This document shows positions 1-64,000 of a stretch of DNA of 64,000 nucleotides, one piece after another. Location of the stretch: NCBI GenBank assembly GCA_033344915.1, contig JAWPML010000001.1, forward strand, positions 1,360,369-1,424,368, in the 5' to 3' direction. The stretch is from Acidimicrobiales bacterium (GTDB lineage Bacteria > Actinomycetota > Acidimicrobiia > Acidimicrobiales > Aldehydirespiratoraceae). The position numbers were made by a program, and so were the translations under genes. Position 1 is the first letter of the stretch. Each line of letters begins with the position of its first letter. Under the pieces are notes generated by a model. That model did not search any database and was not told the DNA's origin. It saw only the letters and a list, made by a program, of their open reading frames with translations.

Positions 1-762
1 GAAAATGCCCGCAGCCTCGAAGTCGAGCGGCGTCTCGCTGAACAGGTCCCACTCCTCGCCGGTGTTTCGGCTGGACGTGGCTCCGCCAGACCGTGACAGT
101 CCGCCGAACGCGTTCTCTCCGTTGTCGGCCAGGGTCAGGAAGTCCGTCTGGGTCAAGCGGAACGACGCGTTGAAAACAGGCTCCCCGACCGGAGCGGCAC
201 GGAGTCCGTACCCGTTGACAGTCAGGACGATCGGTTGGTTCACGAGGCAGCCTCCGTCGTCGACCGCGACCGCGTCGTCCAATGCGTCCTCGACACTAGG
301 GGCGGCCCGAACGACGCAGTCGTCGTCGACGCGGACGACATCGAAGCGTGAGTCTTCCCACAACCGCCGTACGGACTCGTCCGGGAAGTGGACGAAATGG
401 GCGCCTCCGCCGATGCCCGTCACCCGTCCCTCAGCAAAGAGCAAGACGAGTTGGTCCGGATGGACGCCGCGCTCCTCGGTGCTGCTGTCCGGTGGTTCGT
501 TGCACGTGTCGTCGACGACGAGCGCCTCCGGCTCGCGGGCCTCCTCGTCGTCGACGTCGACCGACTCTGCCGGGAGGGCCTCGCCGTTCCCCTCGGTAGC
601 CCCGTTGTCGCCGGCATCCGAGCCGCTGTCGCCCTCCGGCGGCGCGGCGAGTTCGGGAAGGGCCGGCGGCGGGCCGTCGTCTCGCAGTAGAACGCCGCCG
701 ACGATCAGTCCGGCAGCGATCGCCCCGCCGATCCCCAGTGCCAAGGCCCCGATCTTCCACAT
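1..762 (-). CDS. Membrane-anchored protein of unknown function, 3' end cut by window edge
   Basis: The reading frame is open from the ATG at 760-762 to the left edge, so about 254 residues are visible and the C-terminus is missing. A strong Shine-Dalgarno sequence AGGAAGGAG (768-776) lies 5 nt before the ATG. Residues 1-24 form one hydrophobic segment after a short charged start (MWKIGALALG...), which fits an uncleaved membrane anchor. It is followed by an acidic, low-complexity linker (about 25-75) and a folded-looking region with three or four cysteines (VDDTCNEPP, VDDDCVV, DGGCLVN) that could form disulfides outside the cell. I do not recognise a family. The gene is divergent from the peroxiredoxin gene. 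Confidence 0.7.
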   Translation of the reverse strand, partial: MWKIGALALGIGGAIAAGLIVGGVLLRDDGPPPALPELAAPPEGDSGSDAGDNGATEGNGEALPAESVDVDDEEAREPEALVVDDTCNEPPDSSTEERGVHPDQLVLLFAEGRVTGIGGGAHFVHFPDESVRRLWEDSRFDVVRVDDDCVVRAAPSVEDALDDAVAVDDGGCLVNQPIVLTVNGYGLRAAPVGEPVFNASFRLTQTDFLTLADNGENAFGGLSRSGGATSSRNTGEEWDLFSETPLDFEAAGIF

Positions 763-866
763 CGCGACTCCTTCCTGAGTCCTCTGAGTCTTCCATGCCG
801 GTGGGATCCTGGCGCCGTTCGTGCTTTAGCGTGCTGGAATACTCGGCCTACGGCAGCGGTTGTCGA

Positions 867-882
867 ATTGTCCGTACATTTA
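867..882 (+). promoter_or_regulatory. Operator-like motif upstream of peroxiredoxin (copy 1)
   Basis: ATTGTCCGTACATTTA contains an inverted repeat TGT-N4-ACA within an imperfect 16-bp palindrome. The core TTGTCCGTACATTT (868-881) recurs exactly at 59783-59796, before the iron-sulfur/NrfD gene. It lies 40 nt before the peroxiredoxin ATG. A dimeric repressor or redox regulator site is the simplest reading. The part TACATT could alternatively act as a -10 element for the peroxiredoxin gene. Confidence 0.45.
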
Positions 883-921
883 CACCCGCCGGCGAGGTCG
901 GCGTGACGAGAGGAATCAGAC

Positions 922-1554
922 ATGAGCCTGCACCTGGGCGACACCGCCCCCGACTTCACCGCCGACACGACCGACGGCGAGATCTCGTTCCACGACTGGA
1001 AGAAGGGGTCGTGGGCCGTCTTCTTCAGCCACCCGGCCGATTTCACGCCGGTGTGCACCACCGAGCTCGGCCGCACCGCGGCGCTGGAGAGCGAGTTCGC
1101 CAAGCGCAACACGAAGGCGATGGCGTTGTCGGTCGATCCGATCGAGGACCACAACAAGTGGGCGCCGGACATCGGCGAGGTGGGCGGCACGGCACTCAAC
1201 TTCCCGATCGTCGCCGACCCCGACCGCACGGTCGCCGAGCTGTACGACATGATCCACCCCGGCGAAGGCGACACGTCGACGGTGCGGTCGGTGTTCATCA
1301 TCGATCCCGACGACAAGCTGCGCCTGAGCTTGACCTACCCGAAGTCGGTGGGCCGCAACTTCGACGAGATCGTGCGCGTGATCGACGCCCTCCAGGCCAC
1401 TGATCGCGCGGCCATCGCGACGCCGGCCGACTGGACCCCCGGCGACCGGGTGATCGTGTCTCCCGGCATGTCGACGGAGGACGCCAAGGCCACCTTCCAG
1501 AACGTGGAAGAGGTCAAGCCCTACCTCCGCTACGCCGACGCGCCGGCGTCCTGA
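922..1554 (+). CDS. 1-Cys peroxiredoxin (Prx6/AhpC-TSA family)
   Basis: This 210-residue cytosolic peroxidase would reduce hydrogen peroxide and organic hydroperoxides. The AhpC/TSA fold starts at residue 4, and the peroxidatic cysteine is C45 in DFTPVCTTELG, the Prx6-type PVCTTE signature. R122 (STVRSVF) matches the conserved catalytic arginine. C45 is the only cysteine in the protein, so there is no resolving cysteine, as expected for 1-Cys enzymes. The C-terminal extension (about 150-210, with W146 and the P-G-D/V-I-V-S-P segment) is typical of the Prx6 dimer domain. The start is supported by GAGAGGAA before the ATG. It stands alone and converges on the response regulator gene. The upstream motif at 867-882 may control it. 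Confidence 0.93.
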   Translation: MSLHLGDTAPDFTADTTDGEISFHDWKKGSWAVFFSHPADFTPVCTTELGRTAALESEFAKRNTKAMALSVDPIEDHNKWAPDIGEVGGTALNFPIVADPDRTVAELYDMIHPGEGDTSTVRSVFIIDPDDKLRLSLTYPKSVGRNFDEIVRVIDALQATDRAAIATPADWTPGDRVIVSPGMSTEDAKATFQNVEEVKPYLRYADAPAS

Positions 1555-1565
1555 GGGCGTCGCGG

Positions 1566-2243
1566 TCAGAACCCGATGTCGTTGTCGCCGGGGCTCGTGA
1601 GGCCGCTCTCGTAGGCGAAGACGACGGCCTGGGCGCGATCTCGAAGTCCCAGTTTGGTGAGGATGCTCGAGACGTGGCTCTTGACGGTGGCACCGCCGAT
1701 GTAGAGCGCCTCGGAGATCTCCGCGTTGGTAGATCCCTTCGCGAGCTCGCCGAGCACTTCGCGTTCGCGGTCGGTCAGGGTTTCGAGCCGGCCGGCGGTG
1801 GCGGTGTCGGACGCGAGCGTCCGTGCGAAACGGCTGATAAGGCGTCGGGTGATCGTGGGATCGAGGAGGGCGCCTCCGTCGGCGACGGTTCGTATGGCGG
1901 GAGCGAGATTCTCCGGAGGGATGTCCTTGAGGACGAATCCGGAGGCGCCGGCCTGAAGCGCCTGAAACACGTACTCGTCGGGGTCGAAGGTGGTCAGGAT
2001 GATCACCTTCAGCGGCCAGTCGGCTTCACCGAGAATCGTGGCGGTGGCGGCGAGACCGTCCATCTCAGGCATGCGAATGTCCATCAGGACGACGTCGGGG
2101 CGGTGCCGGCGGGTTTCGTCGATCGCCTCGATTCCGTTTCCGGCCTCGACGACGACTTCGATGTCGGGCTGGCGGTCGAGGACCATGGCAAAGCCGCGAC
2201 GTACGAGCGCCTGGTCGTCGACGACGGCGACGCGGATCGTCAT
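1566..2243 (-). CDS. NarL/LuxR-type response regulator, orphaned
   Basis: This 225-residue protein has a receiver domain (about 1-120) and a LuxR-type helix-turn-helix domain (about 152-215). The acidic pocket D9/D10, the phospho-acceptor D55 (LMDIRMP), T84/T85 and K106 (VLKD) are all present, so phosphorylation should work. The output domain has the usual LTDREREVL start and the VKSHVSSILTKLGL recognition region. Its ATG overlaps the stop of a truncated sensor-kinase remnant (2240-2392) by ATGA, which shows that it was the second gene of a two-component operon. With the kinase lost it is an orphan, unless a distant kinase or acetyl-phosphate supplies the phosphate. Targets are unknown. Confidence 0.92.
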   Translation of the reverse strand: MTIRVAVVDDQALVRRGFAMVLDRQPDIEVVVEAGNGIEAIDETRRHRPDVVLMDIRMPEMDGLAATATILGEADWPLKVIILTTFDPDEYVFQALQAGASGFVLKDIPPENLAPAIRTVADGGALLDPTITRRLISRFARTLASDTATAGRLETLTDREREVLGELAKGSTNAEISEALYIGGATVKSHVSSILTKLGLRDRAQAVVFAYESGLTSPGDNDIGF

Positions 2244-2392
2244 GCCCGCTCCGGTTCGAGGGGCAGGCGGGCGCGGACCCGGTAGAGGTCGGGTGGTTGC
2301 CGCTCTGCGGTGAGCGTCCCCCCGAGCAGCGTCGCTCGTTCACGCATCCCGACGATTCCGAACCCGGATGCGGGCAGGCGCGATGTGCGCGA
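2240..2392 (-). pseudogene. C-terminal remnant of a NarL-family sensor histidine kinase
   Basis: Reading the minus strand in the frame that ends at TGA 2240-2242 gives about 50 codons ending ...PASGFGIVGMRERATLLGG... and ...YRVRARLPLEPERA. This is the G2 box and tail of the HATPase_c domain of kinases that partner NarL-type regulators (normally G-x-G-L-x-G-M-R-E-R). An in-frame TGA at 2393-2395 closes the frame, and nothing kinase-like is seen further upstream, where the DUF1801 gene begins on the other strand at 2476. The dimerisation domain, H-box and N-box are therefore missing. No mobile element is visible at the break, so deletion or recombination is the likely cause. Confidence 0.75.
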
Positions 2393-2475
2393 TCACCATC
2401 TGATTCTCGCGCCGCCCGGAAACGGTCCCGAGTAGCGATCCCCGAAGCGGCGGCAGCTTCGGTCAGAATGGGGGA

Positions 2476-2889
2476 GTGGAGCACCGGACACCGCCGCCGT
2501 CCCCGGCGGTCGCCGATTGGCTGGCCGACGTCCCCGACGACGTGCGCGAATGTGTCGACCGACTGCGCTCGGTCGTCCACCGGGTGGCGTGGGAGGAAGG
2601 CGCCTGGCCGCTCGTCGAGGAGATCAAGTGGGGGCAGCCGAGCTATCGGTCGCCCCACGCGAGGGAGTCGACCCCGCTACGGCTCGGCTGGACAGACACG
2701 GGGGACGCCGCACTTCTCGCGCACTGTCAGTCTCGCGTCATCCCCGACTTCCGCGACGCGTTCGGCGACCGCTTCCGATTCGAGGGCAATCGAGCGGTGC
2801 TCTTCGGCTCGGTCGCGGACGTGCATGAGGCCGAGCTCGCCGAACTGATCCGGCACGCCCTCACGTACCGCCGTCGACGCACGCGATGA
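2476..2889 (+). CDS. DUF1801 (YdhG-like) domain protein
   Basis: The gene encodes 137 residues, starting at GTG 2476 just after GGGGGA. The segment VEEIKWGQPSYRS (about 48-60) is the family hallmark (E-x-I-K-W-x-x-P-x-Y), and the rest fits the single alpha/beta DUF1801 domain, usually 110-140 residues. The biochemical role of the family is not established. The gene sits where the N-terminal part of a sensor kinase should be, on the opposite strand, so its arrival may be linked to the loss of that kinase. Longer readings from upstream starts are out of frame with the domain. Confidence 0.8.
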   Translation: MEHRTPPPSPAVADWLADVPDDVRECVDRLRSVVHRVAWEEGAWPLVEEIKWGQPSYRSPHARESTPLRLGWTDTGDAALLAHCQSRVIPDFRDAFGDRFRFEGNRAVLFGSVADVHEAELAELIRHALTYRRRRTR

Positions 2890-2925
2890 TCTCCGTCGGC
2901 CGGGCGATCTGCGAGGATGTCGCAC

Positions 2926-3459
2926 ATGGCTGACTTTCTGACCGACGTCGAGACGCTCCGGCAACGGGCGAGAGCAAACATCGAACAGGGACCGATCACC
3001 TCTGCGTACGGGGCCGACCGGGACCGAGTCATCGCGGTGTTGAACGAGGCTCTCGCGACCGAGCTGGTGTGCATCCTGCGCTACAAGCGCCACTACTACA
3101 CGGCCACGGGCCTCAACGCGGCCCCGGTCGCGGCCGAGTTCCTCCAACACGCCAACGAAGAGCAGTTGCATGCCGACCAGATCGCGCTGCGGATCACCCA
3201 GCTCCAGGGCGAACCGAACTTCGATCCCGAGGGCCTCGCCACCCGTTCACACGCCGAGTACGACGCCAGCCTCAACCTCCTCGACATGGTGAAGGAGGAT
3301 CTGATCGCCGAACGGGTCGCCATCGAGAGCTACAGCGAGATCATCGCCTGGCTCGGCGCCAACGACCCCACGACGCGCCGCATGCTCGAAGACATCCTCG
3401 CGATGGAGGAAGAACATGCCGACGACCTCCTCAGCATCCTTCAGACCATGGCCACGTAG
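2926..3459 (+). CDS. Bacterioferritin-like ferritin-family protein
   Basis: This is a 177-residue four-helix-bundle protein with diiron-type ligands spread as in bacterioferritins: LNEALATELVC (helix A), ANEEQLHADQ (helix B, E-x-x-H), IAERVAIESYSE (helix C) and MEEEHADDL (helix D, E-x-x-H). It probably binds or stores iron and limits Fenton chemistry in the cytosol. Two in-frame ATGs are available (2917 and 2926). GCGAGG at 2911-2916 directly abuts the first but is correctly spaced for the second, so 2926 (MADFLTD) is chosen. The methionine ligand of heme in classical Bfr is not obvious, so heme binding is uncertain. Confidence 0.85.
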   Translation: MADFLTDVETLRQRARANIEQGPITSAYGADRDRVIAVLNEALATELVCILRYKRHYYTATGLNAAPVAAEFLQHANEEQLHADQIALRITQLQGEPNFDPEGLATRSHAEYDASLNLLDMVKEDLIAERVAIESYSEIIAWLGANDPTTRRMLEDILAMEEEHADDLLSILQTMAT

Positions 3460-3462
3460 CGC

Positions 3463-3765
3463 CTAGCGCCGGTCGCGGGCGCGCCACTCGTCGAGACGAG
3501 TGTCGAAGTCCGCAGGCGGCTCGTCGAGACGGAGGGTCTTCGTGCGGCCCTTGTGGCCGGCGGTGATCGACAGTTGGCGCTTTCGGACCCGCAACGCTGC
3601 CGCGAGCACCTGAATCGTGGCCTTGTTGGCGGCGCCGTCGACGGCGGGCTTCGACACCCAGACGTTGAGTGGGCCATCGGCACCCTCGCCCCAGGTGCCC
3701 CCGACGTGGTCGCGTTTGGCGCCGGGCCGAACCCGCACCCGGAAGGTGACCGACCGATCAGCCAT
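3463..3765 (-). CDS. yggU: DUF167 / YggU family protein
   Basis: The product is a 100-residue protein matching the YggU/DUF167 family almost end to end: RVRPGAK near the N-terminus, LNVWVSKPAVDGAANKA in the middle and the strand region ITAGHKGRTKTLRL. The family is a small alpha/beta fold found in most bacteria; its molecular role is not settled. The gene is convergent with the ferritin gene (3-nt gap) and divergent from the SDR gene at 3813. Confidence 0.88.
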   Translation of the reverse strand: MADRSVTFRVRVRPGAKRDHVGGTWGEGADGPLNVWVSKPAVDGAANKATIQVLAAALRVRKRQLSITAGHKGRTKTLRLDEPPADFDTRLDEWRARDRR

Positions 3766-3812
3766 GTCGTGATCGTACCCATCGGCTCGCCACCGCTGGA
3801 TAGGGTCGGCGC

Positions 3813-4565
3813 ATGAAGGGACTGGAGGGACGCCGCGTCGTGGTCACCGGGGGAGCTTCGGGCATCGGCCTGGCGACAGTGCGCCTCCTCGAAGAGGAAG
3901 GCGCGTCGGTTGCGATCATCGATCGCGATGCCGAGGGCGCCGAGGCAACAGGCGTCCCCTGGGTGCGGGCCGACCTGGCGGACCACGATGCCTGGCGGGC
4001 TGCGGTGGTGGATGCGGCAGGGAAGCTCGGTGGCATCGACGGGCTGGTGAACAACGCGGTCTCGGTCGTCGGAGGACCTGCGCCGCTGGCCGAACAGAGC
4101 CTCGATGACTTCTCGGCGACCCTCGCCAGGAACGGCACCAGCGTGCTCGCCGGCACCCAGGCTGCGGCCGACCTGATGGGCGGCCCCGGAGCCGTCGTCA
4201 ACGTTGCGTCGCTCCAAGGAACGAATGCCTCGCCCGGCCTCTATCAGTACGGCACCGCCAAGGCGGCCGTGATCCATCTCACCAAGTCCCTCGCCCTCGA
4301 GCTCGCCCCCCGCCACATCCGGGTGAACGCCGTCGCCCCCGCAATGACCCTGACCCCGGCGGTCGTGCGCGGCGTGAGCAGCGAGCGTCGGGCAGCCAGT
4401 ATCGAGGCCATCCCGCTCGGCTACGCCGGCGAACCCGAGGACATCGCCGGCACGATCGGCTTCCTCCTCAGTGATCTCGCCCGTTTCATCACCGGACAGC
4501 TGATCATCGCCGACGGCGGCCTCAGCCTCACGACGGCCCGCCCGCATCGAGGCCAGCTGCCGTAA
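3813..4565 (+). CDS. SDR-family oxidoreductase
   Basis: This 250-residue classical short-chain dehydrogenase/reductase has the TGGASGIG cofactor motif at 12-19, LVNNA at 78-82, catalytic S133 (NVASLQG) and Y146-x3-K150. D37 at the end of strand 2 favours NAD(H). The C-terminal GQLIIADGG is the usual SDR ending. The substrate cannot be told. TAGGGT at 3801-3806 lies 6 nt before the ATG and no Shine-Dalgarno is seen, so the transcript is probably leaderless. Confidence 0.9.
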   Translation: MKGLEGRRVVVTGGASGIGLATVRLLEEEGASVAIIDRDAEGAEATGVPWVRADLADHDAWRAAVVDAAGKLGGIDGLVNNAVSVVGGPAPLAEQSLDDFSATLARNGTSVLAGTQAAADLMGGPGAVVNVASLQGTNASPGLYQYGTAKAAVIHLTKSLALELAPRHIRVNAVAPAMTLTPAVVRGVSSERRAASIEAIPLGYAGEPEDIAGTIGFLLSDLARFITGQLIIADGGLSLTTARPHRGQLP

Positions 4566-4599
4566 CATCCCCGCTCGTCATACCCGAAGGAGGACCTCC

Positions 4600-5100
4600 A
4601 TGTTGACCGACGGCATCGACCATGTCGCCACCATCACCAACGACGGTGACCGCTTCATCGACTTCTACACCGAGGTGTTCGAAGCGACCGTGGAAGCCGA
4701 CGGCCCCGAGTATCCCGGCGGCCCGCGGATGATCATCCTCAACCTCGGACCCAACACCGAGCTCAACGTCTTCGAGGTCGAGGGGAACACGCAGGCCGAC
4801 CACCAGCGCCCCATGTTCGGGCGCGGTCGGCTCGACCACATCGGGTTCCACGCCGCCGACCTCGAAGGATTCGGAGAGATCCGCCGCCGCCTGATGGCCA
4901 AGGGAGCCACCGACGGGGTGGTGACCGAGTTCGGCAGGAAGATCAGCCTCTTCTTCCGCGACCCGGACCTGCTCGAGTGCGAGGTCCTGTACGCCAATCC
5001 CGACGCCGACCCCGCGGCGCTGCAGTTCGGTGAGGCGTCCGACCGGTTCCCCGACCGCACCGAGATCGGGCCGGAGTTCGTCCCGCTCGACGAACGCTGA
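4600..5100 (+). CDS. VOC (glyoxalase/dioxygenase-fold) protein
   Basis: The 166-residue protein has two beta-alpha-beta-beta-beta modules. Candidate metal ligands are H8 (IDHVAT), a histidine in LDHIGFHA (about residue 79) and E in LLECEVLY (about 127), the usual VOC H/H/E set. It could be a lyase, isomerase or dioxygenase; the substrate is unknown. A strong ribosome binding site AAGGAGGA precedes the ATG. It follows the SDR gene by 34 nt and is probably co-transcribed with it. A hairpin at 5120-5139 lies 20 nt after its stop. Confidence 0.85.
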   Translation: MLTDGIDHVATITNDGDRFIDFYTEVFEATVEADGPEYPGGPRMIILNLGPNTELNVFEVEGNTQADHQRPMFGRGRLDHIGFHAADLEGFGEIRRRLMAKGATDGVVTEFGRKISLFFRDPDLLECEVLYANPDADPAALQFGEASDRFPDRTEIGPEFVPLDER

Positions 5101-5119
5101 CCTCCCTCGCGCGATCGGC

Positions 5120-5139
5120 CGGCACCGGCTTCGGTGCCG
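5120..5139 (+). terminator. Hairpin after the VOC gene
   Basis: An 8-bp perfect stem (CGGCACCG / CGGTGCCG) with a GCTT loop lies between the VOC stop and the next start. No T-tract follows, so termination would be of the G+C-hairpin type common in actinobacteria. It directly abuts TAGGCT (5140-5145), a likely -10 element of the next gene. Confidence 0.5.
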
Positions 5140-5151
5140 TAGGCTCGGACG

Positions 5152-5919
5152 ATGCCGCCTGAGACGGACGACGCGTCAGCTGAGCCTGCTGTGACGGCCC
5201 GGATCGAAGCGATCCTGGCCGAGCTCGAGGATGCCGACTTCGAACGGCTCGACCCGCCACCGGTCGTCTGGGAGGGAATCGAAGCGGCGATCGGCTCCGG
5301 CGCGGAGCGTTCGCCCAAGATCCCGCCGTCCCGCGACCTCTCGTCCCGCACGGTGGTCGAGTACTCGATCGACGCCGACGATGTCGTGATCGACGTGGGG
5401 GCGACCTGGACGCAGTTCGCCGAGGACAACGATGCCCCTGAGCTGGGAGTTCTATCCCCGGATCGCACCCTCTGGAGCTACTTCGAGGGCGACGACGTGA
5501 CGGAATTGTGGCGCCTTCTGGTGGCGCGGGTCAGAACCCTGCAGCAGCCGGCCCAGGTGCCACTGCGATGCGACGCTCCGCATGCCCGACGGTGGTTCGA
5601 CATGGCGGTCACGCCGGCGCCCGACGGCGCGGTGCGCTTCCGATGCGACATGGTCTTCGAGGAAGCGCGGCCGGCGGTGTCGCTTCTCGACACCCACGCG
5701 GAACGCGACAGCGAGATGGCGGCCGTTGCGCTCTGCAGCTGGTGTGCACGAGCCCAGGACGGCGTTCGCTGGCTCGACATCGAGACGTTGGTCCGGGAGT
5801 TGCGCCTGTTGGAGCGCACGGCCGTGCCCTCGATCGCCCACGGGATCTGCGCGTCCTGTCGGGAGGAGATGGCGGCAGAGCTACTCGTTCCCGCCAACCA
5901 CCGCGACGCTTCGAACTGA
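5152..5919 (+). CDS. PAS-like protein with CxxC...HGICxxC zinc-ribbon-like tail
   Basis: The protein has 255 residues. Residues 10-50 (RIEAILAELEDADFERLDPPPVVWEGI) resemble the N-terminal region of actinobacterial anti-sigma factors. The centre (about 68-185) reads like a PAS-type sensory fold. The C-terminal part has CSWCARAQDG...WLDIE and, further on, SIAHGICASC. This matches the CxWCxxxRD...FSHGICPxC module known at the end of many PAS sensor proteins and suggests a structural zinc site. No kinase, cyclase or DNA-binding output domain is present. A role in signalling by protein-protein contact is an inference. TAGGCT lies 6 nt before the ATG, suggesting a leaderless mRNA. Confidence 0.7.
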   Translation: MPPETDDASAEPAVTARIEAILAELEDADFERLDPPPVVWEGIEAAIGSGAERSPKIPPSRDLSSRTVVEYSIDADDVVIDVGATWTQFAEDNDAPELGVLSPDRTLWSYFEGDDVTELWRLLVARVRTLQQPAQVPLRCDAPHARRWFDMAVTPAPDGAVRFRCDMVFEEARPAVSLLDTHAERDSEMAAVALCSWCARAQDGVRWLDIETLVRELRLLERTAVPSIAHGICASCREEMAAELLVPANHRDASN

Positions 5920-5937
5920 CCCGGGGCTCCGGCAACC

Positions 5938-6750
5938 GTGTCGTCCGCTGTCGAACCCGTCACCGCGGAGCCGTTGTCGTACGACCGTCGCAGTGTGCTG
6001 CAACAGCAGTGGAGCGAGCTCGCGTTCTTCCACTGGGCGTACGACCCCGAGGTCGTTCAGCGGCAGCTTCCGGCCGGGCTCACGATCGACACGTTCGACG
6101 GGAGCGCGTGGATCGGCTTGATCCCGTTCGAGATGCGCGACGTCCGGTTGGGATGGACACCCCCCGTGCCGTGGCTCGGCACGTTCGTCGAGATCAACGT
6201 CCGGACCTATGTCGTGGATCCGTCGGGGCGCCGAGCGGTCTGGTTCTTCTCCCTCGATGTACCCCGCTCGGCGATCGTCGCGGTCGCCCGGTCGGTCTTC
6301 GCCCTTCCGTACTGCTGGGCCGAGGCCTCCCACCTGCACGACGCAGGCAACCATCGATACGAAATGAGGCGACGGTGGCCCCGACCATCGGGCGCGTCGG
6401 CCGCGATGAGCTTCGCCGTCGGAGACGCGATTCTCGACGAGGACGTCAGCGACCTCGATCACTTCCTGACGGCCCGGTGGGCCCTGCTCACGCAACGCCG
6501 CGGCCGGCTCCTGTACGGCCAGGTGCACCATCCGCGGTGGCCGCTGCATCGAGTCGAGGACGTTCACATCGATCAGTCGGTGATCGAGGCCGCGGGGCTT
6601 CCGCGCCCGGTCGGCGCGCCCCGGGCGCTCTATTCACCCGGCGTCGAGGTCGAGGTCGCCTGGCTCGAGGGCGTATCCACCGCCGTCACCGGGAGCAGAG
6701 GTCGATCCACGCGATCTCGAGTCGGAACGCACCGTCGACCGCGTCGCTGA
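5938..6750 (+). CDS. DUF2071 (YqjF-like) protein
   Basis: The protein has 270 residues, starting at GTG 5938. Family features are visible in order: W-x-x-L-x-F-x-H-W-x-Y (SELAFFHWAYDPEVV), LPAGLTIDTFDGSAWIGL, and FVEINVRTYVV. DUF2071 proteins are soluble and of unknown function. Family similarity ends near YSPGVEVEVAW (about 240); the last 30 residues are Arg/Ser-rich readthrough that runs 65 bp into the convergent CIA30-like gene. The original stop may have been lost. The gene follows the PAS-like gene by 18 nt and is probably in the same transcript. Confidence 0.8.
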   Translation: MSSAVEPVTAEPLSYDRRSVLQQQWSELAFFHWAYDPEVVQRQLPAGLTIDTFDGSAWIGLIPFEMRDVRLGWTPPVPWLGTFVEINVRTYVVDPSGRRAVWFFSLDVPRSAIVAVARSVFALPYCWAEASHLHDAGNHRYEMRRRWPRPSGASAAMSFAVGDAILDEDVSDLDHFLTARWALLTQRRGRLLYGQVHHPRWPLHRVEDVHIDQSVIEAAGLPRPVGAPRALYSPGVEVEVAWLEGVSTAVTGSRGRSTRSRVGTHRRPRR

Positions 6751-7210
6751 CGAGCACACCGGTGCGGGTTGCCAACTCCTTACGGAACGGCAGGTCGTCG
6801 ATGGGTCGACCGAAGATCACCGGCACCAGGTCGTCGAACGAGATCGAGACGGTTTGCCACTCCCCGGGAGTGCCGAACTCGATCGGCGCGCGGTGTGACA
6901 CCCGGCGATCGCCGGATGCGCTCCCGTCGTCGAAGGTCAGCAGGTAGGCCCGGTCGTCGGGTCGCGCTCGCAGCTCGATCCGGTCGAAGGGGCTGAGCGT
7001 GCCCGGCTCCATCGGGAGACGCACCGAGGAGAATCCGCCGCCGTCGGTGTCGGTCACCCCCGCGAAGGTCAGGACCCCGGCAGCGAAGGACAGCTCACCG
7101 CGTGACCGGCCACCCATCACGTCGTCGTCCACCACGGACCACCGTCGGTCGCCCGCGTCGGACTCGAAGTCGGCCAGGCGCTGACGGGGGGCTTGGTCCT
7201 CGATGGGCAT
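6686..7210 (-). CDS. CIA30-family (complex I intermediate-associated protein 30) protein
   Basis: The 174-residue protein starts at ATG 7210 (MPIEDQAP). Family features: the W-x-V-V-D-D-D-V-M-G-G-x-S segment (RWSVVDDDVMGGRSRGEL, about 22-39), GGGFSSVRL and the jelly-roll-like strands after it. In mitochondria such proteins help build complex I; bacterial members are unassigned galactose-binding-like proteins. It lies 5 nt downstream of the DUF427 gene, so the two form an operon. Its 3' end overlaps the convergent DUF2071 gene by 65 bp. Confidence 0.82.
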   Translation of the reverse strand: MPIEDQAPRQRLADFESDAGDRRWSVVDDDVMGGRSRGELSFAAGVLTFAGVTDTDGGGFSSVRLPMEPGTLSPFDRIELRARPDDRAYLLTFDDGSASGDRRVSHRAPIEFGTPGEWQTVSISFDDLVPVIFGRPIDDLPFRKELATRTGVLVSDAVDGAFRLEIAWIDLCSR

Positions 7211-7215
7211 CGGGA

Positions 7216-7782
7216 TCACCAGCCCGCCGTGTCGGGCTCGCCCTTGAACGGGCCGACGACGTCGTCGGTGATCCATCCGCCGTAGAAGCCTCCGGCCTGG
7301 GGTCGTGCCTTTTCGCCGTCCACGGTGCAGCGGACCCGGCCCGGGTAGAACGAGATCCAACCGGCGTAGTCGCCGAACTCCGGGTAGGGATCGGGATAGC
7401 GCCAGCCCACGGGATGGGTGGTACCGGCGAGCGCCAGATACTCGGCCGCACCTTTCCACTCGCAGTGCGATGTGCCGGCCACGGGTACCAATCGCCCCGC
7501 GACCACGGACTCCGGTGGGAGGTAGAACGCCGGCGGGTGCGATGTCTCGAGGACGCGCACGGAGCGGTCGGTGGAGGCCACGAGATCTCCATCCGCGCCC
7601 ACCTCCACGACTCGCCCGTCCGGTACGACCACGGGAGGCCGTGGATAGTCCCACACCGACTCCTGGCCAGGACCGGGAACGTCGGCGAACGGCGGCCGTT
7701 GGTCGCCCCGGTGCTTCCAGCCGTCGCGGGCGTGCTGGAGCCACGTCGGAGGGTCGTTGCGCACGCGCGCCACGCTACCCAT
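7216..7782 (-). CDS. DUF427 domain protein
   Basis: The 188-residue protein starts at ATG 7782 (MGSVARVRNDPP); the frame is open further upstream but that part is Arg-rich and not protein-like. The DUF427 core is clear: SVWDYPRPP, RVLETSHPPAFYLP, SHCEWKGAAEYLAL and PQAGGFYGGWITDDVVGPFKG near the C-terminus. The function is unknown; the fold is a small beta barrel. It is the first gene of a two-gene unit with the CIA30-like gene. Confidence 0.88.
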   Translation of the reverse strand: MGSVARVRNDPPTWLQHARDGWKHRGDQRPPFADVPGPGQESVWDYPRPPVVVPDGRVVEVGADGDLVASTDRSVRVLETSHPPAFYLPPESVVAGRLVPVAGTSHCEWKGAAEYLALAGTTHPVGWRYPDPYPEFGDYAGWISFYPGRVRCTVDGEKARPQAGGFYGGWITDDVVGPFKGEPDTAGW

Positions 7783-7805
7783 GGCGCCCCGCCTTCGTTG
7801 GTCGC

Positions 7806-8603
7806 TCAGGCGGTCGCGATCAGGGCCGGCGCGGCGAAGCTGACCTGTCCGTCGCCATCGGTGAAGGCCGCGAGCTCGCTTCGGGCGGCGGCGAGGAGTT
7901 CGGCGTACTGGTCGTCGTCGATCATGTCGGCGAGCGTCCACCCGCGGATATCGGTGTGGACCCAAGCGCCGAGCGAGGCGAACCGGGCGACGCCTTCGTG
8001 GCGGGTGATGGTGGCGTGCGGGAAGACGCCTCGCAGCACGCCCATCAAGCGCTCCTCGGTACCGAGGGTGAAGGGCGCCTCCAGTGCAGCGGCGGCCTCG
8101 GGGCCGAAGAGTCGCCGGAGGAGCGCGATCATGGCCGCGTAGCCGGGGGACTGGTCGATGCCCGCCCAGGTGGCGATCGTCACGGTGCCCTCGGGTCGCG
8201 CCACCCGCGCCATCTCGGCGAGCGCACCCGCCTGGTCGGTGAAGAACATGAGGGCGAACTGGCTGACCACGCGGTCGAAGGAGTCGTCGGGGAACGGGAT
8301 CTGTTCGGCCGGGGCGTGGCGCCAGACGACCGGCTCGGGCGACCGGTGGGCCACGGCCAGCATGCCCTCGTTCACGTCGACGCCGGTGACCGAACCGGAC
8401 CCCTCGAGACGCCGGGCGGCGGCGCGGGCGACGATGCCCGTTCCACAGCCCACGTCGAGCACGTCATCTCCTGCAGAGAGACCCGCGACGTCCAACACCT
8501 GATCGGGCCACTGACCGAACAGGGCCGGGACGAAGAACGTGTCGTAGGTCTCGGCCGCCGTCGCCGTGACCTGTCCGGTTGTCGTTGCATCGGTGTCGCT
8601 CAT
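7806..8603 (-). CDS. SAM-dependent methyltransferase (class I)
   Basis: The 265-residue protein has a Rossmann methyltransferase domain: motif I VLDVGCGTG at about 48-56, an acidic end of strand 2 (VTGVDVNEGML), and LPFxxxSFDxVVS-type motif IV (IPFPDDSFDRVVSQFALMF). The N-terminal YDTFFVPALFGQWP resembles UbiE/Methyltransf_11 proteins. The methyl acceptor is unknown. It is divergent from the HxlR regulator (86-bp gap), which may control it. Confidence 0.87.
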   Translation of the reverse strand: MSDTDATTTGQVTATAAETYDTFFVPALFGQWPDQVLDVAGLSAGDDVLDVGCGTGIVARAAARRLEGSGSVTGVDVNEGMLAVAHRSPEPVVWRHAPAEQIPFPDDSFDRVVSQFALMFFTDQAGALAEMARVARPEGTVTIATWAGIDQSPGYAAMIALLRRLFGPEAAAALEAPFTLGTEERLMGVLRGVFPHATITRHEGVARFASLGAWVHTDIRGWTLADMIDDDQYAELLAAARSELAAFTDGDGQVSFAAPALIATA

Positions 8604-8689
8604 GGCCCGACGGTGACGGTCCTTCGAGGACGGATCCAGCGCGAAAAAAGAACTCGACCATCGTCGACCGACCGGTCAGGCTGGGGGCC

Positions 8690-9355
8690 ATGGCGACGTA
8701 TCGGCAGTACTGCCCCATTGCCCGAGCGACGGAGATCCTGGCGGAGCGGTGGAGTCTGCTCATCGTCCGCAACCTGATGTTCGGCGCGACGACGTTTTCG
8801 GCGATCGCCCAGGGCGTACCCACGATGTCGCGCTCGATGCTCACGAAACGTTTGCGGGAGCTCGAACGGGCCGGGGTGATCACCGCCACCGCGAAGCCGA
8901 ACGGGCAGGGTTCGCTCTACGCGCTCACCGACGCCGGTGCGGACCTGGCCGATGTGATCGGGAGCCTGGGTCGCTGGGCCGAAACCTGGGTCGACGTGCT
9001 CCCCGAACACGCCGATCCGGGGTTCGCGCTCTGGGCGTGGTGCATGGTGCAGCTCGACAGCGACGCGGTACCGGAGACGCGAGTGGTCGTGGCCTTCGAG
9101 TTCCCCGAGGAGCGAGCCGGCAACCGGTTCTTCTGGTTGCTCATCCAGGACGGCCGAGCGGAGGTCTGTACGACCGATCCCGGCGGGGAGGCGGACGTGC
9201 ATGTCGTGGCCCGCTCGGCGGCGTTCGTCGATTGGCATCGGGGGGCCCGGTCCTGGGCGCAGGCGGTGCGCAGCGGCGACATCGCCATCACCGGTGAGCG
9301 CTCACTCGTGCGGGCGTTCCCTGACTGGAACACCCGGGTCCCTGTCGTGGCCTGA
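8690..9355 (+). CDS. HxlR-family regulator with C-terminal SCP2-like domain
   Basis: The protein has 221 residues from ATG 8690 (MATYRQYCPIARATEIL); the frame is open upstream but lacks protein character. The winged HTH covers about 8-98: C-x-x-x-x-A-x-E-I-L-x-E-R-W-S/T-L-L-I-V-R at the start and RSMLTKRLRELERAGVI as recognition helix region. Residues about 110-220 form an SCP2-like sterol/ligand-binding fold, giving a ligand-sensing regulator. An 8-bp palindrome GACCGGTC (8670-8677) sits in the intergenic space with the methyltransferase and could be part of an operator. The single cysteine near the N-terminus is typical of the family. Confidence 0.85.
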   Translation: MATYRQYCPIARATEILAERWSLLIVRNLMFGATTFSAIAQGVPTMSRSMLTKRLRELERAGVITATAKPNGQGSLYALTDAGADLADVIGSLGRWAETWVDVLPEHADPGFALWAWCMVQLDSDAVPETRVVVAFEFPEERAGNRFFWLLIQDGRAEVCTTDPGGEADVHVVARSAAFVDWHRGARSWAQAVRSGDIAITGERSLVRAFPDWNTRVPVVA

Positions 9356-9483
9356 CGCTCAGTGACTGCGTCGAGCCATGTTTCGCGCATCACGATAGCG
9401 TCGGCCGGGACGGCGAACCCGAGAAGCGCACCCCGGTCCCCGCCGACGCTCTTGGTGCGCGGGGCCACGGCAGGAGGCTTTGA

Positions 9484-9513
9484 ATGAGTTTCGTCCACGG
9501 CTCCGGCACATGA
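9484..9513 (+). CDS. Putative nine-codon leader ORF before the PP2C phosphatase gene
   Basis: AGGAGG at 9472-9477 is ideally placed (6 nt) for ATG 9484, which opens MSFVHGSGT and stops at TGA 9511-9513. This stop overlaps the phosphatase ATG (9510) as ATGA, and the phosphatase start has no ribosome binding site of its own. The arrangement fits translational coupling from a short leader. Alternatively a second frameshift hides a longer N-terminus. Confidence 0.35.
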   Translation: MSFVHGSGT

Positions 9514-11559
9514 CACCGACTGGCACGGCCGTCGTCCCGCTCGACGACCTGTCGGCTGCCTACATGGTGACGGATCTGCGCGGGCGGATCCGCGCGGCGA
9601 ACGCACGGCTCCGCGAATGGGTCGGCGGGGGGGAGCAACGTCGAGTCGATGACGATCCAGGGGCTGCTCACCGCGTCGAGCGTGGCCTCCTACGAGTCCG
9701 TGGTCGTCCCGTCGTTGACTGCGAATGGCGAGCTCTCCGACGTGGCATTCGAGCTCGATCTCGAACAGGGCGTGCGGCACACGGTCTGGGCCGCGACGGT
9801 CGCGCGGGAAGACGAGGTCCACTGGATCGGTATCGACATCACGGACCGGCGGCGCCAGGACCTCGAGCTCATCGCGGTCGAGCGACGTCTGGCGCGGCTG
9901 GAGCGACTGTCGTCGCACCTCCTTTCCGCCGGATCGGTCGAGTCGATCGGCGAAGTGCTCCTCAGCCACGTCGTCGACGGTGTCAAGGCCGATCGCGGGA
10001 TCGTGGCGATCGGCGACGGGACCGGCGAATTGGAGGTCGTCGCCGGGCAGTCGCTCAGCGTCACGCTGCCTCTGCCACCGTCGCCCGGGGACGACGCGCT
10101 CGTCGCCGCGTCGATGGCACGCGGTGTCCCGCTGTTCGACACCCTCCCGACCACCGGGGCCGACGATGGGGATCTACAGGCGGCGGCCATCCCGCTCATG
10201 AGCGAGGACGGTGTGGTGGGCGTCGTGTCGCTCCGACTCGCTCGCGCCACGCCGCACTCGGCCGAAGAGCAGGATCTCCTGGTTGCGGCCGCTGACATCA
10301 CGAGCGCTTCGATCGCTCGTGCTCGCCTCCATGCTCGGCTTCAGCTGGCCGCACAGCGCGACGCGAGCCTCTCCGCCCTCCTGCACGCGATGGAAGCGGA
10401 GACGACCGTTCGGGATCGTGCCCAGTGCATGGCCGACCGACTCGTACCCGAATACGGGTGTATGGCGGCGGTCGATCTGAGCGAGCTGGCGCCCGACCTG
10501 GCCGGGTTGCGTCATGTCGACCGGTCCCTGGAGCCCACGGTTCGACGAGCCCATGATCATCTCCGCGCAAGCAGCGCGACTCCCGTTCGCCCGGGCCTCG
10601 ACGCCGATGACCGATTGCGGGTGGCGTACGCCGAGGTGGTCGTCGCTGAACTCGCCCCCGACGTGGCCAAGGCGGTCGACGAGCTGGGCCTTCAGTCTCT
10701 GATCCGGGTCCCTCTCGTCGCCCGGGCGCGCCGGATCGGCACGCTCACCCTCGGTTCGGCGACGCTCGAGGGTGTCTCGCAGGACGTGCGTGAGTTCTAC
10801 GGTCGACTGGCTGACGCCTGCGCGTTGTCACTCGACAACGCGCGGCTCTACGAAGAGGAGCGGGGGATCGCTCGCCAGCTGCAGGAGGTTCTGCTCCCTG
10901 ACCGCCTGCCTGCGGATCCCCGTTTCCGGTTGCACCACTTCTACGAGTCGGGTCGAGATGCGTTTCAGGTGGGCGGGGACTGGTACGACGCGTTCCTGAT
11001 CGGCCGCGACCGCTTGGGGGTGACCGTCGGCGATGTGGTCGGCGGGGGGATCACCGCGGCCCGCACCATGGGAAAACTCCGCACCGTGGCCCGAGCGTTC
11101 GCAGTCGACGGACGCGGTGTTGCGGAGACGCTCGCCGGCGTGCATCGTTTCGCGAGCACCGAGGACGACGCCGTCGCGTCGAGCATGATCTACGCCGAGG
11201 TCGATCTGACGCAGCGAACGATCGAGTATGCGAGCGCCGGGCATCTCCCTCCTGTCCTCGTGGCGCCGGGAGCGGACCCGGAGCTGCTGTCGGGTGGGCG
11301 GGGAATACTGCTCGGGTTGAACCGGGAGCGGACGCTGCAGGTCGCCACGGCCGCGATCCCCGAGGGCTCGACCATCGTGATGTACACCGACGGCCTGGTC
11401 GAGCGACCGAGCCGTGTGATCGACGACAGCATCCGCGACCTCCAGCGCATCCTTCGAGACGACCCGACCCTGGCGACCAGGCCGGATGCGCTGGCTTGCG
11501 CGACCGCGAGCGTCGAACGTACCGACGACACCTGCGTGCTCTCGCTCACGCTGACCTGA
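9510..11559 (+). CDS. PAS-GAF-GAF-SpoIIE (PP2C) phosphatase, frameshifted at a G7 tract
   Basis: The gene encodes a regulator phosphatase of about 682 residues if one base is removed. The first frame (from ATG 9510) gives a PAS start, AAYMVTDLRGRIRAANARLREWVGG. At the G-run 9627-9633 the PAS homology moves to the +1 frame (SNVESMTIQGLLTASSVASYESVVVP) and continues to the end. With six Gs instead of seven the frame is continuous. After PAS follow two GAF-like domains (about 130-290 and 290-450) and a PP2C/SpoIIE domain with QVGGDWYDAF, GDVVGGG and YASAGHLPP. The usual GD-V-x-G-H-G histidine is Gly. Such proteins dephosphorylate anti-anti-sigma factors in partner-switching stress or carbon signalling. 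Downstream ATG 9649 could still give a PAS-truncated product. Confidence 0.8.
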
Positions 11560-11581
11560 TCGCAGGAGCGTGAGCGAGAGC
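11538..11581 (+). terminator. 15-bp perfect hairpin between convergent genes
   Basis: GCTCTCGCTCACGCT (11538-11552) pairs perfectly with 11567-11581 across a 14-nt loop. It begins inside the last codons of the phosphatase gene and ends 22 nt before the stop side of the convergent DUF2383 gene, so it can act in both directions. No T-tract is present. Confidence 0.6.
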
Positions 11582-11603
11582 GAACGCGGGCGCAGAACGG
11601 TGA

Positions 11604-12050
11604 TCAGCTGACGGCTTCGCGGAGGCTGCGGACGTCGTCGTGGGCCGCCCTGATCTCGGTGAGCTGGCGCTGAACGACCTCTCGGAGCTCGGGCGAGATG
11701 TCCTGCTCCAACGCGTGCACGTACTCCTTGACCGCATGGTCCTCGCCCTGCTCGGCAACGTCGAACACGGCGGAGGGGTCGGAGCCGGTCAGGGCGTCCT
11801 TCATGCTCATCCAGACGCGGTGCGCCCCGGCTACCAGCGAGCCGTTCTCGTCGATGTCGTCGCCGTAGTGGGCGGCGAGGGCTTCGAGCTGCTGCGAGAA
11901 TCGGGCCCGCTGCTGGGCGTAGTCACGCATCTTGGCGGCGAGGTCCGAGTGACCGGAGTCGGACAGCTGCGCAGCTGCGTGCGTGAATCCGTCCTTGCCG
12001 TCCTCGAGTGTCTCGATGAGGTCCTTCGTGACCGACTTGTCCTGGGACAT
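11604..12050 (-). CDS. PA2169-type four-helix-bundle protein (DUF2383)
   Basis: The 148-residue protein starts at ATG 12050, supported by AAGGAGAG 5 nt upstream. TKDLIETLEDGKDGF is the family's opening motif; Q-R-A-R-F-S-Q-Q-L, a GSLVAGAHRVW-type segment and ERGED-like EQGEDHAVKEY follow. The family is ferritin-like in fold and often induced in stress, but its biochemical role is unknown. The gene stands alone between two hairpins. Confidence 0.85.
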   Translation of the reverse strand: MSQDKSVTKDLIETLEDGKDGFTHAAAQLSDSGHSDLAAKMRDYAQQRARFSQQLEALAAHYGDDIDENGSLVAGAHRVWMSMKDALTGSDPSAVFDVAEQGEDHAVKEYVHALEQDISPELREVVQRQLTEIRAAHDDVRSLREAVS

Positions 12051-12103
12051 GGGGGCTCTCCTTGGGTTGGGGGAGCGGCGCGGGCGCCGCAACCCCGGCA
12101 TGC

Positions 12104-12138
12104 CCGACTCGATCCGACGTCAAACGTGATCGAGTCGG
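12104..12138 (-). terminator. 11-bp hairpin after the YdeI-like gene
   Basis: CCGACTCGATC (12104-12114) pairs perfectly with GATCGAGTCGG (12128-12138) over a 13-nt loop. On the minus strand it lies 22 nt after the stop of the YdeI-like gene and before the DUF2383 gene, so it probably ends the former transcript. Confidence 0.5.
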
Positions 12139-12159
12139 CGGGTCCGGGGAGCCCCCGGC

Positions 12160-12747
12160 CTAGCGGTCGCGCAGTCCCCGACCCTCGAGGATGCGCGGCA
12201 CCACCTTGTCGATGCGTCGATCGCGGGTAGCGGACTGTTTCGCGTCGGAGATGTGGAGGTTGTACTCCCGCTGGCGCCCGGGGGTGAGGCTGTGAAAGGC
12301 GTCGGCGAGCTCCGGGTCGATCGCCAGGCGCTCCTGGAGCTCGACCGCCAGCTCCTCGTCGGGCCGCGGCGGCAGCTCCGTGCCGGCCCGGGCGTGCTGG
12401 ATCGCCTCGTTCACGTACGCCGTGATCACCTCGGCGAGGGATTCGATCTCGCCGACCGACGTGAACTCCATGCGTCTGGGCCCGTGGGTGTTCGGCCCCT
12501 GGGCCCGCAGGACCCGCTCGGGGTCCTCGAGCAGCACGCCCTGGAAGAACAGCAGGGCGAGATGCTTCGTGAACTCCTGGAGCAGGACGACGTTCGTGTC
12601 GCCGCCGTCGATGCCGTAGCAGGGCTTGCCCCACTTGATCGACTCGTCCAGACCGCAGGAGAGCAGGATCGGGCGAATCGCGGCGAGCTCCTCGGGCCAC
12701 TGGTCGCTGTCGGCGACATAGCTGTCGACATCCGGATAGTCCTTCAT
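12160..12747 (-). CDS. YdeI/DUF1801-type protein
   Basis: The 195-residue protein starts at ATG 12747, preceded by GGAGGAGGAG. The N-terminal half is DUF1801-like (PILLSCGLDESIKWGKPCYGI). The C-terminal half (EELAVELQERLAIDPELADAFHSLTPGRQREYNLHI...) matches the YdeI/OmpD-associated family, including T-P-G-R-Q-R-x-Y. Family members are cytoplasmic and unassigned, with links to envelope stress in enterobacteria. It is divergent from the ArsR/SRPBCC pair, a common neighbour set in actinobacteria. Confidence 0.85.
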   Translation of the reverse strand: MKDYPDVDSYVADSDQWPEELAAIRPILLSCGLDESIKWGKPCYGIDGGDTNVVLLQEFTKHLALLFFQGVLLEDPERVLRAQGPNTHGPRRMEFTSVGEIESLAEVITAYVNEAIQHARAGTELPPRPDEELAVELQERLAIDPELADAFHSLTPGRQREYNLHISDAKQSATRDRRIDKVVPRILEGRGLRDR

Positions 12748-12793
12748 GCGCTCCTCCTCCGGCGGGCGTGCGGGTCCAGAATACTCCCCGAAG

Positions 12794-12822
12794 TTGCATG
12801 CCTCGCAAGGCATATGTAGGGT
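12794..12822 (+). promoter_or_regulatory. Promoter with operator in the spacer, for the ArsR-SRPBCC unit
   Basis: TTGCAT (12794-12799) and TAGGGT (12817-12822) are 17 nt apart, a good sigma70-type promoter. The spacer and -35 carry an inverted repeat ATGCCT-N4-AGGCAT (12798-12813), a fitting operator for the ArsR-type regulator encoded immediately downstream. The ATG is 7 nt after the -10, so the mRNA is probably leaderless and autoregulated. Confidence 0.6.
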
Positions 12823-12829
12823 ACGGGCG

Positions 12830-13177
12830 ATGACCGCCGTCGACCGAGTCCTGGATGCCGTGGGGGAGCCGAACCGACGGCGGCTGCTCGAGCTGTTGCA
12901 CCAGCACGAGGAGTCCACGGTGTCCGAGCTCGTGCGGGCCTCCGGCATGAATCAGCCGCAGGTGTCCAAGCACCTCAAGGTGCTCGCCACTGCGACGCTG
13001 GTCTCGGTTCGCGCCGACGGTCGCCATCGCCACTACCGACTCGACGGCACCGGCCTGCGGGTGGCCCACGACTGGTTCGCGTCCTTCGACGACGTCTGGC
13101 AGTCGCGGTTCGACGCGCTCGACGAGCTCGTCTCGACCGATCCGAATCCCACCCCACCACCGGAGCCCCAGACGTGA
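12830..13177 (+). CDS. ArsR-family transcriptional regulator
   Basis: The 115-residue winged-helix protein has LDAVGEPNRRRLLELL at the start, an HTH at about 33-54 (TVSELVRASGMNQPQVSKHLKVL) and a wing (VRADGRHRHYRLD). No cysteine metal-site motif ELCVCDL is present, so it is not a metal sensor of the ArsR/SmtB core type; it belongs to the group usually paired with SRPBCC proteins. Its TGA overlaps the GTG start of the next gene. It likely represses its own promoter through the 12798-12813 repeat. Confidence 0.9.
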   Translation: MTAVDRVLDAVGEPNRRRLLELLHQHEESTVSELVRASGMNQPQVSKHLKVLATATLVSVRADGRHRHYRLDGTGLRVAHDWFASFDDVWQSRFDALDELVSTDPNPTPPPEPQT

Positions 13178-13710
13178 ACGAATCCACCCCTCGAATCGAC
13201 GCCTCGACCCTGGATGGGAGGCGAGGGTCGACTCGCATCGAGCTGAGCGACGACGGTCTGTCGTACCAGTGCGTGCGGACCTTCGGCGCCCCGCCGAGCC
13301 GGGTCTTTCGCGCCTTCACCGACCCGGCGGACCTGCGGATCTGGTTCCCCTCGGGCGCGCCGGCCGGGTCCGACCTCACCGTGTGCGAATCCGACCCTGT
13401 CGAGGGCGGTCGCTACCACTACGAAATGGTCATCCCCGAGTACGGCCGGATGGCCTGGCACGGTGTCTACACCGGCGTCGACCGGCCGAGTCGACTGGCG
13501 GCCGACGAATGGTTCGTCATGGGCGACGGGGAGCCCACCGGCCCGCCGACCGCCCAGACGCTGACGTTCGAGCCCATCGGCGACGGGTTCACGGTGATGA
13601 CGATGCAGGTGAACCTGCCCGAACCCGAGGATCCCGACACGTTCATGGAGCAGTCCGCCGCGGGCCTCACGAACTCGCTGAACACCATGGACGAACTGGT
13701 GTCGGGATGA
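13174..13710 (+). CDS. SRPBCC / AHSA1-domain protein
   Basis: The 178-residue protein starts at GTG 13174, overlapping the ArsR stop by GTGA. The START/Bet v 1-like AHSA1 core is clear: R-T-F-x-A-P-P-x-R-V-F-R-A-F-T-D-P-x-x-L-R-I-W-F, GGRYHYEMVIPEYGRMAWHG and the C-terminal helix AAGLTNSLNTMDELV. Such proteins bind hydrophobic ligands; partners or substrates are unknown. The pairing with ArsR suggests ligand-linked regulation. Confidence 0.88.
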   Translation: MNESTPRIDASTLDGRRGSTRIELSDDGLSYQCVRTFGAPPSRVFRAFTDPADLRIWFPSGAPAGSDLTVCESDPVEGGRYHYEMVIPEYGRMAWHGVYTGVDRPSRLAADEWFVMGDGEPTGPPTAQTLTFEPIGDGFTVMTMQVNLPEPEDPDTFMEQSAAGLTNSLNTMDELVSG

Positions 13711-13774
13711 CCTCGTCCTCGACCTGACGATCGTCGAATCGTCGCCTCCGGCCCGGTCGGACGAGAATGAGACG

Positions 13775-14494
13775 ATGAACGACGACGTGATCGAGGAGCA
13801 ACTCGAGCTCGAGGCCATGGGACGCCGCGTGCCGGGGATCCTGTGGCGACCGGCACAGCCGGCCGAGCGCACCCCGCTCGTGCTGGCCGGGCACGGTGGC
13901 GGCTTCGGCACCGCCGGCCACAAACGCATGGATTCGATCGTGGACCTCGCGACGCACCTCGCCGTGACCCACGGCATCGCCACCGCCGCGATCGACCAGC
14001 CGGGGTGCGGGGACCGCGACGGCGCGGAGGAGGAGCAGGCCCGACGCCGACAGATGTCGGTCGAGGAAGCCGTCGCCTCGCTGTGGACGCGCGAACTGGT
14101 CGAAGAGTTGATCGGAGACTGGCAGACGACGCTCGACCATCTCGCGTCGACTTACGAGCTCGGCCGGGACGGGATCGGCTACTGGGGCCTCTCCGGCGGC
14201 ACGACGTTCGGGCTCCCGCTCGTCGCGTCGGAGAATCGGATCACCGCGGCGGTGCTCGGTCTCAACGGTGATGTGCCGCTGATGCGCGCCTTCGCACCGG
14301 ACGTGACGTGCCCGGTGCTCTACATGATGAACCTCGACGATCGATTCATGACTCGCGACTCGTGTCTGGCGCTCTTCGACGCGCTCGCGTCGGACGACAA
14401 ACACGTCCTCGCCTTTCCCGGCGACCATGGCGCGAACCTGCACCGGGCGCTCCCCGAGTGGGGCCGGTTCTTCGCCGACCGACTGGGTTCGTGA
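13775..14494 (+). CDS. Alpha/beta hydrolase (dienelactone hydrolase-like)
   Basis: The 239-residue protein has the oxyanion-hole region LVLAGHGGGFGTAGHK (about 35-50), nucleophile S140 in YWGLSGGTTFG, an acid in LYMMNLDDRFM and a late histidine in FPGDHGANLH. This is a complete catalytic triad. The ligand is not predictable. Its stop overlaps the GTG of the PLP decarboxylase, so the two are translationally coupled. Confidence 0.82.
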   Translation: MNDDVIEEQLELEAMGRRVPGILWRPAQPAERTPLVLAGHGGGFGTAGHKRMDSIVDLATHLAVTHGIATAAIDQPGCGDRDGAEEEQARRRQMSVEEAVASLWTRELVEELIGDWQTTLDHLASTYELGRDGIGYWGLSGGTTFGLPLVASENRITAAVLGLNGDVPLMRAFAPDVTCPVLYMMNLDDRFMTRDSCLALFDALASDDKHVLAFPGDHGANLHRALPEWGRFFADRLGS

Positions 14495-15996
14495 CACCGG
14501 ACCGGCTCACCCTGATCGAGGCGATCGTCGAACGGGCGACGCGCTACCTCACTGATCCGCCCGGGAGCGATGATCCGGTGATCTCGCTCGCGTCGCCGGC
14601 CCGCCTCGAAGCGCTCTTCGCGGACAGTGTCGGGTTGGCACTCGCCGACACCACGGCCGCGGCGACCGACGCCGATCTGCTCGCCGCGGTCGAACAGGTC
14701 ATCGAGTACTCGATGCACACGAGCCATCCCCGGTTCGTGAACCAGAACTTCGCCGGCGCCGATCCGATCGCGGTCGTGGGGGACTGGCTCGGCGCCGCGC
14801 TCAACACGACGGGTGCGACGTTCGAGGTCGCGCCCGTGTTCACGATGATGGAGAGCGCGGTGCTGACGAAGCTCGGGCGCCTCGCGGGGTATCTGGCGGC
14901 CGGAGCCGAATCGCTCCCGTCGATCCCCCCGGGTCTGTTCTGCGCGGGCGGTTCCATGGGGACCCTGTTCGCGCTCCAGCTCGCGCGGCATCGCCATCAG
15001 CCCGACATGACGACCGCCGGCGCGAACGGTGACCGGCTCGCGATCTTCGTCTCCGAGGCCGGCCACTACGCGGCCGCCAAGTCCGCGTCGCTGATGGGCA
15101 TCGGCACCGACGCCGTGATCGAAGTCGACAGCGATGGCGACGGAGCGATCATCCCCGCGGAGCTGGACGTGGCCATCGCACGGGCCGAAGCCGACGGCCG
15201 GATGCCCCTCGCGGTCATCGGAACGGCCGGAACCACGGTGACCGCGGCATTCGACGATCTCGAGGCCCTCGCCGACATCTGTGAGCGGCGGGGGCTGTGG
15301 TTCCACGTCGATGGTTGCTACGGCGGTTCCGCGCTCTTCGCGCCGGAGCAGGCGTGGCGGCTGCGAGGCGTCGAGCGGTCCGACTCGATGGTGTGGAACC
15401 TCCACAAGATGATGGGCATGACCCAGCAGTGCAGCGCCCTGCTGGTCAAGGAGCCGGCTCGGCTCGCGGCCTGCTTCTCAGCCGGGGCCGACTACCTCTT
15501 CCAGTCCGACAAGCTGCACGCCGAGTGGGACTCGGGCGACCGGACGTTCCAGTGCGCTCGTCGCATCGACGTGCTCAAGCTGTGGCTCACCTGGAAGGCT
15601 CGCGGGGACGACGGGTTCGCCCAGCGTGTCCACCACGCCGTCGAGATGGCCGACCACACCCGGCGCCGGATTGCCGGAAGCGACGGCGCCTTCGTGCCGG
15701 TCGTGAGCGGCGACTTCACGAACGTGGTGTTCGCGTGGGTACCCGGCCATCTGCGGCCGTTAGGCCTCGATGATCCTCGGGCCCTGCCGGCGGCTGTCCA
15801 CGCCGAACTCCATGCCCTCGCGCCCCGGATCAAGGCCCGGATGCAAGCCGAGGGGTCCGGCATGATCGGGTATCAACCGGTACACGGGCTCAACACGTTC
15901 CGCATGATCTGCATGAGCCCGACCCTGCTGGCCGCGGATGTCGACGCTCTCCTCGCGGCGATCGACGCAGGCGGCCGAGCCCTCACCAACTCCTGA
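14491..15996 (+). CDS. PLP-dependent group II decarboxylase family protein
   Basis: The start GTG 14491 overlaps the hydrolase stop (GTGA), giving 501 residues; longer upstream frames are shadows. Group II decarboxylase landmarks are present: the H-P-R-F-x-N-Q segment (about 79-86), H192 stacking on the ring (EAGHYAAAKS), D274 (HVDGCYGGS) and PLP lysine K306 (VWNLHKMMGM). Related enzymes act on glutamate, cysteine sulfinate, aspartate or aromatic amino acids. The N-H-K-x-M-G context favours the glutamate/cysteine-sulfinate branch over aromatic enzymes, but this is tentative. Confidence 0.85.
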   Translation: MTPDRLTLIEAIVERATRYLTDPPGSDDPVISLASPARLEALFADSVGLALADTTAAATDADLLAAVEQVIEYSMHTSHPRFVNQNFAGADPIAVVGDWLGAALNTTGATFEVAPVFTMMESAVLTKLGRLAGYLAAGAESLPSIPPGLFCAGGSMGTLFALQLARHRHQPDMTTAGANGDRLAIFVSEAGHYAAAKSASLMGIGTDAVIEVDSDGDGAIIPAELDVAIARAEADGRMPLAVIGTAGTTVTAAFDDLEALADICERRGLWFHVDGCYGGSALFAPEQAWRLRGVERSDSMVWNLHKMMGMTQQCSALLVKEPARLAACFSAGADYLFQSDKLHAEWDSGDRTFQCARRIDVLKLWLTWKARGDDGFAQRVHHAVEMADHTRRRIAGSDGAFVPVVSGDFTNVVFAWVPGHLRPLGLDDPRALPAAVHAELHALAPRIKARMQAEGSGMIGYQPVHGLNTFRMICMSPTLLAADVDALLAAIDAGGRALTNS

Positions 15997-16043
15997 GGGA
16001 CGATTCGCCGCGCGGTCGGCGCAGGTGCGTATCGTCATCGGCG

Positions 16044-17393
16044 ATGGCGAACGAAGCGGGTATCCGGACGCGGGACGAAGCGTGGAGCGGCAGCGACAGC
16101 CGCCTCGCGCAGTCGGTGGCCCGCCCGCTCATCCGGTTCCTCGCCCAGTCCACGTCCTCGGGCGTGATCCTCATCATCGCGACGGCCGTCGCCCTGATCT
16201 GGGCGAACAGCCCGTGGGACGCGTCCTACACCTCGTTCTGGGACACCGAGATCGAACTGCGCCTCGGGGACTGGCAACCGTTCGTGAGCCACGACCACCC
16301 GCTGACGCTTCGCGACTGGGTCAACGACGGCCTGATGGTGCTCTTCTTCTTCGTGGTCGGCATGGAGATCACCGCGGAGCTCGTCGTCGGCGAGCTGCGC
16401 AACCCGAGAGCGGCCGCCCTCCCCGCCATCGCCGCGTTCGGCGGCATGGTGGCGCCGGCGCTGATCTATCTGGCGATCAACGCGGGGGAGGCCTCGGCGA
16501 ACGGCTGGGGCGTGCCGATGGCGACCGACATCGCCTTCGCGGTCGGTGTGCTCGCCCTCCTCGGCGACCGCGTGCCGTCGTCGTTGAAGGTCTTTCTCCT
16601 GATGCTCGCCATCGTGGACGACATCGGCGCCATCCTGGTGATCGCCGTCTTCTACACCGACGAACTCGCCATGGACTGGCTCCTCCTCTCGTTTGCCGGG
16701 CTCGCCCTCATCGGCCTCCTGCGCAGCTCACGCGTCTGGTACACGCCCGTGTACCTGGTCGTCGGTGTCGTCGTCTGGTTCGCCATGTTGCGCTCCGGCG
16801 TGCACGCCACCATCGCGGGCGTCGCGATCGGGCTGCTCACGCCGGTGCGTCCCCTCCTCGGGGCGCGCCGCCTCGAGGCGGTCGAGGACGTCCTCAGCGG
16901 CGACCGTGTCGAGCCGACCGCGATGCGCGACGTCTCGTGGAAGCTCCGAGAGTCCGTCAGCGTGGCCGGCCGACTGACGGCATTGCTCAGCCCGTGGACC
17001 GTGTTCGTCGTGGTACCCCTGTTCGCGATGGCGAACGCCGGGATTCCGCTCTCGGGATCCGTGCTCGGTGATGCGGCGTCGTCGCCGGCAACGCTCGGGG
17101 TCGTGGCGGGCCTGGTCGTCGGCAAGCCGCTCGGTATCGCCGTCGCCACCTGGATCGCCCGATCGACGGGTGTGGCCACACTGCCCGAGGGCGTCACCAT
17201 GCGCCACATCGTCGGGACGGGCTTCGTGGCCGGCGTCGGCTTCACCGTGGCGCTCTTCATCGCCCGGCTGGCCTTCGAGGATCCGTTGATCGCCGACGAG
17301 GCCGTCATCGGTGTGCTGACCGCCTCGCTCATCTCCGCCGTCGTCGGCGCCGTGGTCCTCGCGAGAACACCCCGCACCGCGGACCGGCCCTGA
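16044..17393 (+). CDS. nhaA: Na+/H+ antiporter NhaA
   Basis: The 449-residue integral membrane protein should exchange 2 H+ in for 1 Na+ out, for pH and sodium homeostasis. It shows about 11-12 membrane segments. Conserved NhaA signatures: DGLMVLFFFVVGMEI, GGMVAPALIY, PMATDIAFAVGVLALLG and the VDDIGAILVIAVFYT pair of aspartates that carry the ions. Residues up to about 35 are a cytosolic lead. TATCGT (16030-16035) lies 8 nt before the ATG without a Shine-Dalgarno, again suggesting a leaderless mRNA. It stands as a single gene. Confidence 0.95.
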   Translation: MANEAGIRTRDEAWSGSDSRLAQSVARPLIRFLAQSTSSGVILIIATAVALIWANSPWDASYTSFWDTEIELRLGDWQPFVSHDHPLTLRDWVNDGLMVLFFFVVGMEITAELVVGELRNPRAAALPAIAAFGGMVAPALIYLAINAGEASANGWGVPMATDIAFAVGVLALLGDRVPSSLKVFLLMLAIVDDIGAILVIAVFYTDELAMDWLLLSFAGLALIGLLRSSRVWYTPVYLVVGVVVWFAMLRSGVHATIAGVAIGLLTPVRPLLGARRLEAVEDVLSGDRVEPTAMRDVSWKLRESVSVAGRLTALLSPWTVFVVVPLFAMANAGIPLSGSVLGDAASSPATLGVVAGLVVGKPLGIAVATWIARSTGVATLPEGVTMRHIVGTGFVAGVGFTVALFIARLAFEDPLIADEAVIGVLTASLISAVVGAVVLARTPRTADRP

Positions 17394-17420
17394 TCGGGCC
17401 CGTGTGCGACACTCCACCCG

Positions 17421-18179
17421 ATGAGCTTCGATGTGGCGGGCGAGGCGTACGACCGATTCATGGGTCGGTACTCCCAGCCACTCGCGTGCCTCTTCGTGGA
17501 CTTCGCCGCGCCCGGCTCTGCCGGGCCGGTACTCGACGTCGGGTGTGGGACCGGGGCGCTGACGGCGGAGCTGGTCCATCGGCTGGGGGCTGACGAGGTC
17601 CGGGCGGTCGATCCGTCGCCGTCGTTCGTCGGTGTCATGGGGGAGCGGTTCCCGGCGGTCGAGGTCGTCGAGGCGAACGCAGCCGCGCTGCCATTCGAGT
17701 CGGGGACGTTCGCCGCAGCCCTTTCACAGCTCGTCGTGCACTTCATGGACGATCCCGTCGCCGGGATCAGCGAGATGGCCCGAGTCACCCGATCCGGCGG
17801 CGTCGTCGGCGCATGTGTGTGGGATCACGCGGAGGGCGGCGGGCCACTCGAGGCCTTCTGGCAGGCGACCCGCGCCCTCGACCCCGGCGCGACCACCGAG
17901 GATCTCCTGCCGGGCACCCGCCACGGTGACCTCACGGAGATCTTCCGGCAGGCGGGACTCGCCCAGATCGAGGAGCGCGCCTTGACCGTACGCGTGTCAC
18001 ACCCGACGTTCGACGAGTGGTGGCAGCCGTTCACGCTGGGGGTCGGGCCCGCCGGGGCCCATGTCGCCGCCCTCGGGGGCGAGGCCGCCGACGCCCTTCG
18101 GCGGGAGTGTCTGGAACGCCTCGGAGGGGGCCCGTTCGATGTCGACGCCCGGGTGTGGGCGGCCCGGGCCACGAGCTAG
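17421..18179 (+). CDS. SAM-dependent methyltransferase (Methyltransf_11 type)
   Basis: The 252-residue protein has YDRFMGRYSQPLA near the start (a motif of one actinobacterial methyltransferase group), motif I VLDVGCGTGALT at about 35-46, an acidic strand-2 end (VRAVDPSPSFV) and LPFESGTFAAALSQLVVHF as motif IV. The substrate is unknown. It precedes the epoxide-hydrolase-like gene by 9 nt and is likely co-transcribed with it. Confidence 0.87.
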   Translation: MSFDVAGEAYDRFMGRYSQPLACLFVDFAAPGSAGPVLDVGCGTGALTAELVHRLGADEVRAVDPSPSFVGVMGERFPAVEVVEANAAALPFESGTFAAALSQLVVHFMDDPVAGISEMARVTRSGGVVGACVWDHAEGGGPLEAFWQATRALDPGATTEDLLPGTRHGDLTEIFRQAGLAQIEERALTVRVSHPTFDEWWQPFTLGVGPAGAHVAALGGEAADALRRECLERLGGGPFDVDARVWAARATS

Positions 18180-18188
18180 CGAGCGACC

Positions 18189-19166
18189 ATGGAATCGACG
18201 CTCCGAGACGCCACGTTCCGGTTCGTGGAGACGAACGGCATTCGCATGCGACTCGCCGAGATGGGCGACGGTCCCCTCGTGATCCTCGCCCACGGCTGGC
18301 CGGACAGCTGGCTCTCCTGGCGACACCAGATGCGGGCGCTCGCCGACGCGGGATATCGGGCCGTCGCCCCCCAGATGCGCGGCTACGGCGAAACCGACGC
18401 TCCGGACGGCGTGGATGCCTACGACAGCGAGCACCTGGCGGGTGATCTCGTGGGCCTCGTGCAGGCGCTCGGTGCGTCGTCGTGTCATCTCGTGGGTCAC
18501 GACTGGGGCTCGATGGTCGCCGCCGCCACCGCCCAGTTCCATCCCGAGGCGCTCACCAGCCTGACGCTCATGAGTGTGCCCCACACCCCGCGCTCGCCGG
18601 CGCCGCCGCTGGCGATCTTCCGTGAGGTGTTCGGCGACGACTTCTTCTACGTCACCTACCACACCGAGCCCGGCGGGATCGCCGAGGCCGAGTACGACGC
18701 CGACCCGGCCGGTCTGCTGCGCCGCCTCTTCGCTTCACCCGATCAGCCGCGGGCCGAGCCGGCGGTCACCGACCCGAAGCGCCGCGCCGGGGGCTGGATC
18801 CCGCGGCTCGGTCTGCCTCACGAGCTTCCGCCCTGGCTCACCCCGGCGGAGTTCGACGAGATGGTCGCGGCGTTCGAGCACAGCGGGTTCCGGGGCGGCG
18901 TCAACTACTACCGGAACTTCGATCGGAACTGGGAGCTGTCGGAGCCGTTCGCCGAAGCGAGACTCCCGATGCCGGCGATGTTCGTCGCCGGCGCCGAGGA
19001 CATGGTGATCGGCGGCCAGACGGAAGCCGACCTCCGGGCGACGATGACCCAGACGTGCGCTGACCTGCGCGGTGTCCACCTGATCCCGGGTTCCGGTCAC
19101 TGGGTCCAGCAGGAGGCGCCGGACGCGGTCAGTCGACTCCTGCTCGACTTCCTGCGCGACCTCTAG
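18189..19166 (+). CDS. Alpha/beta hydrolase, epoxide hydrolase-like
   Basis: The 325-residue protein has the HGWPD motif at 35-39 (oxyanion hole), QMRGYGETDAP, and the nucleophile D105 in LVGHDWGSMVA, where Asp instead of Ser points to epoxide hydrolases or haloalkane dehalogenases. HGWPxSWxSWRHQ and two cap tyrosines are typical of soluble epoxide hydrolases. A late acid (AEDMVI) and histidine (GSGHWVQQE) complete the triad. It would open epoxides to diols in the cytosol. Its TAG stop shares four bases with the stop of the convergent CotH-family gene. Confidence 0.87.
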   Translation: MESTLRDATFRFVETNGIRMRLAEMGDGPLVILAHGWPDSWLSWRHQMRALADAGYRAVAPQMRGYGETDAPDGVDAYDSEHLAGDLVGLVQALGASSCHLVGHDWGSMVAAATAQFHPEALTSLTLMSVPHTPRSPAPPLAIFREVFGDDFFYVTYHTEPGGIAEAEYDADPAGLLRRLFASPDQPRAEPAVTDPKRRAGGWIPRLGLPHELPPWLTPAEFDEMVAAFEHSGFRGGVNYYRNFDRNWELSEPFAEARLPMPAMFVAGAEDMVIGGQTEADLRATMTQTCADLRGVHLIPGSGHWVQQEAPDAVSRLLLDFLRDL

Positions 19167-20614
19167 CCCGCGGCGTTGGCCCGGGCGGTCTCGAGGTCCT
19201 CCCGCAGCGCCGCGACGCTGGCCTCCCAGACCGCAACGGGCACTGCGTCGTCATGGGTGGCCGCAGCCTCAGCGGTCGCGTCGGCGATCTGAGCACTCCA
19301 GCGATCGAGCACCTCGTCGGTCCGTTCGACCGAGAACGGTCCGGCCAGGAACTCGTCGAGCACGGCGCGATATTCGTCGGTGTAGCTCGCGAGGGCCCCG
19401 ATGATGGGGTCGCACGCCGCGGAACGTTGGGGTGAGCCGAGGTAGTCGAACGGCGCGCAGTCACCGGAGATCTCGCCGAAATCGTCGGCGACCTCCAGGA
19501 TGCCGTTGAAGCCGGACGTGCGGAGCACCTGGAAAGCGTTGTCGAGGTCCCACGCGATCACGTGGAACCGTTCGTTCGTCGGGTCTTCGTAGAGGAAGAA
19601 GTTGTGGGTGACGCACGGACCGAAGCAGCGCCAGTGGGAGAGCCCGTCGTCGTGGCGAATGGTGCGTTCGACCGCGAAGTACGCCAGCGACTCCTCCACG
19701 TCCATCCACTCGGCGACGACCGCCGCGGTGTCCGCGCCGGGGGCGGTGATCGCGGCGGCGAACTCCTCGACGAGCGCAAAGGACGGATTCTCGTTCTCGT
19801 TGGTCTTGAGACCCGCCTCGTACGCACCGACCGGGACCGGACGACCGCTCCCGTCGAGGGGCCACACCTCCTTGTAGAGGTTGCCGGTGCCGTCGTCGAA
19901 GTTGTGCCGGGTGAAGCGACCGTCGATCTGCTCGACCAATGAGAACAGCCCGAGGAACGCCCCGTTGAGAACGATCCGCGCGTGGGTGGCCCGAGGCGCG
20001 GGCACGCCCATCTCCCGGAAGAGCCAATAGCCCAGACGGTCGTGCATCTGGGTCGGGTCCAGGTTCATCGAGTGGAACTGGAACTTGCGCTGGCCGTGCC
20101 ACTCGTCGTTCGAGTTCTGCCAGTTGATCTTGACCTTGATGGAGAGCTTCGTGCAGGCCTTCGCGCCGGACGGATTGAAGATCCCCTGGAAGCCGTCGCT
20201 GATGCGGGTCCCCTCGAGACAGTTCACCCACGCGCCGATGCTGCCCTTGTAGCGGATGCCCACCGTGCGGGTCTCGCCGCCGAACGTCACTTCCCCCTCG
20301 ACGTACTCCTCGGCCGACGGGTCGGCATCGATCAGCGCCAGGTTCTCCTCGGACAGGTTGATCTCGAACGTGTGCAGCTCGCCGTCGTCGAACAGGAAGG
20401 AGCCGTCGGGCACGCCGGACTCGACACCGACGTTTCGGCTGTCCTCACTGGTCTCGGGTTCGTCGGCCGGTGGTTCGTCACCCTCGAACGGATGCGTCGT
20501 CGAGGGGGTGTCCGTTGGATCGGACGCCGCGGGATCGCCGTCGTCGCCGGACGAGCAGGCCACCGCGGACAGGGCAAACGCGAGGAGCAGGGCGAGGCAT
20601 CGTCGGGTGTTCAT
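19163..20614 (-). CDS. CotH-kinase-family lipoprotein
   Basis: The 483-residue protein has a lipoprotein signal (MNTRRCLALLLAFALSAVAC, lipid cysteine C20) and an acidic Ser/Asp/Thr linker to about residue 65. The CotH domain follows: strand HTFEINLSEENLALI, IRYKGSIGAW, KLSIKVKINWQNSNDEW, G-x-R-K-F-Q-F-H-S-M, RIVLNGAFLGLFSLVEQID and AWDLDNAFQVL, the last carrying the D-x-D/N acidic site of CotH protein kinases. In Bacillus, CotH phosphorylates spore-coat proteins; here an extracellular or cell-wall target is inferred. TAGGGT (20624-20629) lies 9 nt before the ATG. Confidence 0.87.
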   Translation of the reverse strand: MNTRRCLALLLAFALSAVACSSGDDGDPAASDPTDTPSTTHPFEGDEPPADEPETSEDSRNVGVESGVPDGSFLFDDGELHTFEINLSEENLALIDADPSAEEYVEGEVTFGGETRTVGIRYKGSIGAWVNCLEGTRISDGFQGIFNPSGAKACTKLSIKVKINWQNSNDEWHGQRKFQFHSMNLDPTQMHDRLGYWLFREMGVPAPRATHARIVLNGAFLGLFSLVEQIDGRFTRHNFDDGTGNLYKEVWPLDGSGRPVPVGAYEAGLKTNENENPSFALVEEFAAAITAPGADTAAVVAEWMDVEESLAYFAVERTIRHDDGLSHWRCFGPCVTHNFFLYEDPTNERFHVIAWDLDNAFQVLRTSGFNGILEVADDFGEISGDCAPFDYLGSPQRSAACDPIIGALASYTDEYRAVLDEFLAGPFSVERTDEVLDRWSAQIADATAEAAATHDDAVPVAVWEASVAALREDLETARANAAG

Positions 20615-20640
20615 GCGGGAGAGACCCTAGAGGGCACGCC

Positions 20641-20669
20641 TTGCCCCGGTCGCTCACGGCCACCAAGAT
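20641..20669 (+). promoter_or_regulatory. Probable promoter of the TPP-enzyme gene
   Basis: TTGCCC (20641-20646), a 17-nt spacer and CAAGAT (20664-20669) lie 6 nt before ATG 20676. No ribosome binding site is seen, so a leaderless transcript is likely. The region is shared with the divergent CotH-family gene. Confidence 0.45.
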
Positions 20670-20675
20670 TCGCCC

Positions 20676-22247
20676 ATGACCGACACCCCGAACGGCGCCC
20701 AGGCCCTCATTCGCACACTCGTGGATTCGGGCGTGGACGTCTGCTTCACCAACCCGGGCACCTCCGAGATGCACTTCGTGGCCGCCCTCGACGACGTACC
20801 CGAGATGCGGGGAATCCTCGGGCTCTTCGAGGGAGTGGTGACCGGCGCGGCCGACGGCTACGCCCGCATGGCCGGCCGTCCCGCCGCGACGCTCCTGCAC
20901 CTCGGCCCGGGGCTCGGGAACGGTCTCGCCAACCTCCACAACGCCTCGCGGGCACGCACCCCGATGGTGAACATCGTCGGTGACCACGCGACCTACCACA
21001 AGCAGTACGACGCCCCGCTCGAGAGCGACATCGACTCGATCGCCGCCGGCGCACCCGGGTGGTTTCGGCGCTCGATGTCACCCGACGCGGTGGCGACCGA
21101 CACGGCCGAAGCCGTCGCCGCGGCCATGTCGCCGCCCGGCCAGGTCGCGACGCTCGTGCTCCCGGCCGACACGTGCTGGCTCCCCGCTCCGGGCGGTGCC
21201 GTCGCCCCGATCCCGCCGGCCCCCGCGGTGGAGGTCGATCAGGCCGACATCGAGGCCACCGCGAAGCTCCTCCGCTCGGGCGCCAACTGCACGCTCATGC
21301 TCGGGGGGCGGGTCATGGGGGAACGCGGGCTCCGGGCGGCGGCCCGGATCGCGGAGGCGACGGGCGCCAAGATCCTCGCCGAGACGTTCCCGGCCCGGCA
21401 CCGTCGGGGGGCCGGCCTCCCCGTGGTCGAACGGACGATCTATCTCGCCGAGTTCGCCCAGATGCAATACGCCGGTACCGAGCACCTGATCCTGGTGGAC
21501 ACGGTGGCGCCCGTTTCGTTCTTCGCCTATCCCGGACAGGCGTCGGTGCTGTCACCCGAGGGCTGCGACATCGTCACCCTGGCGGACGGACCGCACGACC
21601 CCAACGCAGCCCTGGAGGCCCTCGCCGAGGCGCTCGGCACGCCGACCGACGTCACGGTGGCGGACCATGCCGTGCCCGACCGGCCGACCGGGCCGCTCGA
21701 CGCGATGTCGATGGCGGCCGCAGTCGCGGCGACGCTTCCGGAGGACGCAGTCGTCGTCGACGAGGGCAACACCGCGGGCATCGGGCTCGGGGGAGCGACG
21801 CAGGGCTGTGCGCCCCACGACTGGCTGTGCCTGACCGGTGGCGCGATCGGGATCGGCCTCCCACTCGCGACCGGTGCCGCGATCGGTGCGCCCGGTCGGC
21901 GGGTCGTGAACATCCAGGCGGACGGCTCCGCGATGTACACCCTCCAGGCGCTCTGGACGATGGCCCGCGAGAACCTCGACGTGACGGTCGTCATCGCCGA
22001 CAACGGCCGCTACGCGGTGCTGGACATGGAGCTCGACCGCGTCGGGGCGGAGGCCGGTGGGCCGATCGCGCGGGCGATGTTCGACCTGTCGGGTCCCGAC
22101 ATCGACTTCGTCAAGCTCGCCGCGGGCATGGGCGTCGAGGGGGTGCGGGTGGACACCGCCGAGGACCTCACGACCCACCTCGAACGGGCGAACCGCACCC
22201 CGGGTCCCCAGCTCATCGACGCGGTGATTCCGCCGCTGCAGGCCTGA
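20676..22247 (+). CDS. Thiamine-diphosphate enzyme, acetolactate synthase/benzoylformate decarboxylase-like
   Basis: The 523-residue protein has an N-terminal TPP Pyr domain with catalytic E52 (GLFEGVVTGAADGYA), a middle domain (about 190-330) and a C-terminal PP domain with QADGSAMYTLQALWTMARE...VVIADN (a GDG-x26-N-type motif, with Ala in place of the first Gly). It is shorter than true IlvB (about 570) and lacks a quinone-binding tail. It resembles the proteins annotated as acetolactate synthase large subunit-like or MdlC-like 2-oxoacid decarboxylases. The substrate cannot be assigned from sequence. Confidence 0.85.
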   Translation: MTDTPNGAQALIRTLVDSGVDVCFTNPGTSEMHFVAALDDVPEMRGILGLFEGVVTGAADGYARMAGRPAATLLHLGPGLGNGLANLHNASRARTPMVNIVGDHATYHKQYDAPLESDIDSIAAGAPGWFRRSMSPDAVATDTAEAVAAAMSPPGQVATLVLPADTCWLPAPGGAVAPIPPAPAVEVDQADIEATAKLLRSGANCTLMLGGRVMGERGLRAAARIAEATGAKILAETFPARHRRGAGLPVVERTIYLAEFAQMQYAGTEHLILVDTVAPVSFFAYPGQASVLSPEGCDIVTLADGPHDPNAALEALAEALGTPTDVTVADHAVPDRPTGPLDAMSMAAAVAATLPEDAVVVDEGNTAGIGLGGATQGCAPHDWLCLTGGAIGIGLPLATGAAIGAPGRRVVNIQADGSAMYTLQALWTMARENLDVTVVIADNGRYAVLDMELDRVGAEAGGPIARAMFDLSGPDIDFVKLAAGMGVEGVRVDTAEDLTTHLERANRTPGPQLIDAVIPPLQA

Positions 22248-22259
22248 CACGACCGCCGC

Positions 22260-22688
22260 TCAGCGGGCGAAGACCTGCCCGTCGTCGGCGAAGGACTTGA
22301 ACTCGAGCGCGTTCCCGGCCGGATCGAGGAAGAACATCGTGGCCTGTTCGCCGGGCTCACCGGCGAAGCGCACCCGCGGTTCGATGATGAACGCCGTTCC
22401 CGCGGCGCGGAGCCGATCGGCGAGGGCATCCCAGTCGGCCCGCTCCAGCAGCACGCCGAAGTGCGGCACCGGCACGTCGTCGCCGTCCACCGCATTCGTC
22501 GGCAACGCGTCGCCGCGCCGGGTGACCCGATGGATCACCAACTGGTGGCCGTAGCAGTCGAAGTCGACCCAGTCGTCGTCCGACCGTCCTTCGGCCAGCC
22601 CGAGTACCTCGCCGTAGAACGAACGACAGGCGGCGAGGTCGTCGACCGGAATGGCGAGATGGAAACGGGGACGACGGGAGTCGGACAT
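22260..22688 (-). CDS. VOC-family protein
   Basis: The 142-residue protein has one VOC double-module. Candidate metal ligands are H10 ([10 protein letters not shown]), a histidine in VPHFGVLL (about 76) and E in GNALEFKSF near the end. [11 protein letters not shown] is the common VOC first helix. Likely a dioxygenase- or glyoxalase-like enzyme of unknown substrate. TACGCT (22696-22701) lies 7 nt before the ATG on this strand. It converges on the TPP-enzyme gene and is divergent from the monooxygenase gene. Confidence 0.85.
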
Positions 22689-22759
22689 CGGGCCCAGCGT
22701 ACGCAGGACCGGCCCGTCTCGGTTTGTGGCGACGCGGCCGCAGGTGTGATCGTTTCGGG

Positions 22760-24580
22760 GTGACGACCCCGCTGACCGACGCCGAACGAGCCGCCATCCA
22801 CGCCCGCTACGCGGCCGAGCGCGACAAGCGCCTGCGGGCGGACGGCAACGACCAGTACGTCGAGGTCACCGGCGAGTTCGCCCGCCATGTCGAGGACCCC
22901 TACACCGAGGTGGCGGAGCGCGCGCCGCTCACCGACGAGGTGACGTTCGCCTTCGTCGGCGGCGGCTTCGCCGGTCTCTGCACGGCCGCGGCGCTCAAGA
23001 AGGCGGGTGTCGGCGATGTCCGCGTCATCGAGAAGGGCGGCGACTTCGGCGGCACCTGGTACTGGAACCGCTATCCCGGTGCTCAGTGCGACACGGCCGC
23101 GATGATCTATCTCCCGCTGCTCGAGGAGACCGGCCACGTCCCGAGCGAGAAGTACACCCACGCGCCGGAGATCCTGGCCCACTGTCAGGGCATCGGGCGC
23201 CACTTCGACCTGTACGACGACGCCGTCTTCTCGACCGAGGTGACCGACCTGTCGTGGGACGAGGACACCTCGCGCTGGATCATCTGCACCAACCGGGGCG
23301 ACGAGATGCGGGCGAAGTACGTCGCGGTCGGCACCGGCCCGCTCCATCGCCCCAAGCTGCCCGGCATTCCCGGCATCGGCACGTTCGCCGGGCACACGTT
23401 CCACACCACCCGTTGGGACTACGACTACACCGGTGGTGATCCGGCGGGGGCGCCGATGACGAAGCTGGCGGACAAGCGCGTCGGGATCATCGGTACCGGG
23501 GCGACGGCCGTGCAGTGCGTTCCCCACCTGGCCCGCGACGCGGGCGAGCTCTACGTGTTCCAGCGGACGCCGTCGTCGATCGACGTGCGCAACAACCACG
23601 AGATCGACCCGGACTGGTTCGCCGATCTCGAGCCCGGCTGGCAGAAGCGGTGGCGCGAGAACTTCACGATCCTGCAGACCGGGGGGTTCGCCGACGAGGA
23701 CCTCGTGAAGGACGGCTGGACCGACATCTCCCAGCGCATCCGCGACCGGGTCCTCGCCAATCTGGAGGACTTCAGCCCGGAGACGATGCTGAAGGCGTAC
23801 CACGACAGCGACGACGAGAAGATGGAGGAGATCCGGGCCCGCGTCGACGCCCTGATCGAGGATCGCGCCACCGCGGAGGCCCTGAAGCCGTGGTACCGCC
23901 AGCTCTGCAAGCGGCCCTGTTTCCACGATGAATACCTGGATGCGTACAACCGTCCGACCGCCCACCTGATCGACACGGACGGACAGGGCGTCGAGGCGAT
24001 CACCGAGCGGGGCGTTGTCGTCGCCGGGACCGAGTACGAGCTGGACTGCATCATCTACGCCTCCGGGTTCGAGGTCGGCACCGAACAGACCCGACGATCC
24101 GGCTTCGACGTGCACGGCCGCGACGGTGTCGCCCTGTTCAGCGAGTACTGGAGTGAGGGCATGCGGAGCCTGCACGGACTGCACTCGGTCGGGTTCCCCA
24201 ACTTCTTCGTCGTGAGCCCGTCGCAGGCCGCGAACCTCATCTCCAACGTGCCCCACAATCTCGTCGAGGCCGGGGAGACGATCGCGGCCATCGTCGCCCA
24301 CGCCGAGCGGATCGGAGCCGAGCAGGTCGAGGTGACGGTCGACGCGGAGCAGGCCTGGGTCGACCACCTGCTGGCCGGCATGCGCACCTTCGGTGGTGCG
24401 GCGGACTGCACGCCCGGCTACTACAACAACGAGGGCCGACCGGACGAGGGACGCATCCTCGACCGCCTCGGCTACCCCGAGGGCCCCGTCGCCTACTTCG
24501 AGTTCATCGAGGGCTGGCGCACGTCGGGGGACTTCGAGGGACTCGAGTTCCGCGGCGCAGAGAGTACGGTTGACCCATGA
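22760..24580 (+). CDS. Baeyer-Villiger-type flavin monooxygenase 1
   Basis: The 606-residue protein starts at GTG 22760 ([10 protein letters not shown]); an earlier TTG at 22724 would add 12 basic residues. It has two Rossmann motifs, GGGFAGL (67-73, FAD) and GTGATAV (NADPH), [18 protein letters not shown], and the Baeyer-Villiger fingerprint [11 protein letters not shown] (F-x-G-x3-H-x3-W). The N-terminal [16 protein letters not shown] lead and C-terminal [10 protein letters not shown] place it with the phenylacetone/steroid monooxygenase branch. It would insert oxygen next to a ketone to give an ester or lactone, using NADPH and O2. It heads an operon with the aldolase-like gene (ATGA overlap) and an enoyl-CoA hydratase. 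Confidence 0.9.
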
Positions 24581-25389
24581 CCGACGTGCAGAGCCGCAAG
24601 AACCCGGGCGGATTCGAGCCCGAGTACAACGATGTGTCGTTCCCGTTCCCGGAGATCCCCGAGACGATCGAGGCCGAACGACTCCACCGCAAACAGCGGC
24701 TCGCCGCCGGGCTCCGGGTGCTCGGACGCCTCCGGCTCGCCGAGGGCGTCGCCGGCCACGTGACCGTGCGCGACCCCGAGCACGAGGATCACTTCTGGGT
24801 GAACCCGTTCGGCAAGAACTTCAAGTACATGACCGTGTCGGACCTGATCTGTGTGGACCACGAGGGCCGGGTCGTGATCGGCGATCGACCGGTCAACACC
24901 GCCGCGTTCGCCATCCATTCCGGGCTCCACAAGGCCCGCCCCGACGTGATCGCCGCCGCCCACTGCCATTCCATGTACGGCCGCACGTTCTCGACCCTCG
25001 GTCAGCCGCTCAAGATGCTGACCCAGGACGACACGATGTTCTACAACGACATCGCGCTGCACCGGGACGGCGGTGGCGCCGTGGTGCTCGATCCGGCGGA
25101 CGGCGAGAAGATGGCGGCGTCGCTGGGCGACAAGAAGGCGCTCATCCACCAGAACCACGGACTCATCACCGTCGGCGGTTCGGTGGATGCGGCGATCTGG
25201 TGGTTCGTCGCGCTCGAGCGGGCGTGCCAGACCCAACTCGTCGCGCTTGCGGCGGGTGACCCCATCGAGGTACCCGACGATCTCGCCGCGGCGGGACACG
25301 CGCAGCAGGGGAGCGACCTCTCCGGCTGGTTCCAGTTCCAGCCGTGGATGGAAGAACTCATGCGCGACGAGCCCGACTTCCTGGACTGA
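24577..25389 (+). CDS. Class II aldolase/adducin-family protein
   Basis: The 270-residue protein has class II aldolase/adducin features: GHVTVRDPEHEDHFWVNPFG, HSGLHKARPDVIAAAHCHS (the H-x-H zinc ligands) and LIHQNHGLITVGGSVDAA with a third histidine. It would cleave or decarboxylate a small hydroxyacid or sugar-like substrate in a zinc-dependent way; members near monooxygenases in actinobacteria are unassigned. It overlaps the preceding monooxygenase stop by ATGA and is followed 6 nt later by an enoyl-CoA hydratase. Confidence 0.87.
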   Translation: MTDVQSRKNPGGFEPEYNDVSFPFPEIPETIEAERLHRKQRLAAGLRVLGRLRLAEGVAGHVTVRDPEHEDHFWVNPFGKNFKYMTVSDLICVDHEGRVVIGDRPVNTAAFAIHSGLHKARPDVIAAAHCHSMYGRTFSTLGQPLKMLTQDDTMFYNDIALHRDGGGAVVLDPADGEKMAASLGDKKALIHQNHGLITVGGSVDAAIWWFVALERACQTQLVALAAGDPIEVPDDLAAAGHAQQGSDLSGWFQFQPWMEELMRDEPDFLD

Positions 25390-25395
25390 CGCTCC

Positions 25396-26070
25396 GTGGA
25401 GTGGGCGACCCTCGAGGTACGGCGCGAGGGTTCCGTCGGCTGGATCATCTTCGATCGCCCGGACGCCGGCAACGCCATCGACGCGTCGATGTTCACCGAA
25501 CTCGAACGGGCCTGGTCGACGATGGAGGCCGACGACGAGGTCAAGGTGATCGTCAACACCGGCAACGGGCGGGCGTTCCAGACCGGTCTGGACGTCGTCC
25601 AGCTGGCGCAGGACCGGGAGGCGTTGCGGGAGAGCAGTCGCCGAACCCGGAATTTCACGCTGCGGATGACCGGCTGGCACTGCGGCGTCACCAAGCCCGT
25701 CATCGCGGCCGTCAACGGCACCTGCGCCGGGGGAGGACTGCACTTCGTCGCCGATGCCGACCTCGTCATCGCGGCGGAGGGTGCCACATTCCTCGATCCC
25801 CACGTCAGCGTCGGGCAGGTGTCCGCGTTCGAGACGACCGGTCTCCTGAAGAAGGCGCCGGCCGAGGCGGTGCTGCGGATGGCAGTGCTGGGACGGGAGG
25901 AGCGCATGAGCGCCCCGCGCGCCCACCAGCTCGGCATCGTCGGCGAGGTCGTCCCCGACGCCGAACTCCGGGCCCGAGCCGGATCGATGGCCGAGGCACT
26001 CGCGGCGGAGCCGGCCGACGCTCTCGCCGCGGTCAAGGCGGCGGCGTGGGCACGGCTCGAGTCCCCCTGA
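25396..26070 (+). CDS. Enoyl-CoA hydratase/isomerase family protein
   Basis: The 224-residue protein starts at GTG 25396. Crotonase-fold landmarks: FDRPDAGNAIDASM, the first oxyanion-hole segment GRAFQTGLDV (about 58-67) and the second ITKPVIAAVNGTCAGGGL (about 98-114). The catalytic glutamates of true hydratases are replaced or shifted (GQVSAFETTGLL), so the reaction may be isomerisation or another CoA reaction. Last gene of the monooxygenase-aldolase operon. Confidence 0.87.
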   Translation: MEWATLEVRREGSVGWIIFDRPDAGNAIDASMFTELERAWSTMEADDEVKVIVNTGNGRAFQTGLDVVQLAQDREALRESSRRTRNFTLRMTGWHCGVTKPVIAAVNGTCAGGGLHFVADADLVIAAEGATFLDPHVSVGQVSAFETTGLLKKAPAEAVLRMAVLGREERMSAPRAHQLGIVGEVVPDAELRARAGSMAEALAAEPADALAAVKAAAWARLESP

Positions 26071-26073
26071 CGG

Positions 26074-27264
26074 TCAGGTGGGGATGTCCTTCCACGCGAC
26101 GTCCTTGTCGACGCGTGGCTCGCCGGGTAGCCCCAGCACCCGTTCGCCGAGGATGTTGCGCATGATGTCGGAGGTGCCGCCTTCGATGGTGTTCGCCTGC
26201 GACCGCAGGAACGACTTCGAGAGCGTCGACGCGGAGCTGCCCTCGTTGCGGCTCAGCGGGTAGCCAGGTTCGTGGATCATCGCCTCGCTGCCGAGAAGGT
26301 CCATCGCCGTGTTCCAGATCCGCTGGTTGAGCTCGGCGGAGGCCAGCTTGCCGACGGAGCCCTCGGGGCCGGGATTGCCGATGGTGGCGTTCGAGCGGGC
26401 TCGCAGCGTGGTCAACCTGCCGACCTCCGCCTCGATCCACAGCTGCGTGATGCGGTCACGCATGATCGTCGCGTCCGTCCCGGGGAGGGACTCGGCCCGC
26501 TCGCCCCAGAGATTCACGAGCATGCCGATGTTGCCCGAGCCCCGCGGCTGGGTGGACCCGCCGAGCGCCACCCGTTCGTTCATCAGCGTCGTGGTGGCGA
26601 CCCGCCAGCCGTCGCCGACCTCACCGAGGAGGTTCTCGTGCGGGATGCGCACGTCGTTGAAGAAGACCTCGTTGAACTCGGCGTCGCCGGTGATCTGGTA
26701 GAGCGGCCGGATCTCGACGCCGGGTGACTCCATGTCGAGGATGAAGTAGCTGAGGCCCTTGTGCTTGGGCGCGTCCGGGTCGGTACGGGCCAGCAGCATG
26801 CCGTAGCGCGAGATGTGGGCGACGCTGGTCCACACCTTCTGCCCGTTCACGATCCACTCGTCGCCATCACGAACGGCGCGGGTCGACAGGCCGGCGACGT
26901 CGGAGCCGTGACTCGGCTCGCTGAACATCTGGCACCACCAGTCCTCACCCGTGAAGATTCGTCTGAGGTGCTTCTCGTGGTGTTCCTCGGACCCGTAGGT
27001 GAGGACCGTCGGCAGCCCCATGCCGATCCCGATGGTGTTGGTGGCCAACGGATGGAAGAACCGGCCCGCGTCGCGGATGGTCTCCTCGACGACACCCTGG
27101 AGGCTGGGAGAGACGGCGAGTCCGCCCTTGCCCTCGGGGTACTGCACGAACGCGAGGCCGGCGTCCCACAGAGCGGATCGGAACGCGGTCTCGTCGGCAT
27201 CGATCCCGACGTCGTCGATCACGGCCCGGGTGCGGTCGCGGATGTCCTGCTCGGTCAACGTCAT
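26074..27264 (-). CDS. Acyl-CoA dehydrogenase
   Basis: The 396-residue protein starts at ATG 27264 (MTLTEQDIRDR); the longer frame upstream is a shadow of the next gene. FAD-binding motifs: WWCQMFSEPSHGSDVAGL, VWTSVAHISRYGMLLARTD and the acyl-CoA signature with MNERVALGG. The C-terminal IEGGTSDIMRNILGERVLGL is standard. The base E at the usual position and the KHKGLSYFIL segment fit the FadE-type enzymes of sterol or branched-chain degradation. Its ATG overlaps the stop of the TIGR01777 gene by 4 bp. Confidence 0.92.
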   Translation of the reverse strand: MTLTEQDIRDRTRAVIDDVGIDADETAFRSALWDAGLAFVQYPEGKGGLAVSPSLQGVVEETIRDAGRFFHPLATNTIGIGMGLPTVLTYGSEEHHEKHLRRIFTGEDWWCQMFSEPSHGSDVAGLSTRAVRDGDEWIVNGQKVWTSVAHISRYGMLLARTDPDAPKHKGLSYFILDMESPGVEIRPLYQITGDAEFNEVFFNDVRIPHENLLGEVGDGWRVATTTLMNERVALGGSTQPRGSGNIGMLVNLWGERAESLPGTDATIMRDRITQLWIEAEVGRLTTLRARSNATIGNPGPEGSVGKLASAELNQRIWNTAMDLLGSEAMIHEPGYPLSRNEGSSASTLSKSFLRSQANTIEGGTSDIMRNILGERVLGLPGEPRVDKDVAWKDIPT

Positions 27265-28196
27265 GCGCGGACGATACCCGCCTCCGCCACGGCGGCCCTG
27301 GTCGCGTCGTCGATGTCGGGCGTCGTGAACGTGAAGCCTTCGTCGAGGAGGCGGGTCGGCACGCCGGCGCGGCCGGTGAGGATCAGGTTCGGGTCGGATC
27401 CGAGGAGACGGGCACCGATTCGGGTCACCCACGCGGGGCTGGGCAGGCCGAAGCGGCGGCCGAGAGCCCGCCGGTAGGCGGCCATCAGCTCGCGGTTCGT
27501 CACGGGGGTGGGCGCGGTCACGTTGTAGATCCCGCCCATCGAGTCGTGATCGAGGGCTCGCAGCAAGACGGCGAAGAGATCCTCGGCCGCGATCCACGAC
27601 ACCCATTGGCTGCCGGAGCCCACCGTGCCGCCGAGTCCGAGGCGCACGAGGCGGATGAGTTGGGCGGTCGCCGGGTCGTCCGGTCCACCGATCGCGATGC
27701 CGGGCCGGAGCAGCACCCGCCGGTGAACCTCGGCCGTGACGTCGCGATAGGCCGCCTCCCAGCGCCGACACACCTCGACGTGTTGGGGGATGCCGTCGAG
27801 GGGAAGCCGGGTCGACTCGTCCACCGTGCCCTCGGGGACGTCGCCGTAGCGGGCGAGCGACGAGAGCTGCACCCAGACGTCCGGCACCACGCCGATCTCG
27901 GCGAACCCGGCACCGGCGAGGCGGACGGTGTCCTCGCGTGAGCGGATGAGCTCGGCCAGGTTCGACGCGGTCGGTCGACAGTCGACCCGCTTGCCGGCCA
28001 GGTGGACGACGTGGGTCACGTCGCCGAGCGCCTCCGTCCACGGGCCCAGCGTGCGCCCGTCCCACGCCGCGAAGTCGACCGACGGCATCCCTGGGTCGGT
28101 TCGGCTGACCACGAGGGGCCGGTGCCCGCGGGCCACCAACCGGGTCGCGATGCCGCGGCCGAGGAACCCGGACCCGCCGAAAAGGGCAACTCGCAT
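27261..28196 (-). CDS. TIGR01777-family epimerase-like protein (YfcH/SulA-type)
   Basis: The 311-residue protein starts at ATG 28196, chosen because GGAGGT is 8 nt upstream of it, while a GTG at 28205 lies directly on that site. GGSGFLGRGIA is the NAD(P) motif (residues 6-16), VVHLAGKRVDCRPT and SSLARYGDVPEGTVDEST follow, and the C-terminus has the TIGR01777 DUF1731 tail (SPAWVTRIGARLLGSDPNLILTG). Function is not defined for the family. It precedes the acyl-CoA dehydrogenase with an ATGA overlap. Confidence 0.87.
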   Translation of the reverse strand: MRVALFGGSGFLGRGIATRLVARGHRPLVVSRTDPGMPSVDFAAWDGRTLGPWTEALGDVTHVVHLAGKRVDCRPTASNLAELIRSREDTVRLAGAGFAEIGVVPDVWVQLSSLARYGDVPEGTVDESTRLPLDGIPQHVEVCRRWEAAYRDVTAEVHRRVLLRPGIAIGGPDDPATAQLIRLVRLGLGGTVGSGSQWVSWIAAEDLFAVLLRALDHDSMGGIYNVTAPTPVTNRELMAAYRRALGRRFGLPSPAWVTRIGARLLGSDPNLILTGRAGVPTRLLDEGFTFTTPDIDDATRAAVAEAGIVRA

Positions 28197-28232
28197 GGCG
28201 CGCACCTCCAGGGTCAGCGGGGCATCGGGGGA

Positions 28233-28262
28233 TTACCGGAGCACGAGGGCCTGCGCTAGGTT
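28233..28262 (+). promoter_or_regulatory. Possible promoter of the peptide-type ABC operon
   Basis: TTACCG (28233-28238), an 18-nt spacer and TAGGTT (28257-28262) lie 50 nt before the start of the substrate-binding lipoprotein. A ribosome binding site GGGGGAGAA is present at the gene, so this operon has a normal leader. The match is moderate only. Confidence 0.35.
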
Positions 28263-28312
28263 GACCCGCGGCTCGTGGTCACCACGGTGCCACGACCGAG
28301 GGGGAGAATCGA

Positions 28313-30031
28313 ATGCGTCGTTCGCTGCTGTTGTGGTTGTCGATCCTGTTGTGCTTCACGCTCGTGGCGGCCGCGTGCGGCGATGACGGCGACAGCGCCG
28401 GCGGCGACGACTCGGGCGACGACGGAGACAACGGCTCCGGCGATGACGGGGACGACGACTCGACCGACGGTGCCGGCGACGATCTCGAGACCGGCGAGGG
28501 CACGTTCGACGGCGAACAGATCACCTCCGAGGGCGAGGGCAGCGGCAGTGCGGACCTCGATCCGGTCTACGGCGGCGACCTGCGATGGGGCCTCAACCGC
28601 GACGGCACCGGCTTCGACCTGACCGGCGCGGTCGCCCCCGGCACGCTCCGGATTCTCAGCGCGATCGCGGACCCGCTCGTGCGGCTCGACGCCGACGGCA
28701 ACTGGGCGCCGTTCCTCGCCGAGAGCTTCGTCCCCAACGACGACTACACGGTCTGGACCGTCACGATGCGTGACGGTGTGGTCTTCCACGACGGATCGCC
28801 CCTCGACGCCGAAACCGTGGTGGCCAACCTCCAGGCGTTCAAGGACTCCGCCCTCGTCGGTTTCGTGGTCGGGCAGGTCGAGTCCTATGTGGTGACCGGC
28901 GATCTCACCTTCGAAGCGCGCATGACCGACCCATGGGCCACCTTCCCCTTCGTGCTCACCGGCCAGGCCGGCTTCGTCGTGCCGACCGACCAGATCGGCG
29001 TGAACGACTGGTACACGGGCACCGGCCCGTTCAAGCTCGACTCGTGGACGCTCGGCGAGGGCGCCCGCCTCGTGCGCAACGACGACTACTGGCAGGAAGG
29101 GCTGCCCTACCTCGATTCGATCGAGTTCACCTTCGCCCCCGAGCAGGACACCCGCCGGCTGGCGTTCGAGCAGGGCCAGTTCGACGGCTACCTGTCACCG
29201 GGCGACGCCGACATCCTCGACTTCCTCGAGGACGACAGCATCGACGTGTGGATCGGCACCGGCAGCGCCAACGAGATGGCCTACCTCCTCAACGTCACCG
29301 TGCCGCCACTCGACGACGTGCGCGTGCGCCGGGCGCTCGCCCACGCGACGCCTCGTCAGGACGTCATCGACCTCTACCGGTCGGGACTCTCGACGCCCGC
29401 GAACGGCCCGATCCACCCGGGGTCACAGTGGTACGTGGAGACGGACTATCCGGACTATGACCTCGACGAGGCCCGGCGCCTCATCGAGGAGTACGAGGCC
29501 GAGGTCGGTCCCGTCGAGTTCACGATGTCGAGCGAGCAGGGGGCCTCGTTCCGCGAGGTCACCGATCTCGTGCTCGATGACTGGCGTTCCGTCGGCGTGG
29601 ACGTCGAGTACGTCGACATCGCGCTCGGCCAGTCCGCCATCACCGGCATCACCGACAACTTCGAGGCGATCGCCTGGATCCAGTTCAGCGACAGCGACCC
29701 GGACGGGTTCTACATCTGGTTCCACTCGAGCCAGGTCACGACGAACTGGTCGAACCACAACTTCCCCGAGATCGACGAGCCCCTCGCCCGTGGTCGGGCC
29801 ACGGCCGATCTCGAGGAACGCAAGGCCGCCTACGCCGACTTCCAGCACGCGCTCGCCGACCTCGTGCCCGTCGTGTGGCTCGACCACTTCAACGGGCTCG
29901 AGGGCGAAGTCGCCTGGCCCTACGTCCACGGCGTGATGGAGTCCTACCTGCCCGACGGCACGGATGCGCTCCCCATGACCGGGGGCAGCTTCCATCGCTG
30001 GGAGCAGATCTGGATGGAGCCGCAGGGCTGA
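28313..30031 (+). CDS. ABC transporter substrate-binding lipoprotein (peptide/nickel family)
   Basis: The 572-residue protein has a lipoprotein signal MRRSLLLWLSILLCFTLVAAAC (lipid cysteine C22), then an exceptionally acidic Gly/Asp/Ser linker to about residue 85. The SBP_bac_5 domain follows: GGDLRWGLNRDGTGFDL, IADPLVRLDADGNWAPFLAESF, DYTVWTVTMRDGVVFHDGSPL and TGTGPFKLDSW. It would deliver peptides or another polar ligand to the membrane permeases. First gene of a four-gene importer operon. Ligand not predictable; the family also carries nickel, sugars and opines. Confidence 0.93.
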   Translation: MRRSLLLWLSILLCFTLVAAACGDDGDSAGGDDSGDDGDNGSGDDGDDDSTDGAGDDLETGEGTFDGEQITSEGEGSGSADLDPVYGGDLRWGLNRDGTGFDLTGAVAPGTLRILSAIADPLVRLDADGNWAPFLAESFVPNDDYTVWTVTMRDGVVFHDGSPLDAETVVANLQAFKDSALVGFVVGQVESYVVTGDLTFEARMTDPWATFPFVLTGQAGFVVPTDQIGVNDWYTGTGPFKLDSWTLGEGARLVRNDDYWQEGLPYLDSIEFTFAPEQDTRRLAFEQGQFDGYLSPGDADILDFLEDDSIDVWIGTGSANEMAYLLNVTVPPLDDVRVRRALAHATPRQDVIDLYRSGLSTPANGPIHPGSQWYVETDYPDYDLDEARRLIEEYEAEVGPVEFTMSSEQGASFREVTDLVLDDWRSVGVDVEYVDIALGQSAITGITDNFEAIAWIQFSDSDPDGFYIWFHSSQVTTNWSNHNFPEIDEPLARGRATADLEERKAAYADFQHALADLVPVVWLDHFNGLEGEVAWPYVHGVMESYLPDGTDALPMTGGSFHRWEQIWMEPQG

Positions 30032-30045
30032 TCTGAGGCGCTCCC

Positions 30046-30999
30046 GTGGTCTACCTGAGGCGTCTCGGCCGGCTGATCCTGGTCGTCTTCGTCGTCACCT
30101 TCGTCACCTTCCTCCTCCTCGACCTCACGCCGGGTGACCCGGCCGAGCTCAAGGCCGGCTTCGGGGCGACGCCGGAGGCCATCGAGGAGACCCGCGAGGA
30201 GCTCGGCCTGAACGGGCCGCTGGTGGTTCGCTACGGACGCTGGGCCGGCAACTTCGTGCAGGGTGACCTCGGCGACTCGCTGATCAGCCCCGGCGTGTCG
30301 GCGTGGGAGCAGATCCGGCGGGCCCTGCCGAAGACGCTCGAGACGATGGTGCTCGCCGAGCTGATGGCCTTCGCCATCGCCATCCCGCTGGCGATCCGCT
30401 CGGCCCAGCGACCCGGCGGTTGGGTCGACCGCTGGGCGTCGACGGTGTCGTTCGGGCTGTTGGCGCTGCCGTCGTTCGTGCTCGGCATCTATCTCATCTT
30501 CATCTTCGCGGTCTGGCTCGACTGGTTCGACGTCCTGTCGAACGATCTCCCCGGCTTTCAGGACGACCCGATCGGGAATCTCAAGGGCTACTTCCTTCCG
30601 TCGTTGACCCTGGCCCTCAACCTCGTCGCGGTCTACGTGCGCCTCCTGCGCACGGACCTGATCGAGACGCTCCAGCAGGACTATGTGATGCTCGCCCAGG
30701 CCCGCGGCCTGAGCACCCGCCGCGTCATGTGGCGTCATGTGCTGCGCCCGTCGTCGCTCAACACCCTCACCGCGGCGGGCCTGAACGTCGGCGGACTCAT
30801 CGGTGGCGCCTTCATCGTCGAGGCGCTCTTCGCGTACCAGGCCATGGGGCGACTGCTGATCCAGTCGATCTTCGGTCAGGACTACTTCATCGTCGCGGCG
30901 ATCGTCGCGATCCTGTCCATCGGCTATGTCGTGGTGAACTTCCTCGTCGACATCCTCTACACCGTGCTCGACCCCCGGATTCGGAGCGTCGATGCGTAG
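30046..30999 (+). CDS. ABC transporter permease, DppB type
   Basis: The 317-residue protein starts at GTG 30046. It has about six membrane segments, starting RRLGRLILVVFVVTFVTFLLLDLTPGDPA, which is the usual DppB start. The EAA loop (MLAQARGLSTRRVMWRHVLRP, about 222-242) contacts the ATPases. It is co-transcribed with the binding protein (14-nt gap), and its stop overlaps the next start by 8 bp. Confidence 0.93.
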   Translation: MVYLRRLGRLILVVFVVTFVTFLLLDLTPGDPAELKAGFGATPEAIEETREELGLNGPLVVRYGRWAGNFVQGDLGDSLISPGVSAWEQIRRALPKTLETMVLAELMAFAIAIPLAIRSAQRPGGWVDRWASTVSFGLLALPSFVLGIYLIFIFAVWLDWFDVLSNDLPGFQDDPIGNLKGYFLPSLTLALNLVAVYVRLLRTDLIETLQQDYVMLAQARGLSTRRVMWRHVLRPSSLNTLTAAGLNVGGLIGGAFIVEALFAYQAMGRLLIQSIFGQDYFIVAAIVAILSIGYVVVNFLVDILYTVLDPRIRSVDA

Positions 31000-32848
31000 G
31001 CGGCTGGGTGTGGTCTTCTGGCTCTCGGTGGTGTGGATCGCCATCGTGGTGTTCTTCGCGGTGTTCCGCGACGTCCTGCCCATCGCCGACCCGGAGGAGC
31101 GGCTGGCCCGCACGGGGGAGTGCGAGCGGTTCGAGGATCCGGGCTGGAACGCCTGGTTCGGATGCGACGGTGCCGGCCGTGACGTCTTCGCCCGAGTCGT
31201 GGAGGGCGCCCGGCCCGCGCTGCTCCTCGGCTTCGTGGTGACCCTGGTCGCGGGAACGATCGGCACGCTCATCGGCGTCGTCTCGGGCTACGTCCGGGGC
31301 TGGTTCGACAGCCTGTCAACGACACTGATCGACATCAGCTTGGCGTTTCCCGCCCTCGTCCTGTTGATCGCCGTGCGGTCCGCGTTCGAGCCGAGCGTGC
31401 AGGTCTTCATCGTGGTCTTCAGCATCCTGGGCATCCCCGGCTACGCCCGCATCGTGCGGGGCGCGTCGCTCGCCCTGTCGGAGCGGGAGTTCGTCGACGC
31501 CGCCTCGTCGATGGGGGCGACGCGGACCCGCATCATCCGGCGCGAACTGCTGCCCAACGTCGCCCTGCCCGTGCTGTCGTTCGCCTTCATCGGGTTCGCC
31601 CTGGTCATCATCGCGGAGGGCGGCCTGGCCTTCCTCGGTCTCTCCCTCGACGGGATCACCTGGGGCGAGGAGATCAACGAGGGTCGGCGCCAGATCCGCG
31701 ACCACCCCCACCTGGCCCTCCTCCCATCGACGGTGATGTTCGCCACCATCCTCGCCTTCAACCTCATCGGCGACGGCCTCCGCTCGCTCGTCGCACCGAG
31801 GGAGGTGGCGACGGCGCGGCGGCTCCACGCTGCGGGCGAGCCGACACCGGCCGCATCGGACGACTCCGCCGTGCTGCGCATCGTCGATCTGTCGACTGCG
31901 CTTCAGACCGCGGGCGGCGTCGTCGAACCCGTCGACCGGGTGTCCCTGTCCGTCGATCCGGGTGAATCCCTCGGCATCGTCGGGGAATCCGGTTCGGGCA
32001 AGACGATGATCCTGCGCTCGATCGTCGGCGCGTTTCCGCTCGCCGACGTGACCCGGACCGGCACCGTGGAGGTCGCCGGGGTCGACATGCTGCGGGCCGA
32101 CGAGGCGACGATCCGTCGCACGCTCGGCACCCGCATCGGCATGGTCTCGCAGAACCCGCTGACCGCACTCAACCCGGTGCGCCGCATCGGCGACCAGATC
32201 GTCGAGCCGATGCTCGTCCACGGGGAGCGGACCAAGCGCGAGGCCCGGGCCCGGGCGGTCGAGCTCCTCCGGCAGGTCGGCGTGCCGGCCGCCGAACAAC
32301 GGGTGCGGGAGTATCCCCACCAGCTGTCGGGAGGCATGCGCCAGCGGGCGACCATCGCCATCGCCCTGGCCAACGAGCCGGATCTGCTGCTGGCCGACGA
32401 GCCGACCACCGCGCTCGATGTGACGGTCCAGGACCAGATCCTGCGCCTGCTCGACTCACTCCGCCGCGAACGGGGGATGGGGATGGTGTTGGTCACCCAC
32501 GACCTGGCGGTCGTGAAGGGCTTCACCGATCGGGTGGCCATCGTCTACGCCGGCCAGGTGGTCGAGACCGGTCCGACCGCCGAGATCTTCGCCAACCCCC
32601 AGCACCGCTACACCGTGGCGTTGATGCAGTCGATGCCGGATCTCAGCCTGCCGAGCCACAGCGAGCTGACCACCATCGAAGGTGCTCCTCCGTCGCTCAT
32701 CGATCCGCCGTCGGGGTGCCGGTTCGCGGCGCGGTGCCCCGCCGCCGAGGACAGGTGCCGATCGGAGGCACCACCGACCGGCGGCACGGACGAACACGCC
32801 TACCGCTGCTGGTTCCCGATGAGTGAACAGACCGTGGAGATGCGCTGA
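30992..32848 (+). CDS. Fused ABC permease (DppC type) and ATPase (DppD type)
   Basis: The 618-residue single polypeptide has two modules. Residues about 1-275 are a DppC-type permease with six membrane segments and the EAA loop FVDAASSMGATRTRIIRRELLP (about 168-189). A short linker leads to a complete ATPase from about 298: Walker A GESGSGKT, Q-loop SQNPLTALNP, signature LSGGMRQR, Walker B LLLADEP, H-loop VTHDLA, and the oligopeptide C-terminal cap CRFAARCPAAEDRC. These are normally two genes. There is no stop or frameshift between them. The fusion fixes one ATPase to one permease. It overlaps the next gene by one base (TGATG). Confidence 0.93.
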   Translation: MRRRLGVVFWLSVVWIAIVVFFAVFRDVLPIADPEERLARTGECERFEDPGWNAWFGCDGAGRDVFARVVEGARPALLLGFVVTLVAGTIGTLIGVVSGYVRGWFDSLSTTLIDISLAFPALVLLIAVRSAFEPSVQVFIVVFSILGIPGYARIVRGASLALSEREFVDAASSMGATRTRIIRRELLPNVALPVLSFAFIGFALVIIAEGGLAFLGLSLDGITWGEEINEGRRQIRDHPHLALLPSTVMFATILAFNLIGDGLRSLVAPREVATARRLHAAGEPTPAASDDSAVLRIVDLSTALQTAGGVVEPVDRVSLSVDPGESLGIVGESGSGKTMILRSIVGAFPLADVTRTGTVEVAGVDMLRADEATIRRTLGTRIGMVSQNPLTALNPVRRIGDQIVEPMLVHGERTKREARARAVELLRQVGVPAAEQRVREYPHQLSGGMRQRATIAIALANEPDLLLADEPTTALDVTVQDQILRLLDSLRRERGMGMVLVTHDLAVVKGFTDRVAIVYAGQVVETGPTAEIFANPQHRYTVALMQSMPDLSLPSHSELTTIEGAPPSLIDPPSGCRFAARCPAAEDRCRSEAPPTGGTDEHAYRCWFPMSEQTVEMR

Positions 32849-33834
32849 TGGCCGGGACCGGTGACGCCCACCTGCGAGACGACGCGCATCTGAGCGTGCG
32901 CGACCTCGTCGTCGAATTTCCCGGCCCGAGGAAGTCGGTCGTCCACGCCGTCTCGGGCGTGAGCTTCGACCTCGTCATCGGCGAGACCCTCGGCGTGGTG
33001 GGGGAGTCGGGTTGCGGCAAGACGACCAGCGGTCGGGCCGTGATGCAGCTCGAGGAAGTGACGGCAGGAGAGGTCGTTCTTCGTGGTGAGCGGCTGACCG
33101 ACCTCCGGGGCGCCGAGCTGCGCCGGGCGCGGCGGGCGATGCAGATGATCTTCCAGGACCCGATCTCCTCGCTGAACCCGAGTCGCCGGGTGCACGACAT
33201 CGTCCGGGAGGGTCTCGAGATCTGGGGCGACGCGGACGGGACGTTCACCTCGGGTCGCATCGACGAGATCATGGAGGCGGTCGGGCTCGCGGGGGCGGAC
33301 GTGGGTGAGCGGCGGCCGCACGAGTTCTCCGGCGGCCAGTGTCAGCGGATCTGTATCGCCCGGGCCCTCGTGATGGATCCCGAGGTCCTCATCCTCGACG
33401 AGCCGGTCTCCGCCCTCGACGTGTCCGTCCAGGCCCAGATCCTGAACCTCCTCGACAAGCTCAAGGACCAGTTCCAGCTCACGATGATGTTCATCAGCCA
33501 CGACCTGGCCGTCGTGAAGAACGTCAGCGACCGCGTGATGGTCATGTATCTGGGGAAGGTCTGCGAGGTCGCAGGCACGGACGCCCTGTACGACAAGCCG
33601 ACCCATCCCTACAGCCGCGCCCTCCTCGCGTCGATCCCGGGCCACGAACTCGATCTCCCGCCCGCCTCCGAGCTGATCTCGGGCGAGCTGCCCTCACCGA
33701 TCGACCCGCCGAGCGGCTGCCGGTTCCGGACCCGGTGCCCGCTGGCCACCGAACGGTGTGCGGCGGAGGAACCCGTGCTGCGGGCCGTCGCCGAGGACCA
33801 CTTCGTGGCCTGCCACCACCCCGTCGGCGTCTGA
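32848..33834 (+). CDS. ABC transporter ATPase, DppF type
   Basis: The 328-residue ATPase has Walker A GESGCGKTTS, Q-loop FQDPISSLNP, signature FSGGQCQR, Walker B LILDEPVSALD and H-loop ISHDLA. The C-terminal oligopeptide-type cap contains CRFRTRCPLATERC, a possible Fe-S or disulfide motif of this subfamily. It pairs with the ATPase half of the preceding fusion protein to form the two-ATPase engine of the importer. Last gene of the operon. Confidence 0.93.
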   Translation: MAGTGDAHLRDDAHLSVRDLVVEFPGPRKSVVHAVSGVSFDLVIGETLGVVGESGCGKTTSGRAVMQLEEVTAGEVVLRGERLTDLRGAELRRARRAMQMIFQDPISSLNPSRRVHDIVREGLEIWGDADGTFTSGRIDEIMEAVGLAGADVGERRPHEFSGGQCQRICIARALVMDPEVLILDEPVSALDVSVQAQILNLLDKLKDQFQLTMMFISHDLAVVKNVSDRVMVMYLGKVCEVAGTDALYDKPTHPYSRALLASIPGHELDLPPASELISGELPSPIDPPSGCRFRTRCPLATERCAAEEPVLRAVAEDHFVACHHPVGV

Positions 33835-33854
33835 ACCCGCCACCGGTTCTCGGC

Positions 33855-34625
33855 CTACGCGTCGTCGAGGTCCGTCGCCCACGACGGTGGCCGCTTCTCG
33901 CGGAACGCGGCCATGCCCTCGGCGGCCTCAGGTTCCCGGAAGAGGCCTGCGGAGAGCTCGGCCGTCCAGGCGAACGCCTCGTCGACGGACATGCCCGGCA
34001 CGGTCGTGAGAAGCGACTTGGTCGCGGCCAGCGCGTTGGGACCGGCGAGTCGCAGGTCGTCCACGATCGCGCCGACGGCGTCGTCGAGCGCCTCGGGGGG
34101 CACCGCTTCGTTGATGAGGCCGAGCCGGACGGCCTCGGGCGCCAGGAAGCGGTTGCCGCGCAGGAAGGCCGCCGCGGCGTCGGCGGGCCGCATCTTGGGC
34201 AGGCAGAGCACGGAGATCATCGCCGGCGCAACGCCGATCCGGACCTCGGTGAAGCCGAACTTCGCGGTGTCGATCGCCACCGCGATGTCCATGGCTGCGG
34301 CGAGACCCATACCGCCGGCCACGCAGTGACCGTCGATACGGCCGACGAACGGCTTCGGGGAGCGGCGGAACCGACTGAAGAGGTCCAGGCCCGTCGGGGC
34401 GCCGGCGCGGCCGGCGTTGGCGGTCTTCAGGTTCGCGCCGGCACAGAAGACCGAGCCGTTGTTGGTGAGGACCACGGCGCGTACGCCCGGGTCGGCGTCC
34501 GCCCGGTCGATCGCGTCCATCAGCCCCTCGATGAGGTCGGGGCCGAGCGCATTGCGGTTGGCGTCGTCGTTCAGGGTGATCGTGGTGATGCCCCGTTCGG
34601 TCGAGGTCAGGACGAGGTCGGTCAT
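33855..34625 (-). CDS. Enoyl-CoA hydratase family protein (last gene of the carboxylase operon)
   Basis: The 256-residue protein starts at ATG 34625 (MTDLVLTSTERG). Crotonase-fold features: TLNDDANRNALGPDLIEGL, GSVFCAGANLKTANAG (first oxyanion hole), PFVGRIDGHCVAGGMGLAAAMD (second) and FGFTEVRIGVAPAMISV. The FTEVRIG segment carries a glutamate placed as in hydratases/AtuE- or LiuC-like enzymes. Its ATG overlaps the previous stop, so it ends the operon started at 42693. A role in hydrating an unsaturated branched acyl-CoA fits the context. Confidence 0.9.
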   Translation of the reverse strand: MTDLVLTSTERGITTITLNDDANRNALGPDLIEGLMDAIDRADADPGVRAVVLTNNGSVFCAGANLKTANAGRAGAPTGLDLFSRFRRSPKPFVGRIDGHCVAGGMGLAAAMDIAVAIDTAKFGFTEVRIGVAPAMISVLCLPKMRPADAAAAFLRGNRFLAPEAVRLGLINEAVPPEALDDAVGAIVDDLRLAGPNALAATKSLLTTVPGMSVDEAFAWTAELSAGLFREPEAAEGMAAFREKRPPSWATDLDDA

Positions 34626-35422
34626 GAGGATCTCCCGGCAGCGGGGCCATCGGTGGGTGGACCGGCGAAGGCCTGCGCCTTGCGCAACCAGTCGACGGCG
34701 ATGTCGCCGCGAACGTCGAGCGACACATCGGCGAGGTTGCGCCGTTGCGTCACGACGAGACAGAAGTCCTCGGCCGGGCCCGCCACCGAAGCGGCTGCGT
34801 CGTCGGGCCCCCACGTCCACACCGCACCCGACGGGGCCTCGAGGGCGAGACGGACCTCGCCGGCGGGCATCTCGAGTCCCCGGTTCGCGTAGGTCCAGCC
34901 GCGAGTGATGAAGCCGAGCTGGGCGATATGGCGCAGTCGATCGGTCGGGGCGCGATCGGCGCCCACCGCATCGACGATGTCCTGACCGTGTGCCCAGCAC
35001 TCCATGAGACGGGCGGTGAGGAACGACTTGGCTCCCATCGACGGCCCGTACCAGGGGACTCGGGTGTCGTCGCCGAGGGTGGACGCCGCCGTTGCGAGCG
35101 CGGCGCGCCCCTCGACCCAGGCGCCGTGACGCTCTGCCGGCGGGAGACCGCGCACCGGGTCGAGGGTCAACGCATCCGCACCGTCTTCGCCCTCGCCGAC
35201 CGCCCCGAACAGCCGCGCCGTCTCCTCGTCCCACCGATCGGGATGCTCGATGGCGAACGCGGCCGCATGGTCGAAGTAGGTGAGGTGGGCGACCTGTTCG
35301 GTGACCGTCCAGCGAGGACTCGCGGTGGGGGTGGACCAGTCGGCGGGGGCCAGGACCCGCACGATTTGATCGAGCGCCTCCTGCTCGGCGAGCAGGTCGG
35401 CGAGGAGGTCGGTGACGTTCAT
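34622..35422 (-). CDS. TIGR03084 / maleylpyruvate isomerase-fold (DinB-like) protein
   Basis: The 266-residue protein starts at ATG 35422 (MNVTDLLADLLAEQEALDQIV). The N-terminal four-helix mycothiol-dependent enzyme fold is shown by DWSTPTASPRWTVTEQVAHLTYFDHAAAFAI, whose H is the usual metal ligand, and by a second ligand region LMECWAHGQDIVDAVG (E/H-x3-D). The C-terminal half is the TIGR03084 extension. Its function is unknown; mycothiol-linked or metal-dependent chemistry is possible. It overlaps neighbours on both sides by 4 bp. Confidence 0.82.
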   Translation of the reverse strand: MNVTDLLADLLAEQEALDQIVRVLAPADWSTPTASPRWTVTEQVAHLTYFDHAAAFAIEHPDRWDEETARLFGAVGEGEDGADALTLDPVRGLPPAERHGAWVEGRAALATAASTLGDDTRVPWYGPSMGAKSFLTARLMECWAHGQDIVDAVGADRAPTDRLRHIAQLGFITRGWTYANRGLEMPAGEVRLALEAPSGAVWTWGPDDAAASVAGPAEDFCLVVTQRRNLADVSLDVRGDIAVDWLRKAQAFAGPPTDGPAAGRSS

Positions 35423-36111
35423 GAGGGCTCCTGATCTGGCGTGGGTGACGTTTCGGGTGGCGCGGTCAGTCCCCGCAGGATCAGCGACGCGATGTGGTCG
35501 GAGGCTTGCTTCGGCGTACCCGCGAGGGTGTCGATCACATCCGGGTGGGTGAAGACGTTGGAGATACCCGCCAGCGCATGGGCCACGACCAGCGTGTCGA
35601 CATCGGCTATCTGTCCCGCCTCGACGGCCGCATCGAGCAGCTCCTTCGTGATGGCGACGAGATAGCGAGAATGGGCCGACCGCAGGTCGGCGCCACCCGG
35701 AACGTCGACCAGATCGGCCATGAATGCCGGCGTCGTCGCGCTGACCGCACGCGTCGCGGCCCGGAGGTAGGCACCGATCGCCGCCAGGGGATCGAGCTCT
35801 CCCGACGTCGCGGCGGCACTGCGGGCGGTCCGGCCGGTGCGCCACAGGGCGGTGTCACAGGCGACGAGCACGAGCTGGTCCCGGCTCGAGGCGATGCCGT
35901 AGAGCGTGCGCAGCGAGCACCCGAGCCGCGCCGCGAGGTCGGCCATCGTGAGGTGGCTGAAACCGTCGACGATCAGATCGGTGAGCTCGTCGAGGATCTC
36001 CCGCTGGCGGCGGGTGAGCGTCGCGTGGTCGTCGCGGCTCATCAGCGGCACCGGACGGGGCACGGAGCGAAGCCGCTCCTCCAACGCCGTCAGGGTGGCG
36101 GTCTCGCTCAT
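35419..36111 (-). CDS. TetR/AcrR-family regulator embedded in the carboxylase operon
   Basis: The 230-residue protein has its HTH at about residues 45-80 (VDGFSHLTMADLAARLGCSLRTLYGIASSRDQLV), with Y for the usual Y/F in the recognition helix. The rest is helical ligand-binding domain (about 90-215). The gene lies inside the operon with ATGA overlaps on both sides, so it is produced together with the enzymes. It is the natural candidate to bind the GCCGGTAAC repeats at the operon promoter (42709-42742), in the manner of AtuR-type repressors of terpene-degradation operons; this is an inference. Confidence 0.87.
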   Translation of the reverse strand: MSETATLTALEERLRSVPRPVPLMSRDDHATLTRRQREILDELTDLIVDGFSHLTMADLAARLGCSLRTLYGIASSRDQLVLVACDTALWRTGRTARSAAATSGELDPLAAIGAYLRAATRAVSATTPAFMADLVDVPGGADLRSAHSRYLVAITKELLDAAVEAGQIADVDTLVVAHALAGISNVFTHPDVIDTLAGTPKQASDHIASLILRGLTAPPETSPTPDQEPS

Positions 36112-37325
36112 CGGGTGCGGGTCTCCTTCCAGGTCAGCCCCTTCTCGACGTTCGGTTCGCGGGGGAGGCCGAGCACCATCTCCGCGACGATGTTGCGCTG
36201 CACCGCGAACGTCCCACCCCCCAGGGTCAGCGCGGGCGAGAAGAGGAACCCGTAGTGCCAGATACGGTCCACGTCCGGCATCTCGTCCGTGGCGTTCACC
36301 TCGGTCGCGCCGCTGCGCATCGAGTCGGGCACCGTTCCGGTCGGGCCCGACCCGGACAGCATCCCGGCGGTGCCGGCCACGTCCTTCGCCAACTCCATCA
36401 CGTGCTGGCCGTGCTCATCCGCCATGATCTTCTGGATCGACGCCTCTGGCCCCGGCGTCTTCCCGTTGAGCCGCGCACTCAGCGTGCGAAGACGGTTCAA
36501 CCGGAGCACCTCGGCCTCGATGTGGAGACCGGCGACACGGTCGCGCAGGATCGGATCGGTCGTGGCGCCGCCGTCGCGGATCAGATCCACGAGCAGCTCC
36601 GCGGACGGACCCGCACCCCACAGCGACCCGGCCGAACTCAACGAGACCCGCTCGTTGGCCAGGGTCACCTTGGCCAGCCGCCAGCCGTCGTTCTCGTCGC
36701 CGATCAGGTACTCCGCCGGGAGCCGCACGTCATCGAAGAACGTCTGGTTGAACGAGTGGGCGGTGGTCATGTCGACGATCGGCGACATGGTGAGACCGGG
36801 CAGGTCGGTCGGGCAGATGAAGTAGCTGATGCCCTTGTGTTTGGGGACGTCCGGGTCGGTGCGGGCGATCAGGATCCCGTATTTCGAGTAGTGCCCGCCG
36901 CTCGTCCAGATCTTCGAGCCGTTGATCACGTACTCGTCGCCGTCGCGCTCGGCCCGGGTCGCGAGGGCGGCCAAGTCCGAGCCGGCGTCCGGCTCGCTGA
37001 ACATCTGACAATAGATGTCCTCGCCCTTCAGCAACCCGGGGAGGAATCGGGCCTTCTGCTCCTCGGTGCCGGCCTGGAGAATGGTGGGACCGGCCCACCC
37101 GATGCCGATCGGGTTGGGCGGTCGGCGCACGCCGGCGCGGCCGAGCTCCTCGTCGATGATGATCTGGTGCATCGGGTCGGCGCTGAGTCCGTAGGGGGCC
37201 GGCCAGTGGGGCACGATCAGTCCCCGCTCGAGGAGGTCGTTCGGCGTCGGCTGGGGGTGGTCGGCGAGCCACGTCCGGATCTCCAGGCGGCGGGGATCGT
37301 CATCGGGCGGGAAGTCGAAGTCCAT
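36108..37325 (-). CDS. Acyl-CoA dehydrogenase (AtuD-like position)
   Basis: The 405-residue protein starts at ATG 37325 (MDFDFPPDDD). FAD and substrate motifs: YCQMFSEPDAGSDLAAL, IWTSGGHYSKYGILIARTD, KHKGISYFICP and LANERVSLSSAG. C-terminal GGTFAVQRNIVAEMVLGLPREP is the standard ending. It would introduce a 2,3-double bond into an acyl-CoA using FAD and electron-transferring flavoprotein. Placed directly after AtuA (1-nt gap), as acyl-CoA dehydrogenases are in acyclic-terpene clusters. Confidence 0.93.
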   Translation of the reverse strand: MDFDFPPDDDPRRLEIRTWLADHPQPTPNDLLERGLIVPHWPAPYGLSADPMHQIIIDEELGRAGVRRPPNPIGIGWAGPTILQAGTEEQKARFLPGLLKGEDIYCQMFSEPDAGSDLAALATRAERDGDEYVINGSKIWTSGGHYSKYGILIARTDPDVPKHKGISYFICPTDLPGLTMSPIVDMTTAHSFNQTFFDDVRLPAEYLIGDENDGWRLAKVTLANERVSLSSAGSLWGAGPSAELLVDLIRDGGATTDPILRDRVAGLHIEAEVLRLNRLRTLSARLNGKTPGPEASIQKIMADEHGQHVMELAKDVAGTAGMLSGSGPTGTVPDSMRSGATEVNATDEMPDVDRIWHYGFLFSPALTLGGGTFAVQRNIVAEMVLGLPREPNVEKGLTWKETRTR

Positions 37326-37326
37326 G

Positions 37327-39099
37327 TCAGCTCGGGGTGGGATCGCGATCGGGGAGCAGGGCGGTCGGGATGTCGACGTGACGGGCCCGCAGCCACTCGC
37401 CGAGACCCTTGGCCTGCCCGTCCTGGCGGGTCGAGGATGCGACGCCGTCCTGGAGGATGCCGTGGATGAGAAAGTTGATCGACAAGATGTTGGGGAGGGG
37501 GAAGCGCTCGATCTCCAGCGTCGTCGCCTCCGGCAGGAGTGACCGCAACATGTCGGTGCTGAGCATCGCGTCGAGCCAGGCGTAGGCCTCGGCGGACCGC
37601 ACGAAGACGCCGAGGTTGGCGTTGCCGCCCTTGTCGCCGGACCGGGCCCCGGCCACGAGCCCGAGTGGGGCACGAACCGTCGGGCCGGCCGGCGCGGCGG
37701 CGGAGGCCGGCAGGAGGGGAGTGGGCGGCTCACGATCGGCCGGGGCATCACTGTCGATCACCGTGCGGTCGCCGCCCAGGAGCACCACGTGCTGGGGAAC
37801 CAGATCGCGGGGCACGAGGCCGGCGGTGTGGACGCCGAAGGGCTTCGCGACGCCGCCTCCGGGCAGGCCGAAGAAGCCGGGGATGCTGGCCAGGGCGAGA
37901 TCGTTCATCCCGGTGGCGACCGCCCGGGTCTTGCGCTCGTCGCGGTCCTTGACCGTGATGCGCCAGGCGGCGACGGCCTCCTCGTTGGTGGCCGGATCCG
38001 GCTTGTCCGTCCGCACGACGGCGGTCGTCACACTCTCGAAGTCGTCGCGGGGGACGGGGCAGGCCCGCCAGAACGCCTGCTCGATCAGTGCCGCCTTCGC
38101 CTCGATGTCGATGCCGGTGAGGGCGATGGCCATGTCGCTGCGATAGCCGCCCCAGCTGTTCATGCTGACCTTGAGGGTGTCGGGCGGTACCTCGCCCCTG
38201 GTGCCGCTGATCCGCACCCGATCCCGCGCGACCGGTTCCAGCTGGATCGTGTCGAAGCGGGCCGTCACGTCGGGACCGAGATAGCCCGGCCCGCCGATCT
38301 CGTAGAGGAGCTGGGAGGTCACCGTGCCGACCGTGACACCCCCGCCGGTGCCGTCGTGCTTGCCGATCACCGCACTGCCGTCGGCCGCGATCTCGGCCCA
38401 GGGGAATCCGGGCCGGTCGAGACCGTCGATCTCGGTGAAGAACGAGTAGTTGCCGCCGGTGGCCTGGGTGCCGCACTCGATCACATGGCCGGCCACCACT
38501 GCGCCGGCCATCTCGTCGAGCTGATCGCGGGTCCAGCCGTGGTGCCACGCGGCGGGTCCGCAGACGATGGCCGCGTCGGTGGTGCGCCCGGTCACGACGA
38601 TGTCGGCGCCGCGCGCCAGCGCGTCGACGATGCCCCATGCCCCGAGATAGGCATTCGCCGAGATGTACTCCACGTCGGCCACCGGGGCGCCGGTCTCGAA
38701 GTCGATGAGGTCCACGCCCGCGTTGCGCAGCTCGTCGAGCCGGGGGAGGAGGTTGTCGCCGCCGACGTAGGCGATCGTGGGGCTCAGGCCGAGCTTGTCG
38801 GCGACCTCCTGCACCGCCTCCGCGCAATGATCGGGATCGAGGCCACCGGCGTTCGAAACGACCTTGATGCCCCGATCGAGGCACGTACCCATGACCTCCT
38901 CCATCTGCTGGACGAAGGTCCGGGCGTACCCGCCCCCGGGGCGCTTGGCCTGGGTGCGGGCGAGGATGAGCATCGTCAACTCGGCGAGCCAGTCGCCGGT
39001 GAGGGCGTCGATCGGGCCGTCCTCGACCATCTCCCGTGCGGCACTGCGGCGGTCGCCGTAGAAGCCCGAGCAGTTGGCGATGCGGATCGGCTCAGTCAT
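37327..39099 (-). CDS. atuA: AtuA family (DUF1446 plus C-terminal domain) protein
   Basis: The 590-residue protein is close to the roughly 590 residues of Pseudomonas AtuA. The DUF1446 domain (about 1-455) starts IRIANCSGFYGDRRSAAREM and has LTGDWLAELTM, VVSNAGGLDP and GADIVVTGRTTDAAIVCGPA. The C-terminal AtuA-like ferredoxin-fold region (about 485-575) has ARSGDKGGNANLGVFVRS. AtuA is required for growth on citronellol/geraniol-type acyclic terpenes, but its reaction is not established. Here it is between carboxylase and dehydrogenase genes and overlaps the carboxylase gene by 8 bp. Confidence 0.9.
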   Translation of the reverse strand: MTEPIRIANCSGFYGDRRSAAREMVEDGPIDALTGDWLAELTMLILARTQAKRPGGGYARTFVQQMEEVMGTCLDRGIKVVSNAGGLDPDHCAEAVQEVADKLGLSPTIAYVGGDNLLPRLDELRNAGVDLIDFETGAPVADVEYISANAYLGAWGIVDALARGADIVVTGRTTDAAIVCGPAAWHHGWTRDQLDEMAGAVVAGHVIECGTQATGGNYSFFTEIDGLDRPGFPWAEIAADGSAVIGKHDGTGGGVTVGTVTSQLLYEIGGPGYLGPDVTARFDTIQLEPVARDRVRISGTRGEVPPDTLKVSMNSWGGYRSDMAIALTGIDIEAKAALIEQAFWRACPVPRDDFESVTTAVVRTDKPDPATNEEAVAAWRITVKDRDERKTRAVATGMNDLALASIPGFFGLPGGGVAKPFGVHTAGLVPRDLVPQHVVLLGGDRTVIDSDAPADREPPTPLLPASAAAPAGPTVRAPLGLVAGARSGDKGGNANLGVFVRSAEAYAWLDAMLSTDMLRSLLPEATTLEIERFPLPNILSINFLIHGILQDGVASSTRQDGQAKGLGEWLRARHVDIPTALLPDRDPTPS

Positions 39100-41050
39100 C
39101 GTCGGCCCCGGTCCCGTCGTCGATCACCATGAGCAGCGCATCCTTCTCGACCTGGTCACCGACACCGGCGAGGATCTCGGTGACCGTGCCCGCCTCCGCG
39201 GCCCGCAGATGGTTCTCCATCTTCATCGCCTCGAGGACCACCACGACCTGCCCGGCCTCCACCGTGTCGCCGGCCGCGACCCGCAGCTCGATGACGCGAC
39301 CGGGCATGGGTGCAGCGACGGCCCCGCCCGGGATCTCCGGTTCGGGCACCGAGAAGCGGGGGACGACCGTCAGACTCGCTCCGCCGCCGCCCCCGGTGAG
39401 GTGGATGGCGGCGCCGTCCCGGGTCACCCGCAGGGTGCGGCGACGACCCTGGTACTCGAGATCGACGGCCTCGGCCGACCAGCGGTGCACGATCGCGACC
39501 CCGCGCGTCTCGACGTCACCGATGCGGAACGAGTTGTCGCGGTTCGCCCGGTAGTGCACCACGTGCTCGTCGTCGCCGAGCGCGAGTTGGACGCGCTCCG
39601 GCGCCAGGCGGCCGACGCGGAACGCGCCGGGCAGGGCCGCGAGCGTCGTCGCCTCCGCTCGGTTGCACCCCTGGAGCCACATCGCCGCGGCGACGAGCAG
39701 CCAGTCCTGCTCCTCGTCGGACAGCGGCCGACGGCGGGGCGGGTCGATCCGCTCGATGAAGTCGGTCGTGGTGTCACCGGCGAGGAACGCCGGCTCCCGC
39801 AGGACGGCGGCCAGGAAGTCCCGATTCGTCGTCGTCCCTCCCATGTGCAGACGTTCGAGGGCGAGGGCGAGCCTCCCAGCGGCCTCTCCTCGCGTCGGAG
39901 CGACGGCGATCGCCTTGGCGATCATCGGGTCGAAGTCGACCGTGATCTCGCTGCCGGGGCCGACGCCGGCATCCCAGCGGACCGCCGGTTCCGGCGCAGG
40001 CTCGAAGGCTTCCACCGTGCCGGTCGCCGGCAGGAAGTCGTTCGAAGGATCCTCCGCGTAGAGCCGCGCCTCGATCGCATGGCCGTGCCACGCGACGTCG
40101 TCCTGGGTGTAGCCGAGCGGTTCGAGCTGAGCGATGCGAAGTTGCTCGCGCACCAGATCGATGCCGGTGACCTCCTCGGTGACCGGGTGCTCGACCTGGA
40201 GGCGGGTGTTCACCTCGAGGAAGAAGAACTCGCCTGTCTCGTCGTCCACCAGGAACTCGACCGTGGCGGCCGACTCGTAGTCGAGGGCGCCGGCGAGCCG
40301 CAGGGCGGCCTCGCCCATGGCGGTCCGCATCGCCTCCGAGACGAAGGGCGACGGTGACTCCTCGATGATCTTCTGGTGGCGACGCTGGATCGAGCACTCC
40401 CGCTCACCGAGATGGATGAGGTTCCCGTGGGCATCGCCGAGAATCTGGATCTCGATGTGGCGGGCCCGGGGGACATAGCGCTCCGCGAACACTCGGTCGT
40501 CGCCGAAGCTGCTGCCCGCCTCCCGTCGCGCCGCGGCAACGGCATCATCGAGGTCGGACGCCTCGTCGACCACCCGCATCCCCTTGCCGCCACCGCCCGC
40601 CGCTGCCTTGACGAGCAGGGGGAAGCCGACGGAGGCGAAGTCGTCGGGATCCTCACTCGACGGCAGCACCGGCACGTCGGCCGCGACGGCGCGGCGCTTC
40701 GCCTCGATCTTGTCGCCCATCGCGGCGATCGCGTCGGCCGCGGGCCCGACCCACACGAGTTCGGCGTCGATCACCGCCTGCGCGAAGCCGGCGTTCTCGG
40801 CGAGGAAGCCATAGCCCGGGTGGACGGCGCTCCCGCCGGTCGAGGCCGCAGCACGGATGATCGCGTCACCGTCGAGATAGGAGTCCACCCGGACCGCCTC
40901 GTCCGCCTCGCCGACGAAGGGGGCGTCGGCGTCCGCATCGACGAAGACGGCGACCGTCCGCAGTCCCATGGCACGCGCGGACCGAAAGATCCGGCGCGCG
41001 ATCTCGCCCCGGTTGGCGACGAGCAGTGAGTGGAACCGGGGAGCGTTCAC
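39092..41050 (-). CDS. Biotin-dependent acyl-CoA carboxylase alpha subunit (biotin carboxylase + biotin carrier)
   Basis: The 652-residue protein starts at GTG 41050 (NAPRFHSLLVANRGEIARR), overlapping the upstream stop (GTGA). Biotin carboxylase domain: LLVANRGEIA (9-18), ATP-grasp KAAAGGGGKGMR, ERECSIQRRHQK and FLEVNTRLQVEHPVTE. A middle BT-like region follows, then the biotinyl domain with EAMKMEN, whose K carries biotin, near residue 615. It fixes bicarbonate onto biotin for transfer by the beta subunit. Substrate of the holoenzyme: geranyl-CoA (AtuF) or 3-methylcrotonyl-CoA (LiuD) are the best guesses from the AtuA neighbour. Confidence 0.93.
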   Translation of the reverse strand: MNAPRFHSLLVANRGEIARRIFRSARAMGLRTVAVFVDADADAPFVGEADEAVRVDSYLDGDAIIRAAASTGGSAVHPGYGFLAENAGFAQAVIDAELVWVGPAADAIAAMGDKIEAKRRAVAADVPVLPSSEDPDDFASVGFPLLVKAAAGGGGKGMRVVDEASDLDDAVAAARREAGSSFGDDRVFAERYVPRARHIEIQILGDAHGNLIHLGERECSIQRRHQKIIEESPSPFVSEAMRTAMGEAALRLAGALDYESAATVEFLVDDETGEFFFLEVNTRLQVEHPVTEEVTGIDLVREQLRIAQLEPLGYTQDDVAWHGHAIEARLYAEDPSNDFLPATGTVEAFEPAPEPAVRWDAGVGPGSEITVDFDPMIAKAIAVAPTRGEAAGRLALALERLHMGGTTTNRDFLAAVLREPAFLAGDTTTDFIERIDPPRRRPLSDEEQDWLLVAAAMWLQGCNRAEATTLAALPGAFRVGRLAPERVQLALGDDEHVVHYRANRDNSFRIGDVETRGVAIVHRWSAEAVDLEYQGRRRTLRVTRDGAAIHLTGGGGGASLTVVPRFSVPEPEIPGGAVAAPMPGRVIELRVAAGDTVEAGQVVVVLEAMKMENHLRAAEAGTVTEILAGVGDQVEKDALLMVIDDGTGADDD

Positions 41051-42693
41051 AGGCGGAACACCCCGTAGCCGTCGGCGCCCTCGATGGGCGCGGTCCGCAC
41101 GACCGACAGGCACATCCCGAGCACGTCGCGGGTGTCGCGCGGGTCGATGATCCCGTCGTCGGAGATCGCCCCGGTGGCGCGCAGGGCGAGCGATCCACTC
41201 TCCTGTATGGCCTCGACGGCGGCGACCGTGGCCGCGTCCTCTTCCTCGTCGAAGGGGACCCCGGCCCGCTCGGCCTGGCCGCGGCGCACCTGGCTCATCA
41301 CGCCGGCGATCTGCTTGGGGCCCATGACGGCGATCTTGGCCGTCGGCCAGAGGAAGGTGAAGCGGTTGCCGAAGGCTCGGCCCGACATGCCGTACGTGCC
41401 GGCGCCGTAGGACGAGCCGAGGATCACGGTGAGGTGGGGCACGGTCGAATTGGTGACCGCGTTCAGCATCTGCGAGCCCTTCTTGATGATGCCGTCGGCC
41501 TCGAAGTCCTTGCCCACCATGTAGCCGGTGATGTTCTGGAGGAACACCAACGGCACGTCGATCTGGTTGTTGAGCTGGATGAAGTGGGCCGCTTTCTGGG
41601 CGGAGTCCGGATGCAACGGCCCGTTGTTGCTCAGGATCCCGATGGGGTACCCGTGGATCGAGGCCCACCCGGCCACGAGTGTCGGCCCCCAGCGCGGCTT
41701 GAACTCCTCGAAGCGCGAACCGTCGACCACCCGGGCGATCACGTCCCGGGAGTCGACCGGCTTGACGAGGTCCCGGCTGACGATGCCGAGCAGCTCCTCC
41801 GGGTCGTACACCGGCGGCTCCGGGGCGAAGCGGGGTTCGGGACCGGCCTTGCGCCAGTTGAGATGGGAGACGACCTCCCGGCACATCCGCAGGGCGTCCA
41901 TCTCGTCCTCGGCGAAGTAGTCGCCGCCGCCGGAGACGGTGGTGTGCATCTCTGCGCCGCCCATCGTCTCGTCGTCGGTCTCCTCGCCGGTCGCCATCTT
42001 CACGAGGGGAGGCCCGCCGAGGAACATCTTCGACTGCTCCTTCACCATGATCGTGTAGTCGCTCAAGCCCGGCTGGTACGCCCCGCCGGCGGTCGAGGAC
42101 CCGAAGACCACACACACGGTCGGGATGCGCAGCTTCGACAGCTCGATCATCTCGTAGAAGAAGCGTCCGGATTCGGCGAAATGGTCGGTCTGGACGCGGC
42201 GACGGCCGTCGTCCCCGCCCGTCTCGACCCGCAGGTCGCCGCCGGCGGACTCCACGAAGCTGACGTAGGGGATCTGGTTGTCGCGGGCGATCTCGAGCGC
42301 CCGCATCCACTTCTTGCCGGCGTAGGGCGTCAACGCGCCGGCGAGCACCGTGGGGTCGTTGCCCATGATCACGCACTCCACCCCGGCGATGACCCCGATG
42401 CCGACGACCATGCCGCCACCCATCACGTAGTCGCTCTTGTACGCCGCCAGCGGGCTGATCTCCAGAAAGGGCGAGTCGGGGTCGAGCACGTTGGCGATGC
42501 GCTCGCGGATCGGCAGCTTGCCCCGGCCCCGGAGGCGGGCCATCCGTTCCGGGCCGCCGCCGGCCTCCGCCTCGTCGAGGAGGTCCTCGATCACCGCGAG
42601 TTGCTCGAGCATGTCGTCGCGGTTCTGGAAGTACTGGGCGTCGGTCGTGTCGAGCATCGACCGGATGACGGGAGCGAGGAGAGTGGTGACCAT
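41047..42693 (-). CDS. Acyl-CoA carboxylase beta subunit (carboxyltransferase)
   Basis: The 548-residue protein starts at ATG 42693 (MVTTLLAPVIRSML); extra upstream codons cover the promoter. The crotonase-fold N-domain (about 30-290) has GGGMVVGIGVIAGVECVI and SFVESAGGDL; the C-domain has LQNITGYMVGKDFEADGIIKKG and GSSYGAGTYGMSGRAF, the two oxyanion elements. FLQNITGFMVG-type residues are characteristic of 3-methylcrotonyl-/geranyl-CoA carboxylase beta rather than propionyl-CoA carboxylase. First gene of the operon, with a promoter ending 8 nt upstream and probably a leaderless mRNA. Confidence 0.93.
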   Translation of the reverse strand: MVTTLLAPVIRSMLDTTDAQYFQNRDDMLEQLAVIEDLLDEAEAGGGPERMARLRGRGKLPIRERIANVLDPDSPFLEISPLAAYKSDYVMGGGMVVGIGVIAGVECVIMGNDPTVLAGALTPYAGKKWMRALEIARDNQIPYVSFVESAGGDLRVETGGDDGRRRVQTDHFAESGRFFYEMIELSKLRIPTVCVVFGSSTAGGAYQPGLSDYTIMVKEQSKMFLGGPPLVKMATGEETDDETMGGAEMHTTVSGGGDYFAEDEMDALRMCREVVSHLNWRKAGPEPRFAPEPPVYDPEELLGIVSRDLVKPVDSRDVIARVVDGSRFEEFKPRWGPTLVAGWASIHGYPIGILSNNGPLHPDSAQKAAHFIQLNNQIDVPLVFLQNITGYMVGKDFEADGIIKKGSQMLNAVTNSTVPHLTVILGSSYGAGTYGMSGRAFGNRFTFLWPTAKIAVMGPKQIAGVMSQVRRGQAERAGVPFDEEEDAATVAAVEAIQESGSLALRATGAISDDGIIDPRDTRDVLGMCLSVVRTAPIEGADGYGVFRL

Positions 42694-42701
42694 CGGCCCC
42701 G

Positions 42702-42742
42702 ACCGTACGCCGGTAACGACATACCGGCAATTGTTACCGGCC
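42702..42742 (-). promoter_or_regulatory. Promoter and triple operator of the carboxylase/AtuA operon
   Basis: On the minus strand TTGCCG (42725-42730) and TACGGT (42702-42707) are 17 nt apart, and the ATG follows 8 nt after the -10. Three related half-sites overlap it: GCCGGTAAC at 42709-42717 (plus strand) and, on the minus strand, GCCGGTA at 42722-42728 and GGCCGGTAAC at 42733-42742. Two of them form GCCGGTA-N6-TACCGGC. Binding there would block RNA polymerase. The operon's own TetR protein is the likely ligand-responsive repressor. Confidence 0.6.
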
Positions 42743-42753
42743 GCGAACGCGAA

Positions 42754-42784
42754 GATGGGACGGGGCTCAGAGCCCCGTCCCATC
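42754..42784 (-). terminator. 14-bp perfect hairpin terminator of the Liv-type operon
   Basis: GATGGGACGGGGCT (42754-42767) pairs perfectly with 42771-42784 across a 3-nt CAG loop. On the minus strand it is 26 nt after the stop of the substrate-binding gene, the last gene of the import operon, and just before the promoter of the carboxylase operon. No T-tract follows, but the stem is very stable. Confidence 0.75.
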
Positions 42785-42810
42785 TCTGCCGGTCTCAGAT
42801 CCGGGTCAGA

Positions 42811-44145
42811 TCAGAATTCGAATTCGCTGGCGAAGTCGGACTCGTAGCCGGTGACGATCGCCTCGACACCGTTCGGGACGGCCGGGTTCACCTTGAAGAT
42901 GGTGTTCTCCGTCGGCGGCACCCGGTCGGCGGGCGGGCCGTAGAAGTAGTCACCGCTCAGCCCATCGAACGACGTTTCGCCGAGTCCGTTGAGCGCCTCG
43001 ATGATTCCCTCGCGGCTGAGGTCACCGTTGGCGACCGCCTGCTCGAGCACCTTCACCACGGCGATCGCCTGGAGATAGCCGAAGACGAAGTAGTAGTCGG
43101 GCGCCTGCTCGGGGGCGAAGGCCTCGAGGTTCGCGACCATCTCGGCCATGCCGGGAATGCTGTCGTCGCCCCAGGTGGCTCCCTCGCCCACGATGACGAG
43201 ATACGCCTCGAGGTACGGAGCCAGCGGGCTCTCGGCCAGGGCGTTGATCCAGGCCGGGGACTGGGCGATCCACTGGGGGGTGAACTCCGCGCTGGCCGCG
43301 GCGCCCAGCGCCTCACCGGTGGTGGAGGGCAGCGCCGTCAGGAACACGACCTCGCATCCGCTTGCGGCCAGCTGCTGGATCTGCGCGCTGTAGTCGGGGG
43401 CGCCGGAGACATAGGTGGCTGTGTCCGCGATCGTGATGCCGAGACGTTCCGCTGCGAACTCCGCGCCGGCCTGTCCGGCCTCGCCGTAGGGGTCGTCCTG
43501 CACGAAGGTGCAGTAGACCTGATCGGTGGAACCGCCACCCTCGTTGATCCACCAGTCGAGGCCGTTGATGACCTGGATCTGGTAGGGAGCGCCGAGTGGC
43601 AACAGGTTCTGCTCGGGCACCCAGAACGCGTCGAGCGACGCCGGCGAGGCCACGACGTTGTCGGCCTTCAACGACTCGAGCACGGCGTTGGTGATCGGCG
43701 TGCCCAGGAGTTGGCCCACGATGGCGACATCGTCCTTCATGTCGTTGTAGACCTGCACCGCGGTGGTCGGGTTGTACGCATGGTCGGCTTCGGCCGTCTC
43801 GATCATGTATTGGCCGGCAACGCCTCCCTGGCTGTTGATGTAGTCGTAGTAGACCTGACCTCCAGCCGTGAGCGGCGCGCCGATCAGCGCGGCGGGGCCC
43901 GACAGATCCGAGATCACGCCGACACGAATGGTCGACCCGTCGAAGCCCGGCGCGGGCTCGGGAGCCGTGGCCGCGCCACCGTCGTCGGCCATGTCGTCGT
44001 CCGACGTGCCATCATCCGATGTGCCGTCCCCTGACGCCCCGTCATCGCCGTCGTCGTCACCGCATGCCACGGCGACGAGCGAGAACGACAACAGCACGGC
44101 GAGCAGCCGAAGCAGTGTCCTCGATTGACGTTTGCTTGTTTTCAT
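42811..44145 (-). CDS. Branched-chain-type ABC substrate-binding lipoprotein
   Basis: The 444-residue protein starts at ATG 44145, supported by GGAGGGG 5 nt upstream. It has a lipoprotein signal ending LVAVAC (lipid cysteine C28), an acidic linker to about 70, then a Peripla_BP_6 domain: TIRVGVISDLSGPAALIGAPLTAGGQVYYDYIN and VQDDPYGEAGQAGAEFAAERLGI. These proteins bind amino acids, amides, urea or aromatic and aliphatic acids. Last gene of the import operon. The acyl-CoA ligase in the same operon points to a carboxylic acid as ligand. Confidence 0.9.
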   Translation of the reverse strand: MKTSKRQSRTLLRLLAVLLSFSLVAVACGDDDGDDGASGDGTSDDGTSDDDMADDGGAATAPEPAPGFDGSTIRVGVISDLSGPAALIGAPLTAGGQVYYDYINSQGGVAGQYMIETAEADHAYNPTTAVQVYNDMKDDVAIVGQLLGTPITNAVLESLKADNVVASPASLDAFWVPEQNLLPLGAPYQIQVINGLDWWINEGGGSTDQVYCTFVQDDPYGEAGQAGAEFAAERLGITIADTATYVSGAPDYSAQIQQLAASGCEVVFLTALPSTTGEALGAAASAEFTPQWIAQSPAWINALAESPLAPYLEAYLVIVGEGATWGDDSIPGMAEMVANLEAFAPEQAPDYYFVFGYLQAIAVVKVLEQAVANGDLSREGIIEALNGLGETSFDGLSGDYFYGPPADRVPPTENTIFKVNPAVPNGVEAIVTGYESDFASEFEF

Positions 44146-44176
44146 GGATCCCCTCCAAGGGTGTTTCATGACCGAC

Positions 44177-45367
44177 TCAGTAGGAGAACGGCCAGGACGA
44201 GAAGTAGTTGCGAATGCGGTGCCAGATGCCGGCCAGTCCGCGTTGCTCGACCAGGAGGAAGAGCGCGATGAGGAAACCGTAGACGATCACGTTCAACGAC
44301 GACGTGGTGACGAGTCCTGGGTCCGAGTTCTTGACCGCGACCCCGGGCAGCCCGTCGGGGAAGATCGTGTCGACCACAGGGATGCCGCCTTCGATGAAGC
44401 GAGGCATCGCGGTGAGGATGAGGGCGCCGATGATGGACCCGTAGATCGTGCCCATGCCGCCGAGGATGATCATGGCGATGAACTGGATCGACACGAGCAA
44501 CCCGAAGTCGCCGGGACTGATGAAGAGCTGGAGCGGGGCGAACAGCGCGCCGGCCAACGCGGCGATCGCGGCCGACCACGCGAAGGCCTGGGTCTTGTAC
44601 CCGGTGATGCCGACGTCGATGCCGATGATCTCGGCCGCGATGTCGCGGTCACGCACCGCTTGGAGCGCCCGCCCGGGCCGGGTGCGCACGACGTTCTTCA
44701 CGAGCCACGCGACGAGGGCAACCATCAGCCAGATCAGCCAGAAGAAGGCCCATTCCTCGTCGAACTCCTTGCCGAACAGCTCGAGGTCGCGCACGTCCAG
44801 AGGACCGAGCTCGAGCGGCACCGCCGCGGCCGAGGTGCCGGTATTGCCCCCGGTCACGCTCTCCCAGTTGCGGAACACGTGCTCACCGATGAACACGAGC
44901 CCGAGGGTGACGACGACCAGATAGTTTCCCCGCAACCGGAGGGCGAAGGGACCGACGGCGGCGCCGAGGATCCATCCGACGGCCGGAGCGAGCACGACCC
45001 ACTGCCAGAACGGCATGTCCCAGGTGTTGCCGGCGTAGGCGGCGAAGTAGGCGCCGGCGGCCAGGAACACCGAGTGGCCGAGGGACACCTGGCCGGTGTA
45101 GCCGGTGAGCAGGTTGAGCCCGATGGCCGCGATCGCGAAGACGCCCGCGTAGGCCAGCGTGTTGAGACTGACGCCTCGGCTGCTGAGGATCGAGAAGGGC
45201 CACGTGTCCCACAACGTCGGGATGAACACCCACACCAACACGAGCGCGAGCAGCCACGCCTTTCGGGCCCGAGTGGGAAACAGACGGAGGTCCTCGTCGT
45301 AGGAGACGATCATCCGCTCGTTGGCCCGGCCGAAAAGACGCCGGCGAAGGGAAAGGCGATCGCTCAT
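44177..45367 (-). CDS. livM: Branched-chain-type ABC permease LivM
   Basis: The 396-residue protein starts at ATG 45367 (MSDRLSLRRRLFGRANERM); the longer frame above it is a shadow. It has about 8-10 membrane segments after a cytosolic N-terminus. LivM landmarks: AIGLNLLTGYTGQVSLGHSVFLAAGAY and, near the C-terminal side, a GGMGTIYGSIIGA segment with the conserved glycine loop (FIAMIILGGMGTIYGSIIGA) that contacts the ATPases. An insert after residue 170 (GNTGTSAAAVPLELGPLDVRD) is periplasmic. Start overlaps the LivH stop by 4 bp. Confidence 0.93.
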   Translation of the reverse strand: MSDRLSLRRRLFGRANERMIVSYDEDLRLFPTRARKAWLLALVLVWVFIPTLWDTWPFSILSSRGVSLNTLAYAGVFAIAAIGLNLLTGYTGQVSLGHSVFLAAGAYFAAYAGNTWDMPFWQWVVLAPAVGWILGAAVGPFALRLRGNYLVVVTLGLVFIGEHVFRNWESVTGGNTGTSAAAVPLELGPLDVRDLELFGKEFDEEWAFFWLIWLMVALVAWLVKNVVRTRPGRALQAVRDRDIAAEIIGIDVGITGYKTQAFAWSAAIAALAGALFAPLQLFISPGDFGLLVSIQFIAMIILGGMGTIYGSIIGALILTAMPRFIEGGIPVVDTIFPDGLPGVAVKNSDPGLVTTSSLNVIVYGFLIALFLLVEQRGLAGIWHRIRNYFSSWPFSY

Positions 45368-46446
45368 ACCCGACGGACCTCCTCCGTGCCGAACAGGCCG
45401 TAGGGCCGCACCATCAAGATGACGATCATCAGGATGAAGATCGCAACCCGGTCGAAGCCTGCGCCCAACCAGGTCAGGTCGTCGGCCGGGAACCACGACG
45501 GAGGGCTCGCCACATAGGTCTTGACGATGTTCTGGAACCACCCGAGCAACACGCCACCGGCGACGGCACCGCCCGGCGAATCGAAGCCACCGAGGATCAT
45601 CGCCGGGAACGCGAGGAAGACGATCAGGTCGAGGTTGGGGGTGATCAGGTTGGCCCCCGACGCTTCGGCGGTGCCCGCGAACGCGGCGGCGACTCCGGCC
45701 AGTCCGAACGCCGTGGCGAACACCCACTTGGTGGGGATCCCCTGGGCGATCGCAGCCTCGTGGTCGAAGTGGGTGGCCCGCATCGCGACCCCGATCCGCG
45801 TGTAACGGTCGACCAGGAAGAACAGACCGAGACCGATCATCGCCAGCACGATGGTGGCGACCCGAGCGTGCTGGATGATCACGTCGCCGACCTTCCAGGT
45901 GCTGGTCTCCCACGGGTCGTTCACGCTGAGCTCGCCGAACCCCCAGATAGAGGCGACGACCTGCCGGACCACGAACAGGACGCCGATCGTGACCATGATG
46001 GCGCCGAAGAGGGGCAGCTCCGATGGCCCTCCGGTCCCGAGCCGGCGTTCGAGCAGACCGACGACCTGCCACGTGAGCAGCCCGGCCGCGATGCCGACGA
46101 GCACGCCGACGGTGTGGGACCCACCGTTGTACACGACCGATGCCCACACGATGAGACCGAGACAGACGCCGGCGACTTCGCGGAAGACCCGCTGGAGCAT
46201 CGCCCGCTGGAGCAGGACCGAGAAGACCACGACGACCGCCGCCGAGATGACGACCGCCACGTAGAAGTTCCAGCCCCATGTGTTGGCCACGTTGTAGGTC
46301 ATGTAGGCCCCGAGGAGCAGGGCCCCTCCCTGGGCGAAGTTGATGATGCCGGTGGCGCGGTAGATCACCACGAAGCCGAGCACGATCAGCGCGTACTGCG
46401 CACCGAGCGACACCCCGTCGAACGAGGCCTGGAGGAACTGCGTCAC
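45364..46446 (-). CDS. livH: Branched-chain-type ABC permease LivH
   Basis: The 360-residue permease has the LivH start GVSLGAQYALIVLGFVVIYRATGIINFAQGG (about 11-42) and the ATPase-contact region FPAMILGGFDSPGGAVAGG (about 275-293). It is longer than typical LivH (about 300) because of additional hydrophobic segments after residue 90 (VCLGLIVWASVVYN, GVLVGIAAGLLTWQVVGLL). Its ATG overlaps the ligase stop by 4 bp. Confidence 0.92.
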   Translation of the reverse strand: MTQFLQASFDGVSLGAQYALIVLGFVVIYRATGIINFAQGGALLLGAYMTYNVANTWGWNFYVAVVISAAVVVVFSVLLQRAMLQRVFREVAGVCLGLIVWASVVYNGGSHTVGVLVGIAAGLLTWQVVGLLERRLGTGGPSELPLFGAIMVTIGVLFVVRQVVASIWGFGELSVNDPWETSTWKVGDVIIQHARVATIVLAMIGLGLFFLVDRYTRIGVAMRATHFDHEAAIAQGIPTKWVFATAFGLAGVAAAFAGTAEASGANLITPNLDLIVFLAFPAMILGGFDSPGGAVAGGVLLGWFQNIVKTYVASPPSWFPADDLTWLGAGFDRVAIFILMIVILMVRPYGLFGTEEVRRV

Positions 46447-48278
46447 GCGTACATCTCCCCGATGACCGCGGCGAACTGGTCGGCGATGGCGCTGCGCTTC
46501 ACCTTCTGGGTCGCGGTGAGCTGGCCGTCCTCGTGGTCGAGCTCCACCGGGATGAGCGCGAAGCGCTTCACCGTCTCGACCTGGGCGAACTCGACATTCG
46601 TTTCGTCGACCACGCGCTGTATGAGCTCCCGTACCTCCGGCTTGGCGGAGAGGTCCTCGTAGGTGGTGTAGGGGATGCCCTCGCGCGTCGCCCAGTCACC
46701 CACGGTGTCCGATTCGATGCCGATCAGTGCGGTGAGATACTTCCGGCGGTCGCCGATGACCACGGCTTCACGCACGTAGGGCGAGACTTTCAGCCGGTTC
46801 TCGATCTCTGACGGGGAGATGTTCTTTCCACCGGCGGTGATGATGATGTCCTTCTTGCGATCCGTGATCGTGAGGAATCCGTCGTCGCCGAGCTCCCCGA
46901 TATCGCCGGTGTGGAGCCACCCGTCGTCGGTGATCGTCTCCGCGGTGGCCTCTGGATTCTTGAGGTAGCCCACGAAGGTGCCACCGCCGCGCGTCAGGAT
47001 CTCGCCGTCGTCGGCGATGCGGACCTCGGCCCCGGCGGTGGCCACCCCGACGGTGCCGATCCGAACGTCGCCATCGGGGTTCACCGTCGCCTGGCCGGTG
47101 TTCTCGGTCTGGCCGTAGCCCTCCCGCACGGGCACCCCGATGCTCCAGAAGAACTCCAGGACCTGGGGCGCGATCGGCGCCGCGCCGGACAGCGCCTTGT
47201 CGCAGCGGGCCAGCCCGAGGCGTTCCTTGAGCGCCCGGTAGAGCATCAACCATCCGAGGGCGTACACGATCCGCGCGCCGAACCCCAGTCCGCCCCTCAT
47301 CCGGGAACGAGCGAGCCGCCGGCCGCGCGCGATCCAGAACTCGTAGTTGCGGCGCTTCATCCAGCTCGCATCGGCCATCCGGACCTGGATTCCCGCCAGC
47401 ATCTTCTCCCAGACCCTCGGCACGCCGAGGAAGAAGGTCGGTTGGACCTCGCGCATGTCGTTGGTGAAGGTCTCACCGCCTTCACCGAAGTTGGCCACAT
47501 AGCCGTGGCTCACTCCGTTGACGACGGTCACGAGACGTTCGGCGATGTGACACAACGGCAGGTAGGACAGCACCTCGTCGCCCTCGCTCGTACCGAACAC
47601 CTCGCGATACGACTCGCTCGAGGTGTGGAGGTTGCGGTGGCTGATCATCGCGCCCTTCGGCGGCCCGGTCGTGCCGGACGTGTAGACGATCACCGCGACG
47701 TGGTCGAGCGACAGAGAAGCGACAGAATGGTCGAACGCGTCGCTCCCCGCGTGTCGTCCCCGGGAGAGGAGTTCGTCGAAGGTCAGCACCCGGGGATCGT
47801 CCAGCACCCGCACGCCGCGGGGGTCGATCACGACCGCGTAATCGAGGTCGGGGAGCTGATCCCACACGGCGAATGTCTTGTCGAGCTGCTCCTCGTCCTC
47901 GGCGATGACCACCTTCGATTCGCTGTGGGCGAGCAGGTACTCGACTTCGGCCGCCGGGCTCGTCGGGTAGACGCCGACCGCCACCGCGCCGAGCCCCTGC
48001 GTGCCGAGATCGGCGAACACCCACTCGGGACGGTTCTCCGAGTGGATCGCCACCGTGTCGCCGGCACCGACACCCAGCGACGCGAGCCCCGCGCCCACCG
48101 CTGCGGCCCGATCGGCATAGTCGGCCCAGGTGTACTCCTGCCAGCGACCCATCTGCTTGTGGCGCAGCGCCACCGTGTCGGGAGTCGTCGCGGCCCGGGC
48201 CAGGAGCTTGGCGGGCAGTGTGTGCTCGTTGCCCGCTCCCGCCGTCGGCGGGACGGTGCGGTCGATGGTCGCGGTCAC
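46443..48278 (-). CDS. AMP-dependent long-chain acyl-CoA ligase inside the Liv-type operon
   Basis: The 611-residue protein starts at GTG 48278 (TATIDRTVPPTAGAG), overlapping the livG stop (GTGA). Adenylate-forming motifs: VIVYTSGTTGPPKGAMISH (P-loop A3), YGQTENTGQ (A5), DGWLHTGDIGELGDDGFL (A7) and DRKKDIIITAGGKNISP (A8), whose K/GGK are used for adenylation and thioesterification. It resembles FadD15-type ligases. It would convert the imported acid to its CoA thioester. Its presence between livG and livH links transport and activation. Confidence 0.92.
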   Translation of the reverse strand: MTATIDRTVPPTAGAGNEHTLPAKLLARAATTPDTVALRHKQMGRWQEYTWADYADRAAAVGAGLASLGVGAGDTVAIHSENRPEWVFADLGTQGLGAVAVGVYPTSPAAEVEYLLAHSESKVVIAEDEEQLDKTFAVWDQLPDLDYAVVIDPRGVRVLDDPRVLTFDELLSRGRHAGSDAFDHSVASLSLDHVAVIVYTSGTTGPPKGAMISHRNLHTSSESYREVFGTSEGDEVLSYLPLCHIAERLVTVVNGVSHGYVANFGEGGETFTNDMREVQPTFFLGVPRVWEKMLAGIQVRMADASWMKRRNYEFWIARGRRLARSRMRGGLGFGARIVYALGWLMLYRALKERLGLARCDKALSGAAPIAPQVLEFFWSIGVPVREGYGQTENTGQATVNPDGDVRIGTVGVATAGAEVRIADDGEILTRGGGTFVGYLKNPEATAETITDDGWLHTGDIGELGDDGFLTITDRKKDIIITAGGKNISPSEIENRLKVSPYVREAVVIGDRRKYLTALIGIESDTVGDWATREGIPYTTYEDLSAKPEVRELIQRVVDETNVEFAQVETVKRFALIPVELDHEDGQLTATQKVKRSAIADQFAAVIGEMYA

Positions 48279-49048
48279 GAGACCTCCCCGAGGTAGGCAG
48301 CGATCACATGTGGGTCGTCTTGGACCTCCTGCGGCGATCCGGTGGCGAGCGGCTCGCCGAAGTTCAACGCCATGACCCGATCGGCGAGGTCCATGACCAT
48401 GTGCATGTCGTGTTCGACGAGGATCATCGCGATGCCGAGGTCGTTGCGGATCTCCAGGATGTACCGCGCCATGTCCTCGGTCTCTTCGAGGTTCATGCCG
48501 GCCACCGGCTCGTCGAGGAGCAGCAACTTCGGCTCCATCGACAGGGCTCGGCCGAGCTCGATCCGCTTCTGGATGCCATAGGGCAACATCCCGACCGGCT
48601 GGTACCGGTAGGCCTGCAACTCGAGGAAGTCGATGATCTCCTCGACCGCGGCGCGATGGTGGATCTCTTCGCGGCGGGCCCGACCGAACCAGAGCGCACC
48701 GCTGATGAAGCCGCTCTTCATCAGCAGGTGGCGGCCGAGCATCAGGTTGTCGATGACGTTCAGGTTCGCGAACAAGCCGAGGTTCTGGAACGTGCGGGCC
48801 ACGCCCATACGGGCGACCTCCGTCGGCTTCGCTCCGATGACCGGCCTCCCGTCGAACGTGATCGTGCCGTGACTCGGGCGGTACACCGCATTGAGGCAGT
48901 TGAAGATCGATGTCTTGCCGGCTCCGTTCGGACCGATGACCGCGAACAGCTCGCCCGGCTCGACCTCGAAGCTGACCTCGTGGAGCGCGGTCACGCCGCC
49001 GAAGCGCAACGTCACGTCCTGGAACTGCAGCAGAGCGTCCGTGCTCAT
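48275..49048 (-). CDS. livG: Branched-chain-type ABC ATPase LivG
   Basis: The 257-residue protein starts at ATG 49048, which overlaps the livF stop (ATGA); a GTG 9 nt upstream is less likely. Walker A GPNGAGKTS, Q-loop VARTFQNLGLF, Walker B LLLLDEPVAGMN and H-loop VEHDMH. The signature is LPYGIQKR instead of LSYGxQRR. It pairs with LivF to power LivHM. Confidence 0.93.
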   Translation of the reverse strand: MSTDALLQFQDVTLRFGGVTALHEVSFEVEPGELFAVIGPNGAGKTSIFNCLNAVYRPSHGTITFDGRPVIGAKPTEVARMGVARTFQNLGLFANLNVIDNLMLGRHLLMKSGFISGALWFGRARREEIHHRAAVEEIIDFLELQAYRYQPVGMLPYGIQKRIELGRALSMEPKLLLLDEPVAGMNLEETEDMARYILEIRNDLGIAMILVEHDMHMVMDLADRVMALNFGEPLATGSPQEVQDDPHVIAAYLGEVS

Positions 49049-49854
49049 GCCGACCACCGCTTCCGACGCCGGTAGGACTTGACGTCTCGGAACGACTTGC
49101 GGCCGGCGTCGCCCACCCCGAGATAGAACTCACGGATGTCGTCGTCGGCGAGAAGCTCCTCGCCCGTGCCGTCCTTCACGACACGCCCGTTCTCGAGCAC
49201 ATAGGCCCGGTCGGCGATCGACAGCGCCATGTGGGCGTTCTGCTCCACCAACAGCACGCTGGTGCCCTGCTCGTTGACCGTCGTGATGATCTGGCTGATC
49301 TGCTCGACGATGAGCGGGGCCAGGCCGAGGCTGGGCTCGTCGAGCAGGAGGAGCTGTGGGGACGCCATCAGCGCCCGGCCGATCGCGAGCATCTGCTGTT
49401 CGCCGCCCGACATGTATCCGGCCGTGTCACCCCGCCGGGGCCGAAGGGCCGGGAACAGCTCCATCACGCGCTCGTAGCCGGCGGCGACCTTCGCCTTGTC
49501 CCGCACGGTGTAGGCCCCGGCCTTGAGGTTCTCGTCCACCGTGAGTTCGGCGAAGATGCGGCGGCCCTCCATCACCTGGGACACCCCGGCCCGCACGAGC
49601 TTCGACGGGTCCTCGTGGTCGACGGCCTCGCCCTCGAAGTTGACGGTGCCCTTCGTGATCTGGCCGCGGTGGACCTCCAGCAGGCCGGTGATCGCCCGCA
49701 GCAGGGTCGTCTTGCCCGCTCCGTTCGCCCCGAGCAGGGCCACGATCTCGCCGCGGTCGACGCGCAGGCTCACGCCTCGGAGGACGAGGATCACGTCGTT
49801 GTAGACGACCTCGACGTTGCGCACGTCGAGCAAGGCATCAGCCCGTTCCCCCAT
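49045..49854 (-). CDS. livF: Branched-chain-type ABC ATPase LivF
   Basis: The 269-residue protein starts at ATG 49854 (MGERADALLDVRNVEVVY). It has Walker A LGANGAGKTT, Q-loop VSQVMEGRRIFAELTV (the LivF-specific P-E/M-G-R-R-I-F), signature MSGGEQQM, Walker B LLLLDEPSLGLAP and H-loop VEQNAH. First gene of the six-gene import operon. There is no Shine-Dalgarno; TAGGGT lies 8 nt before the ATG. Confidence 0.93.
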   Translation of the reverse strand: MGERADALLDVRNVEVVYNDVILVLRGVSLRVDRGEIVALLGANGAGKTTLLRAITGLLEVHRGQITKGTVNFEGEAVDHEDPSKLVRAGVSQVMEGRRIFAELTVDENLKAGAYTVRDKAKVAAGYERVMELFPALRPRRGDTAGYMSGGEQQMLAIGRALMASPQLLLLDEPSLGLAPLIVEQISQIITTVNEQGTSVLLVEQNAHMALSIADRAYVLENGRVVKDGTGEELLADDDIREFYLGVGDAGRKSFRDVKSYRRRKRWSA

Positions 49855-49862
49855 CAGGGGGG

Positions 49863-49891
49863 ACCCTAGGCTGAGGGCGCGGTCGGGGCAA
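49863..49891 (-). promoter_or_regulatory. Promoter of the Liv-type import operon
   Basis: On the minus strand TTGCCC (49886-49891), a 17-nt spacer and TAGGGT (49863-49868) precede ATG 49854 by 8 nt. No ribosome binding site is found, so the transcript is predicted to be leaderless. The spacing is the same as in the carboxylase operon promoter. Confidence 0.6.
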
Positions 49892-49906
49892 TGGATGCCC
49901 AGCCGC

Positions 49907-51715
49907 TCACCCCAGCTCGAGGCCGGCGAGATCGCCGGCGTCACGCCACTCGTCGAGCAGGGCGAAGAACTTCAGGTTCCCCTTGCCGTAGGCCCCGTTC
50001 TGGGCCGCCGCCGGGCCGAGCGGCTGGCCCTCGTTGTTGTAGTAGCCGGGGGTGCAGCTCGCCTGGAACTCCGCGGTATCGCGGGCGCTCGCGATGACCG
50101 TCTCGACCCACGCCTGCTCCGCCTCCTCGGAGACCTCGACCCGGGTGGCATCGCGTTCGCGCGACTCCCGCAGGACGTACGCGATGTGGGTGCTCACCTC
50201 GTCGAGCATGTGCGGGTAGTTGGCGGTGAATCCACCCTGGATGTGGCTGACGATGAACAGATTCGGGAAGCTGCGGCTGAACATGCCGTGCATCGTGCGC
50301 ACGCCGTCGGACCACCGATCGCCGAGGCTGACGCCGTCCACCCCGACGGGGTCCATGCCGGTACGGCGCGTATAGCTCGTCCCCACCTCGAAGCCGGTCG
50401 CGAAGATCAGGCAGTCCAGCTCGTACTCCGTGCCGTCGACGACGATGCCCCGTTCGGTGATCCGGTCGACGCCGCGACCGTCGGTGTCGACCAGATGCAC
50501 ATTCGGTCGGTTGAACGCGTCGAGGTACTCGTCGTGGAAGCAGGGCCGCTTGCAGAACTGGCGGTACCAGGGTTTGAGCGCCTCGGCCGTGTCCGCGTCG
50601 CGTACCACCGCATCGACGCGGGCCCGGATCTCGTTCATCTTCGTGAAGTCCGCGAGCTCCATCGTGTCGGCCAGGTTGTCCATGCTGAAGCGGTCGCCCT
50701 GGCGCTTGGCGATCTCGATGAACTTGCCGATGATCGACGTCCAACCGTCCATCACCAGGTCCTGGTCGGTGAACCCGCCGCTCACGAGCGTGTTGAAGTT
50801 CTCCATGCGCTCGCGGTGCCAACCCGGTTGCAACGACGAGACCCACTGGGGATCCGTCGGCGCGTTGGCGCGCACGTCGATCGAGGACGGGGTGCGCTGG
50901 AAGACGTGCAGCGATGCCGCGGCGGCGCCGACGTGGGGGACGCACTGCACCGCGGTCGCCCCGGTGCCGATGATGCCGACCCGCTTGCCCTCGAGCCCGG
51001 TCAGGTTCCCGTCTGGATCGCCGCCCGTGTAGCCGTAGTCCCAGCGGCTGGTGTGGAACGAGTGGCCGGCGTACGTGTCGATGCCCTCGATGCCGGGAAG
51101 CTTCGGTCGGTGCAGGGGGCCACTCGACATGATGACGAACCGGGCCCGGATCGCATCGTCGTGGTTCGTGCGGACGATCCACCGGCGGTCCTGCTCGGCC
51201 CACTCGGCCCCGGTGACCTCGGTCTGGAACAGGGCGTCGTCGTAGAGCCCATAGTGCTCACCGATGGTGCGGCTGTGGGCGAGGATCTCCTTCGCCTTGG
51301 TGTACTTCTCCGCGGGCATGAAGCCCGTCTCCTCGAGGAGGGGCAGGTAAATGTAGGACTCGATGTCGCACATGGCGCCCGGGTAGCGGTTCCAGTACCA
51401 GGTGCCGCCGAAATCCCCGCCCTTCTCGATGATGCGCACGTCCGTGATGCCCGCCTCGACCAGTCGGGCTCCCGCGAGGAGGCCGCCGAAACCGCCCCCG
51501 ATGACAACCACCTCCACCTCGTCCGTCAGCGCCGCCCGTTCGATCGGCTCGTCGACGTAGGGGTCGTCCACGAAGTAGGCGAAGTCGCCGGCGACCTCCA
51601 CGTATTGGTCGTTGCCGTCCGGGCGCAGCCGCTTGTCCCGTTCGATGCGGTACTTCTCGCGTAGGGCGTCGGGGTCGAAGCCGAGGTCGTCGGCCGGAGA
51701 CTCGATCGTCGTCAT
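49907..51715 (-). CDS. Baeyer-Villiger-type flavin monooxygenase 2
   Basis: The 602-residue paralogue of the monooxygenase at 22760. FAD motif VVIGGGFGGLLAG (about 72-84), [18 protein letters not shown], fingerprint YAGHSFHTSRW, NADPH motif [15 protein letters not shown], and near the end [13 protein letters not shown]. The same N-terminal lead [16 protein letters not shown] is present. It would convert a ketone to an ester or lactone. It lies upstream of livF on the same strand, so a separate promoter or readthrough is needed. Confidence 0.9.
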   Translation of the reverse strand: MTTIESPADDLGFDPDALREKYRIERDKRLRPDGNDQYVEVAGDFAYFVDDPYVDEPIERAALTDEVEVVVIGGGFGGLLAGARLVEAGITDVRIIEKGGDFGGTWYWNRYPGAMCDIESYIYLPLLEETGFMPAEKYTKAKEILAHSRTIGEHYGLYDDALFQTEVTGAEWAEQDRRWIVRTNHDDAIRARFVIMSSGPLHRPKLPGIEGIDTYAGHSFHTSRWDYGYTGGDPDGNLTGLEGKRVGIIGTGATAVQCVPHVGAAAASLHVFQRTPSSIDVRANAPTDPQWVSSLQPGWHRERMENFNTLVSGGFTDQDLVMDGWTSIIGKFIEIAKRQGDRFSMDNLADTMELADFTKMNEIRARVDAVVRDADTAEALKPWYRQFCKRPCFHDEYLDAFNRPNVHLVDTDGRGVDRITERGIVVDGTEYELDCLIFATGFEVGTSYTRRTGMDPVGVDGVSLGDRWSDGVRTMHGMFSRSFPNLFIVSHIQGGFTANYPHMLDEVSTHIAYVLRESRERDATRVEVSEEAEQAWVETVIASARDTAEFQASCTPGYYNNEGQPLGPAAAQNGAYGKGNLKFFALLDEWRDAGDLAGLELG

Positions 51716-51747
51716 CGGGGCAAGACAACCAAGTCAGGCCCGGGAGT

Positions 51748-52482
51748 TCAATTCGAGCCGTGGGCGCGGGCGGCCTTCGCGAGCGCCCGGAGCTCGGCCC
51801 GTTCGTCGTCGGAGAGGAACGCGAGGTCGCGGGCGTGGAGCTGATCGGTGTGGGCTTCGATCTCCTCGCGGACGTCGCCGAGATGGCCGACGTCGGGGTA
51901 CGGCTCGGGGTGGCCGAACATCGTCGCCGAGAACGCCGCCGGGCCGGCGAGGATCGCTTCGAGCGGCGTGATGCCCGCGGCCTGCACCGCGACACAGTGC
52001 CGGGAGAAGCGCAGCTCCCGCATCGCCTGGGCGAGTTGGAACGTGCGGCCCGGGCCGGGAGGGGCGGTCACGAGATCGCGCCACCCGACGAAGAGGGGGG
52101 CGTTGAACGGATCGGCGTCGGTGACGACCCGATCGAGCAGCTCGCCGAGCCGCGCCGCGCCGTCGAAGTCCGCGAGGTGATCCTCACCCCACTGGGCGCA
52201 GATGTCGGACCAGATCCGGGCGCCCTCGATCGGCGCGATGACCGAGCGGCCCTCCGCGACGAGGGTGCGCACCAGGTCCGGCTCCCAGAAGAACGCGGCA
52301 CCGACGACCGTGTCGACCGGACAATCGCCGAGCGCACCCCAGCGCCCGACCGCATAGCTCGCCAGCCCGTCCGGCATGCCCCGCTCGACGCCGGCGGCGA
52401 TCGTGGACGGAGCCATCAGCCAGTCCATGGCGAGCATGCCCAGCGAGCCGCGGAAACTTCGGGCGAGGGCGAGCGCATCCAT
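51748..52482 (-). CDS. SCO6745-family-like helical protein
   Basis: The 244-residue protein starts at ATG 52482. It lacks catalytic motifs. GLASYAVGRWGALGDCPVDTVVGAAFFWEPDLV (about 37-70) and MRELRFSRHCVAVQAAGITPLEAILAG (about 150-180) resemble the actinobacterial SCO6745 family, a helical protein of unknown role. It lies 8 nt downstream of the amidohydrolase gene and is probably co-transcribed with it, which suggests a shared pathway. Confidence 0.6.
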   Translation of the reverse strand: MDALALARSFRGSLGMLAMDWLMAPSTIAAGVERGMPDGLASYAVGRWGALGDCPVDTVVGAAFFWEPDLVRTLVAEGRSVIAPIEGARIWSDICAQWGEDHLADFDGAARLGELLDRVVTDADPFNAPLFVGWRDLVTAPPGPGRTFQLAQAMRELRFSRHCVAVQAAGITPLEAILAGPAAFSATMFGHPEPYPDVGHLGDVREEIEAHTDQLHARDLAFLSDDERAELRALAKAARAHGSN

Positions 52483-52490
52483 GGTGTCGC

Positions 52491-53687
52491 TCAGTCGAAG
52501 TCCAGGTCGAGGAGCTTGATGGCGTTGCCGCGGGCGATCTTGTGCACCGTCTCGGCGTCCAGGTGCCCGAACAGTTCGTGGGCCACCTCCCGGGAGCGGG
52601 GGAACGTGCCGTCGCTGTGGGGGTAGTCGGTCTCGAACAGCACGTTGTCCACGCCGACCTCGTCGAGCAGCTTCATACCGGCCGTGTCCTTGAAGAAGCA
52701 GCTGAAGATCTGGCGGTGGTAGTAGAACGACGGCGGCTCCGGGAGCCGTTCCTCGCCCTGGGCCCAGCGGTGGGTTGCGTAGTTGTCGTCCGCTCGTTCG
52801 AGATAGTACGGGATCCAGCCGATCTGGCTCTCCGCGTACATCAGCTTCAGGTTCGGATGGCGCACGAGGACGCCGCTGAACAGGAAGTCAATCATCGAGG
52901 CCGCGCTGTTGGCCGAGATGAGCGCGGCGGTGACGAGGGTCGGGGCGTCGTCCGCGGGCTTCACGGTGCGGGTGCCCGAGCCGATGTGCATCGCGATCAC
53001 CGTCCCCGTCTCCTCGCAGGCCCGGAAGAACGGATCCCAGTAGCCGGAGTGGATCGACGGCAGGCCGAGCCAGGCGGGCAGTTCGGACCAGGCGACGACC
53101 TTGACGCCGCGCGCCGCGTTGCGACGGATCTCGGCCGCGGCGAGGTCTGCGTCCCAGAGCGGAACCAGGCACAGGGGGAGGAGGCGGCCGCCGGAGTCGC
53201 CACACCACTCGTCCACCATCCAGTCGTTGTAGGCCTCGACGCAGAGCTGGGCGAGTTCACGGTCCTGCCTCTCGGCGAAGAGCTGGCCGCAGAAGCGGGG
53301 ATAGTTCGGGAAACACAGCGACGCTTCGACATGGTTCGCGTCCATGTCGGCGAGGCGGGCCTTCGGGTCGAAGCAACCGGGACGGATGTCGTCGTAGGTC
53401 ACGCCCTGCATCGTGACTTCCTCCGGCGGCGTGCCCGCGCAGGCGATCATCTCCTTGATCTGGTAGCGGTGGTCCTCGTAGTGCCACCAGGCGGCCATCT
53501 TGTCGCCGTCACCCGGCGTCTCGACCCACGCGCCGTCCACGAGCGCCATCTCGCCCTGGGGCGCGATCACGATTCGGGGACCGACGTCCCTGTACCGCTC
53601 GGGAAGGCGGTCCTGCCAGAGATGCGCCGGCTCGACGACATGGTCGTCGACGGAGATGATCTTCGGGAAATCGGCGAGATCGACCAT
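52491..53687 (-). CDS. Amidohydrolase-2 family metal-dependent hydrolase or decarboxylase
   Basis: The 398-residue TIM-barrel protein starts SVDDHVVEPAHLWQDRLP (D-x-H-x-x-E-P type metal site at about 12-20) and ends in VLFETDYPHSDGTFPRS, which carries the last conserved Asp. A middle histidine is in AMHIGSG. Family members hydrolyse or decarboxylate cyclic and aromatic acids with zinc or similar metals; in actinobacteria they often occur with sterol or terpenoid acid degradation genes. An operator-like palindrome lies over its promoter (53694-53717). Confidence 0.87.
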   Translation of the reverse strand: MVDLADFPKIISVDDHVVEPAHLWQDRLPERYRDVGPRIVIAPQGEMALVDGAWVETPGDGDKMAAWWHYEDHRYQIKEMIACAGTPPEEVTMQGVTYDDIRPGCFDPKARLADMDANHVEASLCFPNYPRFCGQLFAERQDRELAQLCVEAYNDWMVDEWCGDSGGRLLPLCLVPLWDADLAAAEIRRNAARGVKVVAWSELPAWLGLPSIHSGYWDPFFRACEETGTVIAMHIGSGTRTVKPADDAPTLVTAALISANSAASMIDFLFSGVLVRHPNLKLMYAESQIGWIPYYLERADDNYATHRWAQGEERLPEPPSFYYHRQIFSCFFKDTAGMKLLDEVGVDNVLFETDYPHSDGTFPRSREVAHELFGHLDAETVHKIARGNAIKLLDLDFD

Positions 53688-53693
53688 GGGGCG

Positions 53694-53717
53694 ACAGTAT
53701 CTGACGGTGCATCAGAT
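53694..53717 (-). promoter_or_regulatory. Promoter and palindromic operator of the amidohydrolase gene
   Basis: TACTGT on the minus strand (53694-53699) is 6 nt before ATG 53687 and fits a -10 for a leaderless mRNA. Directly next to it is ATCTGA-N7-TCAGAT (53699-53717), a perfect 6-bp inverted repeat around CGGTGCA, in the form of a TetR- or GntR-type operator. No good -35 is visible. Confidence 0.5.
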
Positions 53718-53744
53718 CTCGGCACCGGCACCGGCTGACATCGC

Positions 53745-54194
53745 CTAGGGCAACTCGTACTTGAGGTGGTGGGAGAGGTCGCCGACCTGGTCGACGAACA
53801 TGATCCGGGTGTCGAACCACCACTTTCCGTCGATCTTGTGGAACGTGTCGTGGTAGTGGCCGGTGATGATCGGCTGCAGCGGGAGGTCGTCGGTCGCCTG
53901 GGTGACGCAGTAGTAGGCCCGCCCGCTCGCGCGGAGGCCGTCGTCGGCGATCTCGAGCTGCACATTGCTCGTGGTGTGGTGGGTCTTCGGGGTGCCGTCG
54001 TCGTAGATCCGGGTCGACATGTCGTACAACCGGCGCACACCGTCTCGCCCCTCGAACACGGCCTCGGGAGGGGGATCGTCCATCCCCCAGATCCGTCCGT
54101 GGGTGAACATCTCGGCCACGCCGTCGAGGTCGCCCGCGTCGATGCGATCGGCATAGGTGTAGAGGAGCTTCTCGATCAGACGGGCGTCATCCAT
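53745..54194 (-). CDS. SnoaL-like / NTF2-fold protein
   Basis: The 149-residue protein starts at ATG 54194 (MDDARLIEKLLYTYADRIDAGDLDGVAEMF). The NTF2-like cone fold is shown by that first helix with the YADRIDAGDLDGVAEMFT motif and the closing FHKIDGKWWFDTRIMFVDQVG. Relatives are ring hydroxylase small subunits, isomerases or dehydratases; the site residues do not decide. TATCGT lies 6 nt before the ATG. It precedes the amidohydrolase on the same strand by 57 nt. Confidence 0.85.
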   Translation of the reverse strand: MDDARLIEKLLYTYADRIDAGDLDGVAEMFTHGRIWGMDDPPPEAVFEGRDGVRRLYDMSTRIYDDGTPKTHHTTSNVQLEIADDGLRASGRAYYCVTQATDDLPLQPIITGHYHDTFHKIDGKWWFDTRIMFVDQVGDLSHHLKYELP

Positions 54195-54238
54195 GGCGAA
54201 ACGATAGACAGCCGCCCGACGTGGTAGCCAAAGGCCCC

Positions 54239-55402
54239 ATGACCGGCCGCTTCGATCTGGACGCCATCCGGCGCGACGCCCGAGCGGTCGACGGCCTGGA
54301 CGACTTCGGCCCGGGACCGTTCGAGGAGCCGCTCGGGGTGCTCCTGGAGAGCTACGCGGCGGCACCGCTGAACGAGCTCGGCGTGCACATCCTGCGATCG
54401 GGGGTCGTCCACAGCCTCGCCATGCGACTACGGACGACGGAATGGTTCCGGCGGCATCCGGAGATCGCCGAGGAGCGGATCACCGACCCGATCGTGGTGG
54501 TCGGCATGATGCGCTCGGGGACAACGCTGATGCAGCGCATCCTGGCCGCCGATCCCCGCATCACCTGCGCCTACGGATGGGAGGTCGGGGAGGTCGCTGC
54601 GCCGTTGGACGTCGACTGGACCACCACCGACCCGCGCATCGCCGCGGCGCGCGCCCGCGAGGCGCAGAGCCGCGAGTTCGTCCCGGAGCTCTTCGCCATC
54701 CATCCCATGTACGCCGAGGAGGCCGAGGAGGAGATCATGTTCCTCGCCGACGCGTTCCTGTCCCATGTGCCCGAGGCATCGGCCGACGTCCCGGCGTACC
54801 GGCGCTGGCTCGACGACCAGGACTTCACGCCGGCCTACGACCATCTCCATCGGCTGCTCCAGCTCCTCCAGTGGCAGAAGCGGCAGCGGGGGGCGCTCGG
54901 CGAGCGGTGGGTCCTGAAGACGCCGGCGCACCTCGGCTATCTGGATGCGCTGGTGGCCCGCTTTCCCGAGGCCCATCTCGTCCACCTCCATCGGGATCCG
55001 GTCGAGACGATCCCGTCGGGGGCCAGCCTCAACACCACGCTGTGGCGCATGCACAGCGACACGGTCGACCCCGCTCGAGTGGGCGCGCAATGGATCGAGC
55101 GGATGGGGTTCACCAACGATCGCGCCATGGCGACTCGTGACCGGTGGGGGACCGAGCGGGGCGTCACCGACCTCCTGTTCGAGGAAGTGGTGGCCGATCC
55201 CGTGGGCGCGGTGGCTCGCGTCTACGAGGACACGGGGCTCGAACTGACGCTCGACGCCGAGGGAGCGATGCGCTCCTGGTTCGACGACCGCCCCCGCGAA
55301 ACGGCGGGCCGGCCCGCGTACGCCGCCGAGGATTTCGGGCTCTCGGCGGCCGCCATCCGCGACCGCTTCCGGGCCTACACCGCCCGCTACCGCCCGATCT
55401 GA
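54239..55402 (+). CDS. Sulfotransferase family protein
   Basis: The 387-residue protein starts at ATG 54239 (MTGRFDLDAIRRDAR). The PAPS-binding motifs are present: VVGMMRSGTTLMQRIL (5'-phosphosulfate loop, about 86-101) and LVHLHRDPVETIPSGASL (3'-phosphate site, about 247-264). The family (Sulfotransfer_3) occurs widely in actinobacteria and marine bacteria. The acceptor is unknown. It is divergent from the SnoaL-like gene across 44 bp. Confidence 0.88.
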   Translation: MTGRFDLDAIRRDARAVDGLDDFGPGPFEEPLGVLLESYAAAPLNELGVHILRSGVVHSLAMRLRTTEWFRRHPEIAEERITDPIVVVGMMRSGTTLMQRILAADPRITCAYGWEVGEVAAPLDVDWTTTDPRIAAARAREAQSREFVPELFAIHPMYAEEAEEEIMFLADAFLSHVPEASADVPAYRRWLDDQDFTPAYDHLHRLLQLLQWQKRQRGALGERWVLKTPAHLGYLDALVARFPEAHLVHLHRDPVETIPSGASLNTTLWRMHSDTVDPARVGAQWIERMGFTNDRAMATRDRWGTERGVTDLLFEEVVADPVGAVARVYEDTGLELTLDAEGAMRSWFDDRPRETAGRPAYAAEDFGLSAAAIRDRFRAYTARYRPI

Positions 55403-55454
55403 CGACCGGACCGGCCGGGAATAGGGTCGCCCCCGTCGTCCAACCGGAGAAGCG

Positions 55455-56702
55455 ATGTCCGACCACCCCGTGGCCACCCCGATACAGCACGAGCACGAGC
55501 TCGCGGCCCTCGAACTGATCGACCACCCGCTCGTCATGGCGGCCTACCGCGAGGTCGGCAACGCCTGGCTCGAGCGGGCGAACCCCTCGGACACGCAACG
55601 GGCGTGGTTCGACCGTGCGTTCGAGGAGGTCATGTTCTCCGCCGCGATCTGGTCCTCCAACCAGGATCCGCTGCGGCCGAAGGTCACCTGCATCACGCGG
55701 CTCGAACACGAGCTCGACGGGCAGCGGGTCCCGGGCTCGCGATGGGGGATCGACAATCCGGACTCGATCTATCGCGTCATCCCGATCAGCGGCGACGAAC
55801 GCTACGAGATCCGCGGCCGGGTCGGCACCAATCGCATGACGGAGAACTACTTCACCCTCTGGGACGAGAACATGGGCACCGTCGACGTGCTCAACGGACG
55901 CACGATGGAGGTTGACAGCGACGGCTCCTTCGTCATCACCGTCGACGCGGAACCGGCCGGGGACCGGCCGAACCACGTCCGATCCGGACCGTCCGCCCAC
56001 GAGTTCTACATCCGCGACGTGATGCTCGACTGGGGAGTCGACGATCCGAACCATCTCGAGATCGTCCGTCTGGGCGACGACCCGCCCGCCACGGCCGCCC
56101 GCACGATCGATGAGCAGGCCCAGCTGACGGTGCAGTTCATGGAGCACTACGCCGACTTCACGGGGCGGATGTCCCACGGCACGATGAAGCGGCCACCCAA
56201 TGAGTTCGCGCTCGCCTGGTCGGCGGATCACACCGGCGGACTGCGCCACCAGGTCTATGTGGGTGGGCGCTACGAGATCACCGACGACGAGGCGTTCGTC
56301 GTCGACGTGAGCGACGGGGGCGCCGAGTACTTCACGGTCCCGATCGCCACCATGTGGGGCACGACGCTGGACATCGTCGACCGCACGGCGAGCCTCAACA
56401 AGTCGCAGGCGGCCCCGAATCCGGATGGCACCTACACGTTCGTGATCGCGGGGCGCGACCCCGGCGTGCACAACTGGATCGACACGTGCGGCCTCTCCGA
56501 CGGGCACCTCACGCTGCGCATGGCGGAGTTCCCCGAAGGGGGAGCACGCGAGGACCTGTCGGCGCGCGGCCGCGTCGTGAAGCTCGACGATCTCGACCAC
56601 GAGCTGCCCGACGCACCGCGCGTTGATGCCGCCGGCCGGGCCGCCCAGCTGGCCGAGCGTCGAGCCGGCTACCTGCGGCGTCTGCCCGAGGTGGCGGTCT
56701 GA
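55455..56702 (+). CDS. DUF1214-like protein
   Basis: The 415-residue soluble protein starts after GGAGAAG. I cannot assign a firm family, but YEIRGRVGTNRMTENYFTLWD (about 115-135), AGRDPGVHNWIDTCGLSDGHLTLRM near the C-terminus and the beta-rich middle resemble DUF1214-type proteins often found near sulfotransferases in actinobacteria. Its stop overlaps the next ATG (TGATG), so it is translationally coupled to the SDR gene. Confidence 0.55.
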   Translation: MSDHPVATPIQHEHELAALELIDHPLVMAAYREVGNAWLERANPSDTQRAWFDRAFEEVMFSAAIWSSNQDPLRPKVTCITRLEHELDGQRVPGSRWGIDNPDSIYRVIPISGDERYEIRGRVGTNRMTENYFTLWDENMGTVDVLNGRTMEVDSDGSFVITVDAEPAGDRPNHVRSGPSAHEFYIRDVMLDWGVDDPNHLEIVRLGDDPPATAARTIDEQAQLTVQFMEHYADFTGRMSHGTMKRPPNEFALAWSADHTGGLRHQVYVGGRYEITDDEAFVVDVSDGGAEYFTVPIATMWGTTLDIVDRTASLNKSQAAPNPDGTYTFVIAGRDPGVHNWIDTCGLSDGHLTLRMAEFPEGGAREDLSARGRVVKLDDLDHELPDAPRVDAAGRAAQLAERRAGYLRRLPEVAV

Positions 56703-57529
56703 TGGCCCGCTGGCTTATCACCGGCTGCTCGACCGGGATCGGGCGCGAGATCGCACGGGCCGCCCTCGAGGCCGGCCACTCGGTCATGGCGACGGCCCGG
56801 CGACCCGAGACCCTCGACGCACTCCTGACCGAGCATCCCGACCATGCCCGTGCGACGGCGCTCGACGTCACCGACGAACGCCAGATCGCCGCCGCGGTGC
56901 AGGCGACCGTGGACGCGTTCGGCAGCATCGACGTGCTCGTCAACAACGCCGGATACGGCTACATGGCGGCGGTGGAGGAGGGCGAGGACGAGGAGATCCG
57001 GCGACTGTTCGACACCAACTTCTTCGGTGTCGTCGACACCCTCCGTTTCGTCCTCCCGATCATGCGCGAACAGGGCCACGGACGGATCATCAACATCTCG
57101 TCGATGACCGGTCTCGTCGCCAACCCACCCAACGTGTTCTACAGCTGCACCAAGTTCGCCATGGAAGCGCTCGGCGAGGGGCTCGCCAAGGAGGTCGAAC
57201 CGTTCGGGATCCGGGTGACGAACATCGAGCCCGGGGCGTTCCGCACGGACTGGGCGTCGCGGTCGATGGCCGAGAGCGAGTCTGCGATCAGCGACTACGC
57301 CGACGTCCAGGGCCGCAAGGACCTGATCAAGCAGTTCGCCGATCACCTGCCGGGCGATCCCCGCAAGGTCGGCGACGCCGCTGTGATGATCGCCGAACTC
57401 GATGACCCGCCGTTGCGTCTGCTGTTGGGCAAGGACGTGCTCGCGGCGACGCGGGAGAAGCTCGCCGCCATGTCGACGTCGATCGACGAATGGGAGCACG
57501 TCACGGTCGACGTGGACTTCCCCGCCTGA
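56702..57529 (+). CDS. SDR-family oxidoreductase
   Basis: The 275-residue classical SDR has the NAD(P) motif TGCSTGIG at 7-14, LVNNAGYGY at 79-87, S133/S134 in NISSMTG, Y147-x3-K151 and a specificity region R33/R34 after strand 2 that favours NADP(H). It begins at the overlap with the DUF1214-like gene and is co-transcribed with it. The substrate is unknown. Confidence 0.92.
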   Translation: MARWLITGCSTGIGREIARAALEAGHSVMATARRPETLDALLTEHPDHARATALDVTDERQIAAAVQATVDAFGSIDVLVNNAGYGYMAAVEEGEDEEIRRLFDTNFFGVVDTLRFVLPIMREQGHGRIINISSMTGLVANPPNVFYSCTKFAMEALGEGLAKEVEPFGIRVTNIEPGAFRTDWASRSMAESESAISDYADVQGRKDLIKQFADHLPGDPRKVGDAAVMIAELDDPPLRLLLGKDVLAATREKLAAMSTSIDEWEHVTVDVDFPA

Positions 57530-57535
57530 GGTGAC

Positions 57536-57991
57536 TCAGGCGTCCATCAGGGTCGCCGCCAGGGTGGCGGCCAGCTCCCAGGTCTGATCGGACAGGGCCT
57601 CGTCCACGGGACCGATCAGGCCCAGCGGCGGCTGGACGGCACGCCACTGGAGTCCGGTCGTGATCTTCTCGATGGCCGCAACGGCGCCGGTGGTGTCGGA
57701 CTCTCCGTGGACCCAACAGCCGTAGGGTCGCCGGGCGGTGCGATCGACGGACGGGTTGTAGACGACGTCGAACCAGTGCTTGAGCGCCCCACTCATGTAC
57801 CCGAGGTTGGCCGGCGTACCGAGCAGATACCCGTCCGACGCGGCGACCAGTTCGGGGTCCGGATCGAGGGCCTCGGCGACGACCACCTCGACGCCCTCGA
57901 TACCGGGAGCGGCGGTACCCGCGACGGCGGCGTCGAGCAGGGCGCGCAGGCCGGGGGTCGGGGAGTGGTGCACGATCAGCAGGCGGGCCAC
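57536..57991 (-). CDS. Flavodoxin-family FMN protein
   Basis: The 151-residue protein starts at GTG 57991 (VARLLIVHHSPTPG); ATG 58030 would add 13 residues before the first strand. The flavodoxin fold shows the phosphate-binding loop HHSPTPG (about 8-14), the LLGTPANLGYMSGALKHWFD flavin-contact loop and GCWVHGES. It probably reduces or carries electrons with NAD(P)H. It is convergent with the SDR gene (6-nt gap) and divergent from the selenoprotein gene, so a functional link is possible. Confidence 0.85.
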   Translation of the reverse strand: MARLLIVHHSPTPGLRALLDAAVAGTAAPGIEGVEVVVAEALDPDPELVAASDGYLLGTPANLGYMSGALKHWFDVVYNPSVDRTARRPYGCWVHGESDTTGAVAAIEKITTGLQWRAVQPPLGLIGPVDEALSDQTWELAATLAATLMDA

Positions 57992-58064
57992 CAGCCGAGC
58001 CTGCCAGACGGGCGCGCTGCGTCGCCTCATGCTCGTCGCCCGCTCGACATGGCATCATCGGCTG

Positions 58065-58382
58065 ATGCTGACGCTGTACTACAACGCCAATTGAAGCAAG
58101 GCCCGCGGAGCGGTCGCTCTGCTGGACGAACGTGGGGTCGACTACACGATCCACAACTATCTCGAGGATCCGCTCGACGCCGCCCAGCTCACCGAGCTCG
58201 TGGCCATGGTCGGTGGTGATCCGGCGGACATGGTCCGCACGTCGCTCGACGACACGAGCGCGGCCGCCGTCGTCGCCCATCTCGTCGACCACCCGGCCGA
58301 CATGCAGCGCCCGATCGCCGTCCTCGACGGCCGCGCCGTGATCGGCCGCCCCTCCGAACGCGTCCTCGAGATCCTCCCCTGA
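58065..58382 (+). CDS. Selenoprotein: ArsC-family (arsenate reductase-like) protein with Sec at residue 10
   Basis: ATG 58065 to TGA 58380-58382 gives 105 residues with one internal TGA codon at 58092-58094. Read through, the start is MLTLYYNAN-U-SKARGAVALL, the exact shape of the ArsC/Spx fold start (LYHNPxCSKSRxALxLL), with the TGA in place of the catalytic cysteine. Downstream conservation is intact: MVRTSLDD, MQRPIAVLDGRAVIGRPSERVLEIL, i.e. the R-P-I-x-V and G-R-P motifs. A hairpin with a GGTC loop starts 10 nt after the TGA (58102-58125). Frame conservation on both sides argues against a nonsense mutation. It is likely a Sec-dependent thiol reductase or arsenate reductase. Sec synthesis genes are not in this window. 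Confidence 0.82.
58102..58125 (+). promoter_or_regulatory. Predicted bacterial SECIS element
   Basis: Right after the TGA, GCGGAGC (58105-58111) pairs with GCTCTGC (58116-58122) in seven pairs including one G-T; outside a one-base mismatch two more C-G pairs (58102-58103 with 58124-58125) extend the stem. The loop is GGTC (58112-58115). The loop starts 17 nt after the TGA. The known E. coli fdhF element also presents GGUCU in its apical loop at a similar distance from UGA, which is what SelB recognises. Confidence 0.72.
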
Positions 58383-58395
58383 CCCCGACACCCGT

Positions 58396-58464
58396 CCGGA
58401 CCCTCGTCCCCCGAGTCCTCGCCCCCGGACCCTCGTCCCCCGAGCCGGACCCTCGTCCCCCGAG
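58396..58464. repeat. Three 20-bp direct repeats
   Basis: CCGGACCCTCGTCCCCCGAG occurs at 58396-58415, 58425-58444 and 58445-58464. The gap between copies one and two (58416-58424) reads as a decayed partial copy. The array begins 13 nt after the selenoprotein stop and runs directly into the 26-bp inverted repeat. It has no coding frame of interest. Confidence 0.85.
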
Positions 58465-58533
58465 TGGAATCTCTGGTCAGGAAAGGGTCGAAATCGGCCG
58501 CGCTCGGCGACCCTTTCCTGACCAGAGATTCCA
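58465..58533. repeat. 26-bp perfect inverted repeat (likely bidirectional terminator or REP-like element)
   Basis: Positions 58465-58490 (beginning TGGAATCTCTGGTCAGGAAA) and 58508-58533 are exact reverse complements, separated by 17 nt. It lies between the stops of two convergent genes, so it can terminate both. The perfection and length, and the A+T content above its surroundings, suggest a mobile or REP-like element rather than a simple terminator. Confidence 0.85.
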
Positions 58534-58557
58534 GGGGTTGCGTGGGGGCTCGGGCGG

Positions 58558-59685
58558 CTAGACGAGGGTGTCGAGGGCGGTGTCGAGGCGGGCGACGGCG
58601 CCGTCGACGTCGGTGAGCTTGTCGAGACCGAACAGGCCGAGCCGGAAGGTGGAGAAGTCGTCGCCCTCATCGCACATGAGCGGCACGCCGCCCGCGATCT
58701 GGAGGCCGGCCGCGGCGAAGGCGGCGCCGCTCTTCACCGCCGGGTCGTCCGTGTAGGACACGACGACGCCGGGGGCCCCGAACCCGTCGGCCGCGACGCT
58801 GCGGATGCCGCGATCGGCGAGGAGGGCGCGTACCCGGTCGCCCAGTTCCTGTTGCGCGGCGCGGACCGTGTCGAACCCGATCGCGGCGGTCTCGGCCATG
58901 ACGTCGCGAAACGCCGTGATCGCGTCCGTCGGCATCGTCGCGTGATAGGCGTGGCCGCCCGCTTCGTAGGCCGCCATGATCGAGCGCCACTTGCCGAGGT
59001 CGCAGGCGAAACTGGTGCTCTGCGTCTCGGCCAACCGTGCGTCGGCCCGTTCGTTCAACATGACGAGGGCGCCGAACGGTGACCCGGACCACCCCTTCTG
59101 CGGCGCGCTGATGAGCACGTCGACGCCGATGTCCGCCATGCCGACCCAGATCGTGCCGGACGCGATGCAGTCGAGCACGAAGAGCCCGCCGGCCGCGTGC
59201 GTCGCGTCGGCCACGGCTCGCAGGTAGTCGTCCGGCAGGATCATGCCCGAGGCGGTCTCGACGTGGGGCGCGCACACCACCGCCGGCTTCTCGGACTCGA
59301 TCGCGGCGACCACCTCGTCGATCGGCGCGGGGGCGAACGGCTCGGTGGGCCCCTCCGCCGCGCGCCGCGCCGCGAGCACGGTGTGCGAACTCGGGATCGA
59401 ACCCGTGTCGAAGATCTGGGTCCAGCGGTACGAGAAGAAGCCGTTGCGGATCACCAGGCAGTGCTGGTCCGTCGCGAACTGGCGGGCGACCGCCTCCATC
59501 CCGTACGTGCCGCTTCCCGGAACGATGGTGACGGAGTGGGCGTTGTAGACCGACGCCAGGGTGGTGCTGATGTCGTTCATCACGTCCTGGAAGGTCCGGC
59601 TCATGTGGTTGAGCGCCCGGTCGGTGTAGACGACCGAGTACTCGAGGAGACCATCGGGATCGACATCGGGGCGCAGGCCGGGCAT
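58558..59685 (-). CDS. Class V aminotransferase (alanine/serine-glyoxylate type)
   Basis: The 375-residue protein starts at ATG 59685 (MPGLRPDVDPDGLLEYSVVY). PLP-enzyme features: VPGSGTYGMEAVARQF (phosphate-binding turn, about 55-70), FVLDCIASGTIWVGMADIGVDVLISAPQKGWSG, with D172 contacting the ring nitrogen and K197 as PLP lysine. HVETASGM matches the substrate-side loop. It probably transfers an amino group from alanine, serine or a relative to a 2-oxoacid such as glyoxylate or pyruvate. It is divergent from the iron-sulfur/NrfD operon. Confidence 0.88.
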   Translation of the reverse strand: MPGLRPDVDPDGLLEYSVVYTDRALNHMSRTFQDVMNDISTTLASVYNAHSVTIVPGSGTYGMEAVARQFATDQHCLVIRNGFFSYRWTQIFDTGSIPSSHTVLAARRAAEGPTEPFAPAPIDEVVAAIESEKPAVVCAPHVETASGMILPDDYLRAVADATHAAGGLFVLDCIASGTIWVGMADIGVDVLISAPQKGWSGSPFGALVMLNERADARLAETQSTSFACDLGKWRSIMAAYEAGGHAYHATMPTDAITAFRDVMAETAAIGFDTVRAAQQELGDRVRALLADRGIRSVAADGFGAPGVVVSYTDDPAVKSGAAFAAAGLQIAGGVPLMCDEGDDFSTFRLGLFGLDKLTDVDGAVARLDTALDTLV

Positions 59686-59780
59686 CGGAGCTCGCTTCGT
59701 TCGGGAACGGACGGCCACACGCTCGCAGATCGCGCCGGGCCGTGCCATCACGTGTGGACGCCGCATCGCGCCTACACTCG

Positions 59781-59796
59781 ATTTGTCCGTACATTT
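59781..59796 (+). promoter_or_regulatory. Operator-like motif upstream of the iron-sulfur/NrfD gene (copy 2)
   Basis: ATTTGTCCGTACATTT shares 14 exact bases (TTGTCCGTACATTT, 59783-59796) with 868-881. It lies 15 nt before the GTG start and just after TACACT (59772-59777), a possible -10. A bound repressor would block this promoter. The core is TGT-N4-ACA. Confidence 0.45.
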
Positions 59797-59811
59797 CCGC
59801 GAAGGATCGTC

Positions 59812-61323
59812 GTGACCAGACTCGGGTTCCTCCTCGACAGCGATTCGTGCATCGGGTGCCACGCCTGCACGGTGGCCTGCAAGAGCGAGCACGACGTCCC
59901 CCTCGGCGTCAACCGCACCTGGGTCAAGTACATCGAGACCGGCTCGTTCCCCAACGTCAGCCGTCATTTCTCGGTGATGCGCTGCAACCACTGCGACGAC
60001 GCGCCCTGCATGACGATCTGCCCGACGAACGCGCTCTACCGCGCTCCGAACGGTGTCGTCGACTTCGACGACGACAACTGCATCGGGTGCAAGGGCTGCA
60101 TGAACGCGTGCCCCTACGACGCGATCTACATCAACCCCGAGACCAACACCGCCAACAAGTGCAACTTCTGCAATCACCGCATCGAGCTGGACCTCGAACC
60201 GTCGTGCGTCGTCGTCTGCCCGACGCACGCGATCAAGGTCGCCGATCTGGACGATCCGCTGAACGCGGCGACGAAGATCATCGCCCGGGAGGACGTCGCG
60301 GTGCGCTCGCCCGAGCAGGGCACGAACCCGAAGGTGTACTACCGCGGCGCCGACCAGGCCTCGCTGAATCCGCTCCGCACCGCGATCGCCGACGATGGTC
60401 TGATCTGGGCGGACACCACGCCGGCCCATCCGACCGTGCCACCGGCCACGCACGGGGTGGTCGCCCGGACCACCTACACCACCCCGCACCAGATGACCTG
60501 GAAGGGCAAGGTCTCGGGGTATCTGGTGACGAAGGCGATCGCGGCGGGTGTGATGCTCGTCGCCGCGCTGCTCGTCCTGCTCGGTCACCGCGCCGAGCAG
60601 GCGGCCGTCGGGGTCGTCCCGCCGATGGTCGCGGGCGCGTTCCTGGCGCTCACCGGCGTGTTGCTGGTGGCGGACCTCAAGCAGCCGGGCCGGTTCCACT
60701 ACCTCATCACCCGGGGCAGCTGGGACTCCTGGCTCGTGCGCGGCGCCTACGTCCTCGCCGGGTTCGCCGTCTGCCTCGCCGCCTGGTGGGCCGCGGGGCT
60801 CGCCGACACGCCGACGGCCATCGCCGTGCTGGCGATCCCGACGGCGGTGTTCGCCGCGGGCACGGCCGGCTACACGGCGTTCCTCTTCGCCCAGTGCGAA
60901 GGCCGCGACCTGTGGCAGACGCCGCTGCTGCTCCCGACGCTGTTGGCCCAGGCGATCACCGCCGGGGGAGCCACCTACGCGATCCTCGACCTCGGCATGG
61001 ACCTGCCCTCGGTCGATGCCGTGCACTGGGCGTTCCTCGGCGGCGCCGTCGCCACGCTCGCGCTGCTCTGGATCGAGACGGCATCTCGCAGCACACCGCA
61101 CGTCGAGGCGGCGATGCACGTGCTCACCAGAGGTGGACAGGCGCGGAAGTACCGGCTCGGGGTGGGCGGACTCGTCCTGGCCGCCGTCCTCGTCGTCGTG
61201 AACCTGGCTGCCGCCGAGCCCGAGCCGGCCCTGGGTGCGGCCGCCGGCATCGTCGCCCTCGCCGCGCTGTGGGCCTACGAAGACGCCTTTGTCCGTGCCG
61301 GCCAGTCCGTCCCGCTGTCGTAG
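59812..61323 (+). CDS. Iron-sulfur subunit fused to NrfD-type membrane subunit
   Basis: The 503-residue protein starts at GTG 59812, with GAAGGA 5 nt before it. Residues 1-145 are a four-cluster ferredoxin domain: cysteines 13/16/19/23, 58/61/66/70, 90/93/96/100 and 117/120/132/136 fit four 4Fe-4S sites as in DmsB, PsrB and NrfC. From about 235 there are about eight membrane segments of the NrfD/PsrC type, with AGYTAFLFAQCEGRDLWQ as a marker. Normally these are two proteins. It passes electrons between the quinone pool and the molybdopterin subunit encoded 9 nt downstream. No Tat signal is seen on this protein. Confidence 0.9.
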   Translation: MTRLGFLLDSDSCIGCHACTVACKSEHDVPLGVNRTWVKYIETGSFPNVSRHFSVMRCNHCDDAPCMTICPTNALYRAPNGVVDFDDDNCIGCKGCMNACPYDAIYINPETNTANKCNFCNHRIELDLEPSCVVVCPTHAIKVADLDDPLNAATKIIAREDVAVRSPEQGTNPKVYYRGADQASLNPLRTAIADDGLIWADTTPAHPTVPPATHGVVARTTYTTPHQMTWKGKVSGYLVTKAIAAGVMLVAALLVLLGHRAEQAAVGVVPPMVAGAFLALTGVLLVADLKQPGRFHYLITRGSWDSWLVRGAYVLAGFAVCLAAWWAAGLADTPTAIAVLAIPTAVFAAGTAGYTAFLFAQCEGRDLWQTPLLLPTLLAQAITAGGATYAILDLGMDLPSVDAVHWAFLGGAVATLALLWIETASRSTPHVEAAMHVLTRGGQARKYRLGVGGLVLAAVLVVVNLAAAEPEPALGAAAGIVALAALWAYEDAFVRAGQSVPLS

Positions 61324-61332
61324 GAGACCCTG

Positions 61333-64000
61333 ATGACCGATCTGCGCCAGTACCCACCGCACGAGGACTGGCACGACGTCACCTCACTGAACGCCAAGGC
61401 GTGGCCCGACCGGGTCGAGGAGCACCACTCGCTCGTGCCCACGACCTGCTTCAACTGCGAGGCCGCGTGCGGCTTGCTCGCCCACGTCAACCACGAGACC
61501 GGCGAGATCGACAAGATCGAGGGCAACCCGCTGCACCCGGCGTCGCGGGGCAGGAACTGCGCGAAGGGTCCGGCGACGCTGAACCAGGTGCACGACACCG
61601 AGCGGATCCTCCATCCGATGCGCCGCGTCGGCGAACGGGGCTCGGGCCGGTGGGAGCGGGTCACCTGGGACGAGGCGCTCGCGGACATCGGTGCCCGGAT
61701 CGCGACGGCGATGGACGAGGACCGACGCGACGGGATCATGTACCACGTCGGCCGACCCGGGGAGGACGGCTACGCCGACCGCGTGCTGAAGGCCTGGGGC
61801 GTCGACGGCCACAACAGCCACACCAACATCTGCTCGTCCAACGCCCGGATCGGGTACCAGAGTTGGATGGGCCACGACCGGCCCTCGTCGGACTTCGCCA
61901 ACGCCGAGGTGATCTTCCTCATCTCGAGCCATCTCGAGGCCGGCCACTACTTCAACCCCCACGCCCAGCGCATCATCGAGGCCCAGCAGAAGGGGGCGAC
62001 GATCATCTGTGTGGACCCGCGCCTGTCCAACACGGGGTCGAAGGCCGATCACTGGCTGCCGGCGTGGCCCGGCACCGAGCCCTTCCTGCTGCTGACGATC
62101 GCCCGGCTGCTGCTCGAGAACGGCACCTGGGAGCGCGACTTCGTCCGCCGCTGGACGAACTGGGAGACCTACCTCCGCGAGACCAGGCCGGACCTGCCGG
62201 TGGAGTTCGCCTCCGTGGAGTCGGCCCTGCTCGATGCCTACGCCGAGTACACGCCGGAGGCCGCCGAGGAGATGTGTGGCGTCGACGGCGACGAGCTCCG
62301 GGAGATCGCTGCGATCATCGGCGCCCACCCCACGAAGTTCGCGTCGCACAACTGGCGCGCCGCCGGCGCGGGCAATCTCGGCGGCTGGCAGACCGCTCGC
62401 TGCCTGTTCTTCCTCAACGTGCTGACCGGGTCGGTGGCCACCGTCGGCGGCACGAGCGGCAACGGCTGGAACAAGTTCAAGCCGGCCCAGCCGAAGGGCG
62501 CGCCCGCGCTGCACCAGTGGAACGAACTCTCGTGGCCCCGCGAGTACCCGCTCTCGTACCACGAGATGTCCATCCTGCTCCCGCACTTCCTCAACGAGGG
62601 CCGAGGCACGCTCGACGTCTACTTCAGCCGGGTCTACAACCCGATCTGGACCAACCCCGACGGCTTCTCCTGGATGGAGGCGCTCACCGACGAGTCGAAG
62701 GTCAAGTGCCACGTCGCCCTCACCCCGACCTGGTCGGAGACGTCGTGGTTCGCCGACTACGTCCTCCCGATGGGGGTCGGCACCGAGCGCCACGACGTCG
62801 CCAGCTTCGAGACGCACAACGGTCGCTGGATCGGCTTCCGCCAGCCCGTGTACCGGCGCTACGCCGAGATCCGGGGCGAGGAGCTCGACCACGAGACGCG
62901 CACCCACGAGTTCAACCCCGGGGAGGTCTGGGAGGAGAACGAGTTCTGGATCGACCTCTCGTGGCGCATCGATCCCGACGGATCCCGGGGAATCCGGAAG
63001 TGGTTCGAATCGGACGAGCGCCCGGGTACGCCGATCACGGTCGACGAGTACTACGGCACGATGTTCGCCGAGTCCGTGCCGGGTCTCGCCGACGATGCCG
63101 CCGCGGCGGGGAAGACACCGCTCGAGTACATGCGCGACGTCGGGTCGTACGCGGTGCCCGGCGACATGATCACGCCCTACGCGCGGCTCGTCGGCGACGC
63201 CGAGGTCGCCGACTGCGACAAGGGTGACGACGGGGTGTTCCGCAAGCCCGGCACGATCAGCAACTGGGACGGAACGCCCGCCGGGCTCGAGGAGATCAGC
63301 CTCGCCGATCTCGGGGAGGGATCGCCGGCCGTCGAGGTCGACGGCGAGGTGAAGGCGGGGTTCCCGACGCCCTCGAAGAAGCTGGAGCTGTTCTCCACCA
63401 CGCTGAAGGACTGGGGGTGGCCCGAGTACGCGGCGCCGACGTGGATCCCGTCCCATGTCCACCACCAGGACCTCGACATGGACGCAGGGGAGCGGATCCT
63501 GCTGCCCACGTTCCGGATCCCGACCCTCATCCACACGCGCTCCGCGAACTCGAAGTGGCTCAACGAGATCAGCCATCGCCATCCGCTCTGGATCCACCCG
63601 AGCGACGCCGAAAAGCTGGGGATCGAGGAGAACGGACTCGTCCGGATCACCACCCGCATCGGCCACTTCGTCATCCAGGCCTGGCGGACCGAGGGAATCC
63701 GACCCGGCGTCGTCGCCGCCTCGCACCACATGGGCCGCTGGCGCATCGAAGAGGACCAGGCCCGCTCGTGGGGAGCCGGGAAGGCCACGATCGACAAGCA
63801 GCCCGACGGCACATGGAAGCTGTCGCGCACCGACGGCATCCGCCGTTGGGACAGCGACGACCCCGACACGAACCGGATCTGGTGGAACGACACCGGCGTC
63901 CATCAGAACCTCACCTTCTCCGTGCAGCCCGACCCGGTCTCCGGCATGCAGTGCTGGCACCAGCGGGTCACCGTGGGGCCGGCTGAGTCCGGCGACCAGT
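61333..64000 (+). CDS. Molybdopterin oxidoreductase (DMSO reductase superfamily), 3' end cut by window edge
   Basis: The frame is open from ATG 61333 to the right edge, with 889 visible residues. N-terminal 4Fe-4S site C39-x2-C42-x3-C46-x29-C76 (TTCFNCEAACG ... NCAKGPAT). NSHTNICSSNARIGYQSWMG (about 161-180) holds C167, the likely Mo ligand, so it is a Cys-type enzyme. The molydop-binding domain starts near ERILLPTFRIPTLIHTRS (about 720). No Tat signal is present at the start. With the fused Fe-S/NrfD subunit it forms a membrane-bound respiratory oxidoreductase of the polysulfide/thiosulfate/tetrathionate/arsenate type. The substrate is not determined. Confidence 0.88.
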   Translation, partial: MTDLRQYPPHEDWHDVTSLNAKAWPDRVEEHHSLVPTTCFNCEAACGLLAHVNHETGEIDKIEGNPLHPASRGRNCAKGPATLNQVHDTERILHPMRRVGERGSGRWERVTWDEALADIGARIATAMDEDRRDGIMYHVGRPGEDGYADRVLKAWGVDGHNSHTNICSSNARIGYQSWMGHDRPSSDFANAEVIFLISSHLEAGHYFNPHAQRIIEAQQKGATIICVDPRLSNTGSKADHWLPAWPGTEPFLLLTIARLLLENGTWERDFVRRWTNWETYLRETRPDLPVEFASVESALLDAYAEYTPEAAEEMCGVDGDELREIAAIIGAHPTKFASHNWRAAGAGNLGGWQTARCLFFLNVLTGSVATVGGTSGNGWNKFKPAQPKGAPALHQWNELSWPREYPLSYHEMSILLPHFLNEGRGTLDVYFSRVYNPIWTNPDGFSWMEALTDESKVKCHVALTPTWSETSWFADYVLPMGVGTERHDVASFETHNGRWIGFRQPVYRRYAEIRGEELDHETRTHEFNPGEVWEENEFWIDLSWRIDPDGSRGIRKWFESDERPGTPITVDEYYGTMFAESVPGLADDAAAAGKTPLEYMRDVGSYAVPGDMITPYARLVGDAEVADCDKGDDGVFRKPGTISNWDGTPAGLEEISLADLGEGSPAVEVDGEVKAGFPTPSKKLELFSTTLKDWGWPEYAAPTWIPSHVHHQDLDMDAGERILLPTFRIPTLIHTRSANSKWLNEISHRHPLWIHPSDAEKLGIEENGLVRITTRIGHFVIQAWRTEGIRPGVVAASHHMGRWRIEEDQARSWGAGKATIDKQPDGTWKLSRTDGIRRWDSDDPDTNRIWWNDTGVHQNLTFSVQPDPVSGMQCWHQRVTVGPAESGDQ

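Follow-up and report, generated by a model that had tools for sequence, protein, structure and literature searches.

The locus at 58065-58382 of the stretch of Acidimicrobiales DNA analysed here (64,000 nucleotides, hereinafter the window) encodes a protein of the ArsC family in a frame that contains TGA as its tenth codon. The question is whether this triplet is a genuine stop or specifies selenocysteine (Sec) and, in the latter case, what reaction the resulting protein catalyzes. Gene prediction that takes every TGA for a stop would overlook such a gene or cut it in two.

The reading frame and its product

The features of the gene are as follows.

58065..58382, plus strand: putative gene for a Sec-containing ArsC-family reductase of 105 aa (ATG at 58065, stop TGA at 58380-58382)
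58092..58094, plus strand: TGA at codon 10, predicted Sec at the position of the catalytic Cys (alignment with Cys12 of R773 ArsC; only TGA, TGC or TGT in 157 homologues)
58236..58238, plus strand: codon for Arg58, equivalent of Arg60 of R773 ArsC (alignment; invariant in 39 homologues)
58308..58310, plus strand: codon for Arg82, equivalent of Arg94 of R773 ArsC (alignment; invariant in 39 homologues)
58347..58349, plus strand: codon for Arg95, equivalent of Arg107 of R773 ArsC (alignment; invariant in 39 homologues)

A sequence-only reading of this stretch had proposed an ATG-started frame with TGA as the tenth codon, similarity to ArsC on both sides of the TGA, and placement of the TGA exactly at the catalytic Cys, and all three proposals hold. 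The frame that starts at 58065 runs through the TGA at 58092-58094 and remains open up to 58380-58382. With the TGA read as Sec (U), the product is MLTLYYNANUSKARGAVALLDERGVDYTIHNYLEDPLDAAQLTELVAMVGGDPADMVRTSLDDTSAAAVVAHLVDHPADMQRPIAVLDGRAVIGRPSERVLEILP, where U10 aligns with Cys12 of R773 ArsC. In profile searches, the read-through protein scores 34.8 bits against the Pfam ArsC model, above the cut-off of 24, and, with Cys put for Sec, 78 bits (E 7.4e-22) against TIGR00014 (arsC). The latter score falls below the equivalog cut-off of 106.05 bits, and the protein is therefore assigned to the ArsC family, Grx-type COG1393, and not to the TIGR00014 equivalog. No Shine-Dalgarno-like sequence is evident 5' of the ATG (58053-58065) in the four orthologues that were read, given which the arsC mRNA may be leaderless.

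The protein is predicted to fold as a Grx-type ArsC monomer: the AlphaFold model (pLDDT 95.2) matches R773 ArsC (1i9d) with a TM-score of 0.86 and 3rdw and 3f0i with similar scores, and the nearest solved proteins are ArsC entries (3rdw, 3f0i, 1jzw and 1i9d). Across 39 aligned homologues, residue 10 (Sec or Cys), Tyr32, Arg58, Arg82, Pro83, Arg95 and Pro96 are invariant. In R773 ArsC, the aligned residues Cys12, Arg60, Arg94 and Arg107 have the catalytic and oxyanion-binding roles. The window protein contains no Cys, leaving Sec at residue 10 as the sole chalcogen active-site residue, so that regeneration must use an external thiol; similarly, 77 of the 88 Sec homologues described below contain no Cys. 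A mycoredoxin-like Grx is detectable in the genome at 72 bits, below the cut-off of the respective model.

The UGA codon in related genomes

The orthologues of the window gene in three other genomes, G027, G028 and G030 (86%, 84% and 75% identity, respectively), all carry TGA at codon 10. A search of 51 genomes of the same family yielded matches in 47, and each of the 51 matches carries exactly one TGA. The matches comprise the orthologues of the window gene and a group of paralogues, most of which read HNPxU[N/Q]SS. This UxxS paralogue group is near-ubiquitous in the family; its member in the window's genome (C1:678773-679096) is a second Sec-ArsC of the UxxS type, with a GGUC hairpin 23 nt after the UGA. 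At the level of the class Acidimicrobiia, 142 of 395 genomes contain matches, and the active-site codon in the 157 homologues extracted from them is TGA (88), TGC (61) or TGT (8), with no other codon found. Outside the class, TGA is present in one of the approximately 53 matching Actinomycetota genomes sampled.

Thus, close relatives carry either TGA or TGC at codon 10, and neither the random residue nor the frameshift that the sequence-only reading had named as evidence against Sec is seen there. The TGC form is represented by the orthologue in G077 (C1:4822410-4822721; 64% identity to the window protein), which is nested within the otherwise Sec-containing clade of the window gene (SH-aLRT 99) and is most simply explained as a Sec-to-Cys reversion. 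On the tree, many forks of which are weakly supported, at least nine Sec/Cys changes are required, compared to a mean of 51 for shuffled assignments. The dN/dS values downstream of the TGA, 0.10-0.26 among the four orthologues, indicate that this part of the gene is under purifying selection. The selA gene occurs in 64 of the 65 genomes with Sec-ArsC, the remaining one being 82% complete, versus 38 of 76 Cys-only genomes (p 7e-12, uncorrected for relatedness).

The base immediately 5' of the UGA (58091 in the window, and the equivalent position in homologues) is T in 74 of the 88 Sec genes versus 3 of the 69 Cys genes. The codons CAT, AAT and GGT precede the Sec UGA although these GC-rich genes prefer C in the third position; in contrast, the His located four codons before the UGA in the paralogue group is encoded by CAC in 28 of 28 cases. 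Judging from these codon patterns, the T before the Sec UGA appears to reflect a 5' context constraint.

A candidate SECIS hairpin and the selenocysteine machinery

The following element lies downstream of the TGA codon.

58105..58122, plus strand: putative bacterial SECIS hairpin, stem GCGGAGC/GCTCTGC (58105-58111 and 58116-58122), loop GGTC (58112-58115)

In the RNA, this hairpin (GCGGAGC-GGUC-GCUCUGC) has a 7-bp stem, a loop that begins 17 nt after the UGA, and a folding energy of -14.8 kcal/mol. It conforms to the published bSECIS model, which specifies a loop of 3-9 nt with G in the first two places, a stem of 4-16 bp, a spacing of 16-37 nt, and an MFE <= -7.5 (PMC13188914). This lax rule was rejected as evidence when taken alone because 75% of all TGA triplets in the GC-rich window pass it, and so was folding energy, which gives z of -0.8 against shuffles of the GC-rich hairpin sequence; a scan of the window against Rfam at the gathering threshold produced no matches. 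A hairpin with a GGUC loop and a stem of at least 6 bp, a criterion that was set after the sequences had been seen, follows only one of the 1343 TGA triplets in the window, namely codon 10. Among the homologues, which as related sequences are not independent, the GGUC hairpin is found in 51 of 88 Sec genes and in none of the 69 Cys genes.

The 13 distinct versions of the hairpin are 98.9% paired, with four of the seven pairs changed on both sides and 13 double-changed cells; in the window hairpin itself, a pair that is G-C in the orthologues has become A-U through compensatory changes on both sides. None of 500 shuffles reached the observed value for cells paired, for cells changed on both sides, or for the covariation score, whereas the count of double-changed pairs alone was matched by 84 of 500; control hairpins slid along the sequence are 35-71% paired. 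Each of the six four-fold degenerate codons that form the hairpin in the paralogue group is 96-100% one codon, whereas four-fold codons elsewhere average 62%. Being unique among the TGA triplets of the window, confined to Sec genes and covarying, the GGUC hairpin counts as evidence despite the lack of specificity of the energy and of the lax rule.

By the same criterion, the hairpin is absent in 17 of the 88 Sec homologues, mostly from other clades of the UGKSRGA type. In such clades (e.g., L054, L083 and L117), no GU-loop hairpin follows the UGA by the criterion, and these homologues may use another form of SECIS. The Cys orthologue of G077 retains a hairpin-like stem with the loop GGCC versus GGUC, possibly a relic SECIS.

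The machinery for Sec insertion is encoded in the same genome (G000; 4.48 Mb in one contig). All four genes for which the sequence-only reading had suggested a search, selA, selB, selC and selD, are present: a tRNA-Sec with the anticodon UCA (64 bits, also identified by ARAGORN), selB (275.7 bits) adjoining selA (384.8 bits) in profile searches, and selD (359.8 bits; C1:1225971-1226897). The selD product is also a Sec protein, with Sec at the usual active site (GAGUGCK). Other candidates in the window were discarded: the in-frame TGA triplets at 5917 and 25387 look like gene ends with another gene directly behind them, and the Mo-enzyme at 61333 contains no in-frame TGA.

Genomic neighbourhood and proposed mechanism

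The genes on the two sides of arsC are as follows.

57536..58030, minus strand: conserved neighbour, protein weakly similar to FMN_red/flavodoxin, divergent from arsC and located beside it in G027, G028 and G030
58558..59748, minus strand: conserved neighbour, class-V aminotransferase, convergent with arsC

The orthologues of the window gene likewise lie between an FMN_red-like gene and a class-V aminotransferase gene. No ars gene is found among the flanking genes examined, and a search of the genome for Acr3, among the arsenite exporters, detected none. Hence the fast thiol/arsenate or related reductase suggested by the sequence-only reading is at present a hypothesis. The adjacent region 59743-63999 encodes an Fe-S/NrfD fusion protein together with a Mo-bisMGD oxidoreductase whose best matches are models of the PhsA/DmsA type, with scores far below the cut-offs; no Sec is present.

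The conserved sequence elements and the available machinery suggest that SelB with Sec-tRNA(UCA) would bind the GGUC-loop hairpin after codon 10 and that the ribosome would insert Sec at the UGA, yielding the predicted Grx-type ArsC monomer. By homology to R773 ArsC, Sec10 would attack an oxyanion bound by Arg58, Arg82 and Arg95, in all likelihood arsenate if any single candidate is favoured, and the seleno-adduct would be reduced by an external thiol with the release of arsenite. The external thiol is probably supplied by a mycothiol- or glutaredoxin-like system. The chances that arsenate is the main physiological substrate appear to be about even.

Alternative explanations

A TGA that is a real stop, whether because arsC is decaying or because TGC was misread in sequencing or assembly, would require a change of only a single base from a Cys codon. 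However, four genomes that were assembled separately share this TGA, 88 homologues carry it without any other disruption, dN/dS is well below 1 after the codon, and the conserved hairpin is tied to the TGA and absent in the Cys genes; this explanation is highly improbable and, on the comparative data, can be considered already refuted. Even less credible is the decoding of UGA as another amino acid, through recoding to Trp or Gly in this lineage. Although the read-through as such is well supported by the sequence, TGA serves as the stop of the window gene and of nearly all its homologues, the partner residue in the homologues is always Cys, and a tRNA-Sec(UCA) is present along with the rest of the Sec machinery. 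Taken together, these comparisons indicate that 58065-58382 is almost certainly a true selenoprotein gene. As a whole, the locus is very probably best explained as a gene of the ArsC fold that inserts Sec, with arsenate as the most likely substrate.

The nature of the substrate is where a competing explanation carries real weight: a Sec protein of the ArsC fold could act on another oxyanion or as a thiol/disulfide or persulfide reductase. The neighbourhood without ars genes and the genome without Acr3 fit such a role, as do the coexistence with another Sec-ArsC paralogue in this genome, which hints at divided roles, and the 9-10 residues missing after Arg58 compared to other ArsC. Nevertheless, the three oxyanion-binding Arg are invariant, and a plain disulfide reductase or an Spx-like regulator would not need them; a substrate other than arsenate is accordingly a serious option but somewhat less than an even one. 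A broader proposal, namely that the Sec-ArsC of Acidimicrobiia are a class-wide system of paralogues that exchange Sec and Cys, serve mainly a purpose other than arsenate detoxification, and have their UGA marked by a 5' U context signal besides the SECIS, appears rather unlikely as a package.

Relationship to known selenoproteins and arsenate reductases

As the sequence-only reading had noted, environmental surveys provide a genuine precedent: the prediction of a Sec-containing arsenate reductase dates from 2005 and was based on 14 Sargasso Sea sequences (PMC1088965), and 77 Sec forms of arsenate reductase (ArsC 1), with the motif UxxS, were found in the GOS data (PMC2398784). The family is also listed in PMC9312934 and PMC13188914. 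The expectation, in the sequence-only reading, of an addition to the actinobacterial selenoproteome is likewise correct but modest given that the family has been predicted since 2005. Among the open-licence papers searched, none on Sec-ArsC in Acidimicrobiia was found, although one may exist.

The window protein and the known Sec-ArsC (COG1393/TIGR00014, UxxS) have in common membership of the ArsC family, a Sec that replaces the catalytic Cys, a downstream bacterial SECIS, and the existence of Cys homologues. The window clade differs in having U-S-K-A (UxxA), with Ala13 in all four TGA orthologues, and in being approximately 9-10 residues shorter after Arg58; compared to the metagenomic forms, it has an assigned lineage, Acidimicrobiia, and conserved synteny. 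R773 ArsC of Escherichia coli (1i9d, 1jzw) and the Grx-type 3rdw and 3f0i share with it the fold (TM 0.83-0.87), the single catalytic chalcogen residue and the equivalents of Arg60, Arg94 and Arg107, but are longer and contain Cys instead of Sec. The ArsC-like Sec protein of the UxxC form (GOS ArsC 2; NF041106) belongs to the same superfamily and also has an active-site Sec, but carries a Cys three residues after it, whereas the window protein lacks any Cys. Spx regulators adopt the same fold (TM 0.74-0.81) and function through a CxxC redox switch and contacts with RNA polymerase; the window protein, devoid of Cys, does not have this switch and keeps the ArsC Arg residues instead. The actinobacterial ArsC1 and ArsC2 presumably have the LMW-phosphatase fold, unrelated to that of the window protein. 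These mycothiol-dependent enzymes of Actinomycetota work otherwise, being mycothiol S-transferase-like, and might have the thiol partner system in common with the window protein (PMC4360819).

Altogether, what appears to be new from these sequence comparisons is a subfamily of short proteins that carry UxxA in place of UxxS, together with a wide mixing of Sec and Cys forms across the class Acidimicrobiia. A selenoprotein family so far represented mainly in ocean metagenomes is now placed in an assigned class in which more than half of the extracted homologues are Sec forms, and the window gene and its G077 counterpart constitute a natural Sec/Cys orthologue pair for testing what an enzyme gains from selenium.
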